DNA of 64,000 bases, taken from Maribacter algicola. GTDB lineage: Bacteria; Bacteroidota; Bacteroidia; Flavobacteriales; Flavobacteriaceae. Below, piece by piece: positions 1-64,000 of the stretch. The stretch is from the NCBI RefSeq assembly GCF_003933245.1, contig NZ_QUSX01000001.1, positions 1,488,001 to 1,552,000 of the forward strand, written 5' to 3'. The notes beneath the pieces were generated by a model, which saw only the letters and a list, made by a program, of their open reading frames with translations, made no database searches and was not told where the DNA came from. How positions within the stretch are numbered: the stretch's first letter is position 1; each line of letters opens with the position of its first letter. Position numbers and translations under genes: made by a program.

Positions 1-32
1 GCTACCGTTCCTACTATCAAAAGCTTGCCCAT
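1..32 (-). CDS. PfkB-family sugar kinase, N-terminus only
   Basis: Partial gene cut by the window edge. An ATG at position 32 on the minus strand opens the frame MGKLLIVGTVA, which stays open to base 1. This opening matches, from memory, the start of PfkB-family carbohydrate kinases of Bacteroidota (first beta strand of the ribokinase fold, normally followed by FDAIETPFG). It lies downstream of purN and rnhA on the same strand, with a TATATTTG box 23 bases before the start, so it probably has its own promoter. Only eleven residues are visible, so the family call rests on a short motif plus position. Confidence 0.55.
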   Translation of the reverse strand, partial: MGKLLIVGTV

Positions 33-54
33 ACCGTAGTTGAAAATGAAGTTG

Positions 55-62
55 CAAATATA
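55..62 (-). promoter_or_regulatory. Bacteroidota -7 box for the kinase at the left edge
   Basis: Minus-strand TATATTTG matches the Bacteroidota primary sigma -7 consensus TAnnTTTG exactly and lies 23 bases upstream of the ATG at 32. I see no clear TTTG at -33, so this is a sequence match only. Confidence 0.35.
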
Positions 63-122
63 ATGATTTGCCGAGGGAATTGTAGTTGCTAGGCCGGTAC
101 AATTTTGAATAGTTATCAAAAA

Positions 123-758
123 TTACTTTCTACCAAAATCAGCGGGAATTTCTCCCCAAGCCTTGGTTTCCCATTTTACAATGGGGGTATTGTACGAATT
201 TGTTTCAAGCCATTTTTCTGCCCTACGGATAAGGTCGAACAATGCTTTGTTCTTTGGGTTTTCGGGTAAATTGGTGTTGCATTTTTTCTTTCGCACCCAA
301 CTTATCGCTGTGCGGGAATCCGTATAAATTATTCGATCACTATTTCGGTCTTTAAGAAATGCAAGTCCATGAACAATGGCCAAAAACTCTCCAATATTAT
401 TCGTTCCTTGCTCAAAGGGGCCTTGTTTGAAGAATTTTTTCTTGGTTTTAGTATCAACACCTTGGTACTCCATGATACCTGGGTTGCCGCTGGAAGCTGC
501 ATCCACAGAGATGGAATGAAAGTTGGGTTGGCCTATTTTTAAAAGCGCTTCAGGCGAAAGTTGGGATTCGCCCTTTTTCTTGCCTTTATATTCTTCATAG
601 TTTCCGTTATAGGCTTTTTTCGCAAGCTGGAACGTAGCAAATGATTTGTACTCCGCTCCTTTTACTCCGTCTATAGCGGCCTTACAATCTTCCCATGTCT
701 CATAAATGCCAGGTCTTTTACCCTTCCAAACCACATAGAATTTTTTCCTTTTTCCCAT
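123..758 (-). CDS. rnhA: Ribonuclease H with N-terminal viroplasmin domain
   Basis: Removes RNA from RNA-DNA hybrids in the cytoplasm. The 211-residue protein has a caulimovirus viroplasmin-type hybrid-binding domain at about residues 5-52 (KFYVVWKGKRPGIY), a lysine-rich linker, and an RNase H1 domain from about 80. Likely catalytic acids are D86 in SVDAASSGNPG, E124 in NNIGEF, D147 in IIYTDSR and D207 near the end. This two-domain form is common in Bacteroidota. The ATG overlaps the purN stop by one base (TAATG), so translation is probably coupled to purN. The pairing with a purine gene is conserved context, not a functional link I can show. Confidence 0.93.
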   Translation of the reverse strand: MGKRKKFYVVWKGKRPGIYETWEDCKAAIDGVKGAEYKSFATFQLAKKAYNGNYEEYKGKKKGESQLSPEALLKIGQPNFHSISVDAASSGNPGIMEYQGVDTKTKKKFFKQGPFEQGTNNIGEFLAIVHGLAFLKDRNSDRIIYTDSRTAISWVRKKKCNTNLPENPKNKALFDLIRRAEKWLETNSYNTPIVKWETKAWGEIPADFGRK

Positions 759-1327
759 TAGGACAATAGGTCTTCAATTACTTTTGGAAAATGTTCATAC
801 TCCAATTGGTGCACTTTTCTTGCGATATCTTCTGCCGAATCGCTTTCAGAAACGTTGGTCCTAAATTGTTTTATAACCGCACCTTCATCATAATTGGCAT
901 TTACATAATGAATTGTAATGCCCGTTTCCGTTTCCTTATTTTCCTTGACCTCATTATGTACGTTCATACCATACATTCCTTTCCCCCCGTATTTTGGCAA
1001 TAGGGCCGGGTGGATGTTGACAACCTTATTGGGAAATGCATCGATGATGTTTTCTGGAATTTTCAATAGAAACCCCGCCAAAACAATCAAGTCCGGATCA
1101 AAACTCGTAAGGATGTTCAAAACACAATCACTTTTTACAAAGGCATGTTTATTGAAATAAAGCGCGTCAATATCCAGGCGATTACATCGATCCAGAACAT
1201 GGGCATCGCGTTTATTGGTCAGAACGGCCTTTATGCCAATAGTAGGGTGCTCCCCAAAGTAATTGGCAATGTTTTCGACATTGGTACCGGATCCTGATGC
1301 AAAAAGGACAATTTGTTTAGTTTTCAA
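758..1327 (-). CDS. purN: Phosphoribosylglycinamide formyltransferase
   Basis: Third step of de novo purine synthesis: transfer of a formyl group from 10-formyl-tetrahydrofolate to GAR. The 189-residue length is normal. The N-terminal loop SGSGTN binds the phosphate, and the catalytic triad is visible as N104 and H106 in VVNIHPALLP and D147 in NYDEGA. The start codon is TTG at 1325-1327; no in-frame ATG lies nearby and the N-terminus aligns well from there. It is the first gene of the purN-rnhA pair and is divergent from acpP across 258 bases. Confidence 0.95.
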   Translation of the reverse strand: MKTKQIVLFASGSGTNVENIANYFGEHPTIGIKAVLTNKRDAHVLDRCNRLDIDALYFNKHAFVKSDCVLNILTSFDPDLIVLAGFLLKIPENIIDAFPNKVVNIHPALLPKYGGKGMYGMNVHNEVKENKETETGITIHYVNANYDEGAVIKQFRTNVSESDSAEDIARKVHQLEYEHFPKVIEDLLS

Positions 1328-1544
1328 AGGACAATATGGTTTGGTTTATATAAAGGTCGTGCCTAATAACTCAGGCAAAAGAAATCAGAAATTAAATAAA
1401 CGGCAAAGATTTGTTTTAAAACAACGTTGAAAAATAGGTATAACAAGATGAAATTTTCTATTATGAAATCCCCGCGCATGAATTTTATTTTCTTAAATTA
1501 CCTTACATTTTAACGACAATTAGTGTTATTAAACCAAAGTTTTT

Positions 1545-1552
1545 TATTTTTG
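1545..1552 (+). promoter_or_regulatory. Bacteroidota -7 box for acpP
   Basis: TATTTTTG fits TAnnTTTG exactly and lies 33 bases before the acpP ATG at 1586, in an AT-rich leader. No TTTG is seen at the ideal -33 distance. It would drive acpP and, by readthrough, fabF and rnc. Confidence 0.45.
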
Positions 1553-1585
1553 CCTTCAATTTAAATTTTTAAAACCAATATTATT

Positions 1586-1819
1586 ATGTCAGACATTGCA
1601 TCAAGAGTTAAAGCTATCATTGTTGATAAATTAGGAGTTGACGAAAACGAAGTGGTATCAGAGGCTAGCTTTACCAACGATTTAGGGGCAGATTCATTGG
1701 ATACCGTTGAGTTGATTATGGAGTTCGAAAAAGAATTCGATATTCAAATCCCTGATGACCAAGCTGAGAATATCGCAACAGTTGGCCAAGCCATAAGCTA
1801 TATAGAAGAAGCAAAGTAA
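1586..1819 (+). CDS. acpP: Acyl carrier protein
   Basis: Carries the growing acyl chain on a phosphopantetheine arm in type II fatty acid synthesis. It is 77 residues, acidic and helical. The attachment serine is S37 in the [10 protein letters not shown] motif. It heads the acpP-fabF-rnc order typical of many bacteria. A strong hairpin with a T run follows directly (1847-1887), so much of the transcription probably stops here, giving more AcpP than FabF. Confidence 0.98.
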
Positions 1820-1846
1820 TTTGATGATTTCTTAAACAGAATTTAA

Positions 1847-1887
1847 ATTATCCATGTGGTAAACGCTCCGCATGGATAATTTTTTTT
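1847..1887 (+). terminator. Intrinsic terminator between acpP and fabF
   Basis: Perfect 10-bp stem ATTATCCATG / CATGGATAAT with a 14-base loop, followed by seven or more T. It lies inside the expected acpP-fabF unit, so it may act as a partial terminator that sets the AcpP to FabF ratio. Confidence 0.8.
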
Positions 1888-1926
1888 AATTTACCTTCGG
1901 TTTATTCTAAACTAAAAATAAGTTCA

Positions 1927-3177
1927 ATGCAATTAAAGCGAGTTGTAGTTACCGGATTGGGTGCACTTACCCCAATAGGTAACAATATTGAGGAGTATTG
2001 GAACGGTCTTGTAAATGGTAAAAGTGGATCCGCCCCCATAACATATTATGATACTGAAAAATTTAAGGTAAAATTCGCCTGCGAACTAAAAAATTACAAT
2101 ACAGAGGATTATTTTGACCGAAAGGAAGGTCGCAAGCTCGATAGGTTTGCACAATATGCGTTAATATCCTCGGATGAGGCCATTAGAGATTCCAAGCTGG
2201 ACCTGGATAAACTGGATAAGTTTAGGGTAGGAGTTATTTGGGGTGCAGGTATTGGTGGTCTTGAAACGTTCCAAAATGAAGTAATGAATTTTGCCCTAGG
2301 AGATGGAACTCCAAGGTTCAATCCGTTCTTTATTCCAAAAATGATTGCAGACATTGCACCTGGTCATATTTCCATCAAACATGGTTTCATGGGGCCGAAT
2401 TATACCACGGTTTCTGCATGTGCATCTTCTGCGAACGCCTTGATAGACGCACTTAACTATATTCGTTTGGGCCATTGCGATGTAATCGTATCAGGTGGCA
2501 GTGAGGCGGCGGTCACCATTGCCGGCATGGGTGGGTTCGGTGCCATGCACGCATTGTCTACCCGTAATGAAAGTCCGGAAACAGCCTCCAGACCGTTTGA
2601 TGCAACTAGGGATGGTTTTGTTCTTGGTGAAGGGGCGGGTGCTTTGATTCTTGAGGAGTATGAACATGCGAAAGCAAGAGGAGCTAAAATATACGCTGAG
2701 GTAGCTGGCGGTGGTCTTTCCAGTGATGCCTACCACATGACCGCACCGCATCCTGATGGCATTGGTGTTGTAAGGGTGATGGAAAATTGCTTGCGAGATG
2801 CAGGAATGGGTATAGAAGAGGTAGATGCCATCAATACCCATGGTACTTCTACACCTTTGGGTGACGTTGCTGAATTAAAGGCTATTTCAGAGGTGTTTGG
2901 AGAACATGCCAAGAATATAAACATCAACTCTACCAAATCCATGACAGGACATCTTTTGGGTGCAGCGGGGGCGATAGAGGCCATTGCCTCAATTTTGGCC
3001 ATGGAGCATGGAATAGTACCACCTACCATAAATCATACAACGGTAGATGAAAACATAGACCCAAGTTTAAACTTGACTCTCAACAAGGCCCAAAAAAGGG
3101 ATGTAAGGGTGGCCATGAGCAACACCTTTGGTTTTGGCGGTCATAACGCTTGTGTGGTCTTTAAAAAAATAGATTAA
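1927..3177 (+). CDS. fabF: 3-oxoacyl-[acyl-carrier-protein] synthase II
   Basis: Condenses malonyl-ACP with acyl-ACP in fatty acid elongation. The 416-residue thiolase-fold enzyme shows the Cys-His-His triad: C165 in SACASSAN, H305 in NTHGTSTPLGD and H342 in MTGHLLGAAG, with K337 nearby. Downstream rnc begins 7 bases after the stop, so the two are co-transcribed. Upstream, the acpP terminator separates it from acpP, and TACCTTCG at 1892-1899 (one mismatch to the -7 consensus) might give it its own promoter. Confidence 0.97.
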   Translation: MQLKRVVVTGLGALTPIGNNIEEYWNGLVNGKSGSAPITYYDTEKFKVKFACELKNYNTEDYFDRKEGRKLDRFAQYALISSDEAIRDSKLDLDKLDKFRVGVIWGAGIGGLETFQNEVMNFALGDGTPRFNPFFIPKMIADIAPGHISIKHGFMGPNYTTVSACASSANALIDALNYIRLGHCDVIVSGGSEAAVTIAGMGGFGAMHALSTRNESPETASRPFDATRDGFVLGEGAGALILEEYEHAKARGAKIYAEVAGGGLSSDAYHMTAPHPDGIGVVRVMENCLRDAGMGIEEVDAINTHGTSTPLGDVAELKAISEVFGEHAKNININSTKSMTGHLLGAAGAIEAIASILAMEHGIVPPTINHTTVDENIDPSLNLTLNKAQKRDVRVAMSNTFGFGGHNACVVFKKID

Positions 3178-3184
3178 AAACTAT

Positions 3185-3916
3185 ATGACCTTTCCTAAAA
3201 ATATATTCAATTCCCATTCTAAACAGGATGGGGATTTTTTTTTAGGTTTAAAAAGGATATTGGGTTTTGCGCCCAAGCGTTTGGATTACTATAAAAAGGC
3301 CTTTCTGCACAGGTCCATGAACCAAAAGGACGGGAATGGAAACCCAATGAATTACGAACGATTGGAGTTCTTGGGCGATTCTATGTTGGGAACAATTATT
3401 TCCAAACATTTGTATAACGAAGTTCCCGAAGGTGATGAAGGATATCTTACAAAAATGAGGTCCAAAATAGTAAGTAGGGAGCACCTAAATGAACTGGGTA
3501 AGGACTTGGAATTGATTAGTTATGTAGAAAGCAGGATTCCAAAATCCCACTTTGGCGAAAATATCCACGGGAACGTTTTTGAGGCACTGGTAGGGGCTAT
3601 TTATCTGGATAGGGGTTATAAATATTGTGAAAAATTCATAAAGAAAAGAGTCATTGAGCCATATGTGGATATAGAACAGTTGGAAGGTAAAGTCATTAGC
3701 TATAAAAGTCTAATTATTGAATGGTGCCAAAAGCAAAAGAAATCCTTTAATTTTAATGTGTACGATGACACTGGAAACGATTCGTTAAAGCACTTTGCAG
3801 TAAAACTTTCCATAGACAATAATGTAGTGGCAAAAGCTAGGGCCACCTCCAAAAAAAAGGCCGAGGAAAGAGCTTCCAAAAGGGCTTTTTTTGCCCTTCA
3901 GGATAAAATGAAGTAG
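3185..3916 (+). CDS. rnc: Ribonuclease III
   Basis: Cleaves double-stranded RNA during rRNA and mRNA processing. The 243-residue protein carries the family signature at residues 56-68 (NYERLEFLGDSML) with catalytic E61 and D65, a second acidic motif in HGNVFEALVGAIYLD, and a C-terminal double-stranded RNA-binding domain from about 170 ending in the lysine-rich helix SKKKAEERASKRAF. Follows fabF by 7 bases. A short hairpin region follows, but no strong terminator. Confidence 0.96.
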   Translation: MTFPKNIFNSHSKQDGDFFLGLKRILGFAPKRLDYYKKAFLHRSMNQKDGNGNPMNYERLEFLGDSMLGTIISKHLYNEVPEGDEGYLTKMRSKIVSREHLNELGKDLELISYVESRIPKSHFGENIHGNVFEALVGAIYLDRGYKYCEKFIKKRVIEPYVDIEQLEGKVISYKSLIIEWCQKQKKSFNFNVYDDTGNDSLKHFAVKLSIDNNVVAKARATSKKKAEERASKRAFFALQDKMK

Positions 3917-4033
3917 AAACGTTATAATTGCAACAAAACGCTAACGTTTTCGTAACCATTACCCCATCTTAAAACTTATTTGCCTGTTAGGCTTTATACT
4001 TTAATAGTTCTATATTTACCGTTTTGAGCGCAT

Positions 4034-4501
4034 ATGTCGGCAGTATATAAAATAAAAGATGATTATTTTGATGATTCCTTTCTTTTAGTCGCATTGCATA
4101 GCAGCTTAGAGGATTATGCCATTGCCTATGGCTTAAATAGTGTCTTAAGGGCAAAGTTTAAAAGGAGCCGAGCCGATTTTGATTTATCGGATAGCAGATG
4201 CTTTCCCTACTACGAGTGGGAAGACGAATATAATTATAGGTATTGGGTTTTGGTTTCCAACCATAGCTCAAAACAGGAATTGGTGAACAATAATGATTTA
4301 TTTCAATATGAAACAACCTATTCCAGACCTCGTTTAATTCCAGAACTTAAGGAGGTGGATTATTTCCTAAAAATCGAAGAGGATGAGGAGACGATGGACG
4401 CAGATACGATAATTAAAACCCTTTTGGGCAACCCTAAAATTATGGCGGCCTACGAGGTGGATGTGAACAAACTAAAATCTAGAAACAATTTAATTTTTTA
4501 A
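4034..4501 (+). CDS. IPExxxVDY motif-containing protein
   Basis: A 155-residue protein of unknown function. The motif that names the family is present as IPELKEVDY at residues 102-110. The N-terminal half has several aromatic and acidic residues and no signal peptide or membrane segment, so it is probably cytoplasmic. It ends 2 bases before the pyruvate kinase start, which suggests co-transcription and perhaps a link to glycolysis or its control, but this is context only. Family recognition is firm; function is not known to me. Confidence 0.8.
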   Translation: MSAVYKIKDDYFDDSFLLVALHSSLEDYAIAYGLNSVLRAKFKRSRADFDLSDSRCFPYYEWEDEYNYRYWVLVSNHSSKQELVNNNDLFQYETTYSRPRLIPELKEVDYFLKIEEDEETMDADTIIKTLLGNPKIMAAYEVDVNKLKSRNNLIF

Positions 4502-4503
4502 TA

Positions 4504-5946
4504 ATGTCAAGCAACAAAAAGACAAAGATCGTAGCAACTTTAGGTCCCGCTACAAGTAAGAAAGATGTGCTAAGGAGCATGATGCTGGCAGGAGTGGATG
4601 TCTTTAGGATAAATTTTTCGCACGCAGATTATAATGATGTAAAGGAACGTGTTGATCTTATACGCGAATTAAACGAGGAGTTGGAAACCAATACGGCCAT
4701 TTTGGCCGATTTGCAGGGTCCCAAACTTAGGGTTGGGGTTATGTCCGGTGAAGTTGTAGTGAGCCCGGGGGACGAACTTACCTTTGTGACCGGAGAGCCT
4801 TTTGAGGGTACCGCTGAAAGGGTATTTATGAATTACAAGGAATTCCCAAGAGACGTAAAGGCGGGTGAGAGAATCCTATTGGATGACGGTAAATTAATTT
4901 TTGAAGTCGTTTCCACGAACGGGGAATCTGAGGTCAAGGCCAAGGTAATCCAAGGAGGACCTTTAAAGTCCAAAAAGGGCGTAAACCTTCCTAATACCAA
5001 TATTTCCTTGCCGGCACTTACCAAAAAGGATATTAAGGATGCTGAATTTGCCATATCGCTTGAGGTGGATTGGATTGCCTTATCCTTCGTAAGGTTTAGC
5101 CAGGATTTGATTGACCTACAAAATATTATAAAGCAGCATTCCCAACATAAGATTCCAATTATCGCCAAAATAGAAAAGCCGGAAGCCGTTGAGAATATTG
5201 ATAAAATTGTTGCCTACTGTGATGGCCTTATGGTAGCTAGGGGAGACTTGGGGGTTGAAGTTCCTGCCCAAGAGGTTCCCTTGATTCAAAAGAAATTGGT
5301 TCTTAGAGCCAAAAAAGCACGGATTCCGGTTATTATCGCTACCCAGATGATGGAAACCATGATTACGAGCCTTACCCCTACCAGAGCGGAAGTTAACGAC
5401 GTTGCCAACTCGGTAATGGACGGTGCGGATGCCGTAATGTTATCGGGTGAGACTTCCGTTGGAAACTATCCGGTGCAGGTCATCGAAAAAATGGCAAGCA
5501 TTCTTAGAAGCGTTGAATCATCGGAACTGATAAAAGTACCACACGAACCACCGCACGTAAGGACCAATCGGTACATCACAAAGTCTATATGCTATCATGC
5601 CGCCTTAATGGCCAATGAAATCAAGGCCAAGGCCATATCGACATTGACCAATAGCGGTTACACCGCATTTCAAATTTCGGCATGGAGGCCTAGTGCCCAT
5701 ATTTTAGTGTTCACTTCCAATAAACGGATCCTTACTCAATTGAATTTATTATGGGGCGTAAAGGCGTTTTATTATGATAAATTTGTCTCCACGGACCAAA
5801 CGATCGAGGATGTGAACGGTATCGCTTGCAAAAAAGGTTATTTGGAGGTGGGCGACATGTTGGTGAGTTTGGCGGCCATGCCTATCAAGGCAAAGGGTAT
5901 GGTAAACACGTTGAGGGTTACGGAAATTGAAACCTGTAATTTTTAA
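4504..5946 (+). CDS. pyk: Pyruvate kinase
   Basis: Last step of glycolysis: phosphoenolpyruvate plus ADP to pyruvate plus ATP. 480 residues, normal for the family. Visible are the N-terminal KIVATLGPATSK, the substrate loop FRINFSHADY, the active-site lysine in IIAKIEKPEAVENID and the MVARGDLGVEVP motif, followed by the C-terminal allosteric domain. It starts 2 bases after the IPExxxVDY gene. A perfect hairpin terminator follows 25 bases after the stop. Confidence 0.98.
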   Translation: MSSNKKTKIVATLGPATSKKDVLRSMMLAGVDVFRINFSHADYNDVKERVDLIRELNEELETNTAILADLQGPKLRVGVMSGEVVVSPGDELTFVTGEPFEGTAERVFMNYKEFPRDVKAGERILLDDGKLIFEVVSTNGESEVKAKVIQGGPLKSKKGVNLPNTNISLPALTKKDIKDAEFAISLEVDWIALSFVRFSQDLIDLQNIIKQHSQHKIPIIAKIEKPEAVENIDKIVAYCDGLMVARGDLGVEVPAQEVPLIQKKLVLRAKKARIPVIIATQMMETMITSLTPTRAEVNDVANSVMDGADAVMLSGETSVGNYPVQVIEKMASILRSVESSELIKVPHEPPHVRTNRYITKSICYHAALMANEIKAKAISTLTNSGYTAFQISAWRPSAHILVFTSNKRILTQLNLLWGVKAFYYDKFVSTDQTIEDVNGIACKKGYLEVGDMLVSLAAMPIKAKGMVNTLRVTEIETCNF

Positions 5947-5970
5947 GGAACAATAAAATAATACCGTTTC

Positions 5971-6003
5971 AAAGACCTGATGAATTCATCAGGTCTTTTT
6001 TTA
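5971..6003 (+). terminator. Intrinsic terminator after pyk
   Basis: Perfect dyad symmetry centred on GAATTC, with arms AAAGACCTGATGAA and its complement running from 5971 to 5998 and a T run to 6003. Ends the rnc-pyk side of the block. Confidence 0.9.
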
Positions 6004-6168
6004 CTTTATAGGTATTTCATTTACAGATAGAATAATTATCCTCTTGACACAATCTTAGGAGGATCGTTGAATTTGTATCGACCCTTAACTTTAGTTCTTT
6101 TTTATGAATTGGAATAGGTGCCTTAATCACAAGGATGACTAGCTTCGTAGACCTAAAGTAAACTGTTT

Positions 6169-6624
6169 GTGATACTTGATTTTCTTTTGGCAATGTTGTG
6201 GAGTTTTTCCCCTTTTGGAGAAGCCAAGGTAGGGATACCTTACGGTGTGCTTAAAGGGTTGGACATCTACGCCGTATTTATTTTTTGCTTTTTGGCGAAT
6301 GTCCTTGTTTTTCCCATGATGATGTTTTTTTTAGATAAAGTCAATGTTTATTTTACACGTTGGCGCTTCTATAAAAAATCCGCTTTATTCGTTGCAAGAA
6401 GGGCAAAAATGGGTTCTGGCGATAAAATCAAAAAATTTGGTTTTTTTGGGTTGATGTTCTTCGTAATGATACCACTCCCGGGTACTGGTGTTTATGCAGG
6501 TAGCATAGCTGCTTATCTATTCAAAATTGAAAGGCAAAAGGCTTTTTGGGCCAATACTATCGGTATTTTTTTCTCCTCTGTCATTGTATGGTTGGCTACC
6601 CTTGCCTCCATGCAGGTAATTTAG
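6169..6624 (+). CDS. Small multidrug export protein family membrane protein
   Basis: A 151-residue inner-membrane protein with about four hydrophobic segments. Its opening (WSFSPFGEAKVGIPYGVLKG) and the GLMFFVMIPLPGTGVYAGS stretch match the family annotated as putative small multidrug exporters (PF06695/COG2426); transport has rarely been tested. The start is GTG at 6169, because a TAA lies in frame at 6154 and no ATG fits. It stands alone between the pyk terminator and convergent dinB. Confidence 0.72.
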   Translation: MILDFLLAMLWSFSPFGEAKVGIPYGVLKGLDIYAVFIFCFLANVLVFPMMMFFLDKVNVYFTRWRFYKKSALFVARRAKMGSGDKIKKFGFFGLMFFVMIPLPGTGVYAGSIAAYLFKIERQKAFWANTIGIFFSSVIVWLATLASMQVI

Positions 6625-6659
6625 CTTGACCCTTATAATAAAGAACCTTTAAAGGAAAA

Positions 6660-7763
6660 CTAAAAATCAAACTTAAGCTGATAGGAAACGGTCTCATTCT
6701 CTTTTTTGGGCCGCTCCTTTTTTTCCGTATTTAAATTGGCTAAAGAAATACCCAAAAGCCTTACAGAGTTCTGTAACTTTTCTTGGTACAACAATTCTTT
6801 TGCCGTTTCCAAGATCAGTTTTTGGTCCGAAATAAAATAGGAGAGGGTCTTGCTTCGCGTGTTCAAGGTGAAGTCACTGTACTTTATCTTTAAGGTTACC
6901 GTTTTACCCGCTATTTTGGTTTTTTTAAGACGTTTCTCCAATTCGTTGGCAATATGTTCCAAACGTTCCAACATAAAAATTTCACTGCTTAAATTTTCGT
7001 TGAACGTACGTTCCGCCCCAACGGATTTGGGTATTCTTTGGGGTTTAACCGGACTGTTATGTACGCCCCTGACCACATTATAGTAATAACTTCCGCTCTT
7101 TCCAAAATACTCTTCCAAAAACGCCTCGGATTTGGTTTTTAGATCTTTTCCCGTAAAAATTCCTAAACGGTACATCTTATCTGCCGTAACCTTCCCAACC
7201 CCGTAAAATTTGCGTATTTCCAGATCCTCCAAAAACGTTTGTACTTCTTCTGGGTTAACCGTCTTCTGACCATTTGGCTTGTTTACGTCACTTGCCACTT
7301 TGGCGATGAATTTGTTTATGGAAATACCTGCAGAGGCATTAAGACCGGTTTCTTGTAAAATTCTGTGCCTGATTTCTTTTGCAATGAGCGTTGCCGAAGG
7401 ATTTCCTTTCTTGTTTATGGTAACGTCCAAATAGGCCTCGTCCAACGATAATGGCTCCACTAAATCTGTATAGTCATAAAAAATAGAACGGATCTGTTTG
7501 GAAATTTCCTTATAACGATCAAAACGGGCTTTTACAAAAATAAGTTCAGGGCAGTTCCGTTTGGCCAAAATGCTGCTCATGGCACTCCTAACCCCAAATT
7601 TCCTTGCTTCATAACTAGCTGCGGATACGACCCCCCTTTCAGAACTACCGCCTACGGCGATCGGTTTGCCCCTAAGTTCTGGGTTGTCCAATTGTTCAAC
7701 GGATGCATAGAAAGCATCCATATCCACATGGATAATTTTTCGTAATGGAAATTCATTGGACAT
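6660..7763 (-). CDS. dinB: DNA polymerase IV (Y-family, translesion)
   Basis: Error-prone polymerase that bypasses DNA lesions. 367 residues. Catalytic acids lie in HVDMDAFYASVEQ (D14, D16) and in SLDEAYLDV (D108, E109). A helix-hairpin-helix region follows at about 180-240 and a little-finger domain after it. The C-terminal QLKFDF resembles the clamp-binding motif, so it can probably dock on the beta clamp. It is divergent from the Rossmann gene at 7792 with only 28 bases between the two starts. I see no LexA box that I would trust. Confidence 0.96.
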   Translation of the reverse strand: MSNEFPLRKIIHVDMDAFYASVEQLDNPELRGKPIAVGGSSERGVVSAASYEARKFGVRSAMSSILAKRNCPELIFVKARFDRYKEISKQIRSIFYDYTDLVEPLSLDEAYLDVTINKKGNPSATLIAKEIRHRILQETGLNASAGISINKFIAKVASDVNKPNGQKTVNPEEVQTFLEDLEIRKFYGVGKVTADKMYRLGIFTGKDLKTKSEAFLEEYFGKSGSYYYNVVRGVHNSPVKPQRIPKSVGAERTFNENLSSEIFMLERLEHIANELEKRLKKTKIAGKTVTLKIKYSDFTLNTRSKTLSYFISDQKLILETAKELLYQEKLQNSVRLLGISLANLNTEKKERPKKENETVSYQLKFDF

Positions 7764-7791
7764 CCTGTAAAATTAAGGTATATTTAATTTG

Positions 7792-8463
7792 ATGGAGCGA
7801 CACAAAAAATCGGCTATTATACTTGGGGCCACAGGGCTCACCGGCAGTACTCTTTTACAATTACTTTTAGAAGATTCCCGGTATGAAACAATAAAATTGT
7901 TTTCAAGAAAACCTGTAAATATATCCTCGGATAAAATAGAGGAGCATCTTGGGGATGTGCTGGATTTGGGGCATTTTAAACCTGTATTTAAGGCCGATGA
8001 GGTTTTCTGCTGTATTGGTACCACCAAATCAAAAACGCCCGATAGGGAACTATACCGAAAAATAGATTTTGGAATCCCTGTAGAGGCAGCTCGAATGTGC
8101 AAAGCCAATGGCATTGATACCTTTATGGTTATTTCAGCAATGGGGGCAGACCCAAATAGTACTATTTTTTACAATAGGGTAAAGGGGGAAATGGAAGATG
8201 CGGTATTAAAAATGGGCATATCGAAGACCTATATTTTACAGCCTTCCTTAATTTCCGGACCACGGGAAGAACGACGTCCCGGCGAGTGGCTGGCAAAGCA
8301 ATTATTCAAGGTTTTGAATGTATTTATGGTGGGGCCATTGAAAAAGTATCGGTCCATTCATCCCAAGGAAATAGCGATATGTATGCTGAAATTGGCCAAT
8401 GGTGAAGAAGCAAGCGGAAGAATTACTTCGGATGAAATAAAAATAATCGCAAGTCATGATTGA
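7792..8463 (+). CDS. NAD(P)-binding atypical SDR (oxidoreductase)
   Basis: A 223-residue Rossmann-fold protein. The dinucleotide loop is seen at the start (LGATGLTGS). It resembles the HTATIP2/YwnB group of atypical short-chain dehydrogenases, with FCCIGTTKSKT and VISAMGAD in place of the usual active-site motifs. Substrate unknown. I place the start at the ATG at 7792; a TTG one codon earlier is less likely. Its last 8 bases overlap the CYTH gene, so the two are translationally coupled. Confidence 0.8.
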   Translation: MERHKKSAIILGATGLTGSTLLQLLLEDSRYETIKLFSRKPVNISSDKIEEHLGDVLDLGHFKPVFKADEVFCCIGTTKSKTPDRELYRKIDFGIPVEAARMCKANGIDTFMVISAMGADPNSTIFYNRVKGEMEDAVLKMGISKTYILQPSLISGPREERRPGEWLAKQLFKVLNVFMVGPLKKYRSIHPKEIAICMLKLANGEEASGRITSDEIKIIASHD

Positions 8464-8923
8464 GATTGAACGTAAATTTTTGGTCAAGTCCATGCATTTT
8501 GTGGACAATGCGGTTTCAAGTACCAAAATCATTCAAGGATTTTTGAACACACACCCTGAAAGGACCGTGAGGATACGCATAAAAGGGGAGAAGGGTTTTT
8601 TAACGGTTAAGGGAAAATCGAACGAAACCGGGACCACCCGTTTTGAATGGGAGACCGAAATAGCGCATATCGATGCCCAAAAGTTGCTCCAACTATGTGA
8701 GAAGGGCGTTTTGGATAAGACAAGGTATTTAGTGCCTTTTGAGGGTCACAATTTTGAAGTCGACGTATTCCAAGGGGAGAACAAGGGCCTTATTTTGGCA
8801 GAAATCGAACTCACCACTGAAAGTGAACTATTCCAAAAGCCCCAATGGTTGGGGGAGGAAGTCACCGGAGATATTAAATATTACAATTCACAATTAAGTA
8901 AACAACCCTTTAATACCTGGTAA
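8456..8923 (+). CDS. CYTH domain protein (triphosphate tunnel metalloenzyme)
   Basis: 155 residues with the signature ExExK at E3, E5 and K7 (MIEIERKFLV), alternating basic and acidic beta strands (RTVRIRIKGEKGFLTVKGK) and the later EIELTTE. The family hydrolyses inorganic or nucleoside triphosphates with a metal inside a beta tunnel; some members are class IV adenylate cyclases. The size suggests a single-domain bacterial tripolyphosphatase. Overlaps the previous gene and is followed one base later by a lipoprotein gene, so the three form an operon. Confidence 0.88.
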   Translation: MIEIERKFLVKSMHFVDNAVSSTKIIQGFLNTHPERTVRIRIKGEKGFLTVKGKSNETGTTRFEWETEIAHIDAQKLLQLCEKGVLDKTRYLVPFEGHNFEVDVFQGENKGLILAEIELTTESELFQKPQWLGEEVTGDIKYYNSQLSKQPFNTW

Positions 8924-8924
8924 T

Positions 8925-9410
8925 ATGAAAATGATTTTACCTTTATTTCTTACCGTGCTTGTCTCTTGCGGGAATCCAAAATTGGATAGGGAAATACACT
9001 CCAAAAATAATGAACCGAGCAAAACCAGGGCAGAAATTAAGAAAGAACTGATCGATAAGGGCTATGAAGTCTTTGATTATATCGATGAGGAAACCAAAGA
9101 TACGGTGTTGATGCAGCAATACTTCATTGCATTTTTAAAATCAGGGCCAAATAGAAGTCAGTCCAAGAAGGAGGCTGATAGTCTCCAATCCCTTCATTTA
9201 GGGCATTTAGGGCGTATGTATGAATTGGGCTATGCAGATATTTCAGGACCATTTGGGGATAATGGGGACATTAGGGGCATTACCATCTATAACACACCAA
9301 CCTATGAAATAGCAGATAGCCTTGCCCACATGGACCCTATGGTCAAGGCGGGTAGATTGGTGATAGAAATACACCCATGGTGGGCGGCCAAGGGATTTCA
9401 CTTAAGATAG
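8925..9410 (+). CDS. YciI-domain lipoprotein
   Basis: 161 residues. The N-terminus is a lipoprotein signal (LPLFLTVLVSC, lipid on the cysteine), so it is likely outside the inner membrane. The C-terminal half fits the YCII-related fold: HLGHLGRMYELGYADISGPF, then GITIYNTPTYEIADSLAHMDPM and a final EIHPWW. YciI-type proteins are usually cytoplasmic, so an anchored, exported version is slightly unusual. Last gene of the three-gene operon starting at 7792. Confidence 0.75.
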   Translation: MKMILPLFLTVLVSCGNPKLDREIHSKNNEPSKTRAEIKKELIDKGYEVFDYIDEETKDTVLMQQYFIAFLKSGPNRSQSKKEADSLQSLHLGHLGRMYELGYADISGPFGDNGDIRGITIYNTPTYEIADSLAHMDPMVKAGRLVIEIHPWWAAKGFHLR

Positions 9411-9450
9411 CATCCTATATCTACCTTAAAAATTCCATTGATTACAATAA

Positions 9451-10593
9451 TCAAGTTGTTTCCGTTCTGGTGGTTTTGTAAATGACCCAACCAGCTTTCT
9501 GCCTACCTTCCTTTTCCCGTGATTTAAATACAACTTTGAATAAATATGGTATGGTGCCCACAAAAGATAAAATCATACCTAAGACCAATACGGAATATCC
9601 ATTGGAAAAAAGATTTCCGCTGGATAAAATACCCAATATGAGTATCGTTGATAAAGGAAACGACAAGGCAAGGATATTCACTCCAAAAGTAGCATTGAAG
9701 GTCTTCTGTTTCTTCTTAATGTCCACTTCTTGAGATCCTACTACTGCAATATGCGAAAATGGCCAGAAACTACAAGCACTTAACCCAAATGAAAGCAGTA
9801 AAAGTATATCCTGTTGTAAAGTAATGTTTGCAACTAGGATAAATGCTCCTGAAAGGACACTTACAAATCCAGCTCTCAAAAAAAGCAATGAGGAAATTTT
9901 ATAAATCTGCTGTTTCTTTATTTTCACGGCCAAGCCGATAAACAAAAGAACAAGGGGCGTCATTATGACGCTGAGTCGCGTAAGCGTATCACTAATGATA
10001 AATGGCAACGACTCCATTTTAAAACCAAAAAATACCAAAATCAAGGCAATGACTATAAAGATATTTACGGGTTCGGAGATCATTGCCATTGTCAAGGACT
10101 TTAATTTCGATGCCCTGGATTGGTCTGTTATAGCCCGTTTGCTATAGTACCAATTCATGGCTACGAGGTAAAGGATTATTAAAACAAAAACTTTATTGCC
10201 CAAGTCTGCCATGGCCGCCTTTGCCAAGTACGCTTCGCCCAAAAACTCCAAAACAAAAGGGAAACAGGAAAGACCTGGTGCCAAAGAAGGCACCAACAAT
10301 CTTGCCGTACGATATTCTGGGGAATTCTTTTTAATTCCGGTTAAGGGCATTACATAGGGAAACAAAACAAATAGGAGTATGTTCAGTCCTAGTGCCAAAA
10401 ATGGTAGTGAAAGCAATTCCGCATCCAATTGTACACCCAACAAGGCTATAAATATAGTGGCGGGCAAAGCAAGGTTTAAAATTATTTTCTTGATACCTGT
10501 CAACTCCTCCTTTGATCCAAATTTGAATTTAAGGAGTAGACCTATACCTATAAATAATAAAAAGGTAAATGTTTTTTGTAATGTATAATCCAT
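9451..10593 (-). CDS. AEC family transporter (auxin efflux carrier type)
   Basis: 380-residue polytopic inner-membrane protein with about ten hydrophobic segments, split by a basic loop near the middle (YYSKRAITDQSRASKLK), as in AEC permeases. Conserved features include NLALPATIF in the first half and the glycine and serine-rich LLSFGLSACSFWPFS in the second. Substrate not predictable; relatives move organic acids. It begins 4 bases after the aminotransferase gene, so it is co-transcribed with it and might carry a related compound. Confidence 0.8.
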   Translation of the reverse strand: MDYTLQKTFTFLLFIGIGLLLKFKFGSKEELTGIKKIILNLALPATIFIALLGVQLDAELLSLPFLALGLNILLFVLFPYVMPLTGIKKNSPEYRTARLLVPSLAPGLSCFPFVLEFLGEAYLAKAAMADLGNKVFVLIILYLVAMNWYYSKRAITDQSRASKLKSLTMAMISEPVNIFIVIALILVFFGFKMESLPFIISDTLTRLSVIMTPLVLLFIGLAVKIKKQQIYKISSLLFLRAGFVSVLSGAFILVANITLQQDILLLLSFGLSACSFWPFSHIAVVGSQEVDIKKKQKTFNATFGVNILALSFPLSTILILGILSSGNLFSNGYSVLVLGMILSFVGTIPYLFKVVFKSREKEGRQKAGWVIYKTTRTETT

Positions 10594-10597
10594 AATA

Positions 10598-11791
10598 TTA
10601 TGCCAAAACGTCTGTAAGCGCAGCCGTGAATATTTTCATTTCATCCATGGTGCCCATACTCACCCTGCACCAATTTTTTCCCATAAATTCAAAGGCCCGG
10701 ACGCCCACTTGTTTTTCAAGCATCTTATCCAAGAACAATTTTCCGTCCATTTCTATTGGAAAAATGATGAAGCTTGTTGAGGATGGAACGTAGTCGTACC
10801 CTAAATTGGAAAGGCTTTTGTAAACGTATTCCCTAGCGGCCGCATTTTTTTCCCTTGATGTATCCTGAAATTCCTTGTCATCCATACTAGCGAGAGCGGC
10901 GTAAATTGACGTATAGGAAATACCCATACCCCCTCGGGTAATTTTTTGAATTTTTTCCAACGTGGATTCCTGGGCCACAATATATCCTACGCGTAGGCCT
11001 GCCATGCCATGAATCTTGGAAAAGGTCCTTGCGATGATTACGTCCTTTCCTTTGTTGATAAGGCTTACCATGCTTTGTTTTGCACCATCTTCTAGGAAGG
11101 CCAAGTACGCCTCATCTACAAAAACGGGTACTTTTTCTGAGACCCTTGAACAGAAATCCAACAACTCCTTGCTATCCGTTATACTACCAGTAGGATTATT
11201 GGGGTTACAGATATATACAAGTTTCGTTTCTGAATCAATGGCCGCTTCCATAGCCTTAAGGTCGTGTGACCAATCCTCCTTGAGGGGAACGGGTTTCCAA
11301 CTGGCTCCTGTGGCTTGGGCTACCTGCATGAGCGACATATAGGACGGATCTGCAGAAACTACATTTCCACCATTAAGGAAAAGGACCATACCTGTTTTTT
11401 CCAAAAGATCGGAAGAACCTGGCCCCATCATGATGTTTTTTGGACTCACACCTTCCTCGGCAGCGATTTTATCGATAAGATCGAATAATTCTCGCCACGC
11501 ATATCGGTTACCTTTTATGGCTACCTTTTTCAATGCCTCAACCGCTTTTGGTGAAGGACCGTAAGGGTTTTCATTAGCATTCAATTTTGCCAATAGCTTT
11601 GATTCCTCCGGGAATTCCTTGGGTACAAACTCCTTGAAGAATGGGCTGTACAAGGCGTTTCCTTGTGTGTCCAAAGGAATATAATTTTTAGGTACCTCAG
11701 AAATACCCAGGTGGGGAAATAAAGTGATACCTCCTGCTGTGAGCAATCCTGTCTTTAACCAGTTTCTACGATTTAATTTTCCTGTTTCCAT
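10598..11791 (-). CDS. HisC-like PLP aminotransferase with Tat signal
   Basis: 397-residue fold-type I aminotransferase similar to histidinol-phosphate aminotransferases: LNANENPYGPSPKA, the YICNPNNPTGS motif, FVDEAYLAF, the PLP lysine in ARTFSKIHGMAGLRVGY, and a C-terminal arginine motif (NWCRVSMGT). The N-terminus is unusual: R8-R9 in NRRNWLKTG followed by a hydrophobic stretch LLTAGGITLF, a twin-arginine export signal. It would be exported folded with its cofactor. It is alone with the AEC carrier, away from other his genes, so a role in histidine synthesis is unlikely. Confidence 0.85.
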   Translation of the reverse strand: METGKLNRRNWLKTGLLTAGGITLFPHLGISEVPKNYIPLDTQGNALYSPFFKEFVPKEFPEESKLLAKLNANENPYGPSPKAVEALKKVAIKGNRYAWRELFDLIDKIAAEEGVSPKNIMMGPGSSDLLEKTGMVLFLNGGNVVSADPSYMSLMQVAQATGASWKPVPLKEDWSHDLKAMEAAIDSETKLVYICNPNNPTGSITDSKELLDFCSRVSEKVPVFVDEAYLAFLEDGAKQSMVSLINKGKDVIIARTFSKIHGMAGLRVGYIVAQESTLEKIQKITRGGMGISYTSIYAALASMDDKEFQDTSREKNAAAREYVYKSLSNLGYDYVPSSTSFIIFPIEMDGKLFLDKMLEKQVGVRAFEFMGKNWCRVSMGTMDEMKIFTAALTDVLA

Positions 11792-11950
11792 TAGTTCTAT
11801 ATGGTTTAATTAGCTATAGAGACCAATTTAGAAATAGGGAAGTGTAAATCCTATCCTAATAAGATAAAAATCAACTAGTTAAATTTTATAATAAATAATA
11901 ATAAGGAGTTAAAATTATTAATTTGACAATGAAATCGTCAAAAAATCAGA

Positions 11951-12388
11951 TTATTTTGCGAATATTCCATCCTTTTCTATTAAAGGAATATGGATAAGAT
12001 ACTGTTCGTTTACGGTTCCTTTTTCAAAAAGGAACCTTTTTTCATAAAGTTTGTTGTCTGCATAATAGGTGACAAAAAACTCATTGTTCAGTCTAAGTAC
12101 TTCTTCTTGGACCATTTCTACTTTTTCAAAAGATTTTGCGGCCACAACGCCAATGGCATGTCGCATGGTCGAGGTCTTTATTTGGTCGTCGTATCCTTTG
12201 GATACGATAAGAGCCATCTCTATAGGGGATTTCCTGTTGTTGATGATGTAGGCGTTCCAATCCTTGGACAAAAATTCCTCATTCCATTCATAGACCAAGG
12301 CAATGTAAACGTCTTTGGCAATGGGTATTTCTATATCTTTTTTCAAAAAATGATTTTGAGGTTTTAAATAGCTAAGGTTATAAGGCAC
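11951..12388 (-). CDS. Conserved hypothetical protein downstream of pheS
   Basis: 145 residues, no signal peptide or membrane segment, rich in aromatic and charged residues ([19 protein letters not shown]). I do not recognise a named domain. The start is GTG at 12386-12388, overlapping the last 11 bases of pheS, so it is translationally coupled to that gene. An AT-rich 159-base gap follows, with a weak TTTGAC...GTCAAA hairpin at about 11923-11942. Confidence 0.7.
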
Positions 12389-13397
12389 TTTTAAATTGCT
12401 CTAAAAATCGGATATCGTTTTCGCTCAGCAAACGAATATCGCTTATCTGATGTAACAATAGGGCAATCCGGTCTATTCCCATTCCAAAGGCAAAGCCAGA
12501 ATAAATATCTGGGTCTATGCCACAATTTTTGAGAACGTTAGGGTCTACCATACCGCATCCCATAATTTCCAACCAACCTGTGCCTTTGGTCATTTTATAA
12601 TCGGTTTCGGTTTCCAGTCCCCAGTAGACATCTACTTCTGCACTGGGCTCGGTAAAGGGAAAATAGGATGGACGGAGCCTAATTTTTGATTTGCCGAAGA
12701 GTTCCGTGGTAAAGTATTGTAGCGTCTGTTTTAAATCCGCAAATGATACGTCCTTATCGATATACAGTCCTTCCACTTGGTGAAAGAAGCAATGGGACCT
12801 TGCCGAAATAGCTTCGTTTCTATAGACCCTCCCCGGAGAAATGGTCCTAATGGGCGGTTTATTGTTTTCCATATACCTTACCTGCACGGAAGAGGTATGT
12901 GTCCTTAATAGGATATCGGGGTTAGTCTGGACAAAAAAGGTGTCCTGCATATCCCTGGCAGGATGATATTCCGGTAGGTTGAGCGCGGTAAAATTATGCC
13001 AATCATCCTCAATTTCAGGTCCTTCCGAAACATTGAACCCTATTCTCGAAAAAATATCTATAATCTTGTTCTTGACGATGGATATGGGATGTCTGGCACC
13101 CAATTCCGTAGGGTTACCGGGTCGGGTAAGGTCACCAAAAAGTTTTTCTTCGGATGTATTGCTCTCCAAAGAGCGTTTTAGTAACTCTACTTTTTCCGTA
13201 GCCGCCTGCTTAAGCTGATTTATAGTTTGACCAAACTCCTTTTTCTGTTCGTTGGGTACATTCTTGAACTCGGCAAAGAAGTCGTTCAATATCCCTTTCT
13301 TCCCCAAATACTTTATTCTAAATGCTTCTACGGCATCCATATGGTCTGCGGTAAAGGAGGATACTTCGGCAATTTGTTCCTTTATTTTATCAATCAT
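12378..13397 (-). CDS. pheS: Phenylalanyl-tRNA synthetase alpha subunit
   Basis: Charges tRNA-Phe as part of an alpha2beta2 enzyme. 339 residues: an N-terminal coiled coil that contacts tRNA (about 1-85), then a class II core. Motif 2 is in [12 protein letters not shown] with HQVEGLYID, and motif 3 is [15 protein letters not shown] near the C-terminus. The beta subunit gene is not in the window. A perfect TAAATTTG box lies 19 bases before the start. Confidence 0.97.
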
Positions 13398-13415
13398 AAT
13401 GCTTGATTAAAGCAG

Positions 13416-13423
13416 CAAATTTA
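13416..13423 (-). promoter_or_regulatory. Bacteroidota -7 box for pheS
   Basis: Minus-strand TAAATTTG matches TAnnTTTG exactly, 19 bases upstream of the pheS ATG. No clear -33 TTTG. Confidence 0.4.
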
Positions 13424-13491
13424 AAACTTTTAAAAAACGTGGGATATGTTTTTGGGGATTAAGATATACAATGGGAGGTATTCAAAGTGTG

Positions 13492-14127
13492 TCAATCCAA
13501 ATGATATATTTCCATAATCTCCTTTAGGATTCCCTCAAAATCGATATTCAAATCGATGAGCTTTCCAGAATGTACATCAAAAACCCATCCATGGACCGTA
13601 AGCTCCCGTTGCCTGTATGCTTTCTGGACCACTGCGGTTTTAATTAGGTTGACACATTGCTCTTGGACATTTAGTTCCACCAAACGGTCATATTTCTTTT
13701 CTTCGTTCTCAATATCATTTAACTCATCTTTGTGCAGCCTATATACATCCCTAATACAGCGTAACCATGGATTTAGAATGCCCAAGTCTGCAGACTGCAT
13801 GGCGGCCATAACACCACCACAGGCATAATGGCCACAGACTACGAGGTGGTTCACCTTTAAATGTTCCACAGCATACTCTACTACGGACATCGTATTCAGG
13901 TCAATGTTAATGACCATATTGGCAATGTTCCTGTGTACGAAAACCTCACCAGGATTTAACCCCATAAGTTCTTCGGCCGTAACCCGGCTATCGGAACATC
14001 CTATATATAAAAATTCCGGTTTTTGGCCTTTACCAAGATCGTTGAAGTAATTTGGCTGCAAAGACAATTTATCCTCGATCCAATTTTTATTGTTATCAAA
14101 AATCTTATCTAAATAGTGGGATGCCAT
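13492..14127 (-). CDS. Beta-class carbonic anhydrase
   Basis: Zinc enzyme interconverting CO2 and bicarbonate. 211 residues. Zinc and active-site residues are visible: C44, D46 and R48 in GCSDSRV, and H100 and C103 in CGHYACGG. No signal peptide, so cytoplasmic. It lies 89 bases downstream of a second carbonic anhydrase on the same strand and may be co-transcribed with it and the SulP transporter. Confidence 0.94.
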   Translation of the reverse strand: MASHYLDKIFDNNKNWIEDKLSLQPNYFNDLGKGQKPEFLYIGCSDSRVTAEELMGLNPGEVFVHRNIANMVINIDLNTMSVVEYAVEHLKVNHLVVCGHYACGGVMAAMQSADLGILNPWLRCIRDVYRLHKDELNDIENEEKKYDRLVELNVQEQCVNLIKTAVVQKAYRQRELTVHGWVFDVHSGKLIDLNIDFEGILKEIMEIYHLD

Positions 14128-14216
14128 GGGAATCGATTATTTGTTTGAAATATAATCTTTTCTTAAATATGGAAGGGGCATATAGCTAAATATGCCTTTC
14201 CAGTTTAATGTATATT

Positions 14217-14843
14217 TTAATAAAATTCGACCGCTCCAGAAGATATATCGTACATGGCACCTACTATCATAATTTCCCCGTTTTCCTCCATCTCCGCCAG
14301 TACCCTACTTCTTGCCCTGATATTTTCTATGGTAATTTCTACATTTTTTTTTGCAACCTTGTCCACAAACTCCAAGTTGCCGGAATTCCTAAGACTTTCG
14401 TCCACAGGCTCTTTTACAGCAGCCACTGCAGGTTCTATTTTATTTATCAAAGCCGTAAGATTCCCTAATCTGGCATGGTCACAGGCACCTTTGATGGCAC
14501 CACAACTGGTGTGGCCCAAGACTACAATGAGTTTGGTTCCTGCCAATTTAGAAGCAAACTCCATACTGCCTAGAATATCTTCGTTCACAAAATTGCCTGC
14601 AATACGAATACTGAAAATATCCCCTAAACCCTGATCAAAAACCAACTCTGCCGATACTCTGGAGTCAATACAACTCAAAATCGTCGCAAACGGAAATTGT
14701 CCCTCACTCGTATCGTTGACCTGCTCTAGTAAATTCCGGTTCGCCTTTAAGTTGTTTTGAAAACGCTGGTTTCCTTCTTTTAAAAATTGCAATGACTTTT
14801 GTGGGGTCATTGTGGCTTGTGTTTCTTTAGTATGGGCTTTCAT
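14217..14843 (-). CDS. Beta-class carbonic anhydrase coupled to SulP transporter
   Basis: 208 residues. Zinc ligands C58, H111 and C114 with D60 and R62 (SCIDSRVS, LGHTSCGAIKGA). Sequence differs clearly from the neighbour at 13492, so this is not a recent duplicate. The start overlaps the SulP stop by 4 bases (ATGA), a strong sign of coupling. A SulP carrier next to a carbonic anhydrase is a known arrangement for bicarbonate uptake. Confidence 0.94.
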   Translation of the reverse strand: MKAHTKETQATMTPQKSLQFLKEGNQRFQNNLKANRNLLEQVNDTSEGQFPFATILSCIDSRVSAELVFDQGLGDIFSIRIAGNFVNEDILGSMEFASKLAGTKLIVVLGHTSCGAIKGACDHARLGNLTALINKIEPAVAAVKEPVDESLRNSGNLEFVDKVAKKNVEITIENIRARSRVLAEMEENGEIMIVGAMYDISSGAVEFY

Positions 14844-16423
14844 GCTGATTTCTTCTTTTTAAGATTAAAAAATTCTATAAAACTGGCCGGATTCTCTACG
14901 ATTCCTCTTTCTGAAATTAGTTTAATGTGTATGTTACGATCCTTTGCCCTTGTCTTAAAGTCTTCCAGAATTTCTATAATATCGTTATCCAAATATTTGG
15001 TTTTGACGACATCAATTTCCAATGAGGTGTTTTCGGGAAGATTGTCCAGTTCTTTTAATATGGCCCCTTTATTGAAAAAGGTAACTTCCTCGGCGAGCGT
15101 CATTTTCACTTTGTCCTGTCCTCCTTTGTTTTCCTCGATATGTAAAAAATGGGAATTTTGATAACTTTTCAACAGGATGACAATAATGCCAACACCTAGC
15201 CCTAGACCAATTCCTATCAATAAATCCGTAAACACGATTCCTATCACGGTCACGAAAAAGGGAATTGACTGTTTCCATCCCAGATCATACATTTTTTTAA
15301 ATAGGGCCGGTTTGGCCAATTTGTAGCCTACAATGAATAAAATGGCCGCTAGTACAGAGAGGGGAATCATGTTCAACAACGTGGGAATCAATATTATTGA
15401 AAATAATAGGAAGAAACCGTGGATGATGGCAGAGAGCTTGGTTCTTCCCCCGGATTGTATATTGGCCGAACTCCTTACGATAACCTGTGTTATAGGTAAC
15501 CCACCGATCATACCCGATATAATATTGCCAGTACCCTGAGCCAATAATTCCCTATTGGTTGGTGTTACGTTCTTATGTGGGTCCAATTTATCTGTAGCTT
15601 CTACACAGAGTAAGGTTTCCAAACTGGCGACTAGTGCAATGGTAAAACCTGTTACCCAAACCTGTGGATTTGAAATGGCGGAAAAGTTAGGAAAACTGAA
15701 CTGTCCAAAAAATGAAGCCGCATCCTCCGGTACGGGAACGCTTACTAAATGCTCTTTTGATATACCAAGTACTTCATGATCTGCAGTTAGCACAGAGTAA
15801 ATTATTCCAATGGCAACAGCAACTACAGGTCCCTGAATCAGTTGGAAAATTTTGGCTTTTTTTGTTAATACCCTGTCCCATAGTATTAAAATGGCCAATC
15901 CGACAATTGCTATAAGGGATGCACCGGGGCTAATATTATTTACGGTGTTCAAGATTTCCGAGAAAGTATTCTCGCCATCTACTTGAAAAAAAGCCCAATC
16001 TCCCTCAGGGTCTGGGTCATACCCAAAGAAATGGGGTATTTGCTTTAAAATGATAATGATACCAATACCGGTCAACATTCCTTTAATCACGGATGATGGA
16101 AAATAGTAACCAATGACTCCAGCTTTTAGAATACCAAAGACTAACTGTATAACTCCGCCAATAACCACGGCAACAAGAAAATTTTGGTATCCGCCCAAGG
16201 CGCCAATTGCTGTTAAAACAATGGCCGCCAAACCAGCTGCTGGACCACTAACACCTATATTGGAACCGCTTAACCCACCAACAACAATACCACCAACGAT
16301 ACCTGCTATTAGGCCTGAAAATAATGGAGCCCCACTAGCTAAAGCAATACCCAAGCACAGCGGAAGGGCTACAAAGAATACAACGACACTTGCTGGAAGA
16401 TCGCTCTTTAAATGTTTAAACAT
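14840..16423 (-). CDS. SulP family anion transporter (probable bicarbonate)
   Basis: 527-residue inner-membrane carrier. It opens with the SulP core (LPASVVVFFVALPLCLGIALASGAPLF without a long N-terminal tail), has about ten to twelve hydrophobic helices including GVSGPAAGLAAIV, and a C-terminal cytoplasmic STAS domain (LEIDVVKTKYLDNDIIEIL). SulP proteins move sulfate, bicarbonate or other anions. The overlapping carbonic anhydrase gene points to bicarbonate; this is inference from context. Probably first gene of a three-gene unit. Confidence 0.88.
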   Translation of the reverse strand: MFKHLKSDLPASVVVFFVALPLCLGIALASGAPLFSGLIAGIVGGIVVGGLSGSNIGVSGPAAGLAAIVLTAIGALGGYQNFLVAVVIGGVIQLVFGILKAGVIGYYFPSSVIKGMLTGIGIIIILKQIPHFFGYDPDPEGDWAFFQVDGENTFSEILNTVNNISPGASLIAIVGLAILILWDRVLTKKAKIFQLIQGPVVAVAIGIIYSVLTADHEVLGISKEHLVSVPVPEDAASFFGQFSFPNFSAISNPQVWVTGFTIALVASLETLLCVEATDKLDPHKNVTPTNRELLAQGTGNIISGMIGGLPITQVIVRSSANIQSGGRTKLSAIIHGFFLLFSIILIPTLLNMIPLSVLAAILFIVGYKLAKPALFKKMYDLGWKQSIPFFVTVIGIVFTDLLIGIGLGLGVGIIVILLKSYQNSHFLHIEENKGGQDKVKMTLAEEVTFFNKGAILKELDNLPENTSLEIDVVKTKYLDNDIIEILEDFKTRAKDRNIHIKLISERGIVENPASFIEFFNLKKKKSA

Positions 16424-16495
16424 GTTTTTGAATTATTTATGTCAATCCATTTGGAAGGACAGGTTAGGTTATAGGGTTGTTGTTTTTGCGAAAGA

Positions 16496-16801
16496 TTAAC
16501 CTAGAATTTTTGGGGGAGGCAGAGATACCTCTAGGTTATTTGATGGTATGGATTCGCTCCTTTTGGAAAAAAAAACTAGCGCATTATTTTGACTAAAGAC
16601 TATGGAATCCCTGTGGTCAGTGTTTTCAAAAAAATCGGTTTCTGATATTTTACTTGTCTTTTCCTCGCTTTTTTCCTCTTCTTCATTTAAATCCATTACC
16701 CATTGTCTGTCTTTGTTTAGCTCTAACATTGTATTAATAGTAGGAGCAAGAACAGCAACGAGCAATGAAAAAGAAAAAAAATGGATAAGAATCGTTTTCA
16801 A
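16496..16801 (-). CDS. Small exported hypothetical protein
   Basis: 101 residues with an N-terminal hydrophobic signal (ILIHFFSFSLLVAVLAP), followed by an acidic, lysine-rich stretch (LNEEEEKSEEKTSK) and a tail ending in LPPPKILG. No family recognised. TTG start at 16799-16801. It sits alone between SulP and batE on the same strand. Probably real because the frame is open with typical composition and signal, but function is unknown. Confidence 0.55.
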   Translation of the reverse strand: MKTILIHFFSFSLLVAVLAPTINTMLELNKDRQWVMDLNEEEEKSEEKTSKISETDFFENTDHRDSIVFSQNNALVFFSKRSESIPSNNLEVSLPPPKILG

Positions 16802-16871
16802 ATTTCAAAATTTGCTAATCACTAATATAAGCAATATAAAGCTAAGGCGGCATTTACCTGAATAAATGAAA

Positions 16872-17633
16872 CTAAAAATCTTTTAGAATTTTGAGGTCGT
16901 TCGCAAGCATCCAGCCTGTTTTGCCATCCGTTAGCCTTATTTTTCTGTAGTTGTTCAGACTGTCAAGTACATTTACTTTTGTACCCGAATGCAAGGTAAA
17001 TATATCTTCACTCGATTCATTGGGCTCGGAACTAACGTTTACTTCGTCGGCGAAAATTATGGCAGGATTATCCAATTGAAATGAGCTGAATTCTACCGAA
17101 GCGAAGACAATGAAAACGATGCAAAGAAAAAGAGCCAACAAACTTCCAATAAAGGCAAACCTCTTTTTTGTGGAATATCGATTGTAATAAAAGGCAATGT
17201 ACAAAAGAACGAATAGGACCATACAAATTATACTGGCGTAGGCCCATTGGTCGAAAGTCAATTTGGATGTGATACTTTTATAAATTCTTGAAAGTCCTGT
17301 TTGTGGTAGGGTATCAATAGCGTCCAAGGTCATATTTTGGGCATAGGCCAAGTTGGTCCTCACCTCTTTGTCTTCCGGATTTAACAAAAGCGATTTCTCA
17401 TAAAAATAGATACTCTCGGGTATTTCGTTTAACTTATAATAGGCGTTTCCAAGATTATAATACAAAGCGGCAGAGTGCTGGCCGTTGTTCAATATACTTT
17501 CATAGTCTTCAATGGCTTTTTTATAGTCACCGTTATTATAGGCTTGGGTAGCCTGATCGAACAAAGCTTCATTTTGGGCATTTCCAAAGAACCCCAAGAG
17601 AAGACCAATCAGTATGGAAACTTTCTTTGGCAT
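16872..17633 (-). CDS. batE: BatE: TPR and SH3 protein of the Bat operon
   Basis: 253 residues. A signal peptide (ILIGLLLGFFGNAQ) is followed by tetratricopeptide repeats at about 20-100 (YNNGDYKKAIEDYESIL), two membrane helices at about 130-185 and a C-terminal SH3-like domain (SGTKVNVLDSLNNYRKIRL, GKTGWM). Last gene of the aerotolerance operon, 2 bases after batD. In Bacteroides the Bat proteins affect oxygen tolerance; the mechanism is not settled. Confidence 0.88.
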   Translation of the reverse strand: MPKKVSILIGLLLGFFGNAQNEALFDQATQAYNNGDYKKAIEDYESILNNGQHSAALYYNLGNAYYKLNEIPESIYFYEKSLLLNPEDKEVRTNLAYAQNMTLDAIDTLPQTGLSRIYKSITSKLTFDQWAYASIICMVLFVLLYIAFYYNRYSTKKRFAFIGSLLALFLCIVFIVFASVEFSSFQLDNPAIIFADEVNVSSEPNESSEDIFTLHSGTKVNVLDSLNNYRKIRLTDGKTGWMLANDLKILKDF

Positions 17634-17635
17634 AT

Positions 17636-19414
17636 CTACAATTGTTTATCCATTAATGATATTACTTCACTTGCTTTGTCATAGTCCCTTTGCATTTCTA
17701 CATCCGAAAAAGGGCTATATCTTGCCACTTCACAATTTTGCAGTAATCCAATAAACTCTGTTATCGTAGTTTGTTCTATTCCCTTTTTGGACAATAATTC
17801 AGAAATTTTGTCCTTGCTGAATTCAGAGGTCTCTATTTTTAATCTTGCTTTGAGGTAATTGTGCAGGGCCCTTTCCAATGCAATATAGAAAGCATCCTTG
17901 TTTCCAAGTTCCTTTCTTGCGGCAGAGAGATATTTTCGTGCCAATTTATTGGCACGTTTTACCTTGTTGCCAACGATGTCCTGGGCAATCGCATCCCTTT
18001 TCTTTCTAAAAATGATTGCTAACGGAATTAATAGTAATGGACCTAGAAGCCATAAATAATAATTGGTAGATCCAAAAAAATGGGAAGTGCCTATCTTGGA
18101 GAGATTGGGAGTTAGTTTTATGAAATTAAATTGATTACCGGTTGTAACCACCTGTTGTTTATTGGGTTGTCCTATTGCCGTATTTGATAAGTTTCCACCA
18201 CTATTGGGGCCTTCAAGGACATTGATTATGATTTCGTCTGAATTGAGGGTCTCATATCTTTCAGTTTTTGGATTAAAAAAGCTAAAAGCGATTGCGGGAA
18301 TTGGATATTTGCCCCTAAACGAGGGAACAATCGTGTAGCTATTGCTCACTTTTCCCTGCATTCCGCTTAGGTTGGTTCGTACGTCCTCAGTAAACTCAGG
18401 CTCGTAGACCTCCAATGAGCTGGGAAGTTCCGGTTCTGGAAGCTTGAACAATTTTAAATTTCCCTTGCCATTAACTTCCACGGTGGCCTGTAGTGATTCT
18501 GTGGCATTAAGGTCCGTTTTGGAGGTACTTACAGAAAAATCGAATTCACCAACGGCACCGGTAAAATTTGCAGGTTGATTGGCAGCCGGAAGACTTTTTA
18601 CATTAATGACCCTGTTTCCTGCAGATACCGTTTTATTGGTTTGGGAATAGATCCTACCCCCAAAAAAGTCCCTTCTACTTGTGGGAACATCCACAGTTAC
18701 ATCCAGTGACAATGGTTCAATTTCCAGTTTCCCTACTTTTTGGGGATATAGTACGACCCTTTTCAAAACAACATACCTGTAAGGTTTGCCTTGATAGGTA
18801 CCGTTTTGTGCCGTTAACCTTGAGACTTTAATGTCCTGGCTCCAAAAGTTATTGTAGGTTGGATTGTCAAGTGGCTGGTAATTGGAAACACTTATATTGG
18901 GACTAACATAGAGTTTATATACAACACTGATGGCTTCATTTAGATATGGATTTGTTTTGGAAACCTCGGCCACTAGATGTAGATTTTCGTCGGCAACGTC
19001 ATCTGCGGTCATTTGATCACTGGGTTTATCAACCGCAGCGGTGACTTCTACTTCCTTTGGCAACGATTTATAGGTTTTTCCCCCTATAACGATTGTCGCC
19101 TGTGCTATGGTAAACTTACCCTTTGCCGTTGGGGCCAAGGTGTAGGAATAGGTCTTGGAATAGCTCCTAACGCCATTGATCCAGGATGAACTGATGGACT
19201 GTGAGGGCCCCATTAAGACTCGAAACCCGTTGAAGTCGGGGGGATTGAAATTATCCCCGTCCTTGTTCATCGTAAAGTCGACCCGAAGACGTTCGTTTAG
19301 GCCAAGTTTTGGTTTGCTCAACTGTATTTCAAAGGTAATGGCATCTTCTTCCTGCCCCCAAATTAAAAGGGAGAAAAAGTATAAGGGAACCCATAAAATT
19401 AACTTTTTGATCAT
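17636..19414 (-). CDS. batD: BatD: membrane-anchored periplasmic protein
   Basis: 592 residues with a signal peptide, a long periplasmic part of Ig-like beta domains (oxygen-tolerance BatD domain, PF13584), one membrane helix at about 445-470 (YYLWLLGPLLLIPLAIIF) and a cytoplasmic tail of about 120 residues. It lies between batC and batE with 10- and 2-base gaps. Length and order match Bat operons of Bacteroidota. Confidence 0.9.
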   Translation of the reverse strand: MIKKLILWVPLYFFSLLIWGQEEDAITFEIQLSKPKLGLNERLRVDFTMNKDGDNFNPPDFNGFRVLMGPSQSISSSWINGVRSYSKTYSYTLAPTAKGKFTIAQATIVIGGKTYKSLPKEVEVTAAVDKPSDQMTADDVADENLHLVAEVSKTNPYLNEAISVVYKLYVSPNISVSNYQPLDNPTYNNFWSQDIKVSRLTAQNGTYQGKPYRYVVLKRVVLYPQKVGKLEIEPLSLDVTVDVPTSRRDFFGGRIYSQTNKTVSAGNRVINVKSLPAANQPANFTGAVGEFDFSVSTSKTDLNATESLQATVEVNGKGNLKLFKLPEPELPSSLEVYEPEFTEDVRTNLSGMQGKVSNSYTIVPSFRGKYPIPAIAFSFFNPKTERYETLNSDEIIINVLEGPNSGGNLSNTAIGQPNKQQVVTTGNQFNFIKLTPNLSKIGTSHFFGSTNYYLWLLGPLLLIPLAIIFRKKRDAIAQDIVGNKVKRANKLARKYLSAARKELGNKDAFYIALERALHNYLKARLKIETSEFSKDKISELLSKKGIEQTTITEFIGLLQNCEVARYSPFSDVEMQRDYDKASEVISLMDKQL

Positions 19415-19424
19415 CGTTTTCTGC

Positions 19425-20282
19425 CTACCAATCCTTTTCGTTTTTCACTTTTGCCCCTTTTACCTTTTTGGCATCTATTTTCTCCTGAACCTGCTTTTCA
19501 GCGTTCTGCATGGCCCTGAGTAGATTTTCTACTTGTTGTTTGGAGAGCTGATTAGGTTTTCGTTGCGGTTGGTCCTGGGGTTGGTCGCCTTGTTCAGGTT
19601 TCTTGTTCTGCTCCTCTTTTTGGTCTCCATCTCCTTCTTTGTTCTCATCCTTCTGTTCGTCGCCCTTGTCACCTTCGTTACCATTTTCGCCCTGATCTTT
19701 GTTATCCTGGTTTTGGTCCTCTTTATTGTCCCCGTCCTTATTTTGGTCCTGGTCCTTTTTATCCTCTTGGTCCTGTTGATCTTTATTGTCGTCGTTCTTG
19801 TCCTTGTTTTCCTCCTCTTCCTTTTTTTGCATTTCCTTTGCTAGGGCTAGGTTGTATCGGGTCTCATCATCAGTGGGGTCGTTTCTAAGTGCTTCTTTGT
19901 AGGCTTCCACTGCTTTTGGGTAGTCCTTTCGTTTCATGAATACATTGCCCATATTATGATAGGCTTTGTGCTTATCCTTTTTGGACGTAGCGACTTCTCC
20001 CGCCTCCTTAAATCTTCCAAATGCCTCACTATAGGTCTCATTATTATAATAGGCGGTTCCAAGATTGTAGGGTGCCGCTGCATTTTCAGGACTTTTTGAA
20101 ATGGCCTTCCTGTAGTCTACTTCCGCTTGTAAAAAATTATTTTCGGATAAATTCTTATTTCCATCCCATGTGAGGTTGGTAGAGGTCCTCAAGGCCCTCT
20201 CCTTTTCCTTTGCATCCTCTTCCTGTGAAAAAACGGAAACGGAAATGAAAAGGAGCAAAAATGTATAGATTAATTTTCTCAT
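19425..20282 (-). CDS. batC: BatC: TPR protein with acidic low-complexity tail
   Basis: 285 residues: signal peptide, TPR repeats at about 28-150 (NNETYSEAFGRFKEAGE, KRKDYPKAVEAYKEALR), then about 95 residues built almost only of D, K, E, N, Q and G, and a short basic end (LLRAMQNAEKQVQEKI). Low-complexity acidic tails are common in this family. It starts one base after batB and is part of the same transcript. Confidence 0.88.
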   Translation of the reverse strand: MRKLIYTFLLLFISVSVFSQEEDAKEKERALRTSTNLTWDGNKNLSENNFLQAEVDYRKAISKSPENAAAPYNLGTAYYNNETYSEAFGRFKEAGEVATSKKDKHKAYHNMGNVFMKRKDYPKAVEAYKEALRNDPTDDETRYNLALAKEMQKKEEEENKDKNDDNKDQQDQEDKKDQDQNKDGDNKEDQNQDNKDQGENGNEGDKGDEQKDENKEGDGDQKEEQNKKPEQGDQPQDQPQRKPNQLSKQQVENLLRAMQNAEKQVQEKIDAKKVKGAKVKNEKDW

Positions 20283-20283
20283 T

Positions 20284-21330
20284 TTATTCCGGATGTTTTT
20301 CGTTAAACAAATTGAGTTTCTTCAACCATTTTGTCTTGCGGTCCAAGATAAAAATTTCCAAAAACAGGAACAATAATCCGGCCCCTAGAAACCATTGGAA
20401 TTGATCTTTGTATTCCGCGAATTGTTTGGCTTCGAACTCTTTTTTATCCATTTGCAATAGTTCTTCCTTGATGAAATCCACGGCAGCATCCGTATTGGAA
20501 CCATCAATATAATCTCCGTTGCCCTCTTTGGATATATCTGTCAATACTTCCTCATTCAGTTTGGTGATGACCACAAGACCTTGTGCATCCTTCTTTAAGG
20601 ATTCCATAATACCATTTCTTTTGATGGGGATTACGGATCCCTTTGCAGACCCTACACCAATGGTATAAATGGTAATCCCTTCCTCAACGGCTTTCTCTAC
20701 GGCACTCATTGTTGAATCTTCAGAATGGTCCTCCCCATCAGAAATTATAAACAATACCCTATTGGTCTGTTCCTCGTCATCGTAGAAGGTGGTGGCCAGC
20801 TCTATCGCCTCATTGATAGCCGTTCCTTGCGATGTGAGCATGTCCGTGTTCATATTTTGAAGGAACATTTTGGCGGCTCCATAATCCGTTGTGATCGGCA
20901 GTTGGGGAAAGGCCTGGCCCGCATATGCGATAATGCCAATTCTGTCACTTGCCAATTGATTGATGATTTCTGAAACCAATCGTTTTGCCTTCTCCAAACG
21001 GTTGGGAGCAATGTCCTCTGCCAACATACTCTTGGAAACGTCCACGGCAAAAACGATATCCACACCCTCCCTTTTTACAGTTTCCAATTTAGTGCCTACT
21101 TTGGGATTTACAAGTCCGATAATCAAGGCAGACAGCCCCAAAAGAAAGAAAATGAGTTTGAGGCTACCTTTATAATATGACCTTGTTGGTGTCAATCGCT
21201 TGAGCAAAACCGAATCAGCAAACTTTTTTTGAGTCCTTTTTTTCCAAATCAAGAGCAACATGAATAAGACAATGATCACCGGTATGATGAACAATAGATA
21301 AAAGTATATTTTCTCGTCTAACTGAATCAT
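20284..21330 (-). CDS. batB: BatB: VWA-domain membrane protein
   Basis: 348 residues. Two N-terminal helices (about 8-28 and 58-74), a von Willebrand A domain with an intact metal-binding MIDAS motif DVSKS at D97-S101, and a C-terminal membrane helix. VWA domains bind partner proteins through a divalent metal. MoxR ATPases act with VWA proteins as chaperones, and moxR heads this operon. Follows batA by 3 bases. Confidence 0.92.
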   Translation of the reverse strand: MIQLDEKIYFYLLFIIPVIIVLFMLLLIWKKRTQKKFADSVLLKRLTPTRSYYKGSLKLIFFLLGLSALIIGLVNPKVGTKLETVKREGVDIVFAVDVSKSMLAEDIAPNRLEKAKRLVSEIINQLASDRIGIIAYAGQAFPQLPITTDYGAAKMFLQNMNTDMLTSQGTAINEAIELATTFYDDEEQTNRVLFIISDGEDHSEDSTMSAVEKAVEEGITIYTIGVGSAKGSVIPIKRNGIMESLKKDAQGLVVITKLNEEVLTDISKEGNGDYIDGSNTDAAVDFIKEELLQMDKKEFEAKQFAEYKDQFQWFLGAGLLFLFLEIFILDRKTKWLKKLNLFNEKHPE

Positions 21331-21333
21331 TTG

Positions 21334-22332
21334 CTATATAAAACTTCTAAATAGTGTATTTCTCAAAATCCATTCCAAAAGGAGTAGGGCTCCTGCAAGT
21401 AGCACCCAAGGTCTAAACTTCTCCTCATATCGGTAATATTTGAATTCCTCGATATCCGTTTTTTCCAGTTTATTGATCTCATCGTAGATTTCCTCGAGGG
21501 TCTCATTATCCGTCGCCCTAAAGTATTTTCCACCGGTCACATTGGCAATGTTTTTCAAAAGCTCTTCGTCAATTTCCACTTGGCGCATGCCATATCTGTA
21601 AGACCCATCAGCATTATATGCGACTGGTGATAGGGCATTACCATTGGTTCCCAATCCTATTGTATAGGTTTTAATATCGTATTCCACGGCCAGGTCCGCT
21701 GCGGTCTGTGGTTCAATGAAACCAGAGTTGTTTACCCCATCGGTGAGTAGAATGATGATTTTACTTTTGGCCTTGCTTTCCTTTAGTCTATTCACTGATA
21801 TGGAAAGTCCCATACCAATGGCGGTTCCATCCTCAAGTTGACCATAAGTTATTTCCTGCAAGGAGTTTAGAACGATGTTTTTATCTGTAGTTATTGGAGT
21901 TTTTGTATAACCTTCACCTGCATAGGCCACCAAACCAATACGGTCATTGGGTCTTTTCTTTATAAAATCAGCGGCTACTTCCTTAAGGGCCGCTAGGCGA
22001 TTTGGTTTTAAATCCCTTGCCAACATACTTGAGGAAACATCGATGGCCATTACGATATCGATACCCCTTGTGGTTTTGGTGCGGGTAGAGATATCCTCTG
22101 TTTGGGGCCTGGCCATGGCGACAATTATGGCACTTAATGCCAAAAGCCTTAGGAGAAAAAGCCCTGGTTTTAACTTTGGAAGGAAACTTTTATGTTTGAA
22201 GCTTTTTACCGTCGCTATTTTCAGTGCTGCCGTTTCCTCCTTGCGTTTAAAGATATACCATGCTATCGCTAAGGGCAGTAATAAAAACAGCCAAAAGAAA
22301 TCTGGATTTGCGAATGATATATTATTTAACAT
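21334..22332 (-). CDS. batA: BatA: VWA-domain membrane protein
   Basis: 332 residues with the same plan as BatB: N-terminal helices at about 11-28 and 57-74, VWA domain with MIDAS DVSSS at D98-S102, and a final helix. The two are clear paralogues. Directly abuts the 554-residue gene (no gap). Confidence 0.93.
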   Translation of the reverse strand: MLNNISFANPDFFWLFLLLPLAIAWYIFKRKEETAALKIATVKSFKHKSFLPKLKPGLFLLRLLALSAIIVAMARPQTEDISTRTKTTRGIDIVMAIDVSSSMLARDLKPNRLAALKEVAADFIKKRPNDRIGLVAYAGEGYTKTPITTDKNIVLNSLQEITYGQLEDGTAIGMGLSISVNRLKESKAKSKIIILLTDGVNNSGFIEPQTAADLAVEYDIKTYTIGLGTNGNALSPVAYNADGSYRYGMRQVEIDEELLKNIANVTGGKYFRATDNETLEEIYDEINKLEKTDIEEFKYYRYEEKFRPWVLLAGALLLLEWILRNTLFRSFI

Positions 22333-23997
22333 TTAAACGTCCGTTTTTACCTCCACACTGGAAAGAATCCTATCAACAATGTCTTGCGCATAGGTATCGT
22401 CGTCCAACCAAGTGAGGATTACGTTTTGTTGAAAACCCTTACCCCCAAAGAGAAGCACGGCGTACTTACCTTTAACCAGTTCTTTGGAATTTGGAACTGG
22501 AAAATTCCCAGAACCATATACTTTAATGCCTTTTACACCACTAACGGTAGTGAATTCCTCTTGCTTTGTAATGATATTCTTTGTTCCCTGTCCCTCAAAC
22601 CCCTTTATTATCTGTTCAATGGTCTGTTCAAAGGGAGCTTCCATTTCTGGGTTCATGGTCAAGGAAGTCGTCCCAACCGTAAAAAGTCCTATGGGGCTAT
22701 GGTACGCAAAGGCCTGAATGTCTTGAATATTGGCCTTTGCCTCCGGTGGTAGTTTCACTTCTTGCCGTACCAATACTTTTGGGGTTTCCAGAAGGATGGG
22801 AGGAAATCCATATGAACTTGAAATCCATTCTCCTTCCAACAATTCCTTTGTGGGGTGGCCAAGGACCGTATCCTTCAAGTAGGTAAACCCAAATTTAAAC
22901 CCTGCAATTAACACTCCAAGAACAATGACTCCGGCCAATGTAGATAGTCCAATGATCAATTTCCTTTTTTGTTTTCTTCGGCTCAACTCTTCCAGATACT
23001 CCGCTTGTTGCATCAACTCTTCTTCCGTGGGTTCCGGGATTGCTTCATGGGTCTTGACCACAATTTGTTCCACCAATTTACGGTCCTGTTCCGCCACGGA
23101 CAACGAAGGTTTTGTTCTGGCGAATTTCACCAAATCTGCGGTCTGTAGTATGTTCTTAAATTGTTGGATCGTATCCTTGTCCAATTGTAACTCCCCGGAA
23201 TCGCTCAGGAGCTCCAATCGTTCTATCAATTGTCCCGTAGTACTTTCCAAGGCGGCTACGTTTGCTTCCTCTTCCAAATAGGCACGTACGATCGTGGTCA
23301 ATTCCGAATAATATTCCTTGAATTCGTCCTGAATCAAATACTTGGAGTTCTCAAGTCTTTTCAATTCTAATAGCGCTCTATCGTAGGGGGGCAACAAGGC
23401 TTCTTTTTCTTCTTGGGTAAGGGGCTTTTTTCGGATAAAGAACCAATAAAAAAGGCCTCCAAGAATCAATAAAGCCAATAGCCCGATTACCAAATATTTC
23501 CACCAATCTATGTAGCTTTTCTCTACATTGATCAGGGGTTTTATGTCGTACATTTTTTGGGCTATGGTATCCACTGGAACAGTTTCCACATTGACCAACA
23601 TGCTATCCGTAAAATACCCTATGCCATTGATTTCAATGCGTTGGGCGGGTAGTTTATAGGACCCTGAATCAAATTGGGTAAGGGCATATATTTTTTCGAG
23701 TGTTAGCCTGTCTTTTTTACGGGTGGTATCCGTGGCGAACGCCTCAACGGTCTCCAAAGGTGAAAAGGTCTGACCTTCCGGAAATATGACCTGATCCGTA
23801 GAATCCACCTCCACGGATACTTTCCATTGCACCTGTTCCCCAATTTTAATGTACGTAGTGTCTACGGACGTTCTGATATTTGGATTTTCTTGGGCAATTA
23901 CGGTCGAAATGGTAAAAAGAAGACACGGCAATATCACGAATCTTGCTATTCGCGATATCGAACAATATTTGGTCCTAATCTTTCGCATTTTTATCAA
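22333..23997 (-). CDS. Bat-operon membrane protein with DUF4381-like part
   Basis: 554 residues. Signal peptide; periplasmic beta-rich domain; membrane helix at about 165-187 (YLVIGLLALLILGGLFYWFFI); a cytoplasmic helical region (PPYDRALLELKRLE, EYYSELTTIVRAYLEEE) like DUF4381; a second helix at about 345-368; and a C-terminal domain of about 180 residues after it that I do not recognise. The last part looks like an added domain. It sits where many Bat operons have a shorter DUF4381-type gene. It overlaps the DUF58 gene by 4 bases. Confidence 0.75.
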   Translation of the reverse strand: MIKMRKIRTKYCSISRIARFVILPCLLFTISTVIAQENPNIRTSVDTTYIKIGEQVQWKVSVEVDSTDQVIFPEGQTFSPLETVEAFATDTTRKKDRLTLEKIYALTQFDSGSYKLPAQRIEINGIGYFTDSMLVNVETVPVDTIAQKMYDIKPLINVEKSYIDWWKYLVIGLLALLILGGLFYWFFIRKKPLTQEEKEALLPPYDRALLELKRLENSKYLIQDEFKEYYSELTTIVRAYLEEEANVAALESTTGQLIERLELLSDSGELQLDKDTIQQFKNILQTADLVKFARTKPSLSVAEQDRKLVEQIVVKTHEAIPEPTEEELMQQAEYLEELSRRKQKRKLIIGLSTLAGVIVLGVLIAGFKFGFTYLKDTVLGHPTKELLEGEWISSSYGFPPILLETPKVLVRQEVKLPPEAKANIQDIQAFAYHSPIGLFTVGTTSLTMNPEMEAPFEQTIEQIIKGFEGQGTKNIITKQEEFTTVSGVKGIKVYGSGNFPVPNSKELVKGKYAVLLFGGKGFQQNVILTWLDDDTYAQDIVDRILSSVEVKTDV

Positions 23998-24860
23998 CCC
24001 CTTCTTTTAAAGTAACCTAACAGCTTTTTTACATAGCTTTCATCCACCCTGCAATCCAAAACCCCACAGCCCGCCTTGGTAAAGGTCTCCTTGAAATAAT
24101 TCACACGCTCTGTATAGTACTCGGCATAAGCATTACGGACTTTTTTAGACTGGGTATTGATCAGCTGTACCGCACCTGTCTCCGCATCCATCATCTGGAC
24201 CACGCCTAGGTTTGGGATTTCTACTTCCCGCTCGTCATATACTCGTATTCCGGTGACATCATGTTTGTTTCCCGTAATTTTTAGGGTCTTTTCGTAGTCT
24301 TCCGCTATGAAATCTGATAGTACGAAAACGATGGCCTTTTTCTTCATCACATTGGTGAGGTACTTCAGGGCTTCTCCGATATCCGTTTTATTGCTTTTGG
24401 GTGTAAACTCTAATAATTCACGAATAATCCTCAGAACATGGGTCTTTCCCTTTTTTGGCGGGATGAAAAGTTCCACCTCGTCCGAAAACAAAAGGACCCC
24501 CACCTTATCGTTATTTTGTAAGGCACTAAAGGCCAACGTGGCCGATATTTCCGTAACAATTTCGTTCTTGAACTGATTTTTTGTGCCGAAAAATTCCGAA
24601 CCGCTCACATCCACCATGAGCATCATGGTCAGTTCCCTTTCCTCCTCAAAAACCTTTACGTACGGCTCGTTGTAGCGTGCGGTTACGTTCCAATCAATAC
24701 TTCGTACATCGTCCCCAAATTGATACTGCCTTACCTCACTGAAGGTCATACCCCTTCCCTTGAACGTAGAATGGTACTCCCCACCAAAAATATGGTCGGA
24801 GAGACGACGTGTCTTAATTTCAATCTTACGGACTTTTTTGAGTAGTTCTTTGGTATCCAT
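23994..24860 (-). CDS. DUF58 protein of the Bat operon
   Basis: 288 residues. Contains the family core (FKGRGMTFSEVRQYQFGDD, then RSIDWNVTARYNEPYVK) and a VWA-like fold with DVSGS in place of a full MIDAS motif. DUF58 proteins are regularly encoded beside MoxR ATPases and VWA proteins and are thought to be clients or adaptors. It is separated from moxR by 87 bases holding an odd repeat, and overlaps the next gene by 4 bases. Confidence 0.9.
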   Translation of the reverse strand: MDTKELLKKVRKIEIKTRRLSDHIFGGEYHSTFKGRGMTFSEVRQYQFGDDVRSIDWNVTARYNEPYVKVFEEERELTMMLMVDVSGSEFFGTKNQFKNEIVTEISATLAFSALQNNDKVGVLLFSDEVELFIPPKKGKTHVLRIIRELLEFTPKSNKTDIGEALKYLTNVMKKKAIVFVLSDFIAEDYEKTLKITGNKHDVTGIRVYDEREVEIPNLGVVQMMDAETGAVQLINTQSKKVRNAYAEYYTERVNYFKETFTKAGCGVLDCRVDESYVKKLLGYFKRRG

Positions 24861-24873
24861 TTGGTTTAGTAAA

Positions 24874-24944
24874 CAGTTTTCAGCAAGCAGTATTCAGTAG
24901 GGAACACAAGAGGTGTACTGCCAACTGCATCCGCCAACCGCCCA
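24874..24944. repeat. Imperfect inverted repeat of CAGT-rich units inside the Bat operon
   Basis: The moxR-DUF58 gap holds three CAGT units in 24874-24900 (cagttttcagcaagcagt, then attcagtag) and, at 24914-24944, the reverse-complement type (actgccaactgc, then ccgccaaccgccc). The two halves can pair imperfectly. It may be a non-coding mobile or recombination-prone repeat, or an RNA processing hairpin. No coding capacity. Confidence 0.45.
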
Positions 24945-24947
24945 CTT

Positions 24948-25949
24948 TTAGGGTACTTCTATCTCGTTTACGATTTTGTTGATGATTTCCTCAGAAGTAA
25001 TGTTTTCGGCTTCCGCCTCATAGGTGATCCCTATTCTATGTCTTAGAACATCATGGACAACGGCCCTAACATCCTCTGGAACAACATAGCCCCTTCTTTT
25101 GATAAATGCATAGCATTTTGCCGCTATCCCTAAATTGATACTGCCCCTTGGTGAGGCTCCAAAGCTGATAAGGGGCTTCAGTTTTTCAAGATTGTATTTT
25201 TCAGGATATCGGGTGGCAAAAATGATGTCAAGGATATATTTTTCAATTTTTTCGTCCATGTAGACTTCCCTAACCGCCTTTTGGGCACTCAAAATCTGAT
25301 TTACGGAAATTACGGGCTTCACGTTCTCGAATCCTCCCAAAAGGTTTTGGCGCATAATCAACTGTTCCTCGTTCATTTTGGGATAGTCGATCACCGTTTT
25401 TAACATAAAACGGTCTACCTGTGCTTCTGGCAAAGGATAGGTACCTTCTTGTTCTACAGGGTTTTGGGTGGCCATTACCAAAAAGGGCTTATCAAGTACA
25501 AAGGTTTCGTCCCCAATGGTAACCTGTTTTTCCTGCATGGCCTCCAGTAGGGCAGACTGAACTTTCGCCGGAGCCCTATTGATTTCGTCAGCAAGGACAA
25601 AATTTGCAAAAATGGGTCCCTTCTTTATGGAAAAATCGTTCTCTTTTATATTGTAAATGAGCGTTCCCACAACATCGGCTGGAAGTAGGTCCGGGGTGAA
25701 CTGTATTCGGCTAAAACTTCCTTTTACGGCCTTTGCCAACGTGTTGATGGCCAAAGTCTTTGCCAAACCGGGAACACCTTCCAAAAGGATATGCCCCTGG
25801 CCCAGAAGTCCTATCAACAATCGCTCCACCATGTGTTTCTGTCCTACAATGACTTTATTCATTTCCAGAACAAGTAAATCTATAAATGCGCTTTCCTGTG
25901 CTATTTTCTCATTGACCGCACTTATGTCTACAGTTGTATTTTCTTCCAT
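24948..25949 (-). CDS. MoxR-family AAA+ ATPase
   Basis: 333 residues. Walker A GVPGLAKT at 58-65, Walker B FVLADEINR at 117-125 with D121 and E122, and sensor motif VMATQNPVEQEGTYPLPEAQ(VDRF). MoxR ATPases act as chaperones that help insert cofactors or assemble VWA-containing complexes. First gene of the Bat operon. A TTTG-N21-TAAATTTC promoter lies upstream at 25969-26001. Confidence 0.95.
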   Translation of the reverse strand: MEENTTVDISAVNEKIAQESAFIDLLVLEMNKVIVGQKHMVERLLIGLLGQGHILLEGVPGLAKTLAINTLAKAVKGSFSRIQFTPDLLPADVVGTLIYNIKENDFSIKKGPIFANFVLADEINRAPAKVQSALLEAMQEKQVTIGDETFVLDKPFLVMATQNPVEQEGTYPLPEAQVDRFMLKTVIDYPKMNEEQLIMRQNLLGGFENVKPVISVNQILSAQKAVREVYMDEKIEKYILDIIFATRYPEKYNLEKLKPLISFGASPRGSINLGIAAKCYAFIKRRGYVVPEDVRAVVHDVLRHRIGITYEAEAENITSEEIINKIVNEIEVP

Positions 25950-25968
25950 GTATCAGATACTATTTCGC

Positions 25969-26001
25969 GAAATTTAGCTAAAAATTTAACAGTTGTGCAA
26001 A
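25969..26001 (-). promoter_or_regulatory. Promoter of the moxR-bat operon
   Basis: On the minus strand TTTG (-33) is followed after 21 bases by TAAATTTC, one mismatch from TAnnTTTG, and lies 20 bases before the moxR start. Spacing fits Bacteroidota promoters. Confidence 0.5.
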
Positions 26002-26034
26002 TTGAAAATTAATTGGTTGAGTAGCTGTTAACGA

Positions 26035-26067
26035 TTGGTTAAAAAATACCAGAAGGCCTTATTTTTG
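26035..26067 (+). promoter_or_regulatory. Promoter of the aldo/keto reductase unit
   Basis: TTG at 26035-26037, 22 bases, then TATTTTTG at 26060-26067, a perfect -7 box, 40 bases before the ATG at 26107. Divergent from the moxR promoter. Confidence 0.5.
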
Positions 26068-26106
26068 TGAAGTATTTATGGTATTTCTTTTTAATTTAAC
26101 TTCTTT

Positions 26107-26982
26107 ATGAAAAACGCTTCGGAATATTCTAAAATTATTGCTGGTACCATGACCTGGGGAAAATGGGGGAAAAAACTTTCAACAGATGAAATGGTGCGCT
26201 TGATGAAGCATTGCATGGACCTTGGAATTACTACTTTTGACCATGCGGATATCTATGGGGATTATACCACCGAAACCGAATTTGGCACCGCTTTTCAAAA
26301 AAGTGCCATCAAAAGGGAAAAAGTTCAATTTATAAGTAAATGTGGTATACAGTTTAAGGTAGCGTCCAGGGAAAATACAGTAAAGCATTACGACTATAAT
26401 AGCAGATATATTATTTGGTCCGTGGAACAATCATTGCAAAAATTAAGGACGGATTATTTAGATCTTCTATTGTTGCATAGACCTAGCCCTTTGATGGATG
26501 CTGGTGAAATTTATGAAGCTATTTCAAAATTGAAACAAGAAGGAAAAATCAAGCAATTTGGCGTCTCAAACTTTACTCCTTCACAGATTAAATTGTTGGA
26601 AACTACCATAAAGGTCGAAGGAAACCAAGTAGAATGTTCCCTGACCAATAACGAGGTTATGGAAAACGGAACCCTTGATGATTGTGTCATTAATGGACGG
26701 ATGGCCATGGCATGGAGTCCTTTGGGAACCTATTTTAGAAAATCTTCTGACCAGACCAAGCGTATCCAAAGAATACTTGATCAATTGGTGCCAAAGTATG
26801 GTGCCACGGCAGACCAGTTATTGCTTGCCTGGGTTTTAAGGCATCCTGCAAAAATATTTCCGGTAGTGGGTACCGTCACGCCAGAAAGGATCGCCTTGGC
26901 CAAAGCAGCATTGAAGATTCACATGGAATTGGAAGATTGGTTTCTTTTATTGGAGGCTAGTTATGGTAACGAAGTTGCATAA
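26107..26982 (+). CDS. Aldo/keto reductase (YdhF-like)
   Basis: NADPH-dependent reductase of carbonyl compounds with a TIM barrel. 291 residues. The catalytic tetrad is complete: D45 and Y50 in FDHADIYGDY, K78 in FISKCG, H124 in LLLHRPSPLM. It most resembles the YdhF-type group (GTMTWGKW at the start). Natural substrate not predictable. The SDR gene follows 14 bases later, so the two reductases are probably made together. Confidence 0.9.
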   Translation: MKNASEYSKIIAGTMTWGKWGKKLSTDEMVRLMKHCMDLGITTFDHADIYGDYTTETEFGTAFQKSAIKREKVQFISKCGIQFKVASRENTVKHYDYNSRYIIWSVEQSLQKLRTDYLDLLLLHRPSPLMDAGEIYEAISKLKQEGKIKQFGVSNFTPSQIKLLETTIKVEGNQVECSLTNNEVMENGTLDDCVINGRMAMAWSPLGTYFRKSSDQTKRIQRILDQLVPKYGATADQLLLAWVLRHPAKIFPVVGTVTPERIALAKAALKIHMELEDWFLLLEASYGNEVA

Positions 26983-26996
26983 TTAAAGATTTTAAA

Positions 26997-27752
26997 ATGG
27001 GAAAAACTGCATTTATTACTGGAGCGACCAGTGGCATTGGAAAGGCAACGGCAGAGCATTTCGCAAATAATGGTATTGATCTTATCCTATGCGGAAGGCG
27101 GGAAAGTCGATTGAAAGCACTTAAGGAAACATTTGGGAAAAAGGTGGGTGTACATACCCTTTGTTTTGATGTTAGGGATAAGGAAGCCGTTCAGAAAGCT
27201 ATACAGTCCTTACCAAATGCTTTTTCAAAAATAGACATCCTTATAAACAATGCGGGTAACGCCCATGGTTTTGACCCAATAAATGAAGGCTCTATGGATG
27301 ATTGGGACGCTATGATAGATATCAATGTTAAAGGTCTATTGTACGTTTCCAAAACCATTTTACCACAAATGATAGAAAGAAAAAACGGTCATATTATCAA
27401 TATTGGTTCTACGGCAGGTAAGGAAGTCTATCCCAAGGGAAATGTCTATTGCGCGAGTAAATATGCCGTAGATGCCATAAACCAAGGTATGCGTATCGAT
27501 TTGAACCAATACGGAATACGGGTAGGGGCCATAAATCCAGGTCTGGTGGAAACTGAATTCAGTAATGTAAGGTTCAAAGGTGATGAAGAGCGTGCGGACA
27601 ATGTATACAAAGGATACCAACCTTTAAAACCAGAGGATATTGCAGATATTATTTACTTTGTAGTAACAAGGCCCTATCACGTCAATATTGCGGACCTTAT
27701 AGTAATGCCCACCGCCCAGGCATCCTCCACCATAGTCAACAAAAGAGTATGA
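26997..27752 (+). CDS. Short-chain dehydrogenase/reductase (YdfG-like)
   Basis: 251 residues, classical SDR. Cofactor loop TGATSGIG at 8-15, NNAG at 84-87, catalytic S138, Y151 and K155 (YCASK). An arginine pair after strand 2 (CGRRESR) favours NADP(H). Relatives oxidise serine and other 3-hydroxy acids. Overlaps the AlbA_2 gene by 4 bases. Confidence 0.92.
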   Translation: MGKTAFITGATSGIGKATAEHFANNGIDLILCGRRESRLKALKETFGKKVGVHTLCFDVRDKEAVQKAIQSLPNAFSKIDILINNAGNAHGFDPINEGSMDDWDAMIDINVKGLLYVSKTILPQMIERKNGHIINIGSTAGKEVYPKGNVYCASKYAVDAINQGMRIDLNQYGIRVGAINPGLVETEFSNVRFKGDEERADNVYKGYQPLKPEDIADIIYFVVTRPYHVNIADLIVMPTAQASSTIVNKRV

Positions 27753-28885
27753 TCAATAAACGCCTACTTGTTAAAAACTTGCTTGCCCATAACGATGAAA
27801 ATAGTTTTTACGACAAAAAGCGTTTTATAGCCATTGGAGAAAAGGAAGGTAAGGCCAAATTCCTAAAACATGTTTGTGCCTTGGCCAATAGCAACCCCAA
27901 AAATAATTCCTTCATTGTGGTGGGCGTTGAGGACGAGGACAACACGATTGTGGGCGTGGATTTTTTCGATGACAGCAAAATCCAGAATCTCGTAAACGCC
28001 TATCTAGATAATCCACCCATTATTTCCTATGAGAATATCCCCTTTCCCCATTTAAAGGAGGGAAAGGTAGTTGGTTTGGTCACCATTAGATCCATTGGTA
28101 AGGTATGCGCCCTGCGTAAGAATATATGGAAGTATTATGGGGGTTCGGTTTTTTTTAGAGAAGGTAGCATTAGCTTGCCAAAGGCCTATGGGGTAGAGCT
28201 GAAGGATATAAATTCCAGTACGGTCGCCACTATAGAACAACATGCCAGGAACAACATTGAACTGACCTTGGACGGAGTAATCGACTTTTTGAACAACAGG
28301 CATAAAGACCTTGAAAGTAATTATAAGGTTTTCAAGGAACAGTTTGTTGTTTGTTGGGCTGGAAATATAAAAGTTGTTAAAGGGCAGACCTACTACTACC
28401 GGGTAGATATAGAATTGATCAACGAGCAGGTAAAACTATTTTATTCCGATTTGGATGAGGTCACCATTGAATATGATGACAATTCATTCTCCACCATGGA
28501 ATATGTGCACCTTGGTTTGGGATCTAAGCAAAAATATTATCCCTTGGAAAAAGTGGTGATCCGCTTCAATGATAATGGAACGTATAAAATGGAGTCAAAA
28601 TTACTGTTTGAACCGCCCCAATACGATAAAAAGACATTGTTCCACGTATATAACAGCAGTAAGTCCTTGGTTTCCAAAATCAAAAATGATATGGTACTGA
28701 GTCCTGTGGAAATGGATGATTTGAATTATTTGGCCGATACCTTCCTAATATGTTATTTGAACGGTTTTGAGGAGGCCCGTGACCAAATGGACTTGGCCAA
28801 AAACTTGGTGAAAAACAAATACCCTATAACCTATACCTCCTTAAAGGAAGCATTAAGAATTATTAGAAAGGTGAAATACAGTTAA
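27749..28885 (+). CDS. AlbA_2 (Schlafen-type) domain protein
   Basis: 378 residues. The N-terminal about 130 residues match the AlbA_2/Schlafen ATP- or nucleic-acid-binding domain: FLKHVCALANSNPKNN, then FIVVGVEDEDNTIVGVD. The rest is unassigned and mixed alpha/beta. Such proteins are annotated as putative DNA-binding or transcriptional regulators; function here is unknown. Coupled to the SDR gene by an ATGA overlap, and its end overlaps the convergent amylosucrase gene by 4 bases. Confidence 0.8.
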   Translation: MINKRLLVKNLLAHNDENSFYDKKRFIAIGEKEGKAKFLKHVCALANSNPKNNSFIVVGVEDEDNTIVGVDFFDDSKIQNLVNAYLDNPPIISYENIPFPHLKEGKVVGLVTIRSIGKVCALRKNIWKYYGGSVFFREGSISLPKAYGVELKDINSSTVATIEQHARNNIELTLDGVIDFLNNRHKDLESNYKVFKEQFVVCWAGNIKVVKGQTYYYRVDIELINEQVKLFYSDLDEVTIEYDDNSFSTMEYVHLGLGSKQKYYPLEKVVIRFNDNGTYKMESKLLFEPPQYDKKTLFHVYNSSKSLVSKIKNDMVLSPVEMDDLNYLADTFLICYLNGFEEARDQMDLAKNLVKNKYPITYTSLKEALRIIRKVKYS

Positions 28886-30822
28886 ATGTTCGTTATCCAG
28901 TGGTGGCCAAAAGGTTTAATATAAAAGTCCTTATTTCCGTTTAATTCCAAGGTTTTTTTTGAAAGAAGGTCTACGGAAGCCTCACCTGGCAGTATGCCTT
29001 TGGACAGCAACCAGGAAACATCCAAGGATTGTGAAACCTCATCAAAATTAGAAAAGACCCAAAGTGATTTTTCACCCATTTTACGTTCAAAAACAAAAAT
29101 ATGGGGGTTAGGGCTTTCATGGATGAACGTATTGTTTTGGTCTGCAAAGACTTCCTGTTCCTTACGTATGGCAATCATTTTTTTCAAAGCCTGGAATATA
29201 ATGCTGGCCGGCCCTTTGGAAGAATCAAGATTTTTCACGACCTCCCAATTTTGTTTGGGCCTGTTCACCCAACGGCTATCATTTTTATGTTTTTCGTCTT
29301 CCAAAAATGAATAATCGTTCAATGTGGCTATTTCATCTCCTGCATAAATAAGGGGAATCCCTCCAAAAGATAGAATGATGCCGTGCATCATAATAATTTT
29401 GTCCAAGGCATAGGAAATACTAATCTTATTCCCTTGTTCAATAGCGGATTCCAGACCTAATAACGAGGCGGCACTTCCCGTAATTCGCCCATCACCATTT
29501 TTTGGATTGTACATGAACATCAGTCCTTTTGCCGGGGACCATTCCAAGCGGCCACAGTAATAATTTAGAATGAACTGTTTATGAGGAAACGGTTCCCAAC
29601 CCATTTCTCTAACAAAATCATCGTCATACCCCAATCCTATGTCATCATGGCAACGGATATAATTGATCCAAGTACTATCAATGGGCTTGTTAGGCACTCC
29701 TTTTAGGCTTCGGATCATCAGGGAACTTTTCTTGGTGGCGATGGAGTTCCAAAGGAGCGCCATTAAGGATGCGTTATAGGCTATTTCGCACTCGTTTCCC
29801 TCAAACTGGTTTTCCCCAAAATATTTTAAGATATTTCGAGGTGCCACAATGGCCTCGGCCAAGAGAACAACGCCGGGAGCTATAACCTGTAGGCACATCC
29901 GAAACAGGGAAATCAACGTGTGTGCTTCGGGCAGGTTTTGGGAGATGGTCCCTAGTTTTTTCCACAAAAAAGCGAGCGCATCAAATCGAATGACATCAAC
30001 TCCCATGTTTGCCAGGGCCATTAGATTCCCCAACATTTCCAAGAAAACCTCAGGGTTTCTGTAGTTAAGGTCCCACTGGTAATTATTGAAAACGGTCATG
30101 ACCCATTTCTCCATCTCTGGTATATAGGTAAAGTTGCCGGGTGCCGATTCAGGGAAAATTTCGGGCAGGGTCTTTTCATATTCGTCCGGAATGGTACGGT
30201 CGTCAAAGGTGTAATAGTAGTCCTGATATTTTTTATCCCCCTTTTTTGCTTTTTTTGCCCATTCGAACTCATCCGAAGTATGGTTGACCACAAAATCCAA
30301 CATTAGGATGATGTTATTTTCACGTGCTTTTTTTGAGAGTTCCGTAAAGTCGTCCCTGGAGCCATACCTGGGGTCTATTTCGTGATAGCTATTAACGGCA
30401 TACCCCCCGTCGTTCTCTCCCTTGGGCCTTGTGGTTATGGGCATTAAATGAAGAAAGTTGACCCCTAAATCCTCAAAGTAGGACAGTTTCTTCTGTAAAC
30501 CTTTTAAATCTTGGCTAAACCGATCAACATATAACTGCATGCCTACCAGTTTCTCGCTTTGGTACCAGTTACCTTCCTGTAACCTATCCAAGTCCTGTTT
30601 TTTTAATTCAGAGGGACGTTCCTTAAAAAGCAACTCCAATTTTGCAGGAAGTTTCTTTGAAAAGTAAACGGTATCCACCTCTGGGTACAGCATAAAAAAC
30701 AAATCTTTGATGTACGTAAGATTTGTATGAAATCTTTGTTGAAATAACTCTGTGGGTGTTTTTTTGGCCTTTCCAAGTATGTTTTTGGAGGCCAGTAATT
30801 GGTGTAAGGCAGCTTGGTTCAT
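28882..30822 (-). CDS. Amylosucrase-type GH13 enzyme
   Basis: 646 residues, the full length of amylosucrases (GH13 subfamily 4), which transfer glucose from sucrose to glucan and release fructose. The helical N-terminal domain is followed by a TIM barrel with nucleophile D281 (VIRFDALAFL), acid/base E323 (LLAEAIV) and stabiliser D393 (RCHDDIG), numbering close to the Neisseria enzyme. No signal peptide, so cytoplasmic. It follows fructokinase by one base, which fits sucrose use. Sucrose hydrolase activity is also possible. Confidence 0.88.
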   Translation of the reverse strand: MNQAALHQLLASKNILGKAKKTPTELFQQRFHTNLTYIKDLFFMLYPEVDTVYFSKKLPAKLELLFKERPSELKKQDLDRLQEGNWYQSEKLVGMQLYVDRFSQDLKGLQKKLSYFEDLGVNFLHLMPITTRPKGENDGGYAVNSYHEIDPRYGSRDDFTELSKKARENNIILMLDFVVNHTSDEFEWAKKAKKGDKKYQDYYYTFDDRTIPDEYEKTLPEIFPESAPGNFTYIPEMEKWVMTVFNNYQWDLNYRNPEVFLEMLGNLMALANMGVDVIRFDALAFLWKKLGTISQNLPEAHTLISLFRMCLQVIAPGVVLLAEAIVAPRNILKYFGENQFEGNECEIAYNASLMALLWNSIATKKSSLMIRSLKGVPNKPIDSTWINYIRCHDDIGLGYDDDFVREMGWEPFPHKQFILNYYCGRLEWSPAKGLMFMYNPKNGDGRITGSAASLLGLESAIEQGNKISISYALDKIIMMHGIILSFGGIPLIYAGDEIATLNDYSFLEDEKHKNDSRWVNRPKQNWEVVKNLDSSKGPASIIFQALKKMIAIRKEQEVFADQNNTFIHESPNPHIFVFERKMGEKSLWVFSNFDEVSQSLDVSWLLSKGILPGEASVDLLSKKTLELNGNKDFYIKPFGHHWITNI

Positions 30823-30823
30823 G

Positions 30824-31768
30824 CTAGAAATCTAATTGTTTTCGGGTGGGTAACGACTCTATGGCTCCAAAATTTGTAGTGGTAATGGCACCCGCCTTAT
30901 TGGCCTTGGAAACTATTTGGGAAAGTTCAGTTTCACTTTCCAATAAAGTTTCCAGATTGTCATGCTCCGCAATCTGTTTTAACATACACCCAATAAATGC
31001 GTCTCCCGCACCCGTAGTATCCACTGGTGATACCTCAATACTTGGTATGGTTTTTCTGAACTGTTTTGTACTCAACAGGGTACCTTCCTTACCCAATGTT
31101 ACCACGATGATGACAACCCCGGTTTCATGGAGAAAGGAGCAAGCTTCGTCCATATCTTTTTTTCCGGATAATAGCTGGGCCTCTTCAAGGCTGAATTTAC
31201 CCAGATGGGATTTTTGAATAAAGGGCATGCATTTCTTGATAAAGGCTTCCTCTTTGTGTTTCCAGAGGTCCTCCCTGTAATTAGGATCAAAACTTATGAA
31301 GGAGTCCTGGGTGAGGGCATCAAAAAAGTACCTATTGTAGGCTTCCTCCAAATTACCCCCAAGCATGGCTGTTGCCGCCCCAAAATGAACCATGTTGTTC
31401 TTAAAATCCTTTTTAAGGGATGAGTCATATTTTAATTCCTTGTCCGCACCTCGGCTAAAAACAAAATCCCGTTCCCCATCGTCGTCAATGGAAACAAACG
31501 CCAAGGTGGTAAATACTTCGGATTTCTGGGCCATTGAAGTATCCACATTGTTCTCTTCAAGAATATTCAGTAAAAAATTCCCGAAAGGATCGTCGCCTAC
31601 GCAGCCCACAAATATACTTTTGCCTTCCAATTTACTTATGGCACAGGCAACGTTGGCAGGGGCACCCCCGGCCTTTTTGGTAAACTCTTTGGCAACGGAT
31701 AAGTTTTTACCCTGGTTTTCGGCCACGAAATCTATAAGCAGTTCACCTATGCAGAATACTTTCTTCAT
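30824..31768 (-). CDS. Fructokinase (PfkB family)
   Basis: 314 residues. PfkB signatures: GGAPANVACAISKLEG at 34-49 and the anion-hole motif GAGD at 253-256 in DTTGAGDAFIG. Likely phosphorylates fructose released by the adjacent amylosucrase to fructose 6-phosphate. First gene of the pair. No sugar transporter or regulator is present beside it in the window. Confidence 0.9.
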   Translation of the reverse strand: MKKVFCIGELLIDFVAENQGKNLSVAKEFTKKAGGAPANVACAISKLEGKSIFVGCVGDDPFGNFLLNILEENNVDTSMAQKSEVFTTLAFVSIDDDGERDFVFSRGADKELKYDSSLKKDFKNNMVHFGAATAMLGGNLEEAYNRYFFDALTQDSFISFDPNYREDLWKHKEEAFIKKCMPFIQKSHLGKFSLEEAQLLSGKKDMDEACSFLHETGVVIIVVTLGKEGTLLSTKQFRKTIPSIEVSPVDTTGAGDAFIGCMLKQIAEHDNLETLLESETELSQIVSKANKAGAITTTNFGAIESLPTRKQLDF

Positions 31769-32086
31769 CTATTAATTGTATTGATGTGCCTCATTGGACA
31801 TAACATTGTTTTTTTCAATCCGAGGACCTTTTTTAATGATCGGCCTTGCAAGTGTTTGCGACTTCTATGGCATCATTTGGTCATACTGGTTAGAAAATTC
31901 GGATTTCTAAGGTAATCAGAAAAAATAGCTTCAAGTAAATTTTGTTGAGAATAATTGATTATTGGAGGTTTGAGCTTTGGGCCAACCAGACTATTTTTAG
32001 GATTGTGGCCTCCTTTGTGGCCTACTATTTTTTTGTGGGTATTCCATTAAATCCCTACCTTTTTAGAGCAATTAAAAACAAAGGAA
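31769..32086. other. 318-base gap upstream of the SPFH gene
   Basis: No confident gene. It separates divergent fructokinase and the SPFH gene. The only open frame with protein-like composition is a TTG-started 53-codon frame at 31942-32103 (see findings). No strong hairpin or perfect promoter box seen. Confidence 0.4.
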
Positions 32087-33223
32087 ATGGGACTATTCGA
32101 TGAGATAAAAAAGAAACTGAGCCATGAGTTCATAGATATTGTAGAATGGTTGGACACCAGTAATGATACTATTGTCCACAGATTTGAAAGGTATCAAAAC
32201 GAAATAAAGAACAATGCGCAGTTGATCGTTCGTGAGGGGCAGCACGCTGTGTTTGTAAATGAAGGCCAATTGGCCGATGTATTTACCCCCGGCACGTATA
32301 CATTGAATACCAAAAACCTGCCCATATTAACCACGCTTAAAGGATGGAAATATGGCTTTGACAGCCCGTTCAAGGCCGAGGTATATTTTGTAAATACCCG
32401 TTTGTTCACCGATGAAAAATGGGGCACCAAAAATCCTTTTATGCTCAGTGACGATCGATTTGGCCTAGTGGAAATAAGGGCCTTTGGAACGTACAGCTTT
32501 AGGATAAACGATCCCGGGAAATTTGTGGTGGACGTAGTGGGTACAGACGGTAACTTTACCAATTATGAGGTGAACGAACACTTAAAAAGTTTGATAGTAA
32601 CCAGATTTACCGATACGGTAGGGGAGGCCAATCTTCCCATAGAATTATATGCGGCCAATACAAGTGAATTATCTGAAACCTGTCAGGAGGTGATGCAACC
32701 TGAATTCAATAGGGTTGGAATCGAATTGGAGCGATTTTATATTGAGAACGTCTCCATGCCGGAAGACTTGAAAAAGGAAATTTTCGAATACAGCCGTTTG
32801 GATAAATTGGACATGACCAAACTTTCCCAATTTAAGGCCGCCAAAGCCATGGAAGCCGCCGCTAAAAATGAAGGTGGGACCGCAGGTGCCGGAATGGGCA
32901 TGGGAATGGGCTTTGTGTTGGCGCAACAAATGGGCAGTATGATGGGTCAGCCCATGGGACAGCCCTTTGGAAATCAGCCGCAACAAGCCCCATCAGGTCC
33001 TCCGCCAATTCCTGCCCAGACAACCTATTTTTACGCAGTGAACGGGCAACAGGCAGGGCCTGTCAATTACGATAGGTTGAAGGAGTTATTTGCCAGTAGG
33101 ACCATCAATAGGGACACCTTGATTTGGAAGCAGGGTATGGAAAATTGGACATCGCTTAAGGAAATCGATGAACTTAAGTCATTTTTAGGTGGTAACACAC
33201 CACCTCCATTGCCATCGGCCTAA
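32087..33223 (+). CDS. SPFH-domain protein with C-terminal GYF_2 domain
   Basis: 378 residues. N-terminal SPFH domain of the YdjI/COG4260 type (SHEFIDIVEWLD, NAQLIVREGQHAVFVNEGQ) to about 270, a glycine, methionine and proline-rich linker (GAGMGMGMGFVLAQQMG), and a GYF_2 domain (TTYFYAVNGQQAGPVNY, LIWKQGMENW) at the end. SPFH proteins form membrane-associated rings. It starts a three-gene run with a zinc-ribbon membrane protein and a phosphatase. Confidence 0.85.
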   Translation: MGLFDEIKKKLSHEFIDIVEWLDTSNDTIVHRFERYQNEIKNNAQLIVREGQHAVFVNEGQLADVFTPGTYTLNTKNLPILTTLKGWKYGFDSPFKAEVYFVNTRLFTDEKWGTKNPFMLSDDRFGLVEIRAFGTYSFRINDPGKFVVDVVGTDGNFTNYEVNEHLKSLIVTRFTDTVGEANLPIELYAANTSELSETCQEVMQPEFNRVGIELERFYIENVSMPEDLKKEIFEYSRLDKLDMTKLSQFKAAKAMEAAAKNEGGTAGAGMGMGMGFVLAQQMGSMMGQPMGQPFGNQPQQAPSGPPPIPAQTTYFYAVNGQQAGPVNYDRLKELFASRTINRDTLIWKQGMENWTSLKEIDELKSFLGGNTPPPLPSA

Positions 33224-33279
33224 TTCCCCAATAAAAACAGCTGCCAATTTCACTTACATGAATAAGGGATACGATTGCT

Positions 33280-34362
33280 ATGGAAGACATTCAACAGTCA
33301 GAACTCAAAAAGGCATGTGCCAATTGTGGTGCGGAACTAAAATTTAAGCCAGGATCACATCAGCTTATCTGTGAATATTGTGGCTACGAGGAATTCATAG
33401 AACAATCCAAAAGCAGTTTTGAGGAGCTGGAATTGGCCCATTATCTAACCGTTGTTGGGGAGAACGCCTATACAGAGACCATTGAACTGCTACACTGCAA
33501 GAACTGCGGGGCCAACCAACATGTAGAAGAAAACTACAAATCGTTGGATTGCGTCTATTGCGGTGAGCCCTTGATCCGGGAAGATGCAGAAGTAGAGGGA
33601 TGGATAACGCCCGGCGCACTTGTACCGTTTCAATTGGATTCGAAAAAGGCAAGAAGCATTTTTAAGTCCTGGGTGGGAAACCTTTGGTTTGCCCCCAACA
33701 AACTTAAAAGGGCGGCCTTAGACCCGGAAGGTTTACATGGATTATATGTCCCTTACTGGACCTTTGATGCAAACCTCTATGCCTCCTACCAAGGACAAAG
33801 AGGCGATTATTATTATGAAACCCAGACCTACAATAGTGATAAGGGGAAAAGAACCCGCCAAGTTAGAAAAACCCGGTGGACATATGCTTCAGGTGCCGTA
33901 AATGGTTTTGTGGACGATATATTGATTAATGCCTCAAAGCGAAAAAGCAAGGATATTCCCTCCAAAGTGGCTTTTTGGAACTTGAAGGACCTGGTCGTTT
34001 TCAATACCAAATATTTGTCTGGATTTGTGACCGAAAAATATACGGTCTCCTTAAAGGAAGGACACCACAGATCTTTTCAGGAAGCCAAAAACATCGCCTA
34101 TAATTGGATTAGAAGGGATATTGGCGGGGATACACAGCGTATAGCACATGCAGATATTAAACTTTCCAACGAAACCTTTAAACACGTTTTATTGCCCGTA
34201 TACATTAGTTCTTACCGGTATTCCGGGAAGGAATATAGTTTTTATATCAACGGGCAATCGGGTACGGTAAGTGGAAGAAGGCCCTACTCTTTCTGGAAAA
34301 TATTTTTTTTAGTACTCTTTATCCTTGTGTTAATTGGACTATTTGCGATTTTTGCAAAATGA
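33280..34362 (+). CDS. Zinc-ribbon membrane protein
   Basis: 360 residues. Two N-terminal zinc ribbons: CANCGAELKF...CEYCG and CKNCGANQH...CVYCGEP. A middle domain contains YVPYWTFDANLYASYQG, and one C-terminal membrane helix (FFLVLFILVLIGLFAIF) anchors it. It resembles B. subtilis YdjG-like proteins, which lie with an SPFH protein (YdjI) and PspA; the same pairing is seen here. Probably part of an envelope stress or membrane complex (inference). Overlaps the next gene by 4 bases. Confidence 0.75.
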   Translation: MEDIQQSELKKACANCGAELKFKPGSHQLICEYCGYEEFIEQSKSSFEELELAHYLTVVGENAYTETIELLHCKNCGANQHVEENYKSLDCVYCGEPLIREDAEVEGWITPGALVPFQLDSKKARSIFKSWVGNLWFAPNKLKRAALDPEGLHGLYVPYWTFDANLYASYQGQRGDYYYETQTYNSDKGKRTRQVRKTRWTYASGAVNGFVDDILINASKRKSKDIPSKVAFWNLKDLVVFNTKYLSGFVTEKYTVSLKEGHHRSFQEAKNIAYNWIRRDIGGDTQRIAHADIKLSNETFKHVLLPVYISSYRYSGKEYSFYINGQSGTVSGRRPYSFWKIFFLVLFILVLIGLFAIFAK

Positions 34363-35093
34363 CATCACAAAGAACCCTTGTTATAGGGGATATCCATTCG
34401 GGATTAAGGGCGTTAAAGGATTTAATGATAAGGGCAAAGATCACACCGGACGACACCTTGATTTTTTTAGGGGATTATATCGATGCATGGAGCGATGCGG
34501 TGGAGACCATAGATTATCTAATACGGTTAAGGGATTCGCACAACTGTATTTTTTTAAGGGGCAATCACGATGAACTCTGTTATGAATGGCTTACGCAAGG
34601 AAGGGACAACCCTACTTGGTTCCAGCACGGCGGCAAGGCAACGGCGGAATCTTATGCCAAGTCCGATGCCCAGACCAAACAATTACATATTTCGTTTTAC
34701 GAAAGTTTGGAAAATTATCACCTGGATGACAATAATAAGCTCTTCCTTCATGCCGGTTTCACCCATTTAAAGGGGATTGAACATGAATATTTTACAAAGT
34801 CCTTTTATTGGGACCGTACGCTTTGGGAGCTCGCCCTTTCACTGAATCCCAACTTGAGCCAAAACCATGAGCACTATCCCCAAAGGTTGGTTCACTATGA
34901 GGAAATTTTCATTGGTCATACGCCTGTCACCAGAATGGGTAAGACCACACCGCAGAAGGCCGCGAACGTCTGGAATATAGATACTGGGGCAGCTTTCAAG
35001 GGACCCTTGACCGCATTGGATGTCCATACAAAGGAATTTTGGCAAAGTGATCCAGTGCATAGTTATTATCCAGGCGAAAAGGGTAGAAATTAA
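34359..35093 (+). CDS. PPP-type metallophosphatase
   Basis: 244 residues. Metal-binding motifs of the calcineurin-like fold are complete: GDIH at 10-13, GDYID at 38-42, GNHD at 68-71, and later HAGFTH and GHTPV. Could be a protein Ser/Thr phosphatase or act on dinucleoside polyphosphates (ApaH-like). ATGA overlap with the zinc-ribbon gene shows co-translation. Confidence 0.88.
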   Translation: MTSQRTLVIGDIHSGLRALKDLMIRAKITPDDTLIFLGDYIDAWSDAVETIDYLIRLRDSHNCIFLRGNHDELCYEWLTQGRDNPTWFQHGGKATAESYAKSDAQTKQLHISFYESLENYHLDDNNKLFLHAGFTHLKGIEHEYFTKSFYWDRTLWELALSLNPNLSQNHEHYPQRLVHYEEIFIGHTPVTRMGKTTPQKAANVWNIDTGAAFKGPLTALDVHTKEFWQSDPVHSYYPGEKGRN

Positions 35094-35157
35094 AAAATGA
35101 ATTTGATTTTAATACTAAAACATTATATTAATACCGAACTTTGATAAAAAACAGGAC

Positions 35158-36156
35158 ATGGTTGAAAAAAATATAAGACTGGAAGTAATGCAGGCATTGG
35201 AGCCCAAAGTCGCTGGATTTATGGATTCTTTTCTTGTACCCATTGAAAAGATTTGGCAGCCCAGTGATTTTTTGCCCGACTCTGAGGATGATGGTTTTTT
35301 GGAAAAAGTGAGGGAGATTAGGGAGGAGTCCAAGGAATTGGGATATGATTTTTGGGTGACCATGGTTGCCGATACTATTACGGAAGAGGCATTGCCCACC
35401 TATGAATCTTGGTTAATGGATGTAGTAGGTATAGACCAACATGGCGATTTTAAGACCAACGGATGGGCCAAATGGGTACGTGCATGGACCGGTGAGGAGA
35501 ACAGGCATGGCGATGTGCTTAACAAATACTTGTACTTGTCCGGCAGGGTAAATATGAGGGAAATTGAAATAACTACCCAGCACCTGATTTCAGATGGTTT
35601 TGACATTGGAACGGATAGAGATCCCTACAAAAACTTTGTCTACACCTCTTTTCAGGAATTGGCGACCAATATTTCGCACAAACGAGTTGGGCAAATGGCC
35701 AAGAAAAAGGGTAATGCCCTATTAGGTAAAATGTGCACTATAATAGCAGGTGACGAGATGAGACACCACCTTGCGTATAGGGAATTCGTAAAAACGATTT
35801 TTGGTGAAGATCCTTCCGGAATGATGTTGGCCTTTGCTGATATGATGAAGAAGAAAATAGTCATGCCAGCACATTTCCTACGCGAGTCTGGTGGTACGAT
35901 CGGTTCTGCTTTTGAGAATTTTTCCAATTGTGCGCAACGACTTGGCGTATATACGGCCATGGATTATATAGATATCCTAAAAAAATTAAATGCCTTTTGG
36001 GATTTGGAATCCATAAGGTCCCTTAACGAAGATGCTGAAAAAGCGCGGGACTATTTATTAAATTTACCTGCGAGACTAGAGCGTATCGCTGAGCGTATGA
36101 AGTTCCCTGAGGATCAGTATCACTTTAAATGGGTGGAGGCCAATGGTGCCTTGTAA
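35158..36156 (+). CDS. Acyl-ACP desaturase (soluble, di-iron)
   Basis: Introduces a double bond into acyl chains bound to ACP, controlling membrane fluidity. 332 residues. Di-iron ligands are seen in ITEEALPTYES (E76/E77), EENRH at 113-117, E167 and DEMRHH at 199-204. This plant-type family occurs in Flavobacteriaceae and Actinobacteria. Monocistronic, with a strong terminator 24 bases after the stop. Confidence 0.93.
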   Translation: MVEKNIRLEVMQALEPKVAGFMDSFLVPIEKIWQPSDFLPDSEDDGFLEKVREIREESKELGYDFWVTMVADTITEEALPTYESWLMDVVGIDQHGDFKTNGWAKWVRAWTGEENRHGDVLNKYLYLSGRVNMREIEITTQHLISDGFDIGTDRDPYKNFVYTSFQELATNISHKRVGQMAKKKGNALLGKMCTIIAGDEMRHHLAYREFVKTIFGEDPSGMMLAFADMMKKKIVMPAHFLRESGGTIGSAFENFSNCAQRLGVYTAMDYIDILKKLNAFWDLESIRSLNEDAEKARDYLLNLPARLERIAERMKFPEDQYHFKWVEANGAL

Positions 36157-36180
36157 TACTATGGCGCTGATGTAATAGTA

Positions 36181-36214
36181 AAAAACCCCAACCGATTTCG
36201 GTTGGGGTTTTTCG
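36181..36214 (+). terminator. Intrinsic terminator after the desaturase gene
   Basis: Stem AACCCCAACCG / CGGTTGGGGTT with a short ATTT loop and a T run. A-rich bases on the other side let it also serve the convergent minus-strand gene ending at 36232. Confidence 0.9.
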
Positions 36215-36231
36215 TTAGGTTGGATTGATTA

Positions 36232-36786
36232 TTACAATTTGCCATGTTTATGCTCTTCTTGCCACTTAAGCAATTCCTTCCACTTCCCTTCATAGCACAT
36301 TTTGGCTTGCATGGGCCAGGAAGCCGGGTCATGTACTTGATAACGTTTTCCGCCACCGTCCAATACTTTTTGACAATCCGCCACCGAAGCTTCAGAGAGG
36401 GCTTTCCAGGTTTTTATCCCTGCGTCCTTGAACATTCCTTCAATTTTGGGACCTATTCCCTCCACAACTTTAAGGTCGTCCTGTTTTATGGCCTTTCCAA
36501 AAACCGCCTTGGCCCCATCCGCATCAAAAGGAATGGAAGCCACAGCAGCACCAGCGGCAAAGGAAGCGGCAGATGCCCCAAGGTTGACGGAGGCAGTGGC
36601 TTTTTTATTACAAGCCTCAAGTTCGGCTTTCAGTTTGGCGTTTTTGTCCTCCAGGACTTTAATCTCGGCAGAATTGTCAATGGTTTTATTCCCAGATTTA
36701 CCTATTAGGTATCCCAATATTCCACAGATTGCACCTACTAATAAGGGTATCAACCAGCACCAGATATTCATTGTTTCAAAATTCAT
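36232..36786 (-). CDS. Membrane-anchored helix-hairpin-helix protein
   Basis: 184 residues. One N-terminal membrane helix (WCWLIPLLVGAICGILGYLIG), a coiled-coil segment (IKVLEDKNAKLKAELEACNKK), an alanine-rich linker, and a C-terminal helix-hairpin-helix domain (LKVVEGIGPKIEGMFKDAGI) as in proteins annotated as predicted 5' DNA nuclease (COG3743). Enzyme activity is unproven. Lies 27 bases after the OmpA-like gene and probably shares its transcript. Confidence 0.75.
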   Translation of the reverse strand: MNFETMNIWCWLIPLLVGAICGILGYLIGKSGNKTIDNSAEIKVLEDKNAKLKAELEACNKKATASVNLGASAASFAAGAAVASIPFDADGAKAVFGKAIKQDDLKVVEGIGPKIEGMFKDAGIKTWKALSEASVADCQKVLDGGGKRYQVHDPASWPMQAKMCYEGKWKELLKWQEEHKHGKL

Positions 36787-36813
36787 TTTTTATATGTTTA
36801 ATAGTTAGTTGGT

Positions 36814-37722
36814 TTATTTGTTTAGGGTTACGACCGTTCTTCGATTCTTGGACTTTCCTTCCTCAGTGGCATTGTCTGCAATGGGTTCCGTTTGTCCTTT
36901 GGAGGAGGTCGTTATCTTTTCTGCCGATATGCCATTGCCCATTAAATAGTCCTTGGCAAAATTGGCCCTGTCCAGTCCAAGCTTCAAGTTGGTCTGGGCC
37001 AATCCGGTATTGTCTGTATGTCCGGTTATGCTCACGGTAGCCTCGGCCACTTTATCCAAATACCTGGAAATATCCGCTACTTTTTGACGTTGCTCCGCAG
37101 ACAAATTGATAGAAGCTTCTGCAGTATTGAAATAAAGAATCAACGGATCCGCATTTATTTTATCGAACAATGCCGAAAGCTCCTCATCCGCCGTTTCAGA
37201 TCTGGTATCAATATTATAGGCAATGGGCCCGTAATAGATGCCGTCCTTGGCAACCATTTCATTTTTAAGTTCACTTAGGACGTTGATATGGACAGAAGGA
37301 ATACCTTGGGCCGCTAAATGGTTTTTGACCGCATTGGCCCTTGCAAGTCCCAGATCTGGATAGGCCGTGTTGTTCTGCTCTTCACTTGTATAATAGCCTA
37401 TTACATTGATTACTTTCTCAGGATTTCCGGAAAAGTAATTCTGTAATTGGCCGATACCGGTTCCAATGCCTGTTGCAAGTGGCATCAAAATCGATGATGA
37501 AGCGACATTAAAATTATAGTTATCATTGATTTCATAGGAAAAATTACCGTCTTTAAAGGCAAAAGGGTAGGATGTTGAGATCACTTCTATTGGAATATCC
37601 GCTTCCTTGGGCGGTTCCTCTACTGCCATTGTTCCACATTCGCTACAATAATTAATGTAGAAATAAGTGCCGGCAATAATGGTAATCAACATCAACAATA
37701 GATTGGTTGTTGTTTTGCTCAT
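36814..37722 (-). CDS. OmpA-family protein with membrane anchor
   Basis: 302 residues. N-terminal helix (LLLMLITIIAGTYFYIN), then a first OmpA-like region (about 60-165, with GLARANAVKNHLAAQGI) and a typical C-terminal OmpA domain (VSITGHTDNTG, NLKLGLDRANFAKDYL, SKNRRTVVTL) that binds peptidoglycan. Two related domains in tandem suggest an internal duplication, the first degenerate. Likely periplasmic and tethered to the inner membrane. Confidence 0.85.
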   Translation of the reverse strand: MSKTTTNLLLMLITIIAGTYFYINYCSECGTMAVEEPPKEADIPIEVISTSYPFAFKDGNFSYEINDNYNFNVASSSILMPLATGIGTGIGQLQNYFSGNPEKVINVIGYYTSEEQNNTAYPDLGLARANAVKNHLAAQGIPSVHINVLSELKNEMVAKDGIYYGPIAYNIDTRSETADEELSALFDKINADPLILYFNTAEASINLSAEQRQKVADISRYLDKVAEATVSITGHTDNTGLAQTNLKLGLDRANFAKDYLMGNGISAEKITTSSKGQTEPIADNATEEGKSKNRRTVVTLNK

Positions 37723-38144
37723 TGTTCATAATAGTTTAGTGTTTGGCACCGAATGTATTAAAAATTTCTTAATTTTTTCCGATTTTTTACGCCTTAATCA
37801 CTAGTAATCAGCAAAAAACAAATTTCCAATTACACAGATATTTTTTCCATTCGTACATCTAGGTTGATCATCGGTATAAATCGGTTTTTAATTAAAATCA
37901 ATTTTTAAGAACTTACTGGAACAAATAATAGGATCTCTATTACTCCCCACCAAGTTGCGGCATTGTAATAGTTAATAGTAATATTTGAGTTAGTTGGTTT
38001 AAGTAAAGGGCTCCATCTTTGTAGTAAGCATGGAGCTTTTTTATTTGGATGTAGAAATGAATAATCAAGGTGTAAAGGGATTGGCTCCAAATATACAATG
38101 ATGTAGAACGCATCTACTTCAATGCGCTACTTTAAGATGTGAAA
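37723..38144. other. Gene-poor interval with one hairpin
   Basis: About 420 bases without a supported gene. AT-rich. The only clear element is the plus-strand terminator-like hairpin at 38010-38042, which has no gene upstream on that strand and may end a small RNA. Confidence 0.5.
38010..38042 (+). terminator. Orphan intrinsic terminator
   Basis: GCTCCAT (38010-38016) pairs with ATGGAGC (38030-38036) over a 13-base loop, followed by six T. No plus-strand gene lies within 1.8 kb upstream, so the transcript it ends would be non-coding. Confidence 0.6.
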
Positions 38145-38279
38145 ATGAATACTATGAAAAAGCTAAAAAAAGGAATTGTTGAAGTTCTCAAATTCGTGTG
38201 TATGTTCGTGGTATTGGGAGTCCAGACCATACTTCAAGGCAGTTGGACATCAAATGGCCCCAATCAAAAAGCGGCCTAA
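38145..38279 (+). CDS. Possible 44-residue membrane microprotein
   Basis: Small frame from ATG at 38145 to TAA at 38277. It has a basic start (MKKLKKGIVE) and one hydrophobic stretch (VLKFVCMFVVLGVQTIL), the layout of a small membrane protein. Its last codons overlap the minus-strand terminator stem of the aldehyde dehydrogenase gene. No strong ribosome site or promoter. Could be chance. Confidence 0.35.
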   Translation: MNTMKKLKKGIVEVLKFVCMFVVLGVQTILQGSWTSNGPNQKAA

Positions 38280-38300
38280 AGTTCAGAACTATAGGCCGCT
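38266..38300 (-). terminator. Terminator after the aldehyde dehydrogenase gene
   Basis: Minus-strand hairpin AGCGGCCTA / TAGGCCGCT extended by AGTTC / GAACT, followed on that strand by five T. Lies 20 bases after the stop at 38320. Confidence 0.85.
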
Positions 38301-38319
38301 GTGTTAGTTGTTGAATTTT

Positions 38320-39873
38320 CTATAAATCAAACTTTATGCCTTGGGCCAGCGGTAATTCGGTGGTATAGTTAATGGTATTGGTTTGTCTTCTCATGTAGAT
38401 TTTCCAGGCATCGGAACCACTTTCACGGCCACCGCCCGTTTCTTTTTCACCACCAAAGGCACCACCAATTTCGGCACCGGAGGTTCCAATATTTACATTC
38501 GCAATACCACAATCACTTCCTGCTACGGAAAGGAATTTTTCCGCTTCACGCAAATTGTTCGTCATAATAGCGGATGAAAGTCCTTGAACCACTCCATTCT
38601 GCATTTCTATGGCATTTTCTACATCGCCGGAATATTTTAGCAAATACAGGACGGGAGCAAAAGTCTCGTGTTGAACGATTTCGTAATCATTGTTGGCTTC
38701 TGCGATGGCGGGCTTTACATAACAACCACTTTCATAGCCCTTACCTTCAAGCACGCCACCTTCAACGATTAGGTTTCCGCCTTCTTCAACAACCCGTTGG
38801 AGAGCTTTTTTGTAAAGGGTGACGGCGTGCGTGTCAATAAGTGGACCTACATGGTTGTTCTGATCCAAGGGATTACCAATTCGCAATTGTTGGTATGCGG
38901 ATACCAAGGCATCTTTTACCGTATCGTATATGGATTCGTGGATAATTAACCTTCTCGTGGAGGTGCATCGCTGTCCTGCGGTACCTACCGCGCCAAAAAC
39001 GGCTCCAATGACCGTCATTTTGATATCCGCATCGGGTGTTACGATAATGGCATTGTTGCCACCCAACTCCAATAAGGATTTTCCCAGCCTAGCGGCCACT
39101 GCTTGGGCCACTATTTTTCCCATGCGGATAGATCCAGTTGCGGATACCAACGGAACCCTTTTGTCCTGTGTCATAAACTCACCTACTTGGTAATCGCCAT
39201 TGATAAGGCATGAAATACCCTCGGGGAGATTGTTTTCCTTGAAAACGGCCGCCGCAATGTTCTGGCAGGCAATCCCGCATAAGGGCGTTTTTTCCGACGG
39301 TTTCCAAATACATACGTCCCCACATACCCAAGCCAAGGCCGTATTCCAGGCCCAAACGGCCACGGGAAAGTTAAAGGCAGAAATTATCCCTACGACTCCC
39401 AAGGAATGGTATTGCTCGTACATTCTGTGTCCGGGGCGTTCGGAGTGCATGGTAAGTCCGTGGAGTTGTCGTGATAGGCCCACCGCAAAATCACAAATGT
39501 CTATCATTTCCTGAACTTCTCCCAAGCCCTCTTGATAACTTTTACCCATTTCAAAGGAAACCAGCTTACCCAGGGGCTCCTTTAGCTCCCGAAGCTTATT
39601 GCCAAATTGACGTACGATTTCCCCACGTTGGGGAGCGGGCATTTTTCTCCAAATTTTAAAGGCATTGGTGGCCTTCTCCATCACTTTTTCGTAGTCCTCT
39701 CTGGAGGTTGATTTTACCTTGCCTATTAAAGAACCGTCAACAGGCGAATAGGATTCGATAGTATTTCCCGTTGCAAAATTTTCTATGCCCGTTGAAGAGC
39801 CGTTGTTGTTTTCTTTTAGGCCTAAGGCCGATAAGGCATCCACTATTCCAAATTCTTTAGCAATTTCTGACAT
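38320..39873 (-). CDS. Aldehyde dehydrogenase, ALDH7 (piperideine-6-carboxylate type)
   Basis: 517-residue NAD(P)-dependent dehydrogenase. Active-site glutamate in LELGGNNAIIV and cysteine in AGQRCTSTRR. SAFNFPVAVWAWN and WKPSEKTPL are typical of antiquitin/P6C dehydrogenases of lysine breakdown. The neighbouring 3-hydroxyanthranilate dioxygenase gene raises the alternative that it acts on an aldehyde of tryptophan breakdown, but the sequence looks like ALDH7, not AMSDH. Confidence 0.85.
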   Translation of the reverse strand: MSEIAKEFGIVDALSALGLKENNNGSSTGIENFATGNTIESYSPVDGSLIGKVKSTSREDYEKVMEKATNAFKIWRKMPAPQRGEIVRQFGNKLRELKEPLGKLVSFEMGKSYQEGLGEVQEMIDICDFAVGLSRQLHGLTMHSERPGHRMYEQYHSLGVVGIISAFNFPVAVWAWNTALAWVCGDVCIWKPSEKTPLCGIACQNIAAAVFKENNLPEGISCLINGDYQVGEFMTQDKRVPLVSATGSIRMGKIVAQAVAARLGKSLLELGGNNAIIVTPDADIKMTVIGAVFGAVGTAGQRCTSTRRLIIHESIYDTVKDALVSAYQQLRIGNPLDQNNHVGPLIDTHAVTLYKKALQRVVEEGGNLIVEGGVLEGKGYESGCYVKPAIAEANNDYEIVQHETFAPVLYLLKYSGDVENAIEMQNGVVQGLSSAIMTNNLREAEKFLSVAGSDCGIANVNIGTSGAEIGGAFGGEKETGGGRESGSDAWKIYMRRQTNTINYTTELPLAQGIKFDL

Positions 39874-39934
39874 TTGTAACTTTTTTATCCTCTGATGTTA
39901 TATTTAAACAAAAATACGAAGAATAGTTTGCTCT

Positions 39935-40309
39935 TTACAAACCAAACTTAAGGGTGGACCAAACGATGATTCCCAACAATGCAGGGAGCCCCTGTAGGTA
40001 AAATATTTTTTTTGAGACGGAAATTGCCCCATATACACCAGCAATAAAGACGCAGGCCAAAAAGAAAAGGGCAATATTTACGGTCCATTCCGGCGAGGAT
40101 ATGGTCAAGGACCACAATAGACCTGCGGCCAAAAATCCATTGTACAATCCCTGGTTGGCCGCCATACTTTTTGTGGGTTCGAATAAATCCGAAGGAAAAT
40201 TCCTGAAGACTTTTTTGGCCTTGGTCGTCCAAGCGAACATTTCCAACCACAGGAAATAACAATGCAGCATGGCCACGAGTAGGGTAATTATCTTGGCAAC
40301 TACTAACAT
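39935..40309 (-). CDS. DUF1304 membrane protein
   Basis: 124 residues, four hydrophobic segments, with the family features LHCYFLWLEMFAW and MAANQGLYNGFLAAGL. Unknown role. Shares one base with the haaO stop (TAATG-type overlap), so it is co-translated with the dioxygenase gene. Confidence 0.85.
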   Translation of the reverse strand: MLVVAKIITLLVAMLHCYFLWLEMFAWTTKAKKVFRNFPSDLFEPTKSMAANQGLYNGFLAAGLLWSLTISSPEWTVNIALFFLACVFIAGVYGAISVSKKIFYLQGLPALLGIIVWSTLKFGL

Positions 40310-40851
40310 TACGCTTCTTTAGCCATATAACGTTCGTCTACGGGCATGACCGTTCCACAGGTGTCACAGGTCCTCAATGCCTCGGAACTATAAAAATGAT
40401 TAAAATGTCGCAAAAAATCCTTTTCAATATCGTGAAGGGTGAAATAGGCTTCGTAGAGTTTATGGTTGCAATTGTCACAAAACCATAGTAAACCGTCATC
40501 CACGTTCATGTCTGCTCGCTTTCTCTCTATGACAAGTCCTATGGAGTTTTCATGTCTTACGGGCGAATGGGGAACCTTGGCAGGATGCAGGTACATGTCT
40601 CCAGGGCCCAATTTCATGGTTTTCTTTTTGCCATCCTCCTGAATGTGAACTTCAATAGTACCCTCCAACTGATAAAAAAGCTCCTCAGTTTCATTATAGT
40701 GGTAATCTTTTCTAGCATTGGGGCCCGCCACGACCATAACAATGTAATCACCAGCGTCCTTATACAGGTTTTTGTTGCCTACTGGGGGTTTTAACGTTTG
40801 TCTGTTTTCCTCAATCCATTGATTGAGGTTGAATGGAGGTTTTATTCCCAT
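40309..40851 (-). CDS. 3-hydroxyanthranilate 3,4-dioxygenase
   Basis: Opens the ring of 3-hydroxyanthranilate in the kynurenine pathway, toward NAD or tryptophan breakdown. The 180-residue cupin has iron ligands H51, E57 and H95 and the extra rubredoxin-like metal site C125, C128, C162 and C165, the same positions as in the Cupriavidus enzyme. First gene of a pair with DUF1304. Other kynurenine genes are not in the window. Confidence 0.95.
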   Translation of the reverse strand: MGIKPPFNLNQWIEENRQTLKPPVGNKNLYKDAGDYIVMVVAGPNARKDYHYNETEELFYQLEGTIEVHIQEDGKKKTMKLGPGDMYLHPAKVPHSPVRHENSIGLVIERKRADMNVDDGLLWFCDNCNHKLYEAYFTLHDIEKDFLRHFNHFYSSEALRTCDTCGTVMPVDERYMAKEA

Positions 40852-40906
40852 AATCTTAGTTTTTCTAAAGGTAAAAAAAGTGAAGAACTAATTGGGAAAT
40901 GGTCAT

Positions 40907-40933
40907 AAAAAAACCCTTGCTCTCACAAGGGTT
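40907..40933 (-). terminator. Terminator after the first CAP-domain lipoprotein gene
   Basis: AACCCTTG / CAAGGGTT stem with a six-base loop, followed on the minus strand by seven T. Sits 29 bases after the stop at 40962. Confidence 0.85.
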
Positions 40934-40961
40934 CCATGGCAAAATCAAATCAGTAATAACC

Positions 40962-41456
40962 TTATCTAACAAAAATTTGTGTGAAGTACAACTCTCCCTC
41001 TTCGTCAGGGAGGATACTCAAAGCGGAATGGGTGTAATCCCCTTCCAAGTTTTTTCTATGGTTTGGGCTGTCCAACCAAGCTTCAAAGGCTTCGGCAACC
41101 GTATCATAATCCTTGGCTACATTTTCAGAAACATCGCTTGCCCCTGTTTTGTCTGATATGCTCTTGGCCCTTTGTTCAAAGTTGGCATGACTGGTCTGTC
41201 CTTTATCGATCATGTACCTTGTATGCTCTTTGGCATAATGATAGGAAACACTTTCAAATTGAAGTTCGTTGAGTCCTATAGATAATCTATGTTCGTTCAC
41301 CAAATCAAACAGCTCGTTTTCCCGTGCTGTTTGAATATTGGAGGCAACGGTTATGCTCAAATTGCTTTGCTCTTCCATTTCTATATATGCGTCCTTTGAA
41401 CAGGATTGAACTGCTATAAGGACCAATACATAGAACATTTTTTCAATTGTTCTCAT
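40962..41456 (-). CDS. CAP-domain lipoprotein
   Basis: 164 residues. Lipoprotein signal (FYVLVLIAVQSC). A CAP/SCP domain follows: NEHRLSIGLNELQF, HYAKEHTRYM, SHANFEQRA, ENVAKDYDTVAEAFEAW, SPNHRKNLEGDYTHSALS. Bacterial CAP proteins bind small or lipid ligands or act in the envelope; activity unknown. A paralogue with the same layout lies upstream (41661-42140). Confidence 0.88.
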   Translation of the reverse strand: MRTIEKMFYVLVLIAVQSCSKDAYIEMEEQSNLSITVASNIQTARENELFDLVNEHRLSIGLNELQFESVSYHYAKEHTRYMIDKGQTSHANFEQRAKSISDKTGASDVSENVAKDYDTVAEAFEAWLDSPNHRKNLEGDYTHSALSILPDEEGELYFTQIFVR

Positions 41457-41660
41457 TCCGGGGGATTTCTATTCTATGGGGCAAAGGTATCCCCAAATGA
41501 AATCTGAAACGATATTTTATCTTTATGGTGGACAACAAATTCGGTGATAAGACAAACACCGTAAAATAGACGATAATCGACTAACTACGTGTTCTTTTTA
41601 CCGACTTTTTATAGCCATTCCCAGTAAGTGTATTGAGAATACGGGCATTGAAAGCTACAC

Positions 41661-42140
41661 CTATTCCTGATAGAAAAGCTGTGTATAGTAAAATTCGCCT
41701 TGGGCATTCTTTTTTACGCTAACCGCTGTATGTGAAAATTCGCCTTCCATGGTCTTCTTATGGCTGCTACTTTGATACCATCCCTCAAAGGCTTCCATGG
41801 CCGTATCGTAATCCTTGGCCACATTTTCCGCTACCATTTTTACGGTAACCTCAGAATTAATGCTGGACGCCCTAGCGCTAAAATTGTCATGGCTTAAACT
41901 GCCTTTGGCTATCATGTAGTCCGTATGTTTGTTCGCATACTTGTAGGCGATTTCGCTGAACTCAAGTTTGTTCAGGCCTAAAGAAACTCTGTGATCGTTG
42001 ACTATGCTCAGTACTTCCTGTTCCAGAAATGCGTTATTTTGAGCTTCCTCAATAATTGTATCGTCCTGCAATGGTTCGGCCGTACAAGAATGGAGCAATA
42101 CAAACAACACTGGGATAGCGAATAGCAATCTCATTTTCAT
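41661..42140 (-). CDS. CAP-domain lipoprotein (paralogue)
   Basis: 159 residues with lipobox LLHSC. CAP domain closely like the downstream gene: NDHRVSLGLNKLEF, YKYANKHTDYMIAKG, SHDNFSARA, ENVAKDYDTAMEAFEGW. The pair arose by tandem duplication. A 204-base gap without a terminator separates them, so each may have its own promoter. Confidence 0.88.
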   Translation of the reverse strand: MKMRLLFAIPVLFVLLHSCTAEPLQDDTIIEEAQNNAFLEQEVLSIVNDHRVSLGLNKLEFSEIAYKYANKHTDYMIAKGSLSHDNFSARASSINSEVTVKMVAENVAKDYDTAMEAFEGWYQSSSHKKTMEGEFSHTAVSVKKNAQGEFYYTQLFYQE

Positions 42141-42343
42141 ATAGTGTTCTATTTGTAAGCAGGCCGTTCAGGATAGCTTCGTAGGAAAGTAAGATAGGGT
42201 TTCTGTTCTCGTGTTGATCGGGGATACCAACATGGTAATATTAGCTAAAAAAGAAGTGACCAAGGGTTATTTCACCCAATTATTCGACCAACTGTCTAAA
42301 TTTTGGGAATAAATGTTTTGGCAGGAACAACTTAGACCGAATT

Positions 42344-42850
42344 CTAAACATCGGAAGATTCCGTTAATTCTCCTTGTAATACGGTATCGAATAAAAACCC
42401 CCCAATATCTATCAAGGGTGCATAAAGCACGGATGTTGCTTTCATTTCCTGTGAGGGAAGTTCAAAATTTGCGTCAAGCCGCTTAATAAATACCAATAGG
42501 GCACCCAAAATGACGGTAACTTTAAGTATGCCAAATATAGCTCCTGCCAGTTTGTTTAGAATGCCCAACATGGCTATATCGATTATTTTGGTCAATATCT
42601 TTCCCAGAAGATGTACGGCCATCACGATTAAAATAAAAGTAATGACCAAAGCGGCAATATTGATGAACTTTTCATCCCAGTCCATTCTTTCGGATAAATA
42701 ATCACCCGCGATGTACGAAAAATGAATCGCTCCATAAATACCTGCAATAATGGCAATGATAGAGGCTATCTCCACCAAAAGACCATTGCTAAGTCCTTTC
42801 CAAAGACCCCATAAAAGAAGCAATCCCAGTACAATGTCCAAAAAATTCAT
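42344..42850 (-). CDS. CvpA family membrane protein
   Basis: 168 residues with four hydrophobic segments (FLDIVLGLLLLWGLWKGLSNG, IASIIAIIAGIYGAI, ALVITFILIVMAVHLLGKIL, LAGAIFGILKVTVILGALLVF). Matches the CvpA/colicin V production family, which is involved in envelope integrity. Monocistronic. A perfect -7 box TATATTTG lies at 42865-42872. Confidence 0.88.
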   Translation of the reverse strand: MNFLDIVLGLLLLWGLWKGLSNGLLVEIASIIAIIAGIYGAIHFSYIAGDYLSERMDWDEKFINIAALVITFILIVMAVHLLGKILTKIIDIAMLGILNKLAGAIFGILKVTVILGALLVFIKRLDANFELPSQEMKATSVLYAPLIDIGGFLFDTVLQGELTESSDV

Positions 42851-42864
42851 TTCACCAGTTTCAA

Positions 42865-42872
42865 CAAATATA
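42865..42872 (-). promoter_or_regulatory. Bacteroidota -7 box for cvpA
   Basis: Minus-strand TATATTTG, exact match to TAnnTTTG, 15 bases before the start codon. Confidence 0.4.
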
Positions 42873-42933
42873 AAACTTTAGATTAGTACCTTTATACCTT
42901 TCAAATACTATCAATACATTCTAACGAATTTCT

Positions 42934-43290
42934 ATGGCCAGGGATATTTTATTGAAAGAAAGATGGGAAGTATTGGTGCAAAAATTGTCCAGTAGATTTT
43001 CTGATGGAGATCCCTTAGAGCTGGATGCCATTATATACTTGGTAGGTGTGCAGGAGCTTGGTCAATACCACAGAAAGTACAAGAAAGACGACAAATTGGA
43101 TTTGATGCATATTGCTATTTGCCGATTGTTGGAACCGTATGGGTATTATGAATTTGATTTTTTCGATGATGATGGTTGGCCACATTATAAAATCAAGGAA
43201 AATCTTCCACCCTTAAAGGCAGGTGAGCAGGCCGTTTTAATGAAAGAGGCCATTGTAGATTATTTTTTAGAAAAGGAGTTTATCGACTAG
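42934..43290 (+). CDS. Conserved hypothetical protein
   Basis: 118 residues, acidic, no signal or membrane segment. Contains LDAIIYLVGVQELGQYHRKY and CRLLEPYGYYEFDFFDDDGWPHYK, with a cluster of aromatic and aspartate residues. No family name known to me. The ABM-domain gene starts immediately after its stop (TAGATG), so the two are translated from one message. Confidence 0.72.
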   Translation: MARDILLKERWEVLVQKLSSRFSDGDPLELDAIIYLVGVQELGQYHRKYKKDDKLDLMHIAICRLLEPYGYYEFDFFDDDGWPHYKIKENLPPLKAGEQAVLMKEAIVDYFLEKEFID

Positions 43291-43596
43291 ATGAAAACCA
43301 AACCCTATTATGCCGTAATATTCACTTCCGTTCGTACGGATGGTGATAAAGGTTATTCGAAAATGGCAGAGGCCATGGATGAATTGGCCAAAACCCAACC
43401 CGGCTATCTGGGCATTGAAAGTGCTAGGGAAGATATTGGGATTACTGTCAGTTACTGGGAAAGTCTGGAGGCCATTGCCCATTGGAAAAGCAATTCTGAA
43501 CATATGTTTGCCCAGTCCAAGGGAATTAGTGACTGGTATCAAAATTATACCGTTAGAATTTGCAAGGTGGAACGGGAGTACTCTTGGGAAAAGTAA
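43291..43596 (+). CDS. Antibiotic biosynthesis monooxygenase (ABM) domain protein
   Basis: 101 residues with the dimeric ferredoxin-like ABM fold: AVIFTSVRTDGDKGYSKM, QPGYLGIESAREDIGITVSYWES, WKSNSEHMFAQ. Family members include heme or quinone monooxygenases but many are of unknown function. Abuts the upstream hypothetical gene. Confidence 0.85.
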   Translation: MKTKPYYAVIFTSVRTDGDKGYSKMAEAMDELAKTQPGYLGIESAREDIGITVSYWESLEAIAHWKSNSEHMFAQSKGISDWYQNYTVRICKVEREYSWEK

Positions 43597-43629
43597 AATC
43601 ACGTACCCATTAGGGAATGCACCATTTCT

Positions 43630-45187
<1,558 letters not shown>

Positions 45188-45270
45188 GCCCGTTATTTTA
45201 TCATTAAATTAAGGATTAAGGAGGTTCATGAGGCTGAGCTACATCGTACCTTTATGGAAGAAAGAAAGTT

Positions 45271-46938
45271 ATGCAGCATATAGAGTTTACCAATTTAAAC
45301 CGCGAGAAATATATTGAACGATTAAAAACCGAATCTTTTGATCTGGTGATTATCGGAGGAGGGATTACCGGGGCAGGTATTGCGTTGGATGCAGCATCCA
45401 GGGGCTTGAAAGTAGCTTTGCTGGAAAAAAATGATTTCGCATCCGGTACCAGTAGCAAGTCCACCAAATTGATACACGGGGGCTTACGCTATTTAAAACA
45501 ATTCGATTTTTGGCTGGTCAAGGAAGTGGGTTCTGAAAGGGCCATTGTACATAAATTGGCTCCGCATCTTGTTCTCCCTGAAAAAATGTTGTTGCCATTG
45601 ATTGAAAACGGCTCTTACGGGAAATGGCTGACTTCTATCGGACTAAAGGTATACGATATTTTGGCCCAGGTTTCGGGTGATGATAAACGGCAAATGTTGG
45701 AGAAGAAGGAAGCCTTAAAATTGGAACCCCTTTTGCCCAAAAAGATATTGAACGGAGCGGGTTATTATGCCGAATATAGAACGGACGATGCCCGGCTCAC
45801 CATTGAAAATATAAAGACAAGCTTACTTTTCGGTGCGCAGGCCTTGAACTACGCCTTGGTAACCGATTTTTTGTATAAAAATGAAAAGGTTGCGGGTGTA
45901 AAAGTAAAGGATGAGGTTACAGGGACGGATTTCGAAATCAAGTCCAAATACGTCATTAGTGCTGCAGGACCTTGGGTAGACGACCTTAGGGTGCTCAACA
46001 ATTCCAAAAAGGGTAAGCAACTGCATCTGACCAAAGGGGTACATTTGGTTTTTCCATATGAAAAGCTTCCTGTAAAACAATCCGTTTATTTTGATATTCC
46101 CGATGGCCGAATGATGTTCGCCATACCAAGGGGGAAGATAACCTATGTAGGTACTACGGATACCAATTATAATGACAACAAGGACAAAGTGCGTACGGAT
46201 ATTGCCGATGCTATCTATCTTATTTCGGCGGTGAACAATATGTTCCCGGACATCAATCTGGAACTGGATGATATTGTTTCTTCCTGGGCAGGTCTACGTC
46301 CCTTGATTCATGAGGAAGGGAAATCGGCCTCCGAACTTTCTAGAAAAGATGAAATATTTGTGTCGGATACGGGGCTGATCAGTATCGCTGGGGGAAAACT
46401 TACGGGATACCGAAAAATGGCGGAACGTGTGGTAGACCGTGTAGTGGAAAAACTAAAGCTGGAATACGAAACCGAGACCAAGAAATGCTATACGGACAAG
46501 ATTTCGCTCTGCGGAAACGACAACTTCAAAAAATACAAACATGTAAAAAAGTATATCGATTCGGTCTATGAACGAATCAAACCCCACGGCTTCACCAAAC
46601 ACGACGCTTGGTTTTTAGTGACGAATTATGGGGAACAAACGGAATCCATTTTGGAACGGTACGAAAAACGCACGGAAAAGGACAACCCCACCAAGCTTAT
46701 TTTGGCCGAACTAGAGTATGGCATCCATAACGAAATGGTACAGAACCCCATGGACTTCTTCATCAGACGTACGGGCCGACTCTATTTTGATATTGAGAGT
46801 ATTACCCTTTATATGGATCCTGTGCTAAAGGAATTCAAAAAGATTTTCAAAACTGATGATGTTCAACTAACGGCTTGGCAGGAAACCTTGGAGAATGAAA
46901 TCAAGGAACATTCAGATTTTTCTTTGAACAGGGGGTGA
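45271..46938 (+). CDS. glpD: FAD-dependent glycerol-3-phosphate dehydrogenase
   Basis: Oxidises glycerol 3-phosphate to dihydroxyacetone phosphate, passing electrons to the quinone pool. 555 residues. FAD loop IIGGGITGAGIALDAASRG, STKLIHGGLRYLKQFDF, and the substrate region with YVGTTDTNY. Membrane-associated. Works in series with GlpK in the same transcription unit. Confidence 0.95.
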   Translation: MQHIEFTNLNREKYIERLKTESFDLVIIGGGITGAGIALDAASRGLKVALLEKNDFASGTSSKSTKLIHGGLRYLKQFDFWLVKEVGSERAIVHKLAPHLVLPEKMLLPLIENGSYGKWLTSIGLKVYDILAQVSGDDKRQMLEKKEALKLEPLLPKKILNGAGYYAEYRTDDARLTIENIKTSLLFGAQALNYALVTDFLYKNEKVAGVKVKDEVTGTDFEIKSKYVISAAGPWVDDLRVLNNSKKGKQLHLTKGVHLVFPYEKLPVKQSVYFDIPDGRMMFAIPRGKITYVGTTDTNYNDNKDKVRTDIADAIYLISAVNNMFPDINLELDDIVSSWAGLRPLIHEEGKSASELSRKDEIFVSDTGLISIAGGKLTGYRKMAERVVDRVVEKLKLEYETETKKCYTDKISLCGNDNFKKYKHVKKYIDSVYERIKPHGFTKHDAWFLVTNYGEQTESILERYEKRTEKDNPTKLILAELEYGIHNEMVQNPMDFFIRRTGRLYFDIESITLYMDPVLKEFKKIFKTDDVQLTAWQETLENEIKEHSDFSLNRG

Positions 46939-46980
46939 TTTTTTGTTCATTTTTCTTTAGGAAGTTATTTTTTATCCGAG

Positions 46981-47007
46981 CATACCAGCAATTGTACTGC
47001 TGGTATG
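46981..47007. terminator. Hairpin between glpD and gpsA
   Basis: Perfect 10-bp stem CATACCAGCA / TGCTGGTATG with a seven-base loop, 43 bases after the glpD stop. No T run on either strand, so it is a stem-loop 3' end or RNA stabiliser rather than a classic terminator. Confidence 0.5.
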
Positions 47008-47111
47008 GTTATACAATGTTAAGAATCCTATTTTAATGTATAACCGCAGTTTACTCAAAAAAGGTATTTGAAAATGGTAGCAAAAATTTCCCCTTCGGGG
47101 CTAGGGGGTTT

Positions 47112-48113
47112 TTAATCCAACTTTTCGGTTAAGGCAGCAAAGACTTTTTTAGCGTTTTTGTTTTCGTAGAGGACCTCATAAACTGCGTCTATGATTGGGG
47201 TCTTTACCTTCTTTTTGAAATCGTTCTTTATTTTATAGGCACTTTTGGTGGCGTAATAGCCCTCTGCGACCATGCTCATTTCCATTTTGGCGCTCTTTAC
47301 GGTATAACCTTTACCGATCATGTTCCCAAACATTCTATTTCTACTAAATGTGGAATATCCAGTAACTAAGAGGTCTCCCAAATAGGCAGATTGGTTAATG
47401 TTTCGGTCTATGTTGTGGATGCGTTTGGTATAGCGTTTCATTTCCCTAATGGCATTGCTCATCAATACACTTTGAAAGTTATCACCATAGCCCAATCCAT
47501 GGGCAATTCCGGCCGCAATGGCATAAATGTTCTTGAGCATGGCGGCATACTCCGTACCAATAATATCCTTGGTAATCTTTGTCTTGATGTAGTTACTGGA
47601 CAGGTTTTTGGCCACCAATTTGGCCTTTTTGGCATCGGCGCAGGCAATGGTCAAATAGGAAAGTCGTTCCATAGCTACTTCCTCGGCGTGGCAAGGACCG
47701 GTAATTACCCCTATGTTTTCAAAGGGAATGTTATAGGAATCATGAAAATGTTCCCCAACGATTTTGCCGGTCTCAGGTACAATACCTTTTATAGCCGAAA
47801 AAATGATTTTGTCCTTAAACGATACAGTAAGCTTGTCCAATTCCTGCATTAAAAATGCAGAAGGAATGGCAAAAATGAGCACATCTGCATAAGCCACAAT
47901 TTCGTCGATATTGTCGGTCAAAAACAACTGCTCCATCTTAAACTCCACAGAGGTAAGGTAGTTGGGATTGTGCTTTTGGATTTTAAGGTAGCCAATGGCA
48001 TCGGTATTACGCATATACCAGCCCACCGTATCCTGATTGGCGGTTAACATTTTAACTATCGCGGTGGCCCAACTCCCTCCTCCCAATACTGCAAATTTCA
48101 TTTCTTCCTTCAT
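47112..48113 (-). CDS. gpsA: NAD(P)H-dependent glycerol-3-phosphate dehydrogenase
   Basis: Makes glycerol 3-phosphate from dihydroxyacetone phosphate for phospholipids, opposite in direction to GlpD. 333 residues. Cofactor loop LGGGSWATAIVK, AIKGIVPETGKIV, GPCHAEEVA and the catalytic lysine in the EYAAMLKNIYAIAAGIAHG helix. An ATG 12 bases inside (MKFAVLGGG) is an alternative start. Convergent with glpD. Confidence 0.92.
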   Translation of the reverse strand: MKEEMKFAVLGGGSWATAIVKMLTANQDTVGWYMRNTDAIGYLKIQKHNPNYLTSVEFKMEQLFLTDNIDEIVAYADVLIFAIPSAFLMQELDKLTVSFKDKIIFSAIKGIVPETGKIVGEHFHDSYNIPFENIGVITGPCHAEEVAMERLSYLTIACADAKKAKLVAKNLSSNYIKTKITKDIIGTEYAAMLKNIYAIAAGIAHGLGYGDNFQSVLMSNAIREMKRYTKRIHNIDRNINQSAYLGDLLVTGYSTFSRNRMFGNMIGKGYTVKSAKMEMSMVAEGYYATKSAYKIKNDFKKKVKTPIIDAVYEVLYENKNAKKVFAALTEKLD

Positions 48114-48236
48114 ACAATTAAAATATCAATACAAAATTACCAAATAATAAATTGCATATGAAGTAATGATTATCAGCTCGTTATGATTTTTGGCACGGTG
48201 CTTGTTTTCTTTTAATCGGAATTAAAACTATAGGTT

Positions 48237-49151
48237 ATGAAACATGTAAAACTACTTTTGGGATATGCATTATTGGCCAACATGTTGGTTTCCTGCTATG
48301 CAGATGTTATTATCGAGGATGCCTATATTGAAGAATCCGCTTTTAATAGCGATCAGGTTTTGCAGGCCTATGACCTATGGTATGTAGATATCAATGAAAC
48401 CCGGGGAAATGGCGAAGTACCTTTTTTGCAAAGGGCCTTTACCGTAACTTTTGATAGAGGTACTTTTTATGCCAACAACAATATTGTGGGTATCGGGAAG
48501 ACCGGAAACGGGTTTGGAATCGAAGTTGGTTTTTACGATACATACCGAGGCGTGGTTGAAATAGACCATGATGTAGACGGACTTTGGTTATTGGAGGTGT
48601 ATGCCGTAAACGGAAGTACAATAGAGCTTTACGACCCTAGCACGGATACATCATATATACTTCAAGGTTATCAAAGAAACAATTTTGATTACGACCACGT
48701 ATTTTACGACAACATCAATTACTTTATCCAGGAGTATGATGCTTGGGAAAAGACTTATACCAGTAACGAAGGGGAATTGAACGATTTTGATGACGAGAAC
48801 TACCTACAGTTTTTGCCCAATTTCTTCCGTTCTTCGGTGGATGCACCTGGAACGTCCTTGGGAAGCCTGCAATGGGATTATGAAGGGAATTATCAGGTCT
48901 ATGATGTTGCCAACGATGCTTCCTTAAAGACCTTGACCTTGGATTATGATTTTTTTGGCAACGATTATTTTGAGCTTTATGTGATCAATGATGGCACCAT
49001 AGAATTATATCATCCGGATAGCGGAACTATTTACGAATTTAAGGGTAGGGGCTATCAGCAATATTTAAAAACGGGCAAAGGTGCCGTAGCTAAGAAAAGA
49101 ATAAAGACTTCCAATCCTACCATGGATGTGGTAAGGAAGCGAGCAAAATAG
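48237..49151 (+). CDS. Lipoprotein with internally duplicated domain
   Basis: 304 residues. Lipobox LVSC at C20. Two related halves: residues 119-146 (LEVYAVNGSTIELYDPSTDT...) and 245-274 (FELYVINDGTIELYHPDSGT...) share the pattern xELYxxNxxTIELYxPxSxTxY. Such proteins are sometimes mislabelled as nicotinic acid mononucleotide adenylyltransferase; nothing here supports that. Probably an exported beta-rich protein, function unknown. Ends in a basic tail and is followed by a strong terminator. Confidence 0.72.
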   Translation: MKHVKLLLGYALLANMLVSCYADVIIEDAYIEESAFNSDQVLQAYDLWYVDINETRGNGEVPFLQRAFTVTFDRGTFYANNNIVGIGKTGNGFGIEVGFYDTYRGVVEIDHDVDGLWLLEVYAVNGSTIELYDPSTDTSYILQGYQRNNFDYDHVFYDNINYFIQEYDAWEKTYTSNEGELNDFDDENYLQFLPNFFRSSVDAPGTSLGSLQWDYEGNYQVYDVANDASLKTLTLDYDFFGNDYFELYVINDGTIELYHPDSGTIYEFKGRGYQQYLKTGKGAVAKKRIKTSNPTMDVVRKRAK

Positions 49152-49173
49152 TTTTTAGGTTGGTTAGTTGTTC

Positions 49174-49211
49174 AAACCGCCAGGGAGTATAAATCCTCCC
49201 GGCGGTTTTTG
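49174..49211 (+). terminator. Intrinsic terminator after the duplicated-domain lipoprotein
   Basis: AAACCGCC(A)GGGAG pairs with CTCCCGGCGGTTT around an eight-base AT loop, with one bulged base, followed by a T run. Confidence 0.92.
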
Positions 49212-49227
49212 TTGAAATAGCAACTAT

Positions 49228-49695
49228 CTATTCTTTACCTGGAATAGCTTCTGGCCATCCCTTCCTATATTCTGAAACCGTTTCCCCATAGCTTTTGGCT
49301 AGGGATTCCGCTTCTTCACTGGAATAGATTTTCTTTGCTTTTATAAAGAAGTCCTCTTCCTCATCCTTTAAATGGTGTTCCACTTTTTCGGCAAGTTTTT
49401 GCATAGTGGCCAGCCAATGGGGTGAACTCATATCGGTATCGTCCAGTTCTTCTATGAGTTCGTCCATTTCATGGTGTTCTGCCATGCCGTGTCTGGCATC
49501 TTCCTGCATCTTATCGGAATCTATCAAAGGGGAATAAAAAAATCGTTCTTCCGCAACTTCATGTACTTCCAATTCCTTCTTCAATTCCTCCCAGATATTT
49601 CTTCTTTCCTCAGAATCTCCTGAAGTTTTGAGTATTTTGGAGCATAATTCCCGTTGGATATCATGATCATCCTTGATGGCTTTATAAATGTTCAT
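49228..49695 (-). CDS. Hemerythrin-domain protein
   Basis: 155-residue four-helix protein with the usual di-iron histidine and carboxylate pattern: KDDHDIQREL near the start, HEVAEERFFYSPL, HGMAEHHEMDELIEEL and HHLKDEEEDFFIKAKKIY. Such proteins bind oxygen or nitric oxide or act in iron repair. Stand-alone gene. Confidence 0.9.
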   Translation of the reverse strand: MNIYKAIKDDHDIQRELCSKILKTSGDSEERRNIWEELKKELEVHEVAEERFFYSPLIDSDKMQEDARHGMAEHHEMDELIEELDDTDMSSPHWLATMQKLAEKVEHHLKDEEEDFFIKAKKIYSSEEAESLAKSYGETVSEYRKGWPEAIPGKE

Positions 49696-49837
49696 TTTTA
49701 AATCTTTTTGGGGACTCTAACTTGGCCAGCTTATTAAAAAAAGCAGCAATTAGCATCCGGATTAATAGTGAAACAAGGTAAGCCATGGGCACTACTATGC
49801 TTGCCTCCATTAAATCAAAGATTAGTTCTAATGCGTT

Positions 49838-50440
49838 TTAAACGCACTCCTTGTCCGAAAGTGGCAAGGGTCTATAGGCATAGTATTGCAACACTTCTTC
49901 CAGGGCCAATCGTAATGCCTGGTTCACGGGCACAATGATATTTCCCATACGAAAATCAATCTGGTTGAGCTGCATGTAATATTCCGTGAAAATGGGTACG
50001 GAAAGGCCTTGATTTATTTTGTCCGAAGCCGAAGCAAAATTTACCGCTTGACCTTCCTTAATGACCTTACAAGTTGTCAATCTAAGCTTGCCATATTTGT
50101 CCGTGTTGGCCGCATAACCAAACAACAGGCATATAAGCCCTCGATACTTATAGGTCTTGCAATGACCTTGATCTACAATGGTAAGTGGCTGGTAGTTTAT
50201 ACAGGTAGCGGTTTGAATCTCCCTAAGAACCTGTAACATTTTTTCGGCCTCGCCATTTAAAAACAAGTGAAAGGCCCATGGTAAAAACTCCAATGGGGAC
50301 GCTTCTATATCTGGATGGGTACAGCACCTTCCACAGCCGGAAAGACAACTTAAACCTGTATTATTTTGAAAAGCTGCGGTTTCCTTTTCCAGTTGATGGA
50401 ACAACTGTTCTATCAACGTTACTTTTTGCGGTAAGGTCAT
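49838..50440 (-). CDS. YkgJ-family cysteine cluster protein
   Basis: 200 residues. The N-terminal metal-cluster motif is present as C32, C36, C39 and C40 (SCLSGCGRCC), and two more cysteines lie in TATCINYQ and CKTYKYRGLICLLFG. The family (PF03692) probably binds a zinc or iron-sulfur site; function unknown. Confidence 0.82.
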   Translation of the reverse strand: MTLPQKVTLIEQLFHQLEKETAAFQNNTGLSCLSGCGRCCTHPDIEASPLEFLPWAFHLFLNGEAEKMLQVLREIQTATCINYQPLTIVDQGHCKTYKYRGLICLLFGYAANTDKYGKLRLTTCKVIKEGQAVNFASASDKINQGLSVPIFTEYYMQLNQIDFRMGNIIVPVNQALRLALEEVLQYYAYRPLPLSDKECV

Positions 50441-50530
50441 TGATTTTTCGCGCGAAGGTAGATTTAAAATCGATCCGTTTGGATTTTTTATTTTTATTTT
50501 AAAATACTGATAAACAATAATTTAAAACAA

Positions 50531-50887
50531 TCAAAGGTTTTGCCCAAAAGTCAACAAGTTGTTGTCAGGATCAAGGAGGGAGAATTCCTTTTGCCCCCAA
50601 GCTTTTACCGTCAATTTCCCATTGGGGTGTATGGCCACATTTTGCTCTAGAAGTGATGTATAAAAATGGTCAATATCATTACAGCGAATATAGACCTGGC
50701 CGTAATTTTCTTTAGGGTCCAAACCTTTAAAAAGGAAGAAATGGATTTGGATATTGTCCTTTTGAAGCATTAAGTAATCCGGATAATCTACAGCGCCTAT
50801 ATTGAGGAAGCCCAACGCATCCATATAATAGTTCATGGTTTTGTTCTTATCGCGCATTGGTAATTTGGGATGGATTTCGGTCAACAT
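50531..50887 (-). CDS. VOC-family (glyoxalase/bleomycin-resistance fold) protein
   Basis: 118 residues, a paired beta-alpha-beta-beta-beta fold: KLPMRDKNKTMNYYMDALGF, MLQKDNIQIHFFLF, VYIRCNDIDHFYTSLL and a C-terminal KEFSLLDPDNNLLTFGQ. Similar to bleomycin-resistance-type proteins. Actual ligand unknown. Confidence 0.88.
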   Translation of the reverse strand: MLTEIHPKLPMRDKNKTMNYYMDALGFLNIGAVDYPDYLMLQKDNIQIHFFLFKGLDPKENYGQVYIRCNDIDHFYTSLLEQNVAIHPNGKLTVKAWGQKEFSLLDPDNNLLTFGQNL

Positions 50888-50932
50888 ATTTTTAAATATA
50901 AGTTACGCAACAGTAGCAATGTATACTTTTTT

Positions 50933-51448
50933 CTAAGTAATATTCTTCTCAAGAACATAATCGTCCATAACATATCCATTTCCAATATCCTGCACGATGG
51001 ATTCAACATTGGCAAACCCCATTTTTTCATAAGCCGATATGGATTTTGAATTATACTTGTTAACGGTGAGCCTTATTTTAGGCAGATGGAGTTCCTTAGC
51101 TTTATTTTCAATGAAGGAAAGGGCCAATGTACCCAACCCACTTCCCCGCATGTTTTTAAGCACATAGAACTTGCTCAAAAAAAGATAATTATTGTGAAGG
51201 CTAAAGGCAAAATAACCGGCATGACCAACATCGGTTTTTATGAAATAATACTGATACCCATCCTTAATTTGATTACTGATGGCCGTTTCCGACTGATATT
51301 TCTCCAACATATAATCTACCTGTAACGCACCAATAATGGGCGTGTAATGGTCGGTCCAGATGGTTTGAGCCAAATGGGCGACTGTTGCTATGTGCGCTGT
51401 TGTGGTTACGGCGATGATAGAGGCCAAAGCGAACTGGAATTTGGTCAA
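50933..51448 (-). CDS. GNAT-family N-acetyltransferase
   Basis: 171 residues. Acetyl-CoA motif in KNMRGSGLGTLALSFIE and the C-terminal VNKYNSKSISAYEKMGF pattern. The start is TTG at 51446-51448, 7 bases after the DUF1080 stop, so it is translated from that message. Substrate (amine or protein) not predictable. Confidence 0.88.
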   Translation of the reverse strand: MTKFQFALASIIAVTTTAHIATVAHLAQTIWTDHYTPIIGALQVDYMLEKYQSETAISNQIKDGYQYYFIKTDVGHAGYFAFSLHNNYLFLSKFYVLKNMRGSGLGTLALSFIENKAKELHLPKIRLTVNKYNSKSISAYEKMGFANVESIVQDIGNGYVMDDYVLEKNIT

Positions 51449-51455
51449 TTTTATT

Positions 51456-52112
51456 TTAAGGCAAGGGTTTTACCATGATGTCCTTAAAAAACACGATGCT
51501 GTTGGGGTCATGGGCCTGTAGTGCAAAAGTCCCTCCCTTCAATAGGCGCATGGAGCCTTCATTTCTTTTGGGCTGGGAAGGTTCTGTATAGTCCACAACA
51601 ACGATGTCATTAATTTTCACAATGACCCTATTACCTTCTAGCTTTATGTACTCGGTATACCATTCGTCGTCATGTACATAGTTTTCCTTTACATCCACGA
51701 TGTCATAGAGACTTCCGGTACGTTTCCAATCGGTGTGGGAGTTGTTCACCTGAACTTCGTAGCCTTGTGAGGGCCAACCTTCTTCTTGATATTTCGAGTG
51801 GATGTAAATTCCGGAATTTGCCCCAGGTTTGGTCATAACGGTAGCCTTGAACTCAAAATTTTGGAACTGATGGTCTTCTACTTCACCGTTGTAAAAAAGA
51901 TGCCCTACATCTCCTTGAACCTTAATGGCACCGTCCACAATGGAAAAACTGGAGGCATTTTCCCCAACTTTCCAACCATCCAGATTTTCTCCGTTAAATA
52001 AGGAAATCCATCCATCGTTTTTGGAATTGTCTTTTTGCTGTGCAGAAGCTGAACCGACTAAAAAGAGTTTGGCGATAAACAGACATAGGATAAGTCTAGG
52101 TTTCATTCTCAA
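51456..52112 (-). CDS. DUF1080 (3-keto-disaccharide hydrolase fold) secreted protein
   Basis: 218 residues with a signal peptide (LILCLFIAKLFLVGSASA). The concanavalin-like domain shows WISLFNGENLDGWKVG, the GIYIHSKYQEEGWPSQGYEVQV region and a C-terminal GGTFALQAHDPNSIVFFKDI. Such proteins bind or cleave glycans. Leads a two-gene unit with the GNAT gene. Confidence 0.88.
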   Translation of the reverse strand: MRMKPRLILCLFIAKLFLVGSASAQQKDNSKNDGWISLFNGENLDGWKVGENASSFSIVDGAIKVQGDVGHLFYNGEVEDHQFQNFEFKATVMTKPGANSGIYIHSKYQEEGWPSQGYEVQVNNSHTDWKRTGSLYDIVDVKENYVHDDEWYTEYIKLEGNRVIVKINDIVVVDYTEPSQPKRNEGSMRLLKGGTFALQAHDPNSIVFFKDIMVKPLP

Positions 52113-52217
52113 TTACTATTTTGGTTGATATTACAATGTATTGAAAAAAATTAAGACCATCTACTCTTTCATGATTTTGAAAATCAAATACAAAAAGTGG
52201 TTTTAGAACAATAATAA

Positions 52218-52784
52218 TTACTCCAGAAGCAAAGGAGGACCAACTACTCTCATCTCATTATCTTCAAAAATGCCCTCAATTTCTTTTAGAGTCGGTTCAT
52301 GATTCAATCCTGCCATGGTCACAAAAAAATCCTCAAGTTTTCCTGCGGGTTGCAAAATGACCGTCATTTTTCCTGTTTTGGATTTTTGAGTCCAAGCATG
52401 GGGAACATTTCTGGGTAAAAATATACTATCGCCTACGGCCATTTGATATTTTTTATCATCCACCTGAAAATAATATGCACCTTCCAATATGTAAAATATT
52501 TCATCTTGTGAAGTATGCACGTGAAGTGGGGTGCCTCTTCCTTGGGACAGAGATGTCTGCTCAAAAACGGCCAGCTCGCCGTTCGTGTCTTTGCCTGATA
52601 TTTTAACATCCAAAATATTGGAATTCACCCCCTTTAGTTTTAGATGCCCGTGAATTCGACCTTCCCCTGCATTGACTTTAAATCCCTTATCCTTTCTTTT
52701 AGTAGTTTTTTGGGTAGTTATAGATGCAAAAATGGGAATGGTGGTCAAAGCTATAAGCGCTGTATAAAACCTTTTTCTTTTCAT
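52218..52784 (-). CDS. Exported cupin-domain protein
   Basis: 188 residues, signal peptide (YTALIALTTIPIFASI), single cupin_2 barrel with metal-type motif TPLHVHTSQDEIFYILEG and PRNVPHAWTQK. Two histidines, a glutamate and a third histidine provide a probable metal site. Function unknown. Confidence 0.82.
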   Translation of the reverse strand: MKRKRFYTALIALTTIPIFASITTQKTTKRKDKGFKVNAGEGRIHGHLKLKGVNSNILDVKISGKDTNGELAVFEQTSLSQGRGTPLHVHTSQDEIFYILEGAYYFQVDDKKYQMAVGDSIFLPRNVPHAWTQKSKTGKMTVILQPAGKLEDFFVTMAGLNHEPTLKEIEGIFEDNEMRVVGPPLLLE

Positions 52785-53009
52785 AGTATGAAGTATTAAT
52801 TTGACCTTAAGGTGATAGTCTGGAAAGTACTGCGGTAAAATCCAATGTACGCATTTAAAGTATAGGTAATACGAACAACCAAAAATAAATAAACCCTTAA
52901 TGGTGAGATGGATTGACTCTTTAAATGGTTGGATTTAAGGTTGTATAGTCAAAATTAAAATCACCTATTGCAAAGTGATATTTGCTACCGTTTTTAATAA
53001 AGCCGAATC

Positions 53010-53260
53010 TTAGAAAAATACACTGTAAAGCACCAATAAGACAACAACAATAAAAATAGAAGTAAAAATCTGCAAATTGTACTTTGCTGGCCAGTTAGGC
53101 AAAAAATATCAAAATCGTCTTTGTTGGAATCCGATTTTTTTCGGGCAATCAATGTTAATGGATAAGACATTCTAAAAATAATAAGGGTAATACCTTCTGC
53201 TACATTCAAAGCGATTCCAATCCAAGTGTAGTGATTAATTCTATGGGTAACCCATCGCTG
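53010..53260 (-). pseudogene. Frameshifted and truncated small membrane protein gene
   Basis: In the minus frame starting after FLRQRW the codons give TWIGIALNVAEGITLIIF, MSYPLTLIARKK and SNKDDFDIF. A run of six T (53101-53106) is one short; adding one T restores FLPNWPAKYNLQIF and a hydrophobic end (IVVVLLVLYSVFF) with a stop at 53010. The 5' end is replaced by a transposase fragment (53258-53283). It was an integral membrane protein; no name known to me. Confidence 0.65.
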
Positions 53261-53283
53261 CCGCAAGAATCCTTTCGTGTGGC
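53258..53283 (-). mobile_element. 26-bp fragment of a DDE transposase gene
   Basis: Minus-strand copy of the sequence at 53725-53750, 25 of 26 bases identical, and read in the same frame (HTKGFLRQRW). It joins the broken RAYT gene to the broken membrane protein gene, marking an old insertion and deletion junction. Confidence 0.6.
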
Positions 53284-53286
53284 TAT

Positions 53287-53664
53287 TTACCTCCATAATT
53301 GATGATGGTTAACGATAGAGGAATTTTTAGCTGCATTTTTAAAATGCCCCAACATGAATTCCTTTCTGTTTTTCCTTCGGTTTTCTTTAATCGCCTTTAC
53401 GATTTGGTTACTGGTATATCTCTTCAAGTCGCCCAATACCTGCTCGGGCCTTTCAGGACAAATACATCTAAAGACTAAATTGATATGGTTTGTCATAATA
53501 CACCAAGCCATGATTTCCTTTCCTTTCTTGTTTTGGCAGTTGGAAAGACTCTCGATAAGGATATCCTTATATTCGTTACGTGAGAAAACATCAAGCCATT
53601 TCGCTACTGCAAAACTTACAAAATACAGACCTTCATGATTGTGAAATTTATAATTTCCGCTCAC
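53287..53664 (-). pseudogene. Truncated RAYT (REP-associated tyrosine transposase)
   Basis: 125 residues of a Y1/HUH transposase that is normally about 180. The opening (YKFHNHEGLYFVSFAVAKWLDVF) matches Bacteroidota RAYTs. The HUH motif is damaged: expected MxxHxH reads MTNHIN, with H60 kept and N62 in place of the second histidine. The C-terminus after QLWR is lost at the junction with the 26-bp IS fragment. Probably inactive. Confidence 0.78.
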
Positions 53665-53724
53665 TTTGCAAAGCTATGCCAAGCTATTTTGAGAAACGGA
53701 AGTCCTTATTTAATCAAATGATGT

Positions 53725-53948
53725 GCCACACGAAAGGATTCTTGCCGCAGTTTTGGATGCACCTTTCGGCCATTGCCCATAATTTGAAGAAGTACCTGAA
53801 ATTCGATCAAAAACGGGTAGAAAGCGGAGTGGGAACACTTGCTTTTGCAACACTTGCCAAAAGCGCACATGAGGTACTGTTAGGACCTTTCGAAAAGCGT
53901 TCAAAATTGGCTTTCCCTTTCCGGACGGACCTAAAAAAAGCCCTGTAA
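53725..53948 (+). pseudogene. C-terminal remnant of a DDE transposase (IS1182-like)
   Basis: Frame HTKGFLPQFWMHLSAI, then AHNLKKYLKFDQKR, ending at TAA 53946. The NLKKYLKF pattern is the usual C-terminus of IS1182/IS5-type transposases. No 5' part, terminal inverted repeats or target duplication seen, so only a fragment is left. The first 26 bases are repeated in inverted orientation at 53258-53283. Confidence 0.6.
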
Positions 53949-54022
53949 AGAGGCTTGTACGGATCCATTTATTCAGGAATCAATGTCTTATGTAACGGTT
54001 ACCGTTAATGTACTTAGTATTT

Positions 54023-54589
54023 TTATTTTTCAACCACTACCATTCGGTAATCCGTTTTTAATTTATGTCCGTTTTCCTTGTCTTCAAAAATATACTCAAA
54101 TTTTTTATCACTTAATCTGTTCAGCTGTTTTTCAAAGTCAATTGTTTCATTAAGAATCTCAATTTTTTTTCCGGTGTCTTGAACACAAAAAACAACCAAA
54201 CAACCTTTTTTAATATTCAATAATATTTTTTTAATAAAATCGATTTCTTTCTTTCGGTCATTCTTTGCGAAATGAAACATACTGTCAAGCAATTTAAAAT
54301 CAAACTCTCCAAAACTGTCAAATTCAAAAATGTCAGTTACTTTTCCAATAAACTTTAGACTTTCATTTTCTGCAATTCGGTTCATTTGTTCAATTCCGAC
54401 TTTTGAGTTGTCAATTCCGGTCACATTATATCCAAGCCGCGCTAATGGAATGGCATCTCTTCCTTGTCCACAACCTAAATCCAAAATTTTTCCTCTTTCT
54501 GAGTAGTCGGAGAAAAATTCAATTAGTTCTGGATATGGGTTTCCAAACAAGTTTTCAGTCTCATAATATTTGTCGTAAGCTACTTTCAT
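54023..54589 (-). CDS. SAM-dependent methyltransferase (cassette gene)
   Basis: 188-residue class I methyltransferase. SAM motif ILDLGCGQGRDAIPLARLGYNV at 36-57 with the acidic GIDNS after strand 2. Resembles TehB-type and small-molecule methyltransferases; the substrate is unknown. Flanked by complementary cores TTAATGT (54004-54011 and 54602-54609). Confidence 0.85.
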   Translation of the reverse strand: MKVAYDKYYETENLFGNPYPELIEFFSDYSERGKILDLGCGQGRDAIPLARLGYNVTGIDNSKVGIEQMNRIAENESLKFIGKVTDIFEFDSFGEFDFKLLDSMFHFAKNDRKKEIDFIKKILLNIKKGCLVVFCVQDTGKKIEILNETIDFEKQLNRLSDKKFEYIFEDKENGHKLKTDYRMVVVEK

Positions 54590-54601
54590 TTCAGTTTTTC
54601 C

Positions 54602-54761
54602 ACATTAAGCACAAGGCCACAGGCGTATTTGACCGGTCTGGAATATGAAAAGTAGTCGATTTTGAAACACGAAACTTTCGGTTAATTACAAAGTTCGATA
54701 CGAACCTAAAGTCATGAATTTATTGCTATTTCGCCTATTTTTTATATACATTGTACTAAGC
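54602..54761 (-). repeat. attC-like site between YwqK and methyltransferase genes
   Basis: Minus-strand order: GCTTAGTAC core at 54761-54753, an AT-rich imperfect palindrome, and CTTAATGT at 54609-54602. The core triplet is TAC instead of AAC, so this is the weakest site of the series. Its gene-proximal end (TATACATTGTAC on the plus strand) resembles that of the site at 60636-60772. Confidence 0.35.
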
Positions 54762-54767
54762 AGTTAT

Positions 54768-55631
54768 TTAAGATATTCTTTCTCCGTTTGAGTATTCTTG
54801 TGTACTTTCTAAATTCCCATTCTCATCATAAAGAAATCGTTCACCCTCAAGTTCTCCATTTTTATAATTCTCTTTAATAGATTTAGTTCCATTCATGTTG
54901 TACCATATTCGTTCCCCGTTTTCTTTACCATTTACAACTGTTCCTTCTCTCATTTTATTTCCGTTTGGATAGAAAACTGTTTCTTTTCCATTTGGATTAT
55001 CTCCTAGGTATTCTGTTTCGCTATAAATTCCGCCATCAACTACTTTCCCCTTAAAGTCCCATAATTCGTAGACAAGCCCTTCAATTTTTCCATTTTTGTA
55101 GAACTTCTTTCTCTTTAGTTTTCCATTTTCTAAGTATTTTACACTTTCTCCAACTTGAAGCCCATTTATAAACTTTTCTTTAAGTTTCAACTGTCCATTC
55201 TCATACCATTCATATTGTTCTCCACTTAAATTTCCGTTGACATAATTCTTTTCTTTCTTTTTCTGCCCATTGCCAAACCATTCTTCCCACTTATCATTGA
55301 GTTGGTCATTTTTCCATTCCTGTCGAATTTTAGAGCCATCATTATAGAACATCTCAGAAACACCTTCCCGTAAACCTTCTTTATAGCTTTCTATTAGATA
55401 GATTTTACTTTCATAATTTGGATAGTGAAGAAAAGGCTTTTTCATTCTGCCAATCACACTGCCATTTAGTTTTTCACCCTTATAGTTTTCTTCTAAAGTG
55501 TAGTTATCAAAAATCTGTATTTTTTTATTAATTCCATCTTTTTGATAAATGCTGAATGAGGAAGTTTCTTCTTTCACTGTCCAACCCTCAAGATTTAGTT
55601 CTTCTATTTCTGATATGTATGTTGGTTTCAT
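54768..55631 (-). CDS. MORN-variant repeat protein (YwqK family)
   Basis: 287 residues with at least eight repeats of the pattern YxNGxxxGxxxxWYxNG (for example NGQLKLKEKFINGLQVGESVKYL is two half-repeats), i.e. toxin-antitoxin system YwqK-type antitoxin repeats, PF07661. No signal peptide or membrane segment. Such genes occur as immunity or surface-related proteins, but no toxin partner is next to it. Lies in the cassette array. Confidence 0.85.
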   Translation of the reverse strand: MKPTYISEIEELNLEGWTVKEETSSFSIYQKDGINKKIQIFDNYTLEENYKGEKLNGSVIGRMKKPFLHYPNYESKIYLIESYKEGLREGVSEMFYNDGSKIRQEWKNDQLNDKWEEWFGNGQKKKEKNYVNGNLSGEQYEWYENGQLKLKEKFINGLQVGESVKYLENGKLKRKKFYKNGKIEGLVYELWDFKGKVVDGGIYSETEYLGDNPNGKETVFYPNGNKMREGTVVNGKENGERIWYNMNGTKSIKENYKNGELEGERFLYDENGNLESTQEYSNGERIS

Positions 55632-55637
55632 TTAATT

Positions 55638-55765
55638 GCTTAGAATACAGCGCTATGTACGACAGCTGCGAAAGCAGTGTGCGCGTTGGGGCGTTGGCGG
55701 CTATTTTTTGGAAATATAGTGAAAACCATTAATGATGATACGGTTATCTGTCCGTTGTTGGCATG
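55638..55765 (-). repeat. attC-like site between amidohydrolase and YwqK genes
   Basis: Starts on the minus strand with CATGCCAAC (55765-55757), which is complementary (8/9) to the core before the amidohydrolase gene (57287-57279). A 42-base block at 55709-55750 is 38/42 identical to 62932-62973 inside the last long element. Confidence 0.55.
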
Positions 55766-55771
55766 TCGTTG

Positions 55772-57262
55772 TTATTTTACCGATAAATTTTCTCTAACTA
55801 TTACTTCACCTCCTAGAACTATTTTTTCAATAGTATTGTAGGCCTCTATTTCTTTAAGAGGATTCTTTGTCATCAATATTAAATTTGCTTTTTTTCCAAC
55901 TTTTATTGAACCAACATCAGAGTCCAATTTAAATGCCTTTGCGTTGTTAATTGTCGCTGAAGCTAAAATTTGATTTAACGGAACATTAGCTTCATTCATT
56001 AATTTTAATTCCCAAAATCCATTATGACCGGGTTGATTTCCATATGTTGGTGCCGAAGGAGTGTCCGTACCAAATAAAATTAACCCTCCATTATTCGACA
56101 GGTATTTTAAGACAAGTTTTGCATGCTCTTGAATATTGCCATAAATGCTATGGACTTCCTCAGCAGTATAGTCCGCAAAAAGCTCATTGGCAAACCATTG
56201 TCCTTCCTCTGTCCCATACCACTCCATCAATTTTTTTGGGACAATTTTGCTTAATTCAGGATTGCTTAGAAAACTATTGTCTGCTAAAGCTTCTTCTCCA
56301 GCTAAAACCGTCAAAGTAGGAGTATAACCAATCTGTTTTTTAATTTGCAAGTCTAGGACGCTCCTTATCTCTTTTGGCAAAGAATCATTTGGTAAATCTT
56401 TGTATTTTCCCCAGTTCCATAAACCATGGGCGATAACATCCACTCCAATATCGGCCAGGAATGAATGCGCTTCCAGTGAATTACCATGAACAGTAAGAAC
56501 AAGTCCGTTTGATTGGGCTTCATTTAACAGGTCAGTCATAATACTTTTTGTGGGTACGGGCAATTTTGGCATCCCTCTAAAACCAGATTCATAATATGCT
56601 TTGACGGCAATGGCTCCAGAATTTTTTATCCGACTTACAACAGCTTTTGGGGTGTGATCTACTGGGTCGAATCGATCAGGGATATTGTCGGCCTCACTTT
56701 CCAGATATATGAAATTTGGAGTTCCCTCGAATCGGAATTGTTCAGGAGCAAAATTCATAGGATAGCCATTTGCGACTGATGCTCCTGACCTTCCAGTATG
56801 AAATAAATCTGGTTTAATGGGGTGCCTATTAAAAGAAGCAATCTGTTCTTCTGATATGCCTCCCAGGTTGATCAAAGTTGTAAAGCCATAGTACAAATAG
56901 CTTCGAGGCATCTGATTATTAAATTCTTCCGTCAATTCAGGGTATTTTTCCATATGATAAGGAAGCATTCCTTGTACTTCTGTGATATGAACATGGCTAT
57001 CAATTAGTCCCGGAATTACAAATTTCCCGGTTCCATCAATTTCTTCAAATTTCCCGTTAACACTTGGCTCACTTTTATCAATGTAAACGATTTTATCTTT
57101 TTCTATTACCAGATGGCCTATATATGGGCTGTAGTTTCCATCTTCAGAAGATATAATGGTTATATTCGATATGTAAACACCTTGCTTAAGGTTCAATCGA
57201 TCCTGTTTGTCTTTACAAGAAATTAATTGTAAAATAAGTGTTAGTAAAATGATTTTTTTCAT
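55772..57262 (-). CDS. Amidohydrolase-family lipoprotein (cassette gene)
   Basis: 496 residues. Lipobox LISC at C16. Metal-dependent hydrolase (imidazolonepropionase/dihydroorotase group): H90 and H92 in LIDSHVHITEV, LTVHGNS, HGLWNWG, and the catalytic aspartate in LFGTDTPSAP, closing with GSIKVGKKANLILM. Exported or membrane-bound because of the lipobox. Bounded by GTTTGCATG and CATGCCAAC. Confidence 0.9.
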   Translation of the reverse strand: MKKIILLTLILQLISCKDKQDRLNLKQGVYISNITIISSEDGNYSPYIGHLVIEKDKIVYIDKSEPSVNGKFEEIDGTGKFVIPGLIDSHVHITEVQGMLPYHMEKYPELTEEFNNQMPRSYLYYGFTTLINLGGISEEQIASFNRHPIKPDLFHTGRSGASVANGYPMNFAPEQFRFEGTPNFIYLESEADNIPDRFDPVDHTPKAVVSRIKNSGAIAVKAYYESGFRGMPKLPVPTKSIMTDLLNEAQSNGLVLTVHGNSLEAHSFLADIGVDVIAHGLWNWGKYKDLPNDSLPKEIRSVLDLQIKKQIGYTPTLTVLAGEEALADNSFLSNPELSKIVPKKLMEWYGTEEGQWFANELFADYTAEEVHSIYGNIQEHAKLVLKYLSNNGGLILFGTDTPSAPTYGNQPGHNGFWELKLMNEANVPLNQILASATINNAKAFKLDSDVGSIKVGKKANLILMTKNPLKEIEAYNTIEKIVLGGEVIVRENLSVK

Positions 57263-57278
57263 TCTTAAAGTCTTAATG

Positions 57279-57414
57279 CATGCAAACGATTTAGCTAAGG
57301 TTCGTTTCTGTGATTCGTCCGAAGGACAATCCAGCCGAATCCAAAGATAGCTTTTAGCCCGTGATTTCCGTTTGGGAAATCCGCAAGCAATGAAATATAG
57401 GTTTTGTTAGCAAC
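57279..57414 (-). repeat. attC-like site between the small lipoprotein and amidohydrolase genes
   Basis: Starts with GTTGCTAAC (57414-57406) and ends with GTTTGCATG (57287-57279). Contains a stem GATTTCC / GGAAATC around 57363-57381. Start and end cores do not pair with each other, but with cores of the neighbours across the genes. Confidence 0.6.
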
Positions 57415-57426
57415 AGTTTTATTAAT

Positions 57427-57789
57427 TCAATTCCTTTGGAATATCATAATGTCATTTGATTCAGCAGGAAAGAATCCTCCAATTTCAAATTTATTTTTGT
57501 CAAAAATCCGGTATGAAACTATTTGATATGACTCAACATCACATTCATTACAATCCAATATCAATTCATTTTTGTTTAACTGCTTAATTGTGAATGTAGT
57601 GTTTGTTTTAACATCGGAAATTACCCGTCGTAATTGAGTTTTAGAAATGAATTCGAGTTGAACTCTTTCATTGATAGGAGATACTTCTGTGAAAGATCCG
57701 ATTAAGATTTCATACTCTTCTTCAGATTCAGACTTTGTACATGAGTTAAGTCCAATTATTAGTGCGAGTATCAAATATATCTTCTTCAT
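57427..57789 (-). CDS. Small lipoprotein (cassette gene)
   Basis: 120 residues. Lipobox LNSC at C16-C17. The rest is beta-rich with two later cysteines (LDCNECDVE). No family recognised. Typical of cassettes: short, exported, single gene, no promoter box seen. Confidence 0.72.
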   Translation of the reverse strand: MKKIYLILALIIGLNSCTKSESEEEYEILIGSFTEVSPINERVQLEFISKTQLRRVISDVKTNTTFTIKQLNKNELILDCNECDVESYQIVSYRIFDKNKFEIGGFFPAESNDIMIFQRN

Positions 57790-57843
57790 ATGGTAAATTC
57801 CTATAAAGATGCCAGTAGTATAAAAAGGGTGCTTTCAATATTA

Positions 57844-57961
57844 TTGCCAACGCCGGGCTATGTGAAGCCAGGTTCTGGATTTTGAATATATCGAATTTAT
57901 TCGGGTAATTTCAAATTACAGTTGGAAGGTGGACAGGTTCCATATTTCCATTGTTGGTAGC
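57844..57961 (-). repeat. attC-like site between S15 hydrolase and small lipoprotein genes
   Basis: 118 bases. Minus strand: GCTACCAAC (57961-57953) to GTTGGCAA (57851-57844), with a long imperfect palindrome centred near 57898 (GAATTTATTC). The outer arms match the long elements (GGGCTATGTGAAGCC). Size fits integron attC sites. Confidence 0.65.
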
Positions 57962-57979
57962 TGGTGTTTATCAGTCCGC

Positions 57980-59704
57980 TTAATTTTTCCATATCGGAAT
58001 TTCGATATAACTTTCATTATGCCATTTAATTTGTAATGGTTCATCCGCATCTTTTATAGATTCATCAGAAACAGGTTTTCCTGAACCATAGTTGATTATC
58101 TCAAACGGATGTTTGTTGATGTTGAGCAAAATTACTAGTCGGCTACCCTTACTTATTTTTCTGCTTACAAATCTAGTATTGACAAATGGAATACTCTCTT
58201 CTTTATCGGGTTGCAATAGCTGTCGTTTGGAATTGTTTTGAGCATAGCTAGCCCTACCAACATATCGGGTAAGGAAAAAATATTTTCCGTTTGGCATCTG
58301 CTCATACAATGCTAATGAAACATCCATATCTTTTTTGTTGATGGTTGCAAACAGCTCTCCAGTAAATGACCCGTTTATAGAAAAATCTTTTTCAAAAGGT
58401 TTCGATGTGAAGACTGAACCATTGCTTTGGTCTAATGTATCAAAAACAATTTCAGGGGTGTAATAATTGTTTTGACTTTCTCTGTCTTTAAAATTAACTG
58501 ATTGCTCTTCAAACCTTCTCTTTTTCGGTTTATGAATTGTAAGTGTTTTATTGTCTAAATACAATCTAATCGTGTCGTTATTCATTGTTTGCAAAGAAGG
58601 GGAATGTCGCCACTCATTTGTTCCCATTACCTGATAGTTTACTTTGTCCTTCAGCAATTCAGGCTTGGGTTTACCTTTTAATATGTAGTCGAGCCAGTCA
58701 TAAGCCAACTGCCGCATACTCATGTTTGCAACACTGTCAATATCATAAGCCATTAGGTTTTTTGCTGCTTTGGCTTGTCCGCCCCAATGGTCATAAGGTC
58801 CAATTACGAAATAGTGGTTTGCGTTTTTATTGTATTTATTATGCAATTTGAAATATTGTATCGCTCCGATTTGAGATCCGTCATAATAGCCTGTGGTCGT
58901 CAAGACAGGAATATCGATTTTTGCATACTCTTCTGGAGTCGGAACCAATGATTGCCAATACTTATCGTAACTGGGATGTTGCAGCCAATTTTGAAATATC
59001 TTGTTTTTATATCCCGCCAAACTATCGAGATTTTTCCAAGCTATACCATTGGTAAACCATTCAAAAGGCAAACTTCTTCTAATAGGTTCTTCTTTATAAA
59101 TATTGTCATTAGACCAATATAAACCCAAATACATTTGGACGTTATTTTCCATAGGAGTGTCATAACCAGGCATAACTGCTACTTGTGGAACAATGGTTTT
59201 AAGTGCAGGATGAATATTTTTTACCGTTGCCCATTGCGAAAATCCTGTGTAACTGCCACCATACATCCCAACATTTCCATTGCACCAGTCTTGTTTACTT
59301 ATCCAATCAATAATATCGTAAATGTCCGTTTGTTCATTTTCGTAAGGGGAGTAATGGTTTATATCTGTTCTAATTCCCCGAGCGTAGGCTACAATTCCAA
59401 CATAATCTCTGTCAGCTGATAGTTTTGCGAAAAAGCTATCTCCCTCTCCCTGATAGTATGTTGTGTAAAAAAGAACAGCCGGTAATGGTTGGGTATGGGT
59501 TTGTTTTCGGACTATGGTTGCCGAAATGTCAATTCCACTTTTTGTTGGTATTAGTATGCTATCTTGAATGTTGTAGAAACTGTCGGACAATTTGGTTTCT
59601 TGGGCATAGGAAGAAACTACGTTTGTCAATAGAAGACAAAAGGTTGCAAAAATGCATATCACTTTATTTGTTCGTTTTTTTATTGTAGTAGTAGGGTTTC
59701 TCAT
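57980..59704 (-). CDS. S15 / CocE-NonD family hydrolase, exported
   Basis: 574 residues from the ATG at 59704; a longer in-frame start at 59818 would run into the palindrome and is rejected. A signal peptide (VICIFATFCLLLTNVVSSYAQ) is followed by an alpha/beta hydrolase with nucleophile serine in YGGSYTGF, aspartate in TGYYDGSQ and histidine in GPYDHWGG, then a C-terminal beta domain. X-Pro dipeptidyl-peptidase-like or esterase. Flanked by GTTGGTGGC and GCTACCAAC. Confidence 0.88.
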   Translation of the reverse strand: MRNPTTTIKKRTNKVICIFATFCLLLTNVVSSYAQETKLSDSFYNIQDSILIPTKSGIDISATIVRKQTHTQPLPAVLFYTTYYQGEGDSFFAKLSADRDYVGIVAYARGIRTDINHYSPYENEQTDIYDIIDWISKQDWCNGNVGMYGGSYTGFSQWATVKNIHPALKTIVPQVAVMPGYDTPMENNVQMYLGLYWSNDNIYKEEPIRRSLPFEWFTNGIAWKNLDSLAGYKNKIFQNWLQHPSYDKYWQSLVPTPEEYAKIDIPVLTTTGYYDGSQIGAIQYFKLHNKYNKNANHYFVIGPYDHWGGQAKAAKNLMAYDIDSVANMSMRQLAYDWLDYILKGKPKPELLKDKVNYQVMGTNEWRHSPSLQTMNNDTIRLYLDNKTLTIHKPKKRRFEEQSVNFKDRESQNNYYTPEIVFDTLDQSNGSVFTSKPFEKDFSINGSFTGELFATINKKDMDVSLALYEQMPNGKYFFLTRYVGRASYAQNNSKRQLLQPDKEESIPFVNTRFVSRKISKGSRLVILLNINKHPFEIINYGSGKPVSDESIKDADEPLQIKWHNESYIEIPIWKN

Positions 59705-59709
59705 CACTT

Positions 59710-60181
59710 GCCACCAACGCAGGGCTATGTGAAGCCACGTTCTGGATTTTGAATATAGCGAATTTATTCGCGTTATTTTAAAATACAGTTGGAACATGAA
59801 CAGGTTGCATATAGCCATTGATATGTACTTTTTTCCTCGATGGCACCTAAAGGTGATAGGTTGGCCAGTCCCTTATCCTACGGATTATGCAAACTGGCAT
59901 GGCCCTGCGATGATGTACAAATCCCAAGGGGCGGGAATTGGAGCCTTTGGCGACAATGTAGCGACTTGGGTTCACCTTTAGGTGACCGAGCGTAGCGACC
60001 GATGAATACCTTTGAAAAACAATAAAAATTAGATGAATAATTGTACATCATCGGCTTCGGCTATGATTTGTGGCAGCGTTGGAAATCGTTAGATTTCCAG
60101 CTGTTGCAAATCCAGCCGTTGATGGTTTCTAAGTTTGAAGTTAAAGAATTACAGCTATAAATTATAGCCATTGTTAGGCAC
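59710..60181 (-). repeat. Long attC-like element A
   Basis: 472 bases from GTGCCTAAC (60181-60173) to GTTGGTGGC (59718-59710). Holds a right palindrome (60059-60179, with inner stem GGAAATC/GATTTCC), a spacer with paired arms GATGATGTACA / TGTACATCATC (59909-59919, 60042-60052), and a left palindrome (59715-59820) whose outer arm CGCAGGGCTATG also pairs with 59898-59909. No coding frame I trust. Confidence 0.65.
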
Positions 60182-60190
60182 TGTTATTTA

Positions 60191-60619
60191 TTAGTCTCCT
60201 CTACCTAAATACGCTCGGATTGATTTTATTTTTCCGTTAGAATTAATTGTGATAACATCAACTACATAAAGTTCCTCCGTAGAGTCAACTGTTATTTTCA
60301 GTTCAGCTGCAACTGTGTCTTTGTTTTCATATGTAGAAAGCACTTCGATTTCTATAGAATTTGCATTCTCAAAATTTTTCCTTGTTTCATTTATTGCATT
60401 ATCCTTTCCCTCAACGCGAATTTTCCAGTCTCGCAACACAATATCCTCGGAAAACATTTCTTCGATACTATTTAAGTCCTTTTCCTCATATTTTTTTAGA
60501 TACAAAAGACATATTTCTTTATTGGTTTTTTCAGTAAAAGTTTTACTTCTTTTTTCCATCGGTTGAAATTCATTGGTAATTAGAAATATTGCTGATATTA
60601 AAACTGTTTTTATATACAT
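60191..60619 (-). CDS. NTF2-like (SnoaL-type) protein, exported (cassette gene)
   Basis: 142 residues. Short hydrophobic start (TVLISAIFLITNEFQP), then an NTF2-like fold: LYLKKYEEKDLNSIEEMFSEDIVLRDW, and later VDVITINSNGKIKSIRAYLG. Small-molecule-binding or enzymatic, unknown. Flanked by GCTAGGCAC and GTGCCTAAC. Confidence 0.8.
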   Translation of the reverse strand: MYIKTVLISAIFLITNEFQPMEKRSKTFTEKTNKEICLLYLKKYEEKDLNSIEEMFSEDIVLRDWKIRVEGKDNAINETRKNFENANSIEIEVLSTYENKDTVAAELKITVDSTEELYVVDVITINSNGKIKSIRAYLGRGD

Positions 60620-60635
60620 TCGATTTTTTTTAATT

Positions 60636-60772
60636 GTGCCTAGCGGTCTCGTATAACTGTCAGTTACGGGTTAATATGCGTTAATATTTGGTTTGGAACT
60701 GATGTAAGCAATTCCGAGTGGATTCGGACGTAGTCGAATCCGCCGTAATTGCGGTTATACATTGTTGTGGTG
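60636..60772 (-). repeat. attC-like site between CPBP and NTF2 genes
   Basis: 137 bases from CACCACAAC (60772-60764) to GCTAGGCAC (60644-60636). Nested stems: GTATAAC/GTTATAC, GCAATT/AATTGC and GGATTCG/CGAATCC. The end core is GCT where GTT is expected. Confidence 0.65.
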
Positions 60773-61585
60773 TCGTTTCTCTTTTTTCCACCAAAAGTAA
60801 ACAACAATACTAAATATTAAAGCCATTAATACCCAAGGTAATTGTAGACATACAAGAGAAAAATTCTCCAATTCAACATTTGATTGAAAAATCCCTGATG
60901 GGATTGCCTGATTCTCTTGTTCAGGTCTCAAGTCAAAAATACTAATCGTGATGAAATTAGCTCCTGTATGAATTCCTAATGCAGCACCCAATCTGTTTGT
61001 TTTGAAATATATTATACTAAAAAATATAGTGTGTAAAACCGGAATTAGAATAGTATATAAAAGTAATTCACCTTCAACTTGATTAGAATAACTTTTAAGA
61101 CCAACGAAAAACATCATTATAATAATTGCTGCATTGGCCCCAAAACTTTTTTCAAATGATTTTAAAGGGTAACCTCTTGTAAATAGTTCTGTTCCTAAAT
61201 CTGCAATAAAAATGAATAAGAGTCCATAAAGAATATTATATAGAGAAACATTTTGCCTTAACTCCCAAGAAAAACCTGTGATGTAAGATTGTAATATAGA
61301 AACGATTGCCCATAAAACGATTCCAATTAGTAATCCGTAATAGAATTCTAAACGATTCTTGGATTTTAATGAAATACCTAAATCGTAAAGCGTAATCTTA
61401 TCTGTTTTACAAAACCATTTTGTAATTAGCCAACTAGACAGTGTAAACAGTGTAAACAGGATTAACATTGTTAAATTATGGGGCAGCTGAAACGGTATGT
61501 AAAAAGCTATTAATCCCTTTCGAAGAAGAAAATCGAGTATAGTCAAGATTATCAAGAATAAAATAGCTTTTAAAAATGGTTTCAT
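60755..61585 (-). CDS. CPBP-family membrane protein with degenerate active site
   Basis: 276 residues from the ATG at 61585 (a longer frame up to 61675 would read through the palindrome). About eight hydrophobic helices. Resembles the CPBP/Abi intramembrane protease family: motif 1 reads TELFTR where EExxxR is usual, the expected FxxxH motif is not visible, and the final HxxxN is present as HTGAN. Possibly inactive as a protease. The stop lies inside the following attC-like site (60755-60772 overlap). Confidence 0.65.
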   Translation of the reverse strand: MKPFLKAILFLIILTILDFLLRKGLIAFYIPFQLPHNLTMLILFTLFTLSSWLITKWFCKTDKITLYDLGISLKSKNRLEFYYGLLIGIVLWAIVSILQSYITGFSWELRQNVSLYNILYGLLFIFIADLGTELFTRGYPLKSFEKSFGANAAIIIMMFFVGLKSYSNQVEGELLLYTILIPVLHTIFFSIIYFKTNRLGAALGIHTGANFITISIFDLRPEQENQAIPSGIFQSNVELENFSLVCLQLPWVLMALIFSIVVYFWWKKEKRHHNNV

Positions 61586-61622
61586 AAGTATTATTGAATT
61601 TGTAAATGGCTTTTTTTTTATG

Positions 61623-62114
61623 CACCACAACGCAGGGCTATGTGAAGCCACGTTACGGATTTTAAATTTACGCAACTTGTTGGGATAAATTTAAAATACG
61701 TGTTGAACGTGGACAGGTTGCATATAGCCGTTGATATGTACTTTTTTCCTCGATGGCACCTAAAGGTGATAGGTTGGTTGGTCCCTTATCCTACGGATTA
61801 TGCAAACTGGCATGGCCCGGAGCCTGTGCAGAGTTTACCGAAGTAATGATGTACAAATCCCAAGGGGCGGGAATTGGAGCCTTTGGCGAGAATGTAGCGA
61901 CTTGGGTTCACCTTTAGGTGACCGAGCGAAGCGACCGATGAATACCTTTGAAAAACAATAAAAATTAGATGAATAATTGTACATCATCGGTCTCGGCTAT
62001 GAGTAGTTGCGTGGTTTAGCACTTAACTTTGCAAGTACACACCAGGCTGAAAATCCGCTAGGATTTTCAGAAGTAGGCGAGAACAAGCAATTACTTATAG
62101 CCAATGTTGTGCTT
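61623..62114 (-). repeat. Long attC-like element B
   Basis: 492 bases from AAGCACAAC (62114-62106) to GTTGTGGTG (61631-61623). Direct repeat of element A over about 270 bases (61713-62002 against 59800-60066), differing by an insertion near 61819-61845. Right palindrome has inner stem CTGAAAATCC/GGATTTTCAG at 62047-62070. Confidence 0.65.
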
Positions 62115-62117
62115 TCG

Positions 62118-62870
62118 TTATTTATTTTGTAACTCAATTGTAATCTTATCTATCAGTTCAAGAATACTATTTTCAACTCTTTTTCCACGGGATTGAATTG
62201 TGCTATTTTCGAAAGCAATAGCATTTAGTAACTTAATGAATTTTGAATCTTTTTTTAATTTTTGATAATCCTCCTTACTAATGTCAAAATAAAATCCATA
62301 GTAAGCTGAGGGGTTATTTATATCATAATTCATTGAAAAGTATTCTAATAGTTGTGTTTCGCTATGTAAGGCGTGAAATCTTCCGCGTTCATCCTCATAA
62401 GTTTTATAATAAGGGTATAATATATCATATTGATATGAAATAGAATTTCTCAGACTGTCATTTTTGATTATTCCCACACTTCGAGATTGCAATAAATTAT
62501 ATCCACTATTTATGGGGTTAAAATGTGGTGTAACTCTTAGAATAGCTGAACTTACCGATAAAGAATCGGTTGGTTCGTCAAGAGTAAGTAAATGATTTTT
62601 AACACTTAAACAGGCCTTATTAATGTCAACCATTAACTCTAAATCTTCTCTAATTTCTGTTAGGTCTGTTTGGAGGTTATTTCGAATTTCTTTTAGAATT
62701 TTGACTTCAAAATCATTTGCTTTCCTTTGCTCATTCAGGTTGTTCACCTGAAGTGCAATTAAAATTCCAATAACCACAAGAACAATTTCTCCAATTGCAT
62801 ATTTCAAATACTTTCCAGTTTTATTTTCCATAAGCAAGTTTTGGCGAATTTTTCTAAAGAATTTTATCAT
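62118..62870 (-). CDS. DUF6090 family membrane protein (cassette gene)
   Basis: 250 residues. Basic start (MIKFFRKIRQNLL), YLKYAIGEIVLVVIGILIALQVNNLNE as the single membrane helix, then an extramembrane helical domain. This opening is typical of DUF6090 proteins of Flavobacteriia. Function unknown. Flanked by a perfect 9-base inverted repeat: GTTGTGCTT at 62901-62893 and AAGCACAAC at 62114-62106. Confidence 0.85.
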   Translation of the reverse strand: MIKFFRKIRQNLLMENKTGKYLKYAIGEIVLVVIGILIALQVNNLNEQRKANDFEVKILKEIRNNLQTDLTEIREDLELMVDINKACLSVKNHLLTLDEPTDSLSVSSAILRVTPHFNPINSGYNLLQSRSVGIIKNDSLRNSISYQYDILYPYYKTYEDERGRFHALHSETQLLEYFSMNYDINNPSAYYGFYFDISKEDYQKLKKDSKFIKLLNAIAFENSTIQSRGKRVENSILELIDKITIELQNK

Positions 62871-62892
62871 CGGTTATTGGTTGGTCATAATG

Positions 62893-63384
62893 AAGCACAA
62901 CGCCGCGCTATGTGAAGTCCGGCGAATTTTATGGAAATATAGTGAAAACCATCAACGATGGTTCGGTTATCTGGCAGGTTTTTGGTATTGTGAACCGTAT
63001 CATCGTTCATCGATAAGGCTACGTAGTGGCCGTCTATCGTGGTTTTCACGGTATTGGGAATAAAATTTGTCGACCAGATTACATATAGCGTCCTGATATG
63101 TCGAGTAGATAAGCCGTAGCGGCGGTCTTTGCAAAGAGGTCCCTTATCCTACGGCCAATGTAATCTGGCATAGCGCGGCGATGATGTCGACTGGCTTTTG
63201 GTGCGGTAATTGCGCTAGCAATGCGACAAAAGTACGCCGCAGGCGTATTCGACATCATCGTTATTGTATAAGATTAGTGGCGTGTTTAAGCACCTAATTT
63301 AGCAAATAAAACTGAATAGGAAATCCGCGAGGATTTTGGTAAGTAAGCGAGAACTAGCCATTAATTTTATACGGTGTTAGCAAC
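62893..63384 (-). repeat. Long attC-like element C
   Basis: 492 bases from GTTGCTAAC (63384-63376) to GTTGTGCTT (62901-62893). Same plan as elements A and B but diverged in sequence. Perfect paired arms: CGCCGCGCTATG (62901-62912) with 63169-63180; CCAGATTACAT (63074-63084) with 63158-63168; GATGATGTCGA (63180-63190) with 63249-63259. Stems keep pairing while bases differ from A. Confidence 0.65.
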
Positions 63385-63419
63385 TGGCTTTTTTCTCCAT
63401 AATAAGTTGTTATGGCAAA

Positions 63420-63986
63420 CTATTCATTTTTTAATTTATCTATATACGGTTTTATTTCCTCTAAAGTATATCGTTGCTGGATATGCTGTGGGCAATTTAT
63501 ATCCCAAGCTGTTATTTTTATTTTAATGATTCGTTCTATAGGGACGTCATAGTCTTTATCTATAAACTGTTCCATAAGATTTGATTCATTTGTGATGATG
63601 GAAGCTTCTCCCCAAATTTTTATTCTTTTCCTATTTGGGTAATCTATTAAAAAGAGGTGTACTTTATTATTTTCATCAAAATTACCTACTGAAATATATT
63701 GCCTATTTCCTGAAAAGTCTGCAAAGGCCAAATGTTGGTCATCCATCACTTTTAAAAAGCCTTTAGGACCACCTCTATGTTGTATGTAAGGTTGCCCATC
63801 TGCATTTGCCGAAGCCATATAAAAAGAATCTCTTTCACTAATAAAAAAACGGAGTTGTTCAGTGATTTTAGTTTGCCAATCCCTTTTTTCTGCCATATTT
63901 TGATAGGCTACTCTTGAGCCCATTTCTTCTTGTCTATTTTTTACTGACGGAGTGAATGCAATATCACTTATATATCTTGAATCCAT
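63420..63986 (-). CDS. Pyridoxamine 5'-phosphate oxidase-fold protein
   Basis: 188 residues with a split-barrel flavin-binding fold: FFISERDSFYMASANADGQPYIQHRGGPKGFLKV, AFADFSGNRQYISVGN, VHLFLIDYPNRKRIKIWGEA. Such proteins reduce or bind small molecules with FMN or F420-like cofactors; the substrate is unknown. The downstream flank is the core GTTGCTAAC of element C; the upstream flank is outside the window, so membership of the array is only partly testable. Confidence 0.85.
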   Translation of the reverse strand: MDSRYISDIAFTPSVKNRQEEMGSRVAYQNMAEKRDWQTKITEQLRFFISERDSFYMASANADGQPYIQHRGGPKGFLKVMDDQHLAFADFSGNRQYISVGNFDENNKVHLFLIDYPNRKRIKIWGEASIITNESNLMEQFIDKDYDVPIERIIKIKITAWDINCPQHIQQRYTLEEIKPYIDKLKNE

Positions 63987-64000
63987 ACGTGTGTGTTTTT

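Follow-up and report, generated by a model that had tools for sequence, protein, structure and literature searches.

From 54.0 kb onwards, the window (the whole 64,000-nt stretch of Maribacter algicola DNA that we analysed) contains genes on one strand that alternate with long palindromes, with a private core on both sides of each gene. The genes, palindromes and cores noted in a sequence-only reading of the window were all re-located, while the limits it gave for the array, 54004-63384, proved too narrow. The array runs from about 54.0 kb to approximately 75.47 kb in window-equivalent coordinates. A tyrosine recombinase gene, which that reading suggested looking for right of 64 kb, was found at this far end, where its frame sits directly beyond ~75.47 kb, divergent from the cassettes and 5'-truncated, without the first 91 residues.

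All cassette genes in the window lie on the minus strand, and the folding strand of every site is the plus strand. The most distal gene (TehB/methyltransferase-like, 188 aa, 54023..54589) is followed by site S1 (54632..54755; R1 match at C1:1542632-1542755, E 8e-6) and a MORN_2 (YwqK-like) gene of 287 aa (54768..55631). The cores of these two cassettes are degenerate. Site S2 (55645..55759, right core GTTggcatg, left edge approximate and placed by eye) precedes an amidohydrolase gene of 496 aa (55772..57262; cores 5/6, 55757-57287), S3 (57285..57408), a gene of 120 aa with no Pfam match at E 0.01 (57427..57789; cores 4/6) and S4, a site of the GGCTATGTGAAG type (57849..57955). Next come a Peptidase_S15/PepX_C gene of 574 aa (57980..59704, its start chosen by eye and the longest ORF reaching 59818; cores 5/6), the composite site S5 (59716..60175, R1 unit 60050-60175), a SnoaL_2 gene of 142 aa (60191..60619; cores 6/6) and the simple 125-nt site S6 (60642..60766). 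The stop codon of the following Rce1-like (CPBP) gene (276 aa, 60755..61585; cores 6/6) falls within S6. Beyond it are composite site S7 (61629..62108, R1 unit 61986-62108), a DUF6090 gene of 250 aa (62118..62870; cores 6/6) and composite site S8 (62899..63378, R1 unit 63257-63378).

The remainder of the window (63376..64000, cassette on the minus strand) is one end of a multi-gene cassette of 5823 nt that has GTTAGCAAC/GTTGCTAAC at its boundaries, with cores matching at 6/6, and reaches window-equivalent 69204 (L009:1204). The PNPOx_N gene at 63420-63986 is one of its genes; of the nine single genes originally described, the ninth therefore belongs to a larger cassette. The ~480-bp palindromes are, as read here, composite, with two site units flanking a segment that contains no long ORF and is bounded by GATGATGT/ACATCATC. 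We consider the window very probably to hold the distal portion of an integron-type gene-capture platform of the class Bacteroidia.

Each cassette is laid out as GTT-core, gene, core'-AAC and site body, with core and core' complementary and private to that cassette. From the distal to the integrase end of the window's own array, and leaving out the methyltransferase and YwqK cassettes, 5, 4, 5, 6, 6, 6, 6, 5, 6, 6 and 6 of the 6 nt next to GTT/AAC match across the 11 intervals (the second value was counted by hand). The same complementarity across a gene was looked for in 88 intervals of 150-2500 nt from 32 loci (31 related loci plus the window's array, which contributed one interval), between sites of 103-106, 118-131 or 181-192 nt that had been found without using the cores: 77 matched at 5 or 6 of 6, and 69 of these at 6/6. 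Over 5000 shuffles the mean was 5.2 intervals and the maximum 15. Random matching at the same rate between shuffled flanks, named beforehand as an outcome that would speak against the cassette reading, was not seen. Also as first described, the two cores within one palindrome match each other only at chance level (mean 2.13 of 6, n = 107).

Core matches occurred in 174 of 257 intervals from four giant arrays, G368 and two further stretches of the window's own genome (shuffle mean 11.0, maximum 24). Stretches belonging to other families in the class gave matches in 18 of 24 intervals (mean 2.1 and maximum 10 on shuffling), and three of these nine stretches yielded no interval. Intervals without a match numbered 11/88 in the locus set and 83/257 in the giant-array set, some of them perhaps because sites of other types were overlooked; matching was weakest in G406 (11/37) and in C1:1858-1876 kb of the window's genome (0/5). 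A short inverted repeat around each gene, with a tyrosine recombinase nearby, might also be expected if the recombinase flipped each gene in place, giving phase variation. We consider such invertible cassettes very unlikely, as 233 of 251 core-matched cassettes have their longest ORF on the cassette strand, the cores vary between cassettes (97 different 6-mers among 231 cores) and whole cassettes are gained and lost.

The sites are predicted, from sequence statistics, to form single-stranded folds, with one strand preferred. With strand-neutral detection in the same giant-array set of stretches, the better-folding strand was the one opposite the genes, with 355 G.T and 2 A.C stem wobbles, and the scan returned 151 sites in the 9/6 geometry and none mirrored. 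An earlier strand test (167/172) was dropped as biased since G.T pairs had been allowed in site detection, and a generic AAC...GTT duplex scan was rejected in favour of fixed-geometry scans after a control stretch of the window yielded five sites. Stretches from other families of the class showed a weaker strand bias (G.T 56 v A.C 22, summed over stretches). All 151 sites have ungapped L stems, a feature that the scan itself asks for. In a site alignment the L stems covary, with 86.6% of cells paired v 64.7% when shuffled and double changes in 13 of 16 pairs. The site model gave no match in a small negative control of two Pseudomonadota genomes and five plasmids.

Stable hairpins between genes are also what transcription terminators or RNA elements separating ordinary genes in fixed order would look like. 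That explanation is extremely unlikely in our judgement: the strand that folds best is complementary to the mRNA, site lengths group at 121-127 nt (simple sites ~124 nt), an Rfam scan of L009:1-8300 gave no match, and syntenic genomes differ in both gene order and content.

Of the 73 related loci examined, 56 encode an integrase of 353-359 aa, and in most cases an attI-like site is conserved upstream (the scripts covered 73 of 77 loci, leaving out L086, L087, L091 and L093, three of which entered the tree input). The attI-like motif was present in 54 of 59 upstream stretches (excluding L080-L084, genes <320 aa and loci with <130 bp upstream) v 71 of 4464 background windows, and was not found upstream at L039, L042, L050, L059 and L074. 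Among the 46 related loci with 1500 bp or more upstream, a strict scan found no site at 16. The integrase of a second subfamily is oriented toward the array. Eighteen of 20 genomes searched had an integrase match at E 1e-30; G364 and G352 had none at that threshold, with sites present in both. In G417 and G433, which have arrays, the fetched stretches contain no integrase of this kind. In the window's own genome the attI-like site is missing and the integrase frame lacks 91 residues, so its three site clusters are probably frozen.

R213, K240, H302, R305, H328 and Y337 were invariant in 30 of 30 integrases. An N-terminal domain, predicted as beta-beta-alpha-beta-beta-alpha (mean pLDDT 80), had no convincing match among PDB folds (best E 0.2), and for two of the three proteins Pfam gave no match; DUF5710 was rejected as an assignment, its E of 0.007 in a plasmid homolog being below the DUF5710 cut-off. 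The domain may resemble HARP domains.

These results bear on whether the platform is simply a canonical IntI/attC integron, of the kind that IntegronFinder would class as known. The architecture is the same, among NCBIfam models the integrase scores best with TIGR02249 'integron integrase', and Foldseek on the integrase model placed VchIntIA (2a3v) at the top. The TIGR02249 scores, however, were 199.2, 187.9 and 196.6 bits, all below the cut-off of 265, and the NF040815 score of 196.6 bits was likewise below its cut-off of 220. The segment GxKDR-HxLRH is 63 aa in 57/57 integrases of this type, which lack the IntI-specific insert, and 105-106 aa in 23/23 IntI, which all have it. In a quick tree with SH-aLRT support, built from 66 of 95 rows after removal of near-copies and of four rows that were short or odd, and leaving the branch order unresolved, the 21 IntI rows formed one clade (support 100) and the 35 rows of integrases of this type a separate clade (99). 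The sequence-only reading had interpreted the cores as TTRRRY/RYYYAA; GTTRRRY occurs in only 20 of 231 cores, and the L stems are ungapped with G.T wobbles (in a scan that asks for ungapped stems). The integrases and sites thus fall outside canonical IntI by insert, profile score, tree grouping and core consensus, and we consider a canonical integron very unlikely. The broader proposal of an integron-type array is supported by the integrase, the attI-like site, the one-strand arrays with private cores and cassette-precise differences between genomes; the array is not a canonical integron. The integrase lacks the IntI insert, and the sites are unlike canonical ones.

Cassette-precise differences between related genomes had been named beforehand as the key test, and a fixed gene order in syntenic genomes as evidence to the contrary. 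The close genomes G417 and G433 differ by whole cassettes, with order and content changed in a syntenic setting, and G419, G430 and G443 have the same locus without the platform. One whole cassette is common to Algibacter (L032), Kriegella (L035) and G394 at 92-94% identity, its ends lying 3-10 nt from the cassette boundaries in the comparisons with G394. Another is 99.4% identical over 703 bp between G361 and L059, and L074 holds a duplicate cassette. Across 37 shared segments, and excluding flanks beyond the integrase, right ends fell within 20 nt of a boundary in 43% v 8% at random; for left ends there was no enrichment (11% v 8%).

We infer from these patterns a route of capture by way of circles. 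An excised cassette circle would join its own ends, and its bottom strand would fold as a single hairpin with an R stem of 9-12 bp built from the private cores, followed by a 6x3 asymmetric loop, an L stem of 14-16 bp bearing G.T wobbles at set steps, and a variable tip. Next, the divergent tyrosine recombinase would join the folded bottom strand to the attI-like site AAC|ACNNAAATAT near its own gene, with crossover at G^TT, so that cassettes would enter singly and all in one orientation.

Whether this amounts to a second, independently evolved integron is a question on which we are evenly divided. By that account, the Bacteroidia platform would combine an Xer-like recombinase and a new N-terminal domain with a private R stem and a one-way ratchet. 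The R stem would exist only in the free circle, because the two halves of a site in the array belong to different cassettes. Integration would dismantle the recognition stem, making the process a one-way ratchet, and a gene would therefore become collectable through an arbitrary tag that matches itself rather than through a consensus sequence. An independent origin of the platform is possible.

Among known systems, the nearest in organisation is the chromosomal (sedentary) integron with IntI, attI and attC, of which the Vibrio superintegron is an example. Both have an integrase gene with an adjacent attI or attI-like site, long arrays in one orientation of mostly single-gene cassettes, cassette-precise turnover, and palindromic sites with R and L stems, an asymmetric loop and a bottom-strand bias. 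LexA/SOS control of the integrase is a trait of canonical integrons. The integrases described here form their own clade, lack the insert and carry an extra N-terminal domain. Their R cores are cassette-private where IntI sites have GTTRRRY, the strand bias takes the form of G.T wobbles in an L stem without gaps, and simple sites measure ~124 nt. Canonical attC sites have extrahelical bases in the L stem; the ungapped stems seen here come from a scan that asks for them.

XerA-type or 'integron-like' simple tyrosine recombinases (NF040815) share the catalytic and SAM-like core, and by sequence the integrases described here may already belong to that subgroup; they differ in having the N-terminal domain and in adjoining cassette arrays, which the source passages do not tie to XerA-type members without the insertion. 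IS91-associated tyrosine recombinases (L124, L125) have the same core fold family and no IntI insert, but fall off the clade in the tree and have an IS91 transposase as the next gene.

Bacteroidota are among the phyla listed as having integrons in passages of PMC8618304 and PMC9668308, and the relevant passage on IntegronFinder 2.0 (PMC9024848) gives for Bacteroidetes In0 elements from an earlier study and, in Salinibacter ruber, a single complete integron. No literature on such arrays in Flavobacteriia was found among the matches listed, which is no proof in a search that left most subscription journals and bioRxiv uncovered. A passage of PMC9668308 describes an additional, IntI-specific domain within the catalytic domain as a defining characteristic of IntI and its profile as the basis of IntI-based searches, which would be expected to miss integrases of this type. 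If our reading is correct, an integron-type platform is spread across the class, with a large untapped reservoir of cassette genes. The IntI insert and core consensus would then appear dispensable for integrons, whereas single-strand folding and strand bias would not, making what an integron needs separable from the peculiarities of IntI. Of the genomes sampled, 106 of 120 in the family and 94 of 149 in the class had sites of this type, and the largest array, in 80 kb of G361, had 94 scanned sites on one strand and 9 on the other.

The sequence-only reading had described minus-strand genes alternating with palindromes, and these were seen at about 54.0–64.0 kb of the window, which covers G000:C1:1488001–1552000. 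The array is as claimed, except that it is not confined to the window: it runs right to about L009:7466 (L008 and L009 being own-genome DNA right of the window), and the frame of a tyrosine recombinase, suggested as worth seeking beyond 64 kb, begins where the array ends. The nine window proteins gave, in order, the Pfam families methyltransferase/TehB, MORN_2, amidohydrolase, none, Peptidase_S15, SnoaL_2, Rce1-like, DUF6090 and PNPOx_N. The PNPOx_N gene lies inside a multi-gene cassette with perfectly matched cores (window 63376–64000, L008:14000–18000, L009:1–1204), which by eye also holds genes that we take to be Dps-, OsmC-, GAPDH-, alpha/beta-hydrolase- and TetR-like, among others; four further cassettes follow it to the right. 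At 5823 nt it is unusually large for a cassette. The distal end of the array carries a presumably REP-associated-transposase-like ORF (window 53257–53948) between inverted copies of GCCACACGAAAGGATTCTTGCCGCA, adjoined by a fragment that we assume to be transposase-like.

Cores match across most genes, as had been proposed. When sites were detected without core information and then paired along each array, 77 of 88 intervals (32 loci) matched at 5 or 6 of 6 positions, against a mean of 5.2 in shuffled flanks; the subset of intervals ending at the attI-like site (attI) matched in 24 of 27 cases, and the two cores of the same palindrome matched at chance level. The giant-array scan set comprised the four giant arrays (G361, G308, G394 and G406), the G368 genome, and own-genome C3 and C1:1858–1876 kb. 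Here 174 of 257 intervals matched (shuffle mean 11.0, maximum 24): 74/90, 46/54, 37/63 and 11/37 in the giant arrays, respectively, 3/4 in G368, 3/4 in C3 and 0/5 in C1. Other families of the class gave 18 of 24, from six of nine stretches. Among 231 perfect cassettes we counted 97 different core 6-mers, with two to four pair types at each of core positions 4–9, a GTTR start in 227, and a G.T pair at position 11 in 86–87%. Because of the counts of 6-mers, pair types and GTTR starts, the R stem formed by a cassette's two cores is read as about 12 bp, self-complementary per cassette, nearly arbitrary in sequence and broken up upon integration.

On the bottom strand, opposite the genes, a site reads AAC plus 6 nt, a 14–16 bp stem, a variable tip, and 3 nt plus GTT; simple sites cluster at 121–127 nt from AAC to GTT. 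Strand-blind detection (Watson-Crick pairs scored 1, G.T and A.C 0.5 each) found 151 sites in bottom-strand geometry versus 0 mirrored in the giant-array scan set, with 355 G.T versus 2 A.C stem wobbles, and 41 versus 4 mirrored at the integrase loci (G.T 92, A.C 1). The bias was weaker in the nine stretches from other families of the class (summed G.T 56 versus A.C 22). G.T wobbles fell chiefly at stem steps 7 and 12. Across 27 aligned sites, 13 of 16 stem pairs had changes on both sides, and 86.6% of cells were paired, compared with 64.7% shuffled and 31–45% slid. Since the strand bias argues for it, the folded bottom strand is the putative substrate; an RNA role of the sites is disfavoured because the mRNA strand folds less well. 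Where 1500 bp or more of upstream sequence was available (46 related loci), a strict scan found one or more sites of the main length classes in 30 and none in 16, where other site types and arrays of different make may be involved.

The integrase frame of the window array is divergent from the cassette genes and spans 264 codons, in which the first ATG, GTG or TTG comes no earlier than residue 12; relative to the Maribacter sp. 4G9 protein (L018) it lacks the first 91 residues, and a site is fused to it. It is the sole match of its kind in its genome (E 1e-30). Searching named genomes gave 77 integrase loci, 63 of them in Flavobacteriia going by record titles, with 4G9 the closest (97%); 56 of 73 loci examined encode 353–359 aa, and the catalytic residues are invariant in 30/30 aligned integrases. 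The top NCBIfam models were TIGR02249 (199 bits, 265 needed) and NF040815 XerA (197 bits, 220 needed), both below cut-off, and the structure model ranked VchIntIA (2a3v) first in the PDB, then XerA. In a catalytic-domain tree built with insert columns removed, 35 of these integrases formed one clade (99) and 21 canonical integron integrases (IntI) another (100), with no settled branch order among these integrases, IntI and IS91-associated recombinases. The IntI-insert segment was 63 aa in 57/57 of these integrases versus 105–106 aa in 23/23 IntI. This insert contacts extrahelical bases in IntI, and an ungapped stem would be a coherent fit to an integrase without it. Canonical IntI exceeded the profile cut-off in 84 of 296 sampled phylum genomes: one of 73 from the same genome, family, order or class versus 83 of 223 in the rest of the phylum. 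Judged from sequence, the components with which an integron works are in place and conserved, save those identifying IntI; the platform's origin could be either independent or from a common integron ancestor.

A full-length homolog (41%), annotated as a site-specific integrase, lies on Chryseobacterium oryzae plasmid NZ_CP094530.1 (L120:12001–13044), near IS91 transposases and a ParA gene. All four giant arrays have nearby a related integrase of a second subfamily (37–41% identity; G361:C1:531416–532480, G308:C1:2793688–2794755, G394:C1:151655–152452, G406:C1:242104–242988), oriented toward the array, not away, with 0.2–3 kb between it and the closest scanned interval or matched cassette.

The attI-like motif, A[A/T]C then about ACNNAAATAT, occurred upstream of the integrase start in 54 of the 59 loci whose gene and upstream DNA were of sufficient length, mostly at 143–190 bp, and in 71 of 4464 background windows; in three of the 54 (L021, L033, L035) the listed match is a second one, close to the one read as attI. 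Its last triplet was ATC in five of 54, and in L051, L058 and L089 this ATC is the end of a gene-less element. Such a cassette, devoid of genes and bounded by GATGATGT...ACATCATC, is repeated within the window array, by eye inside composite sites S5, S7 and S8 (window 59716–63378) and sites S9 and S10 (L009), and lies directly before attI in other genera (L034, L051, L058, L089; by eye). Its ends show a compensatory change within the GTT/AAC triplet itself. Between attI and the integrase start, L018 (about 5350–5395), L019 (about 6315–6357) and many other integrase loci show, by eye, an inverted repeat of the GTATATCAAA...TTTGATATAC type, possibly an operator of the integrase.

The flanks of the window array are syntenic within the genus. 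The platform is absent from this place in three genomes (G419, G430, G443), where about 50–110 bp separates the left flank from the right one. At this locus the arrays of G417 and G433, 94–97% identical in longer common stretches, differ by whole cassettes, the kind of gain or loss anticipated for related strains: G433 has one additional cassette, GTTGTACTTAG...AAGTACAAC, and elsewhere about seven where G417 has two (by eye), the divergence running from directly after a common AAC to a common end element. One whole cassette is common to L032, L035 and G394 (92–94%; edges 3–10 nt off the boundaries versus G394), G361 and L059 share another at 99.4% identity over 703 bp, and L074 holds two copies of one cassette (99.4%) with different neighbours. 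Among 37 shared segments, right edges were enriched at cassette boundaries and left edges were not.

By covariance model, with per-genome counts as lower bounds, sites were matched in 106 of the 120 family genomes (E 1e-3) and 94 of the 149 class genomes (E 1e-4); neither two Pseudomonadota genomes nor five plasmids, three of the plasmids with integron integrases, gave a match. The own genome (4.11 Mb, 7 contigs) had at least 18 matches with E no worse than 1e-3, of which 16 fell into three clusters; besides the window array, these clusters lie at G000:C3:257276–259664 (three consecutive cassettes, 6/6 cores) and G000:C1:1859–1869 kb (no matched interval among five). The largest array, in G361, had 94 scanned sites on one strand in 80 kb, and nine on the other.
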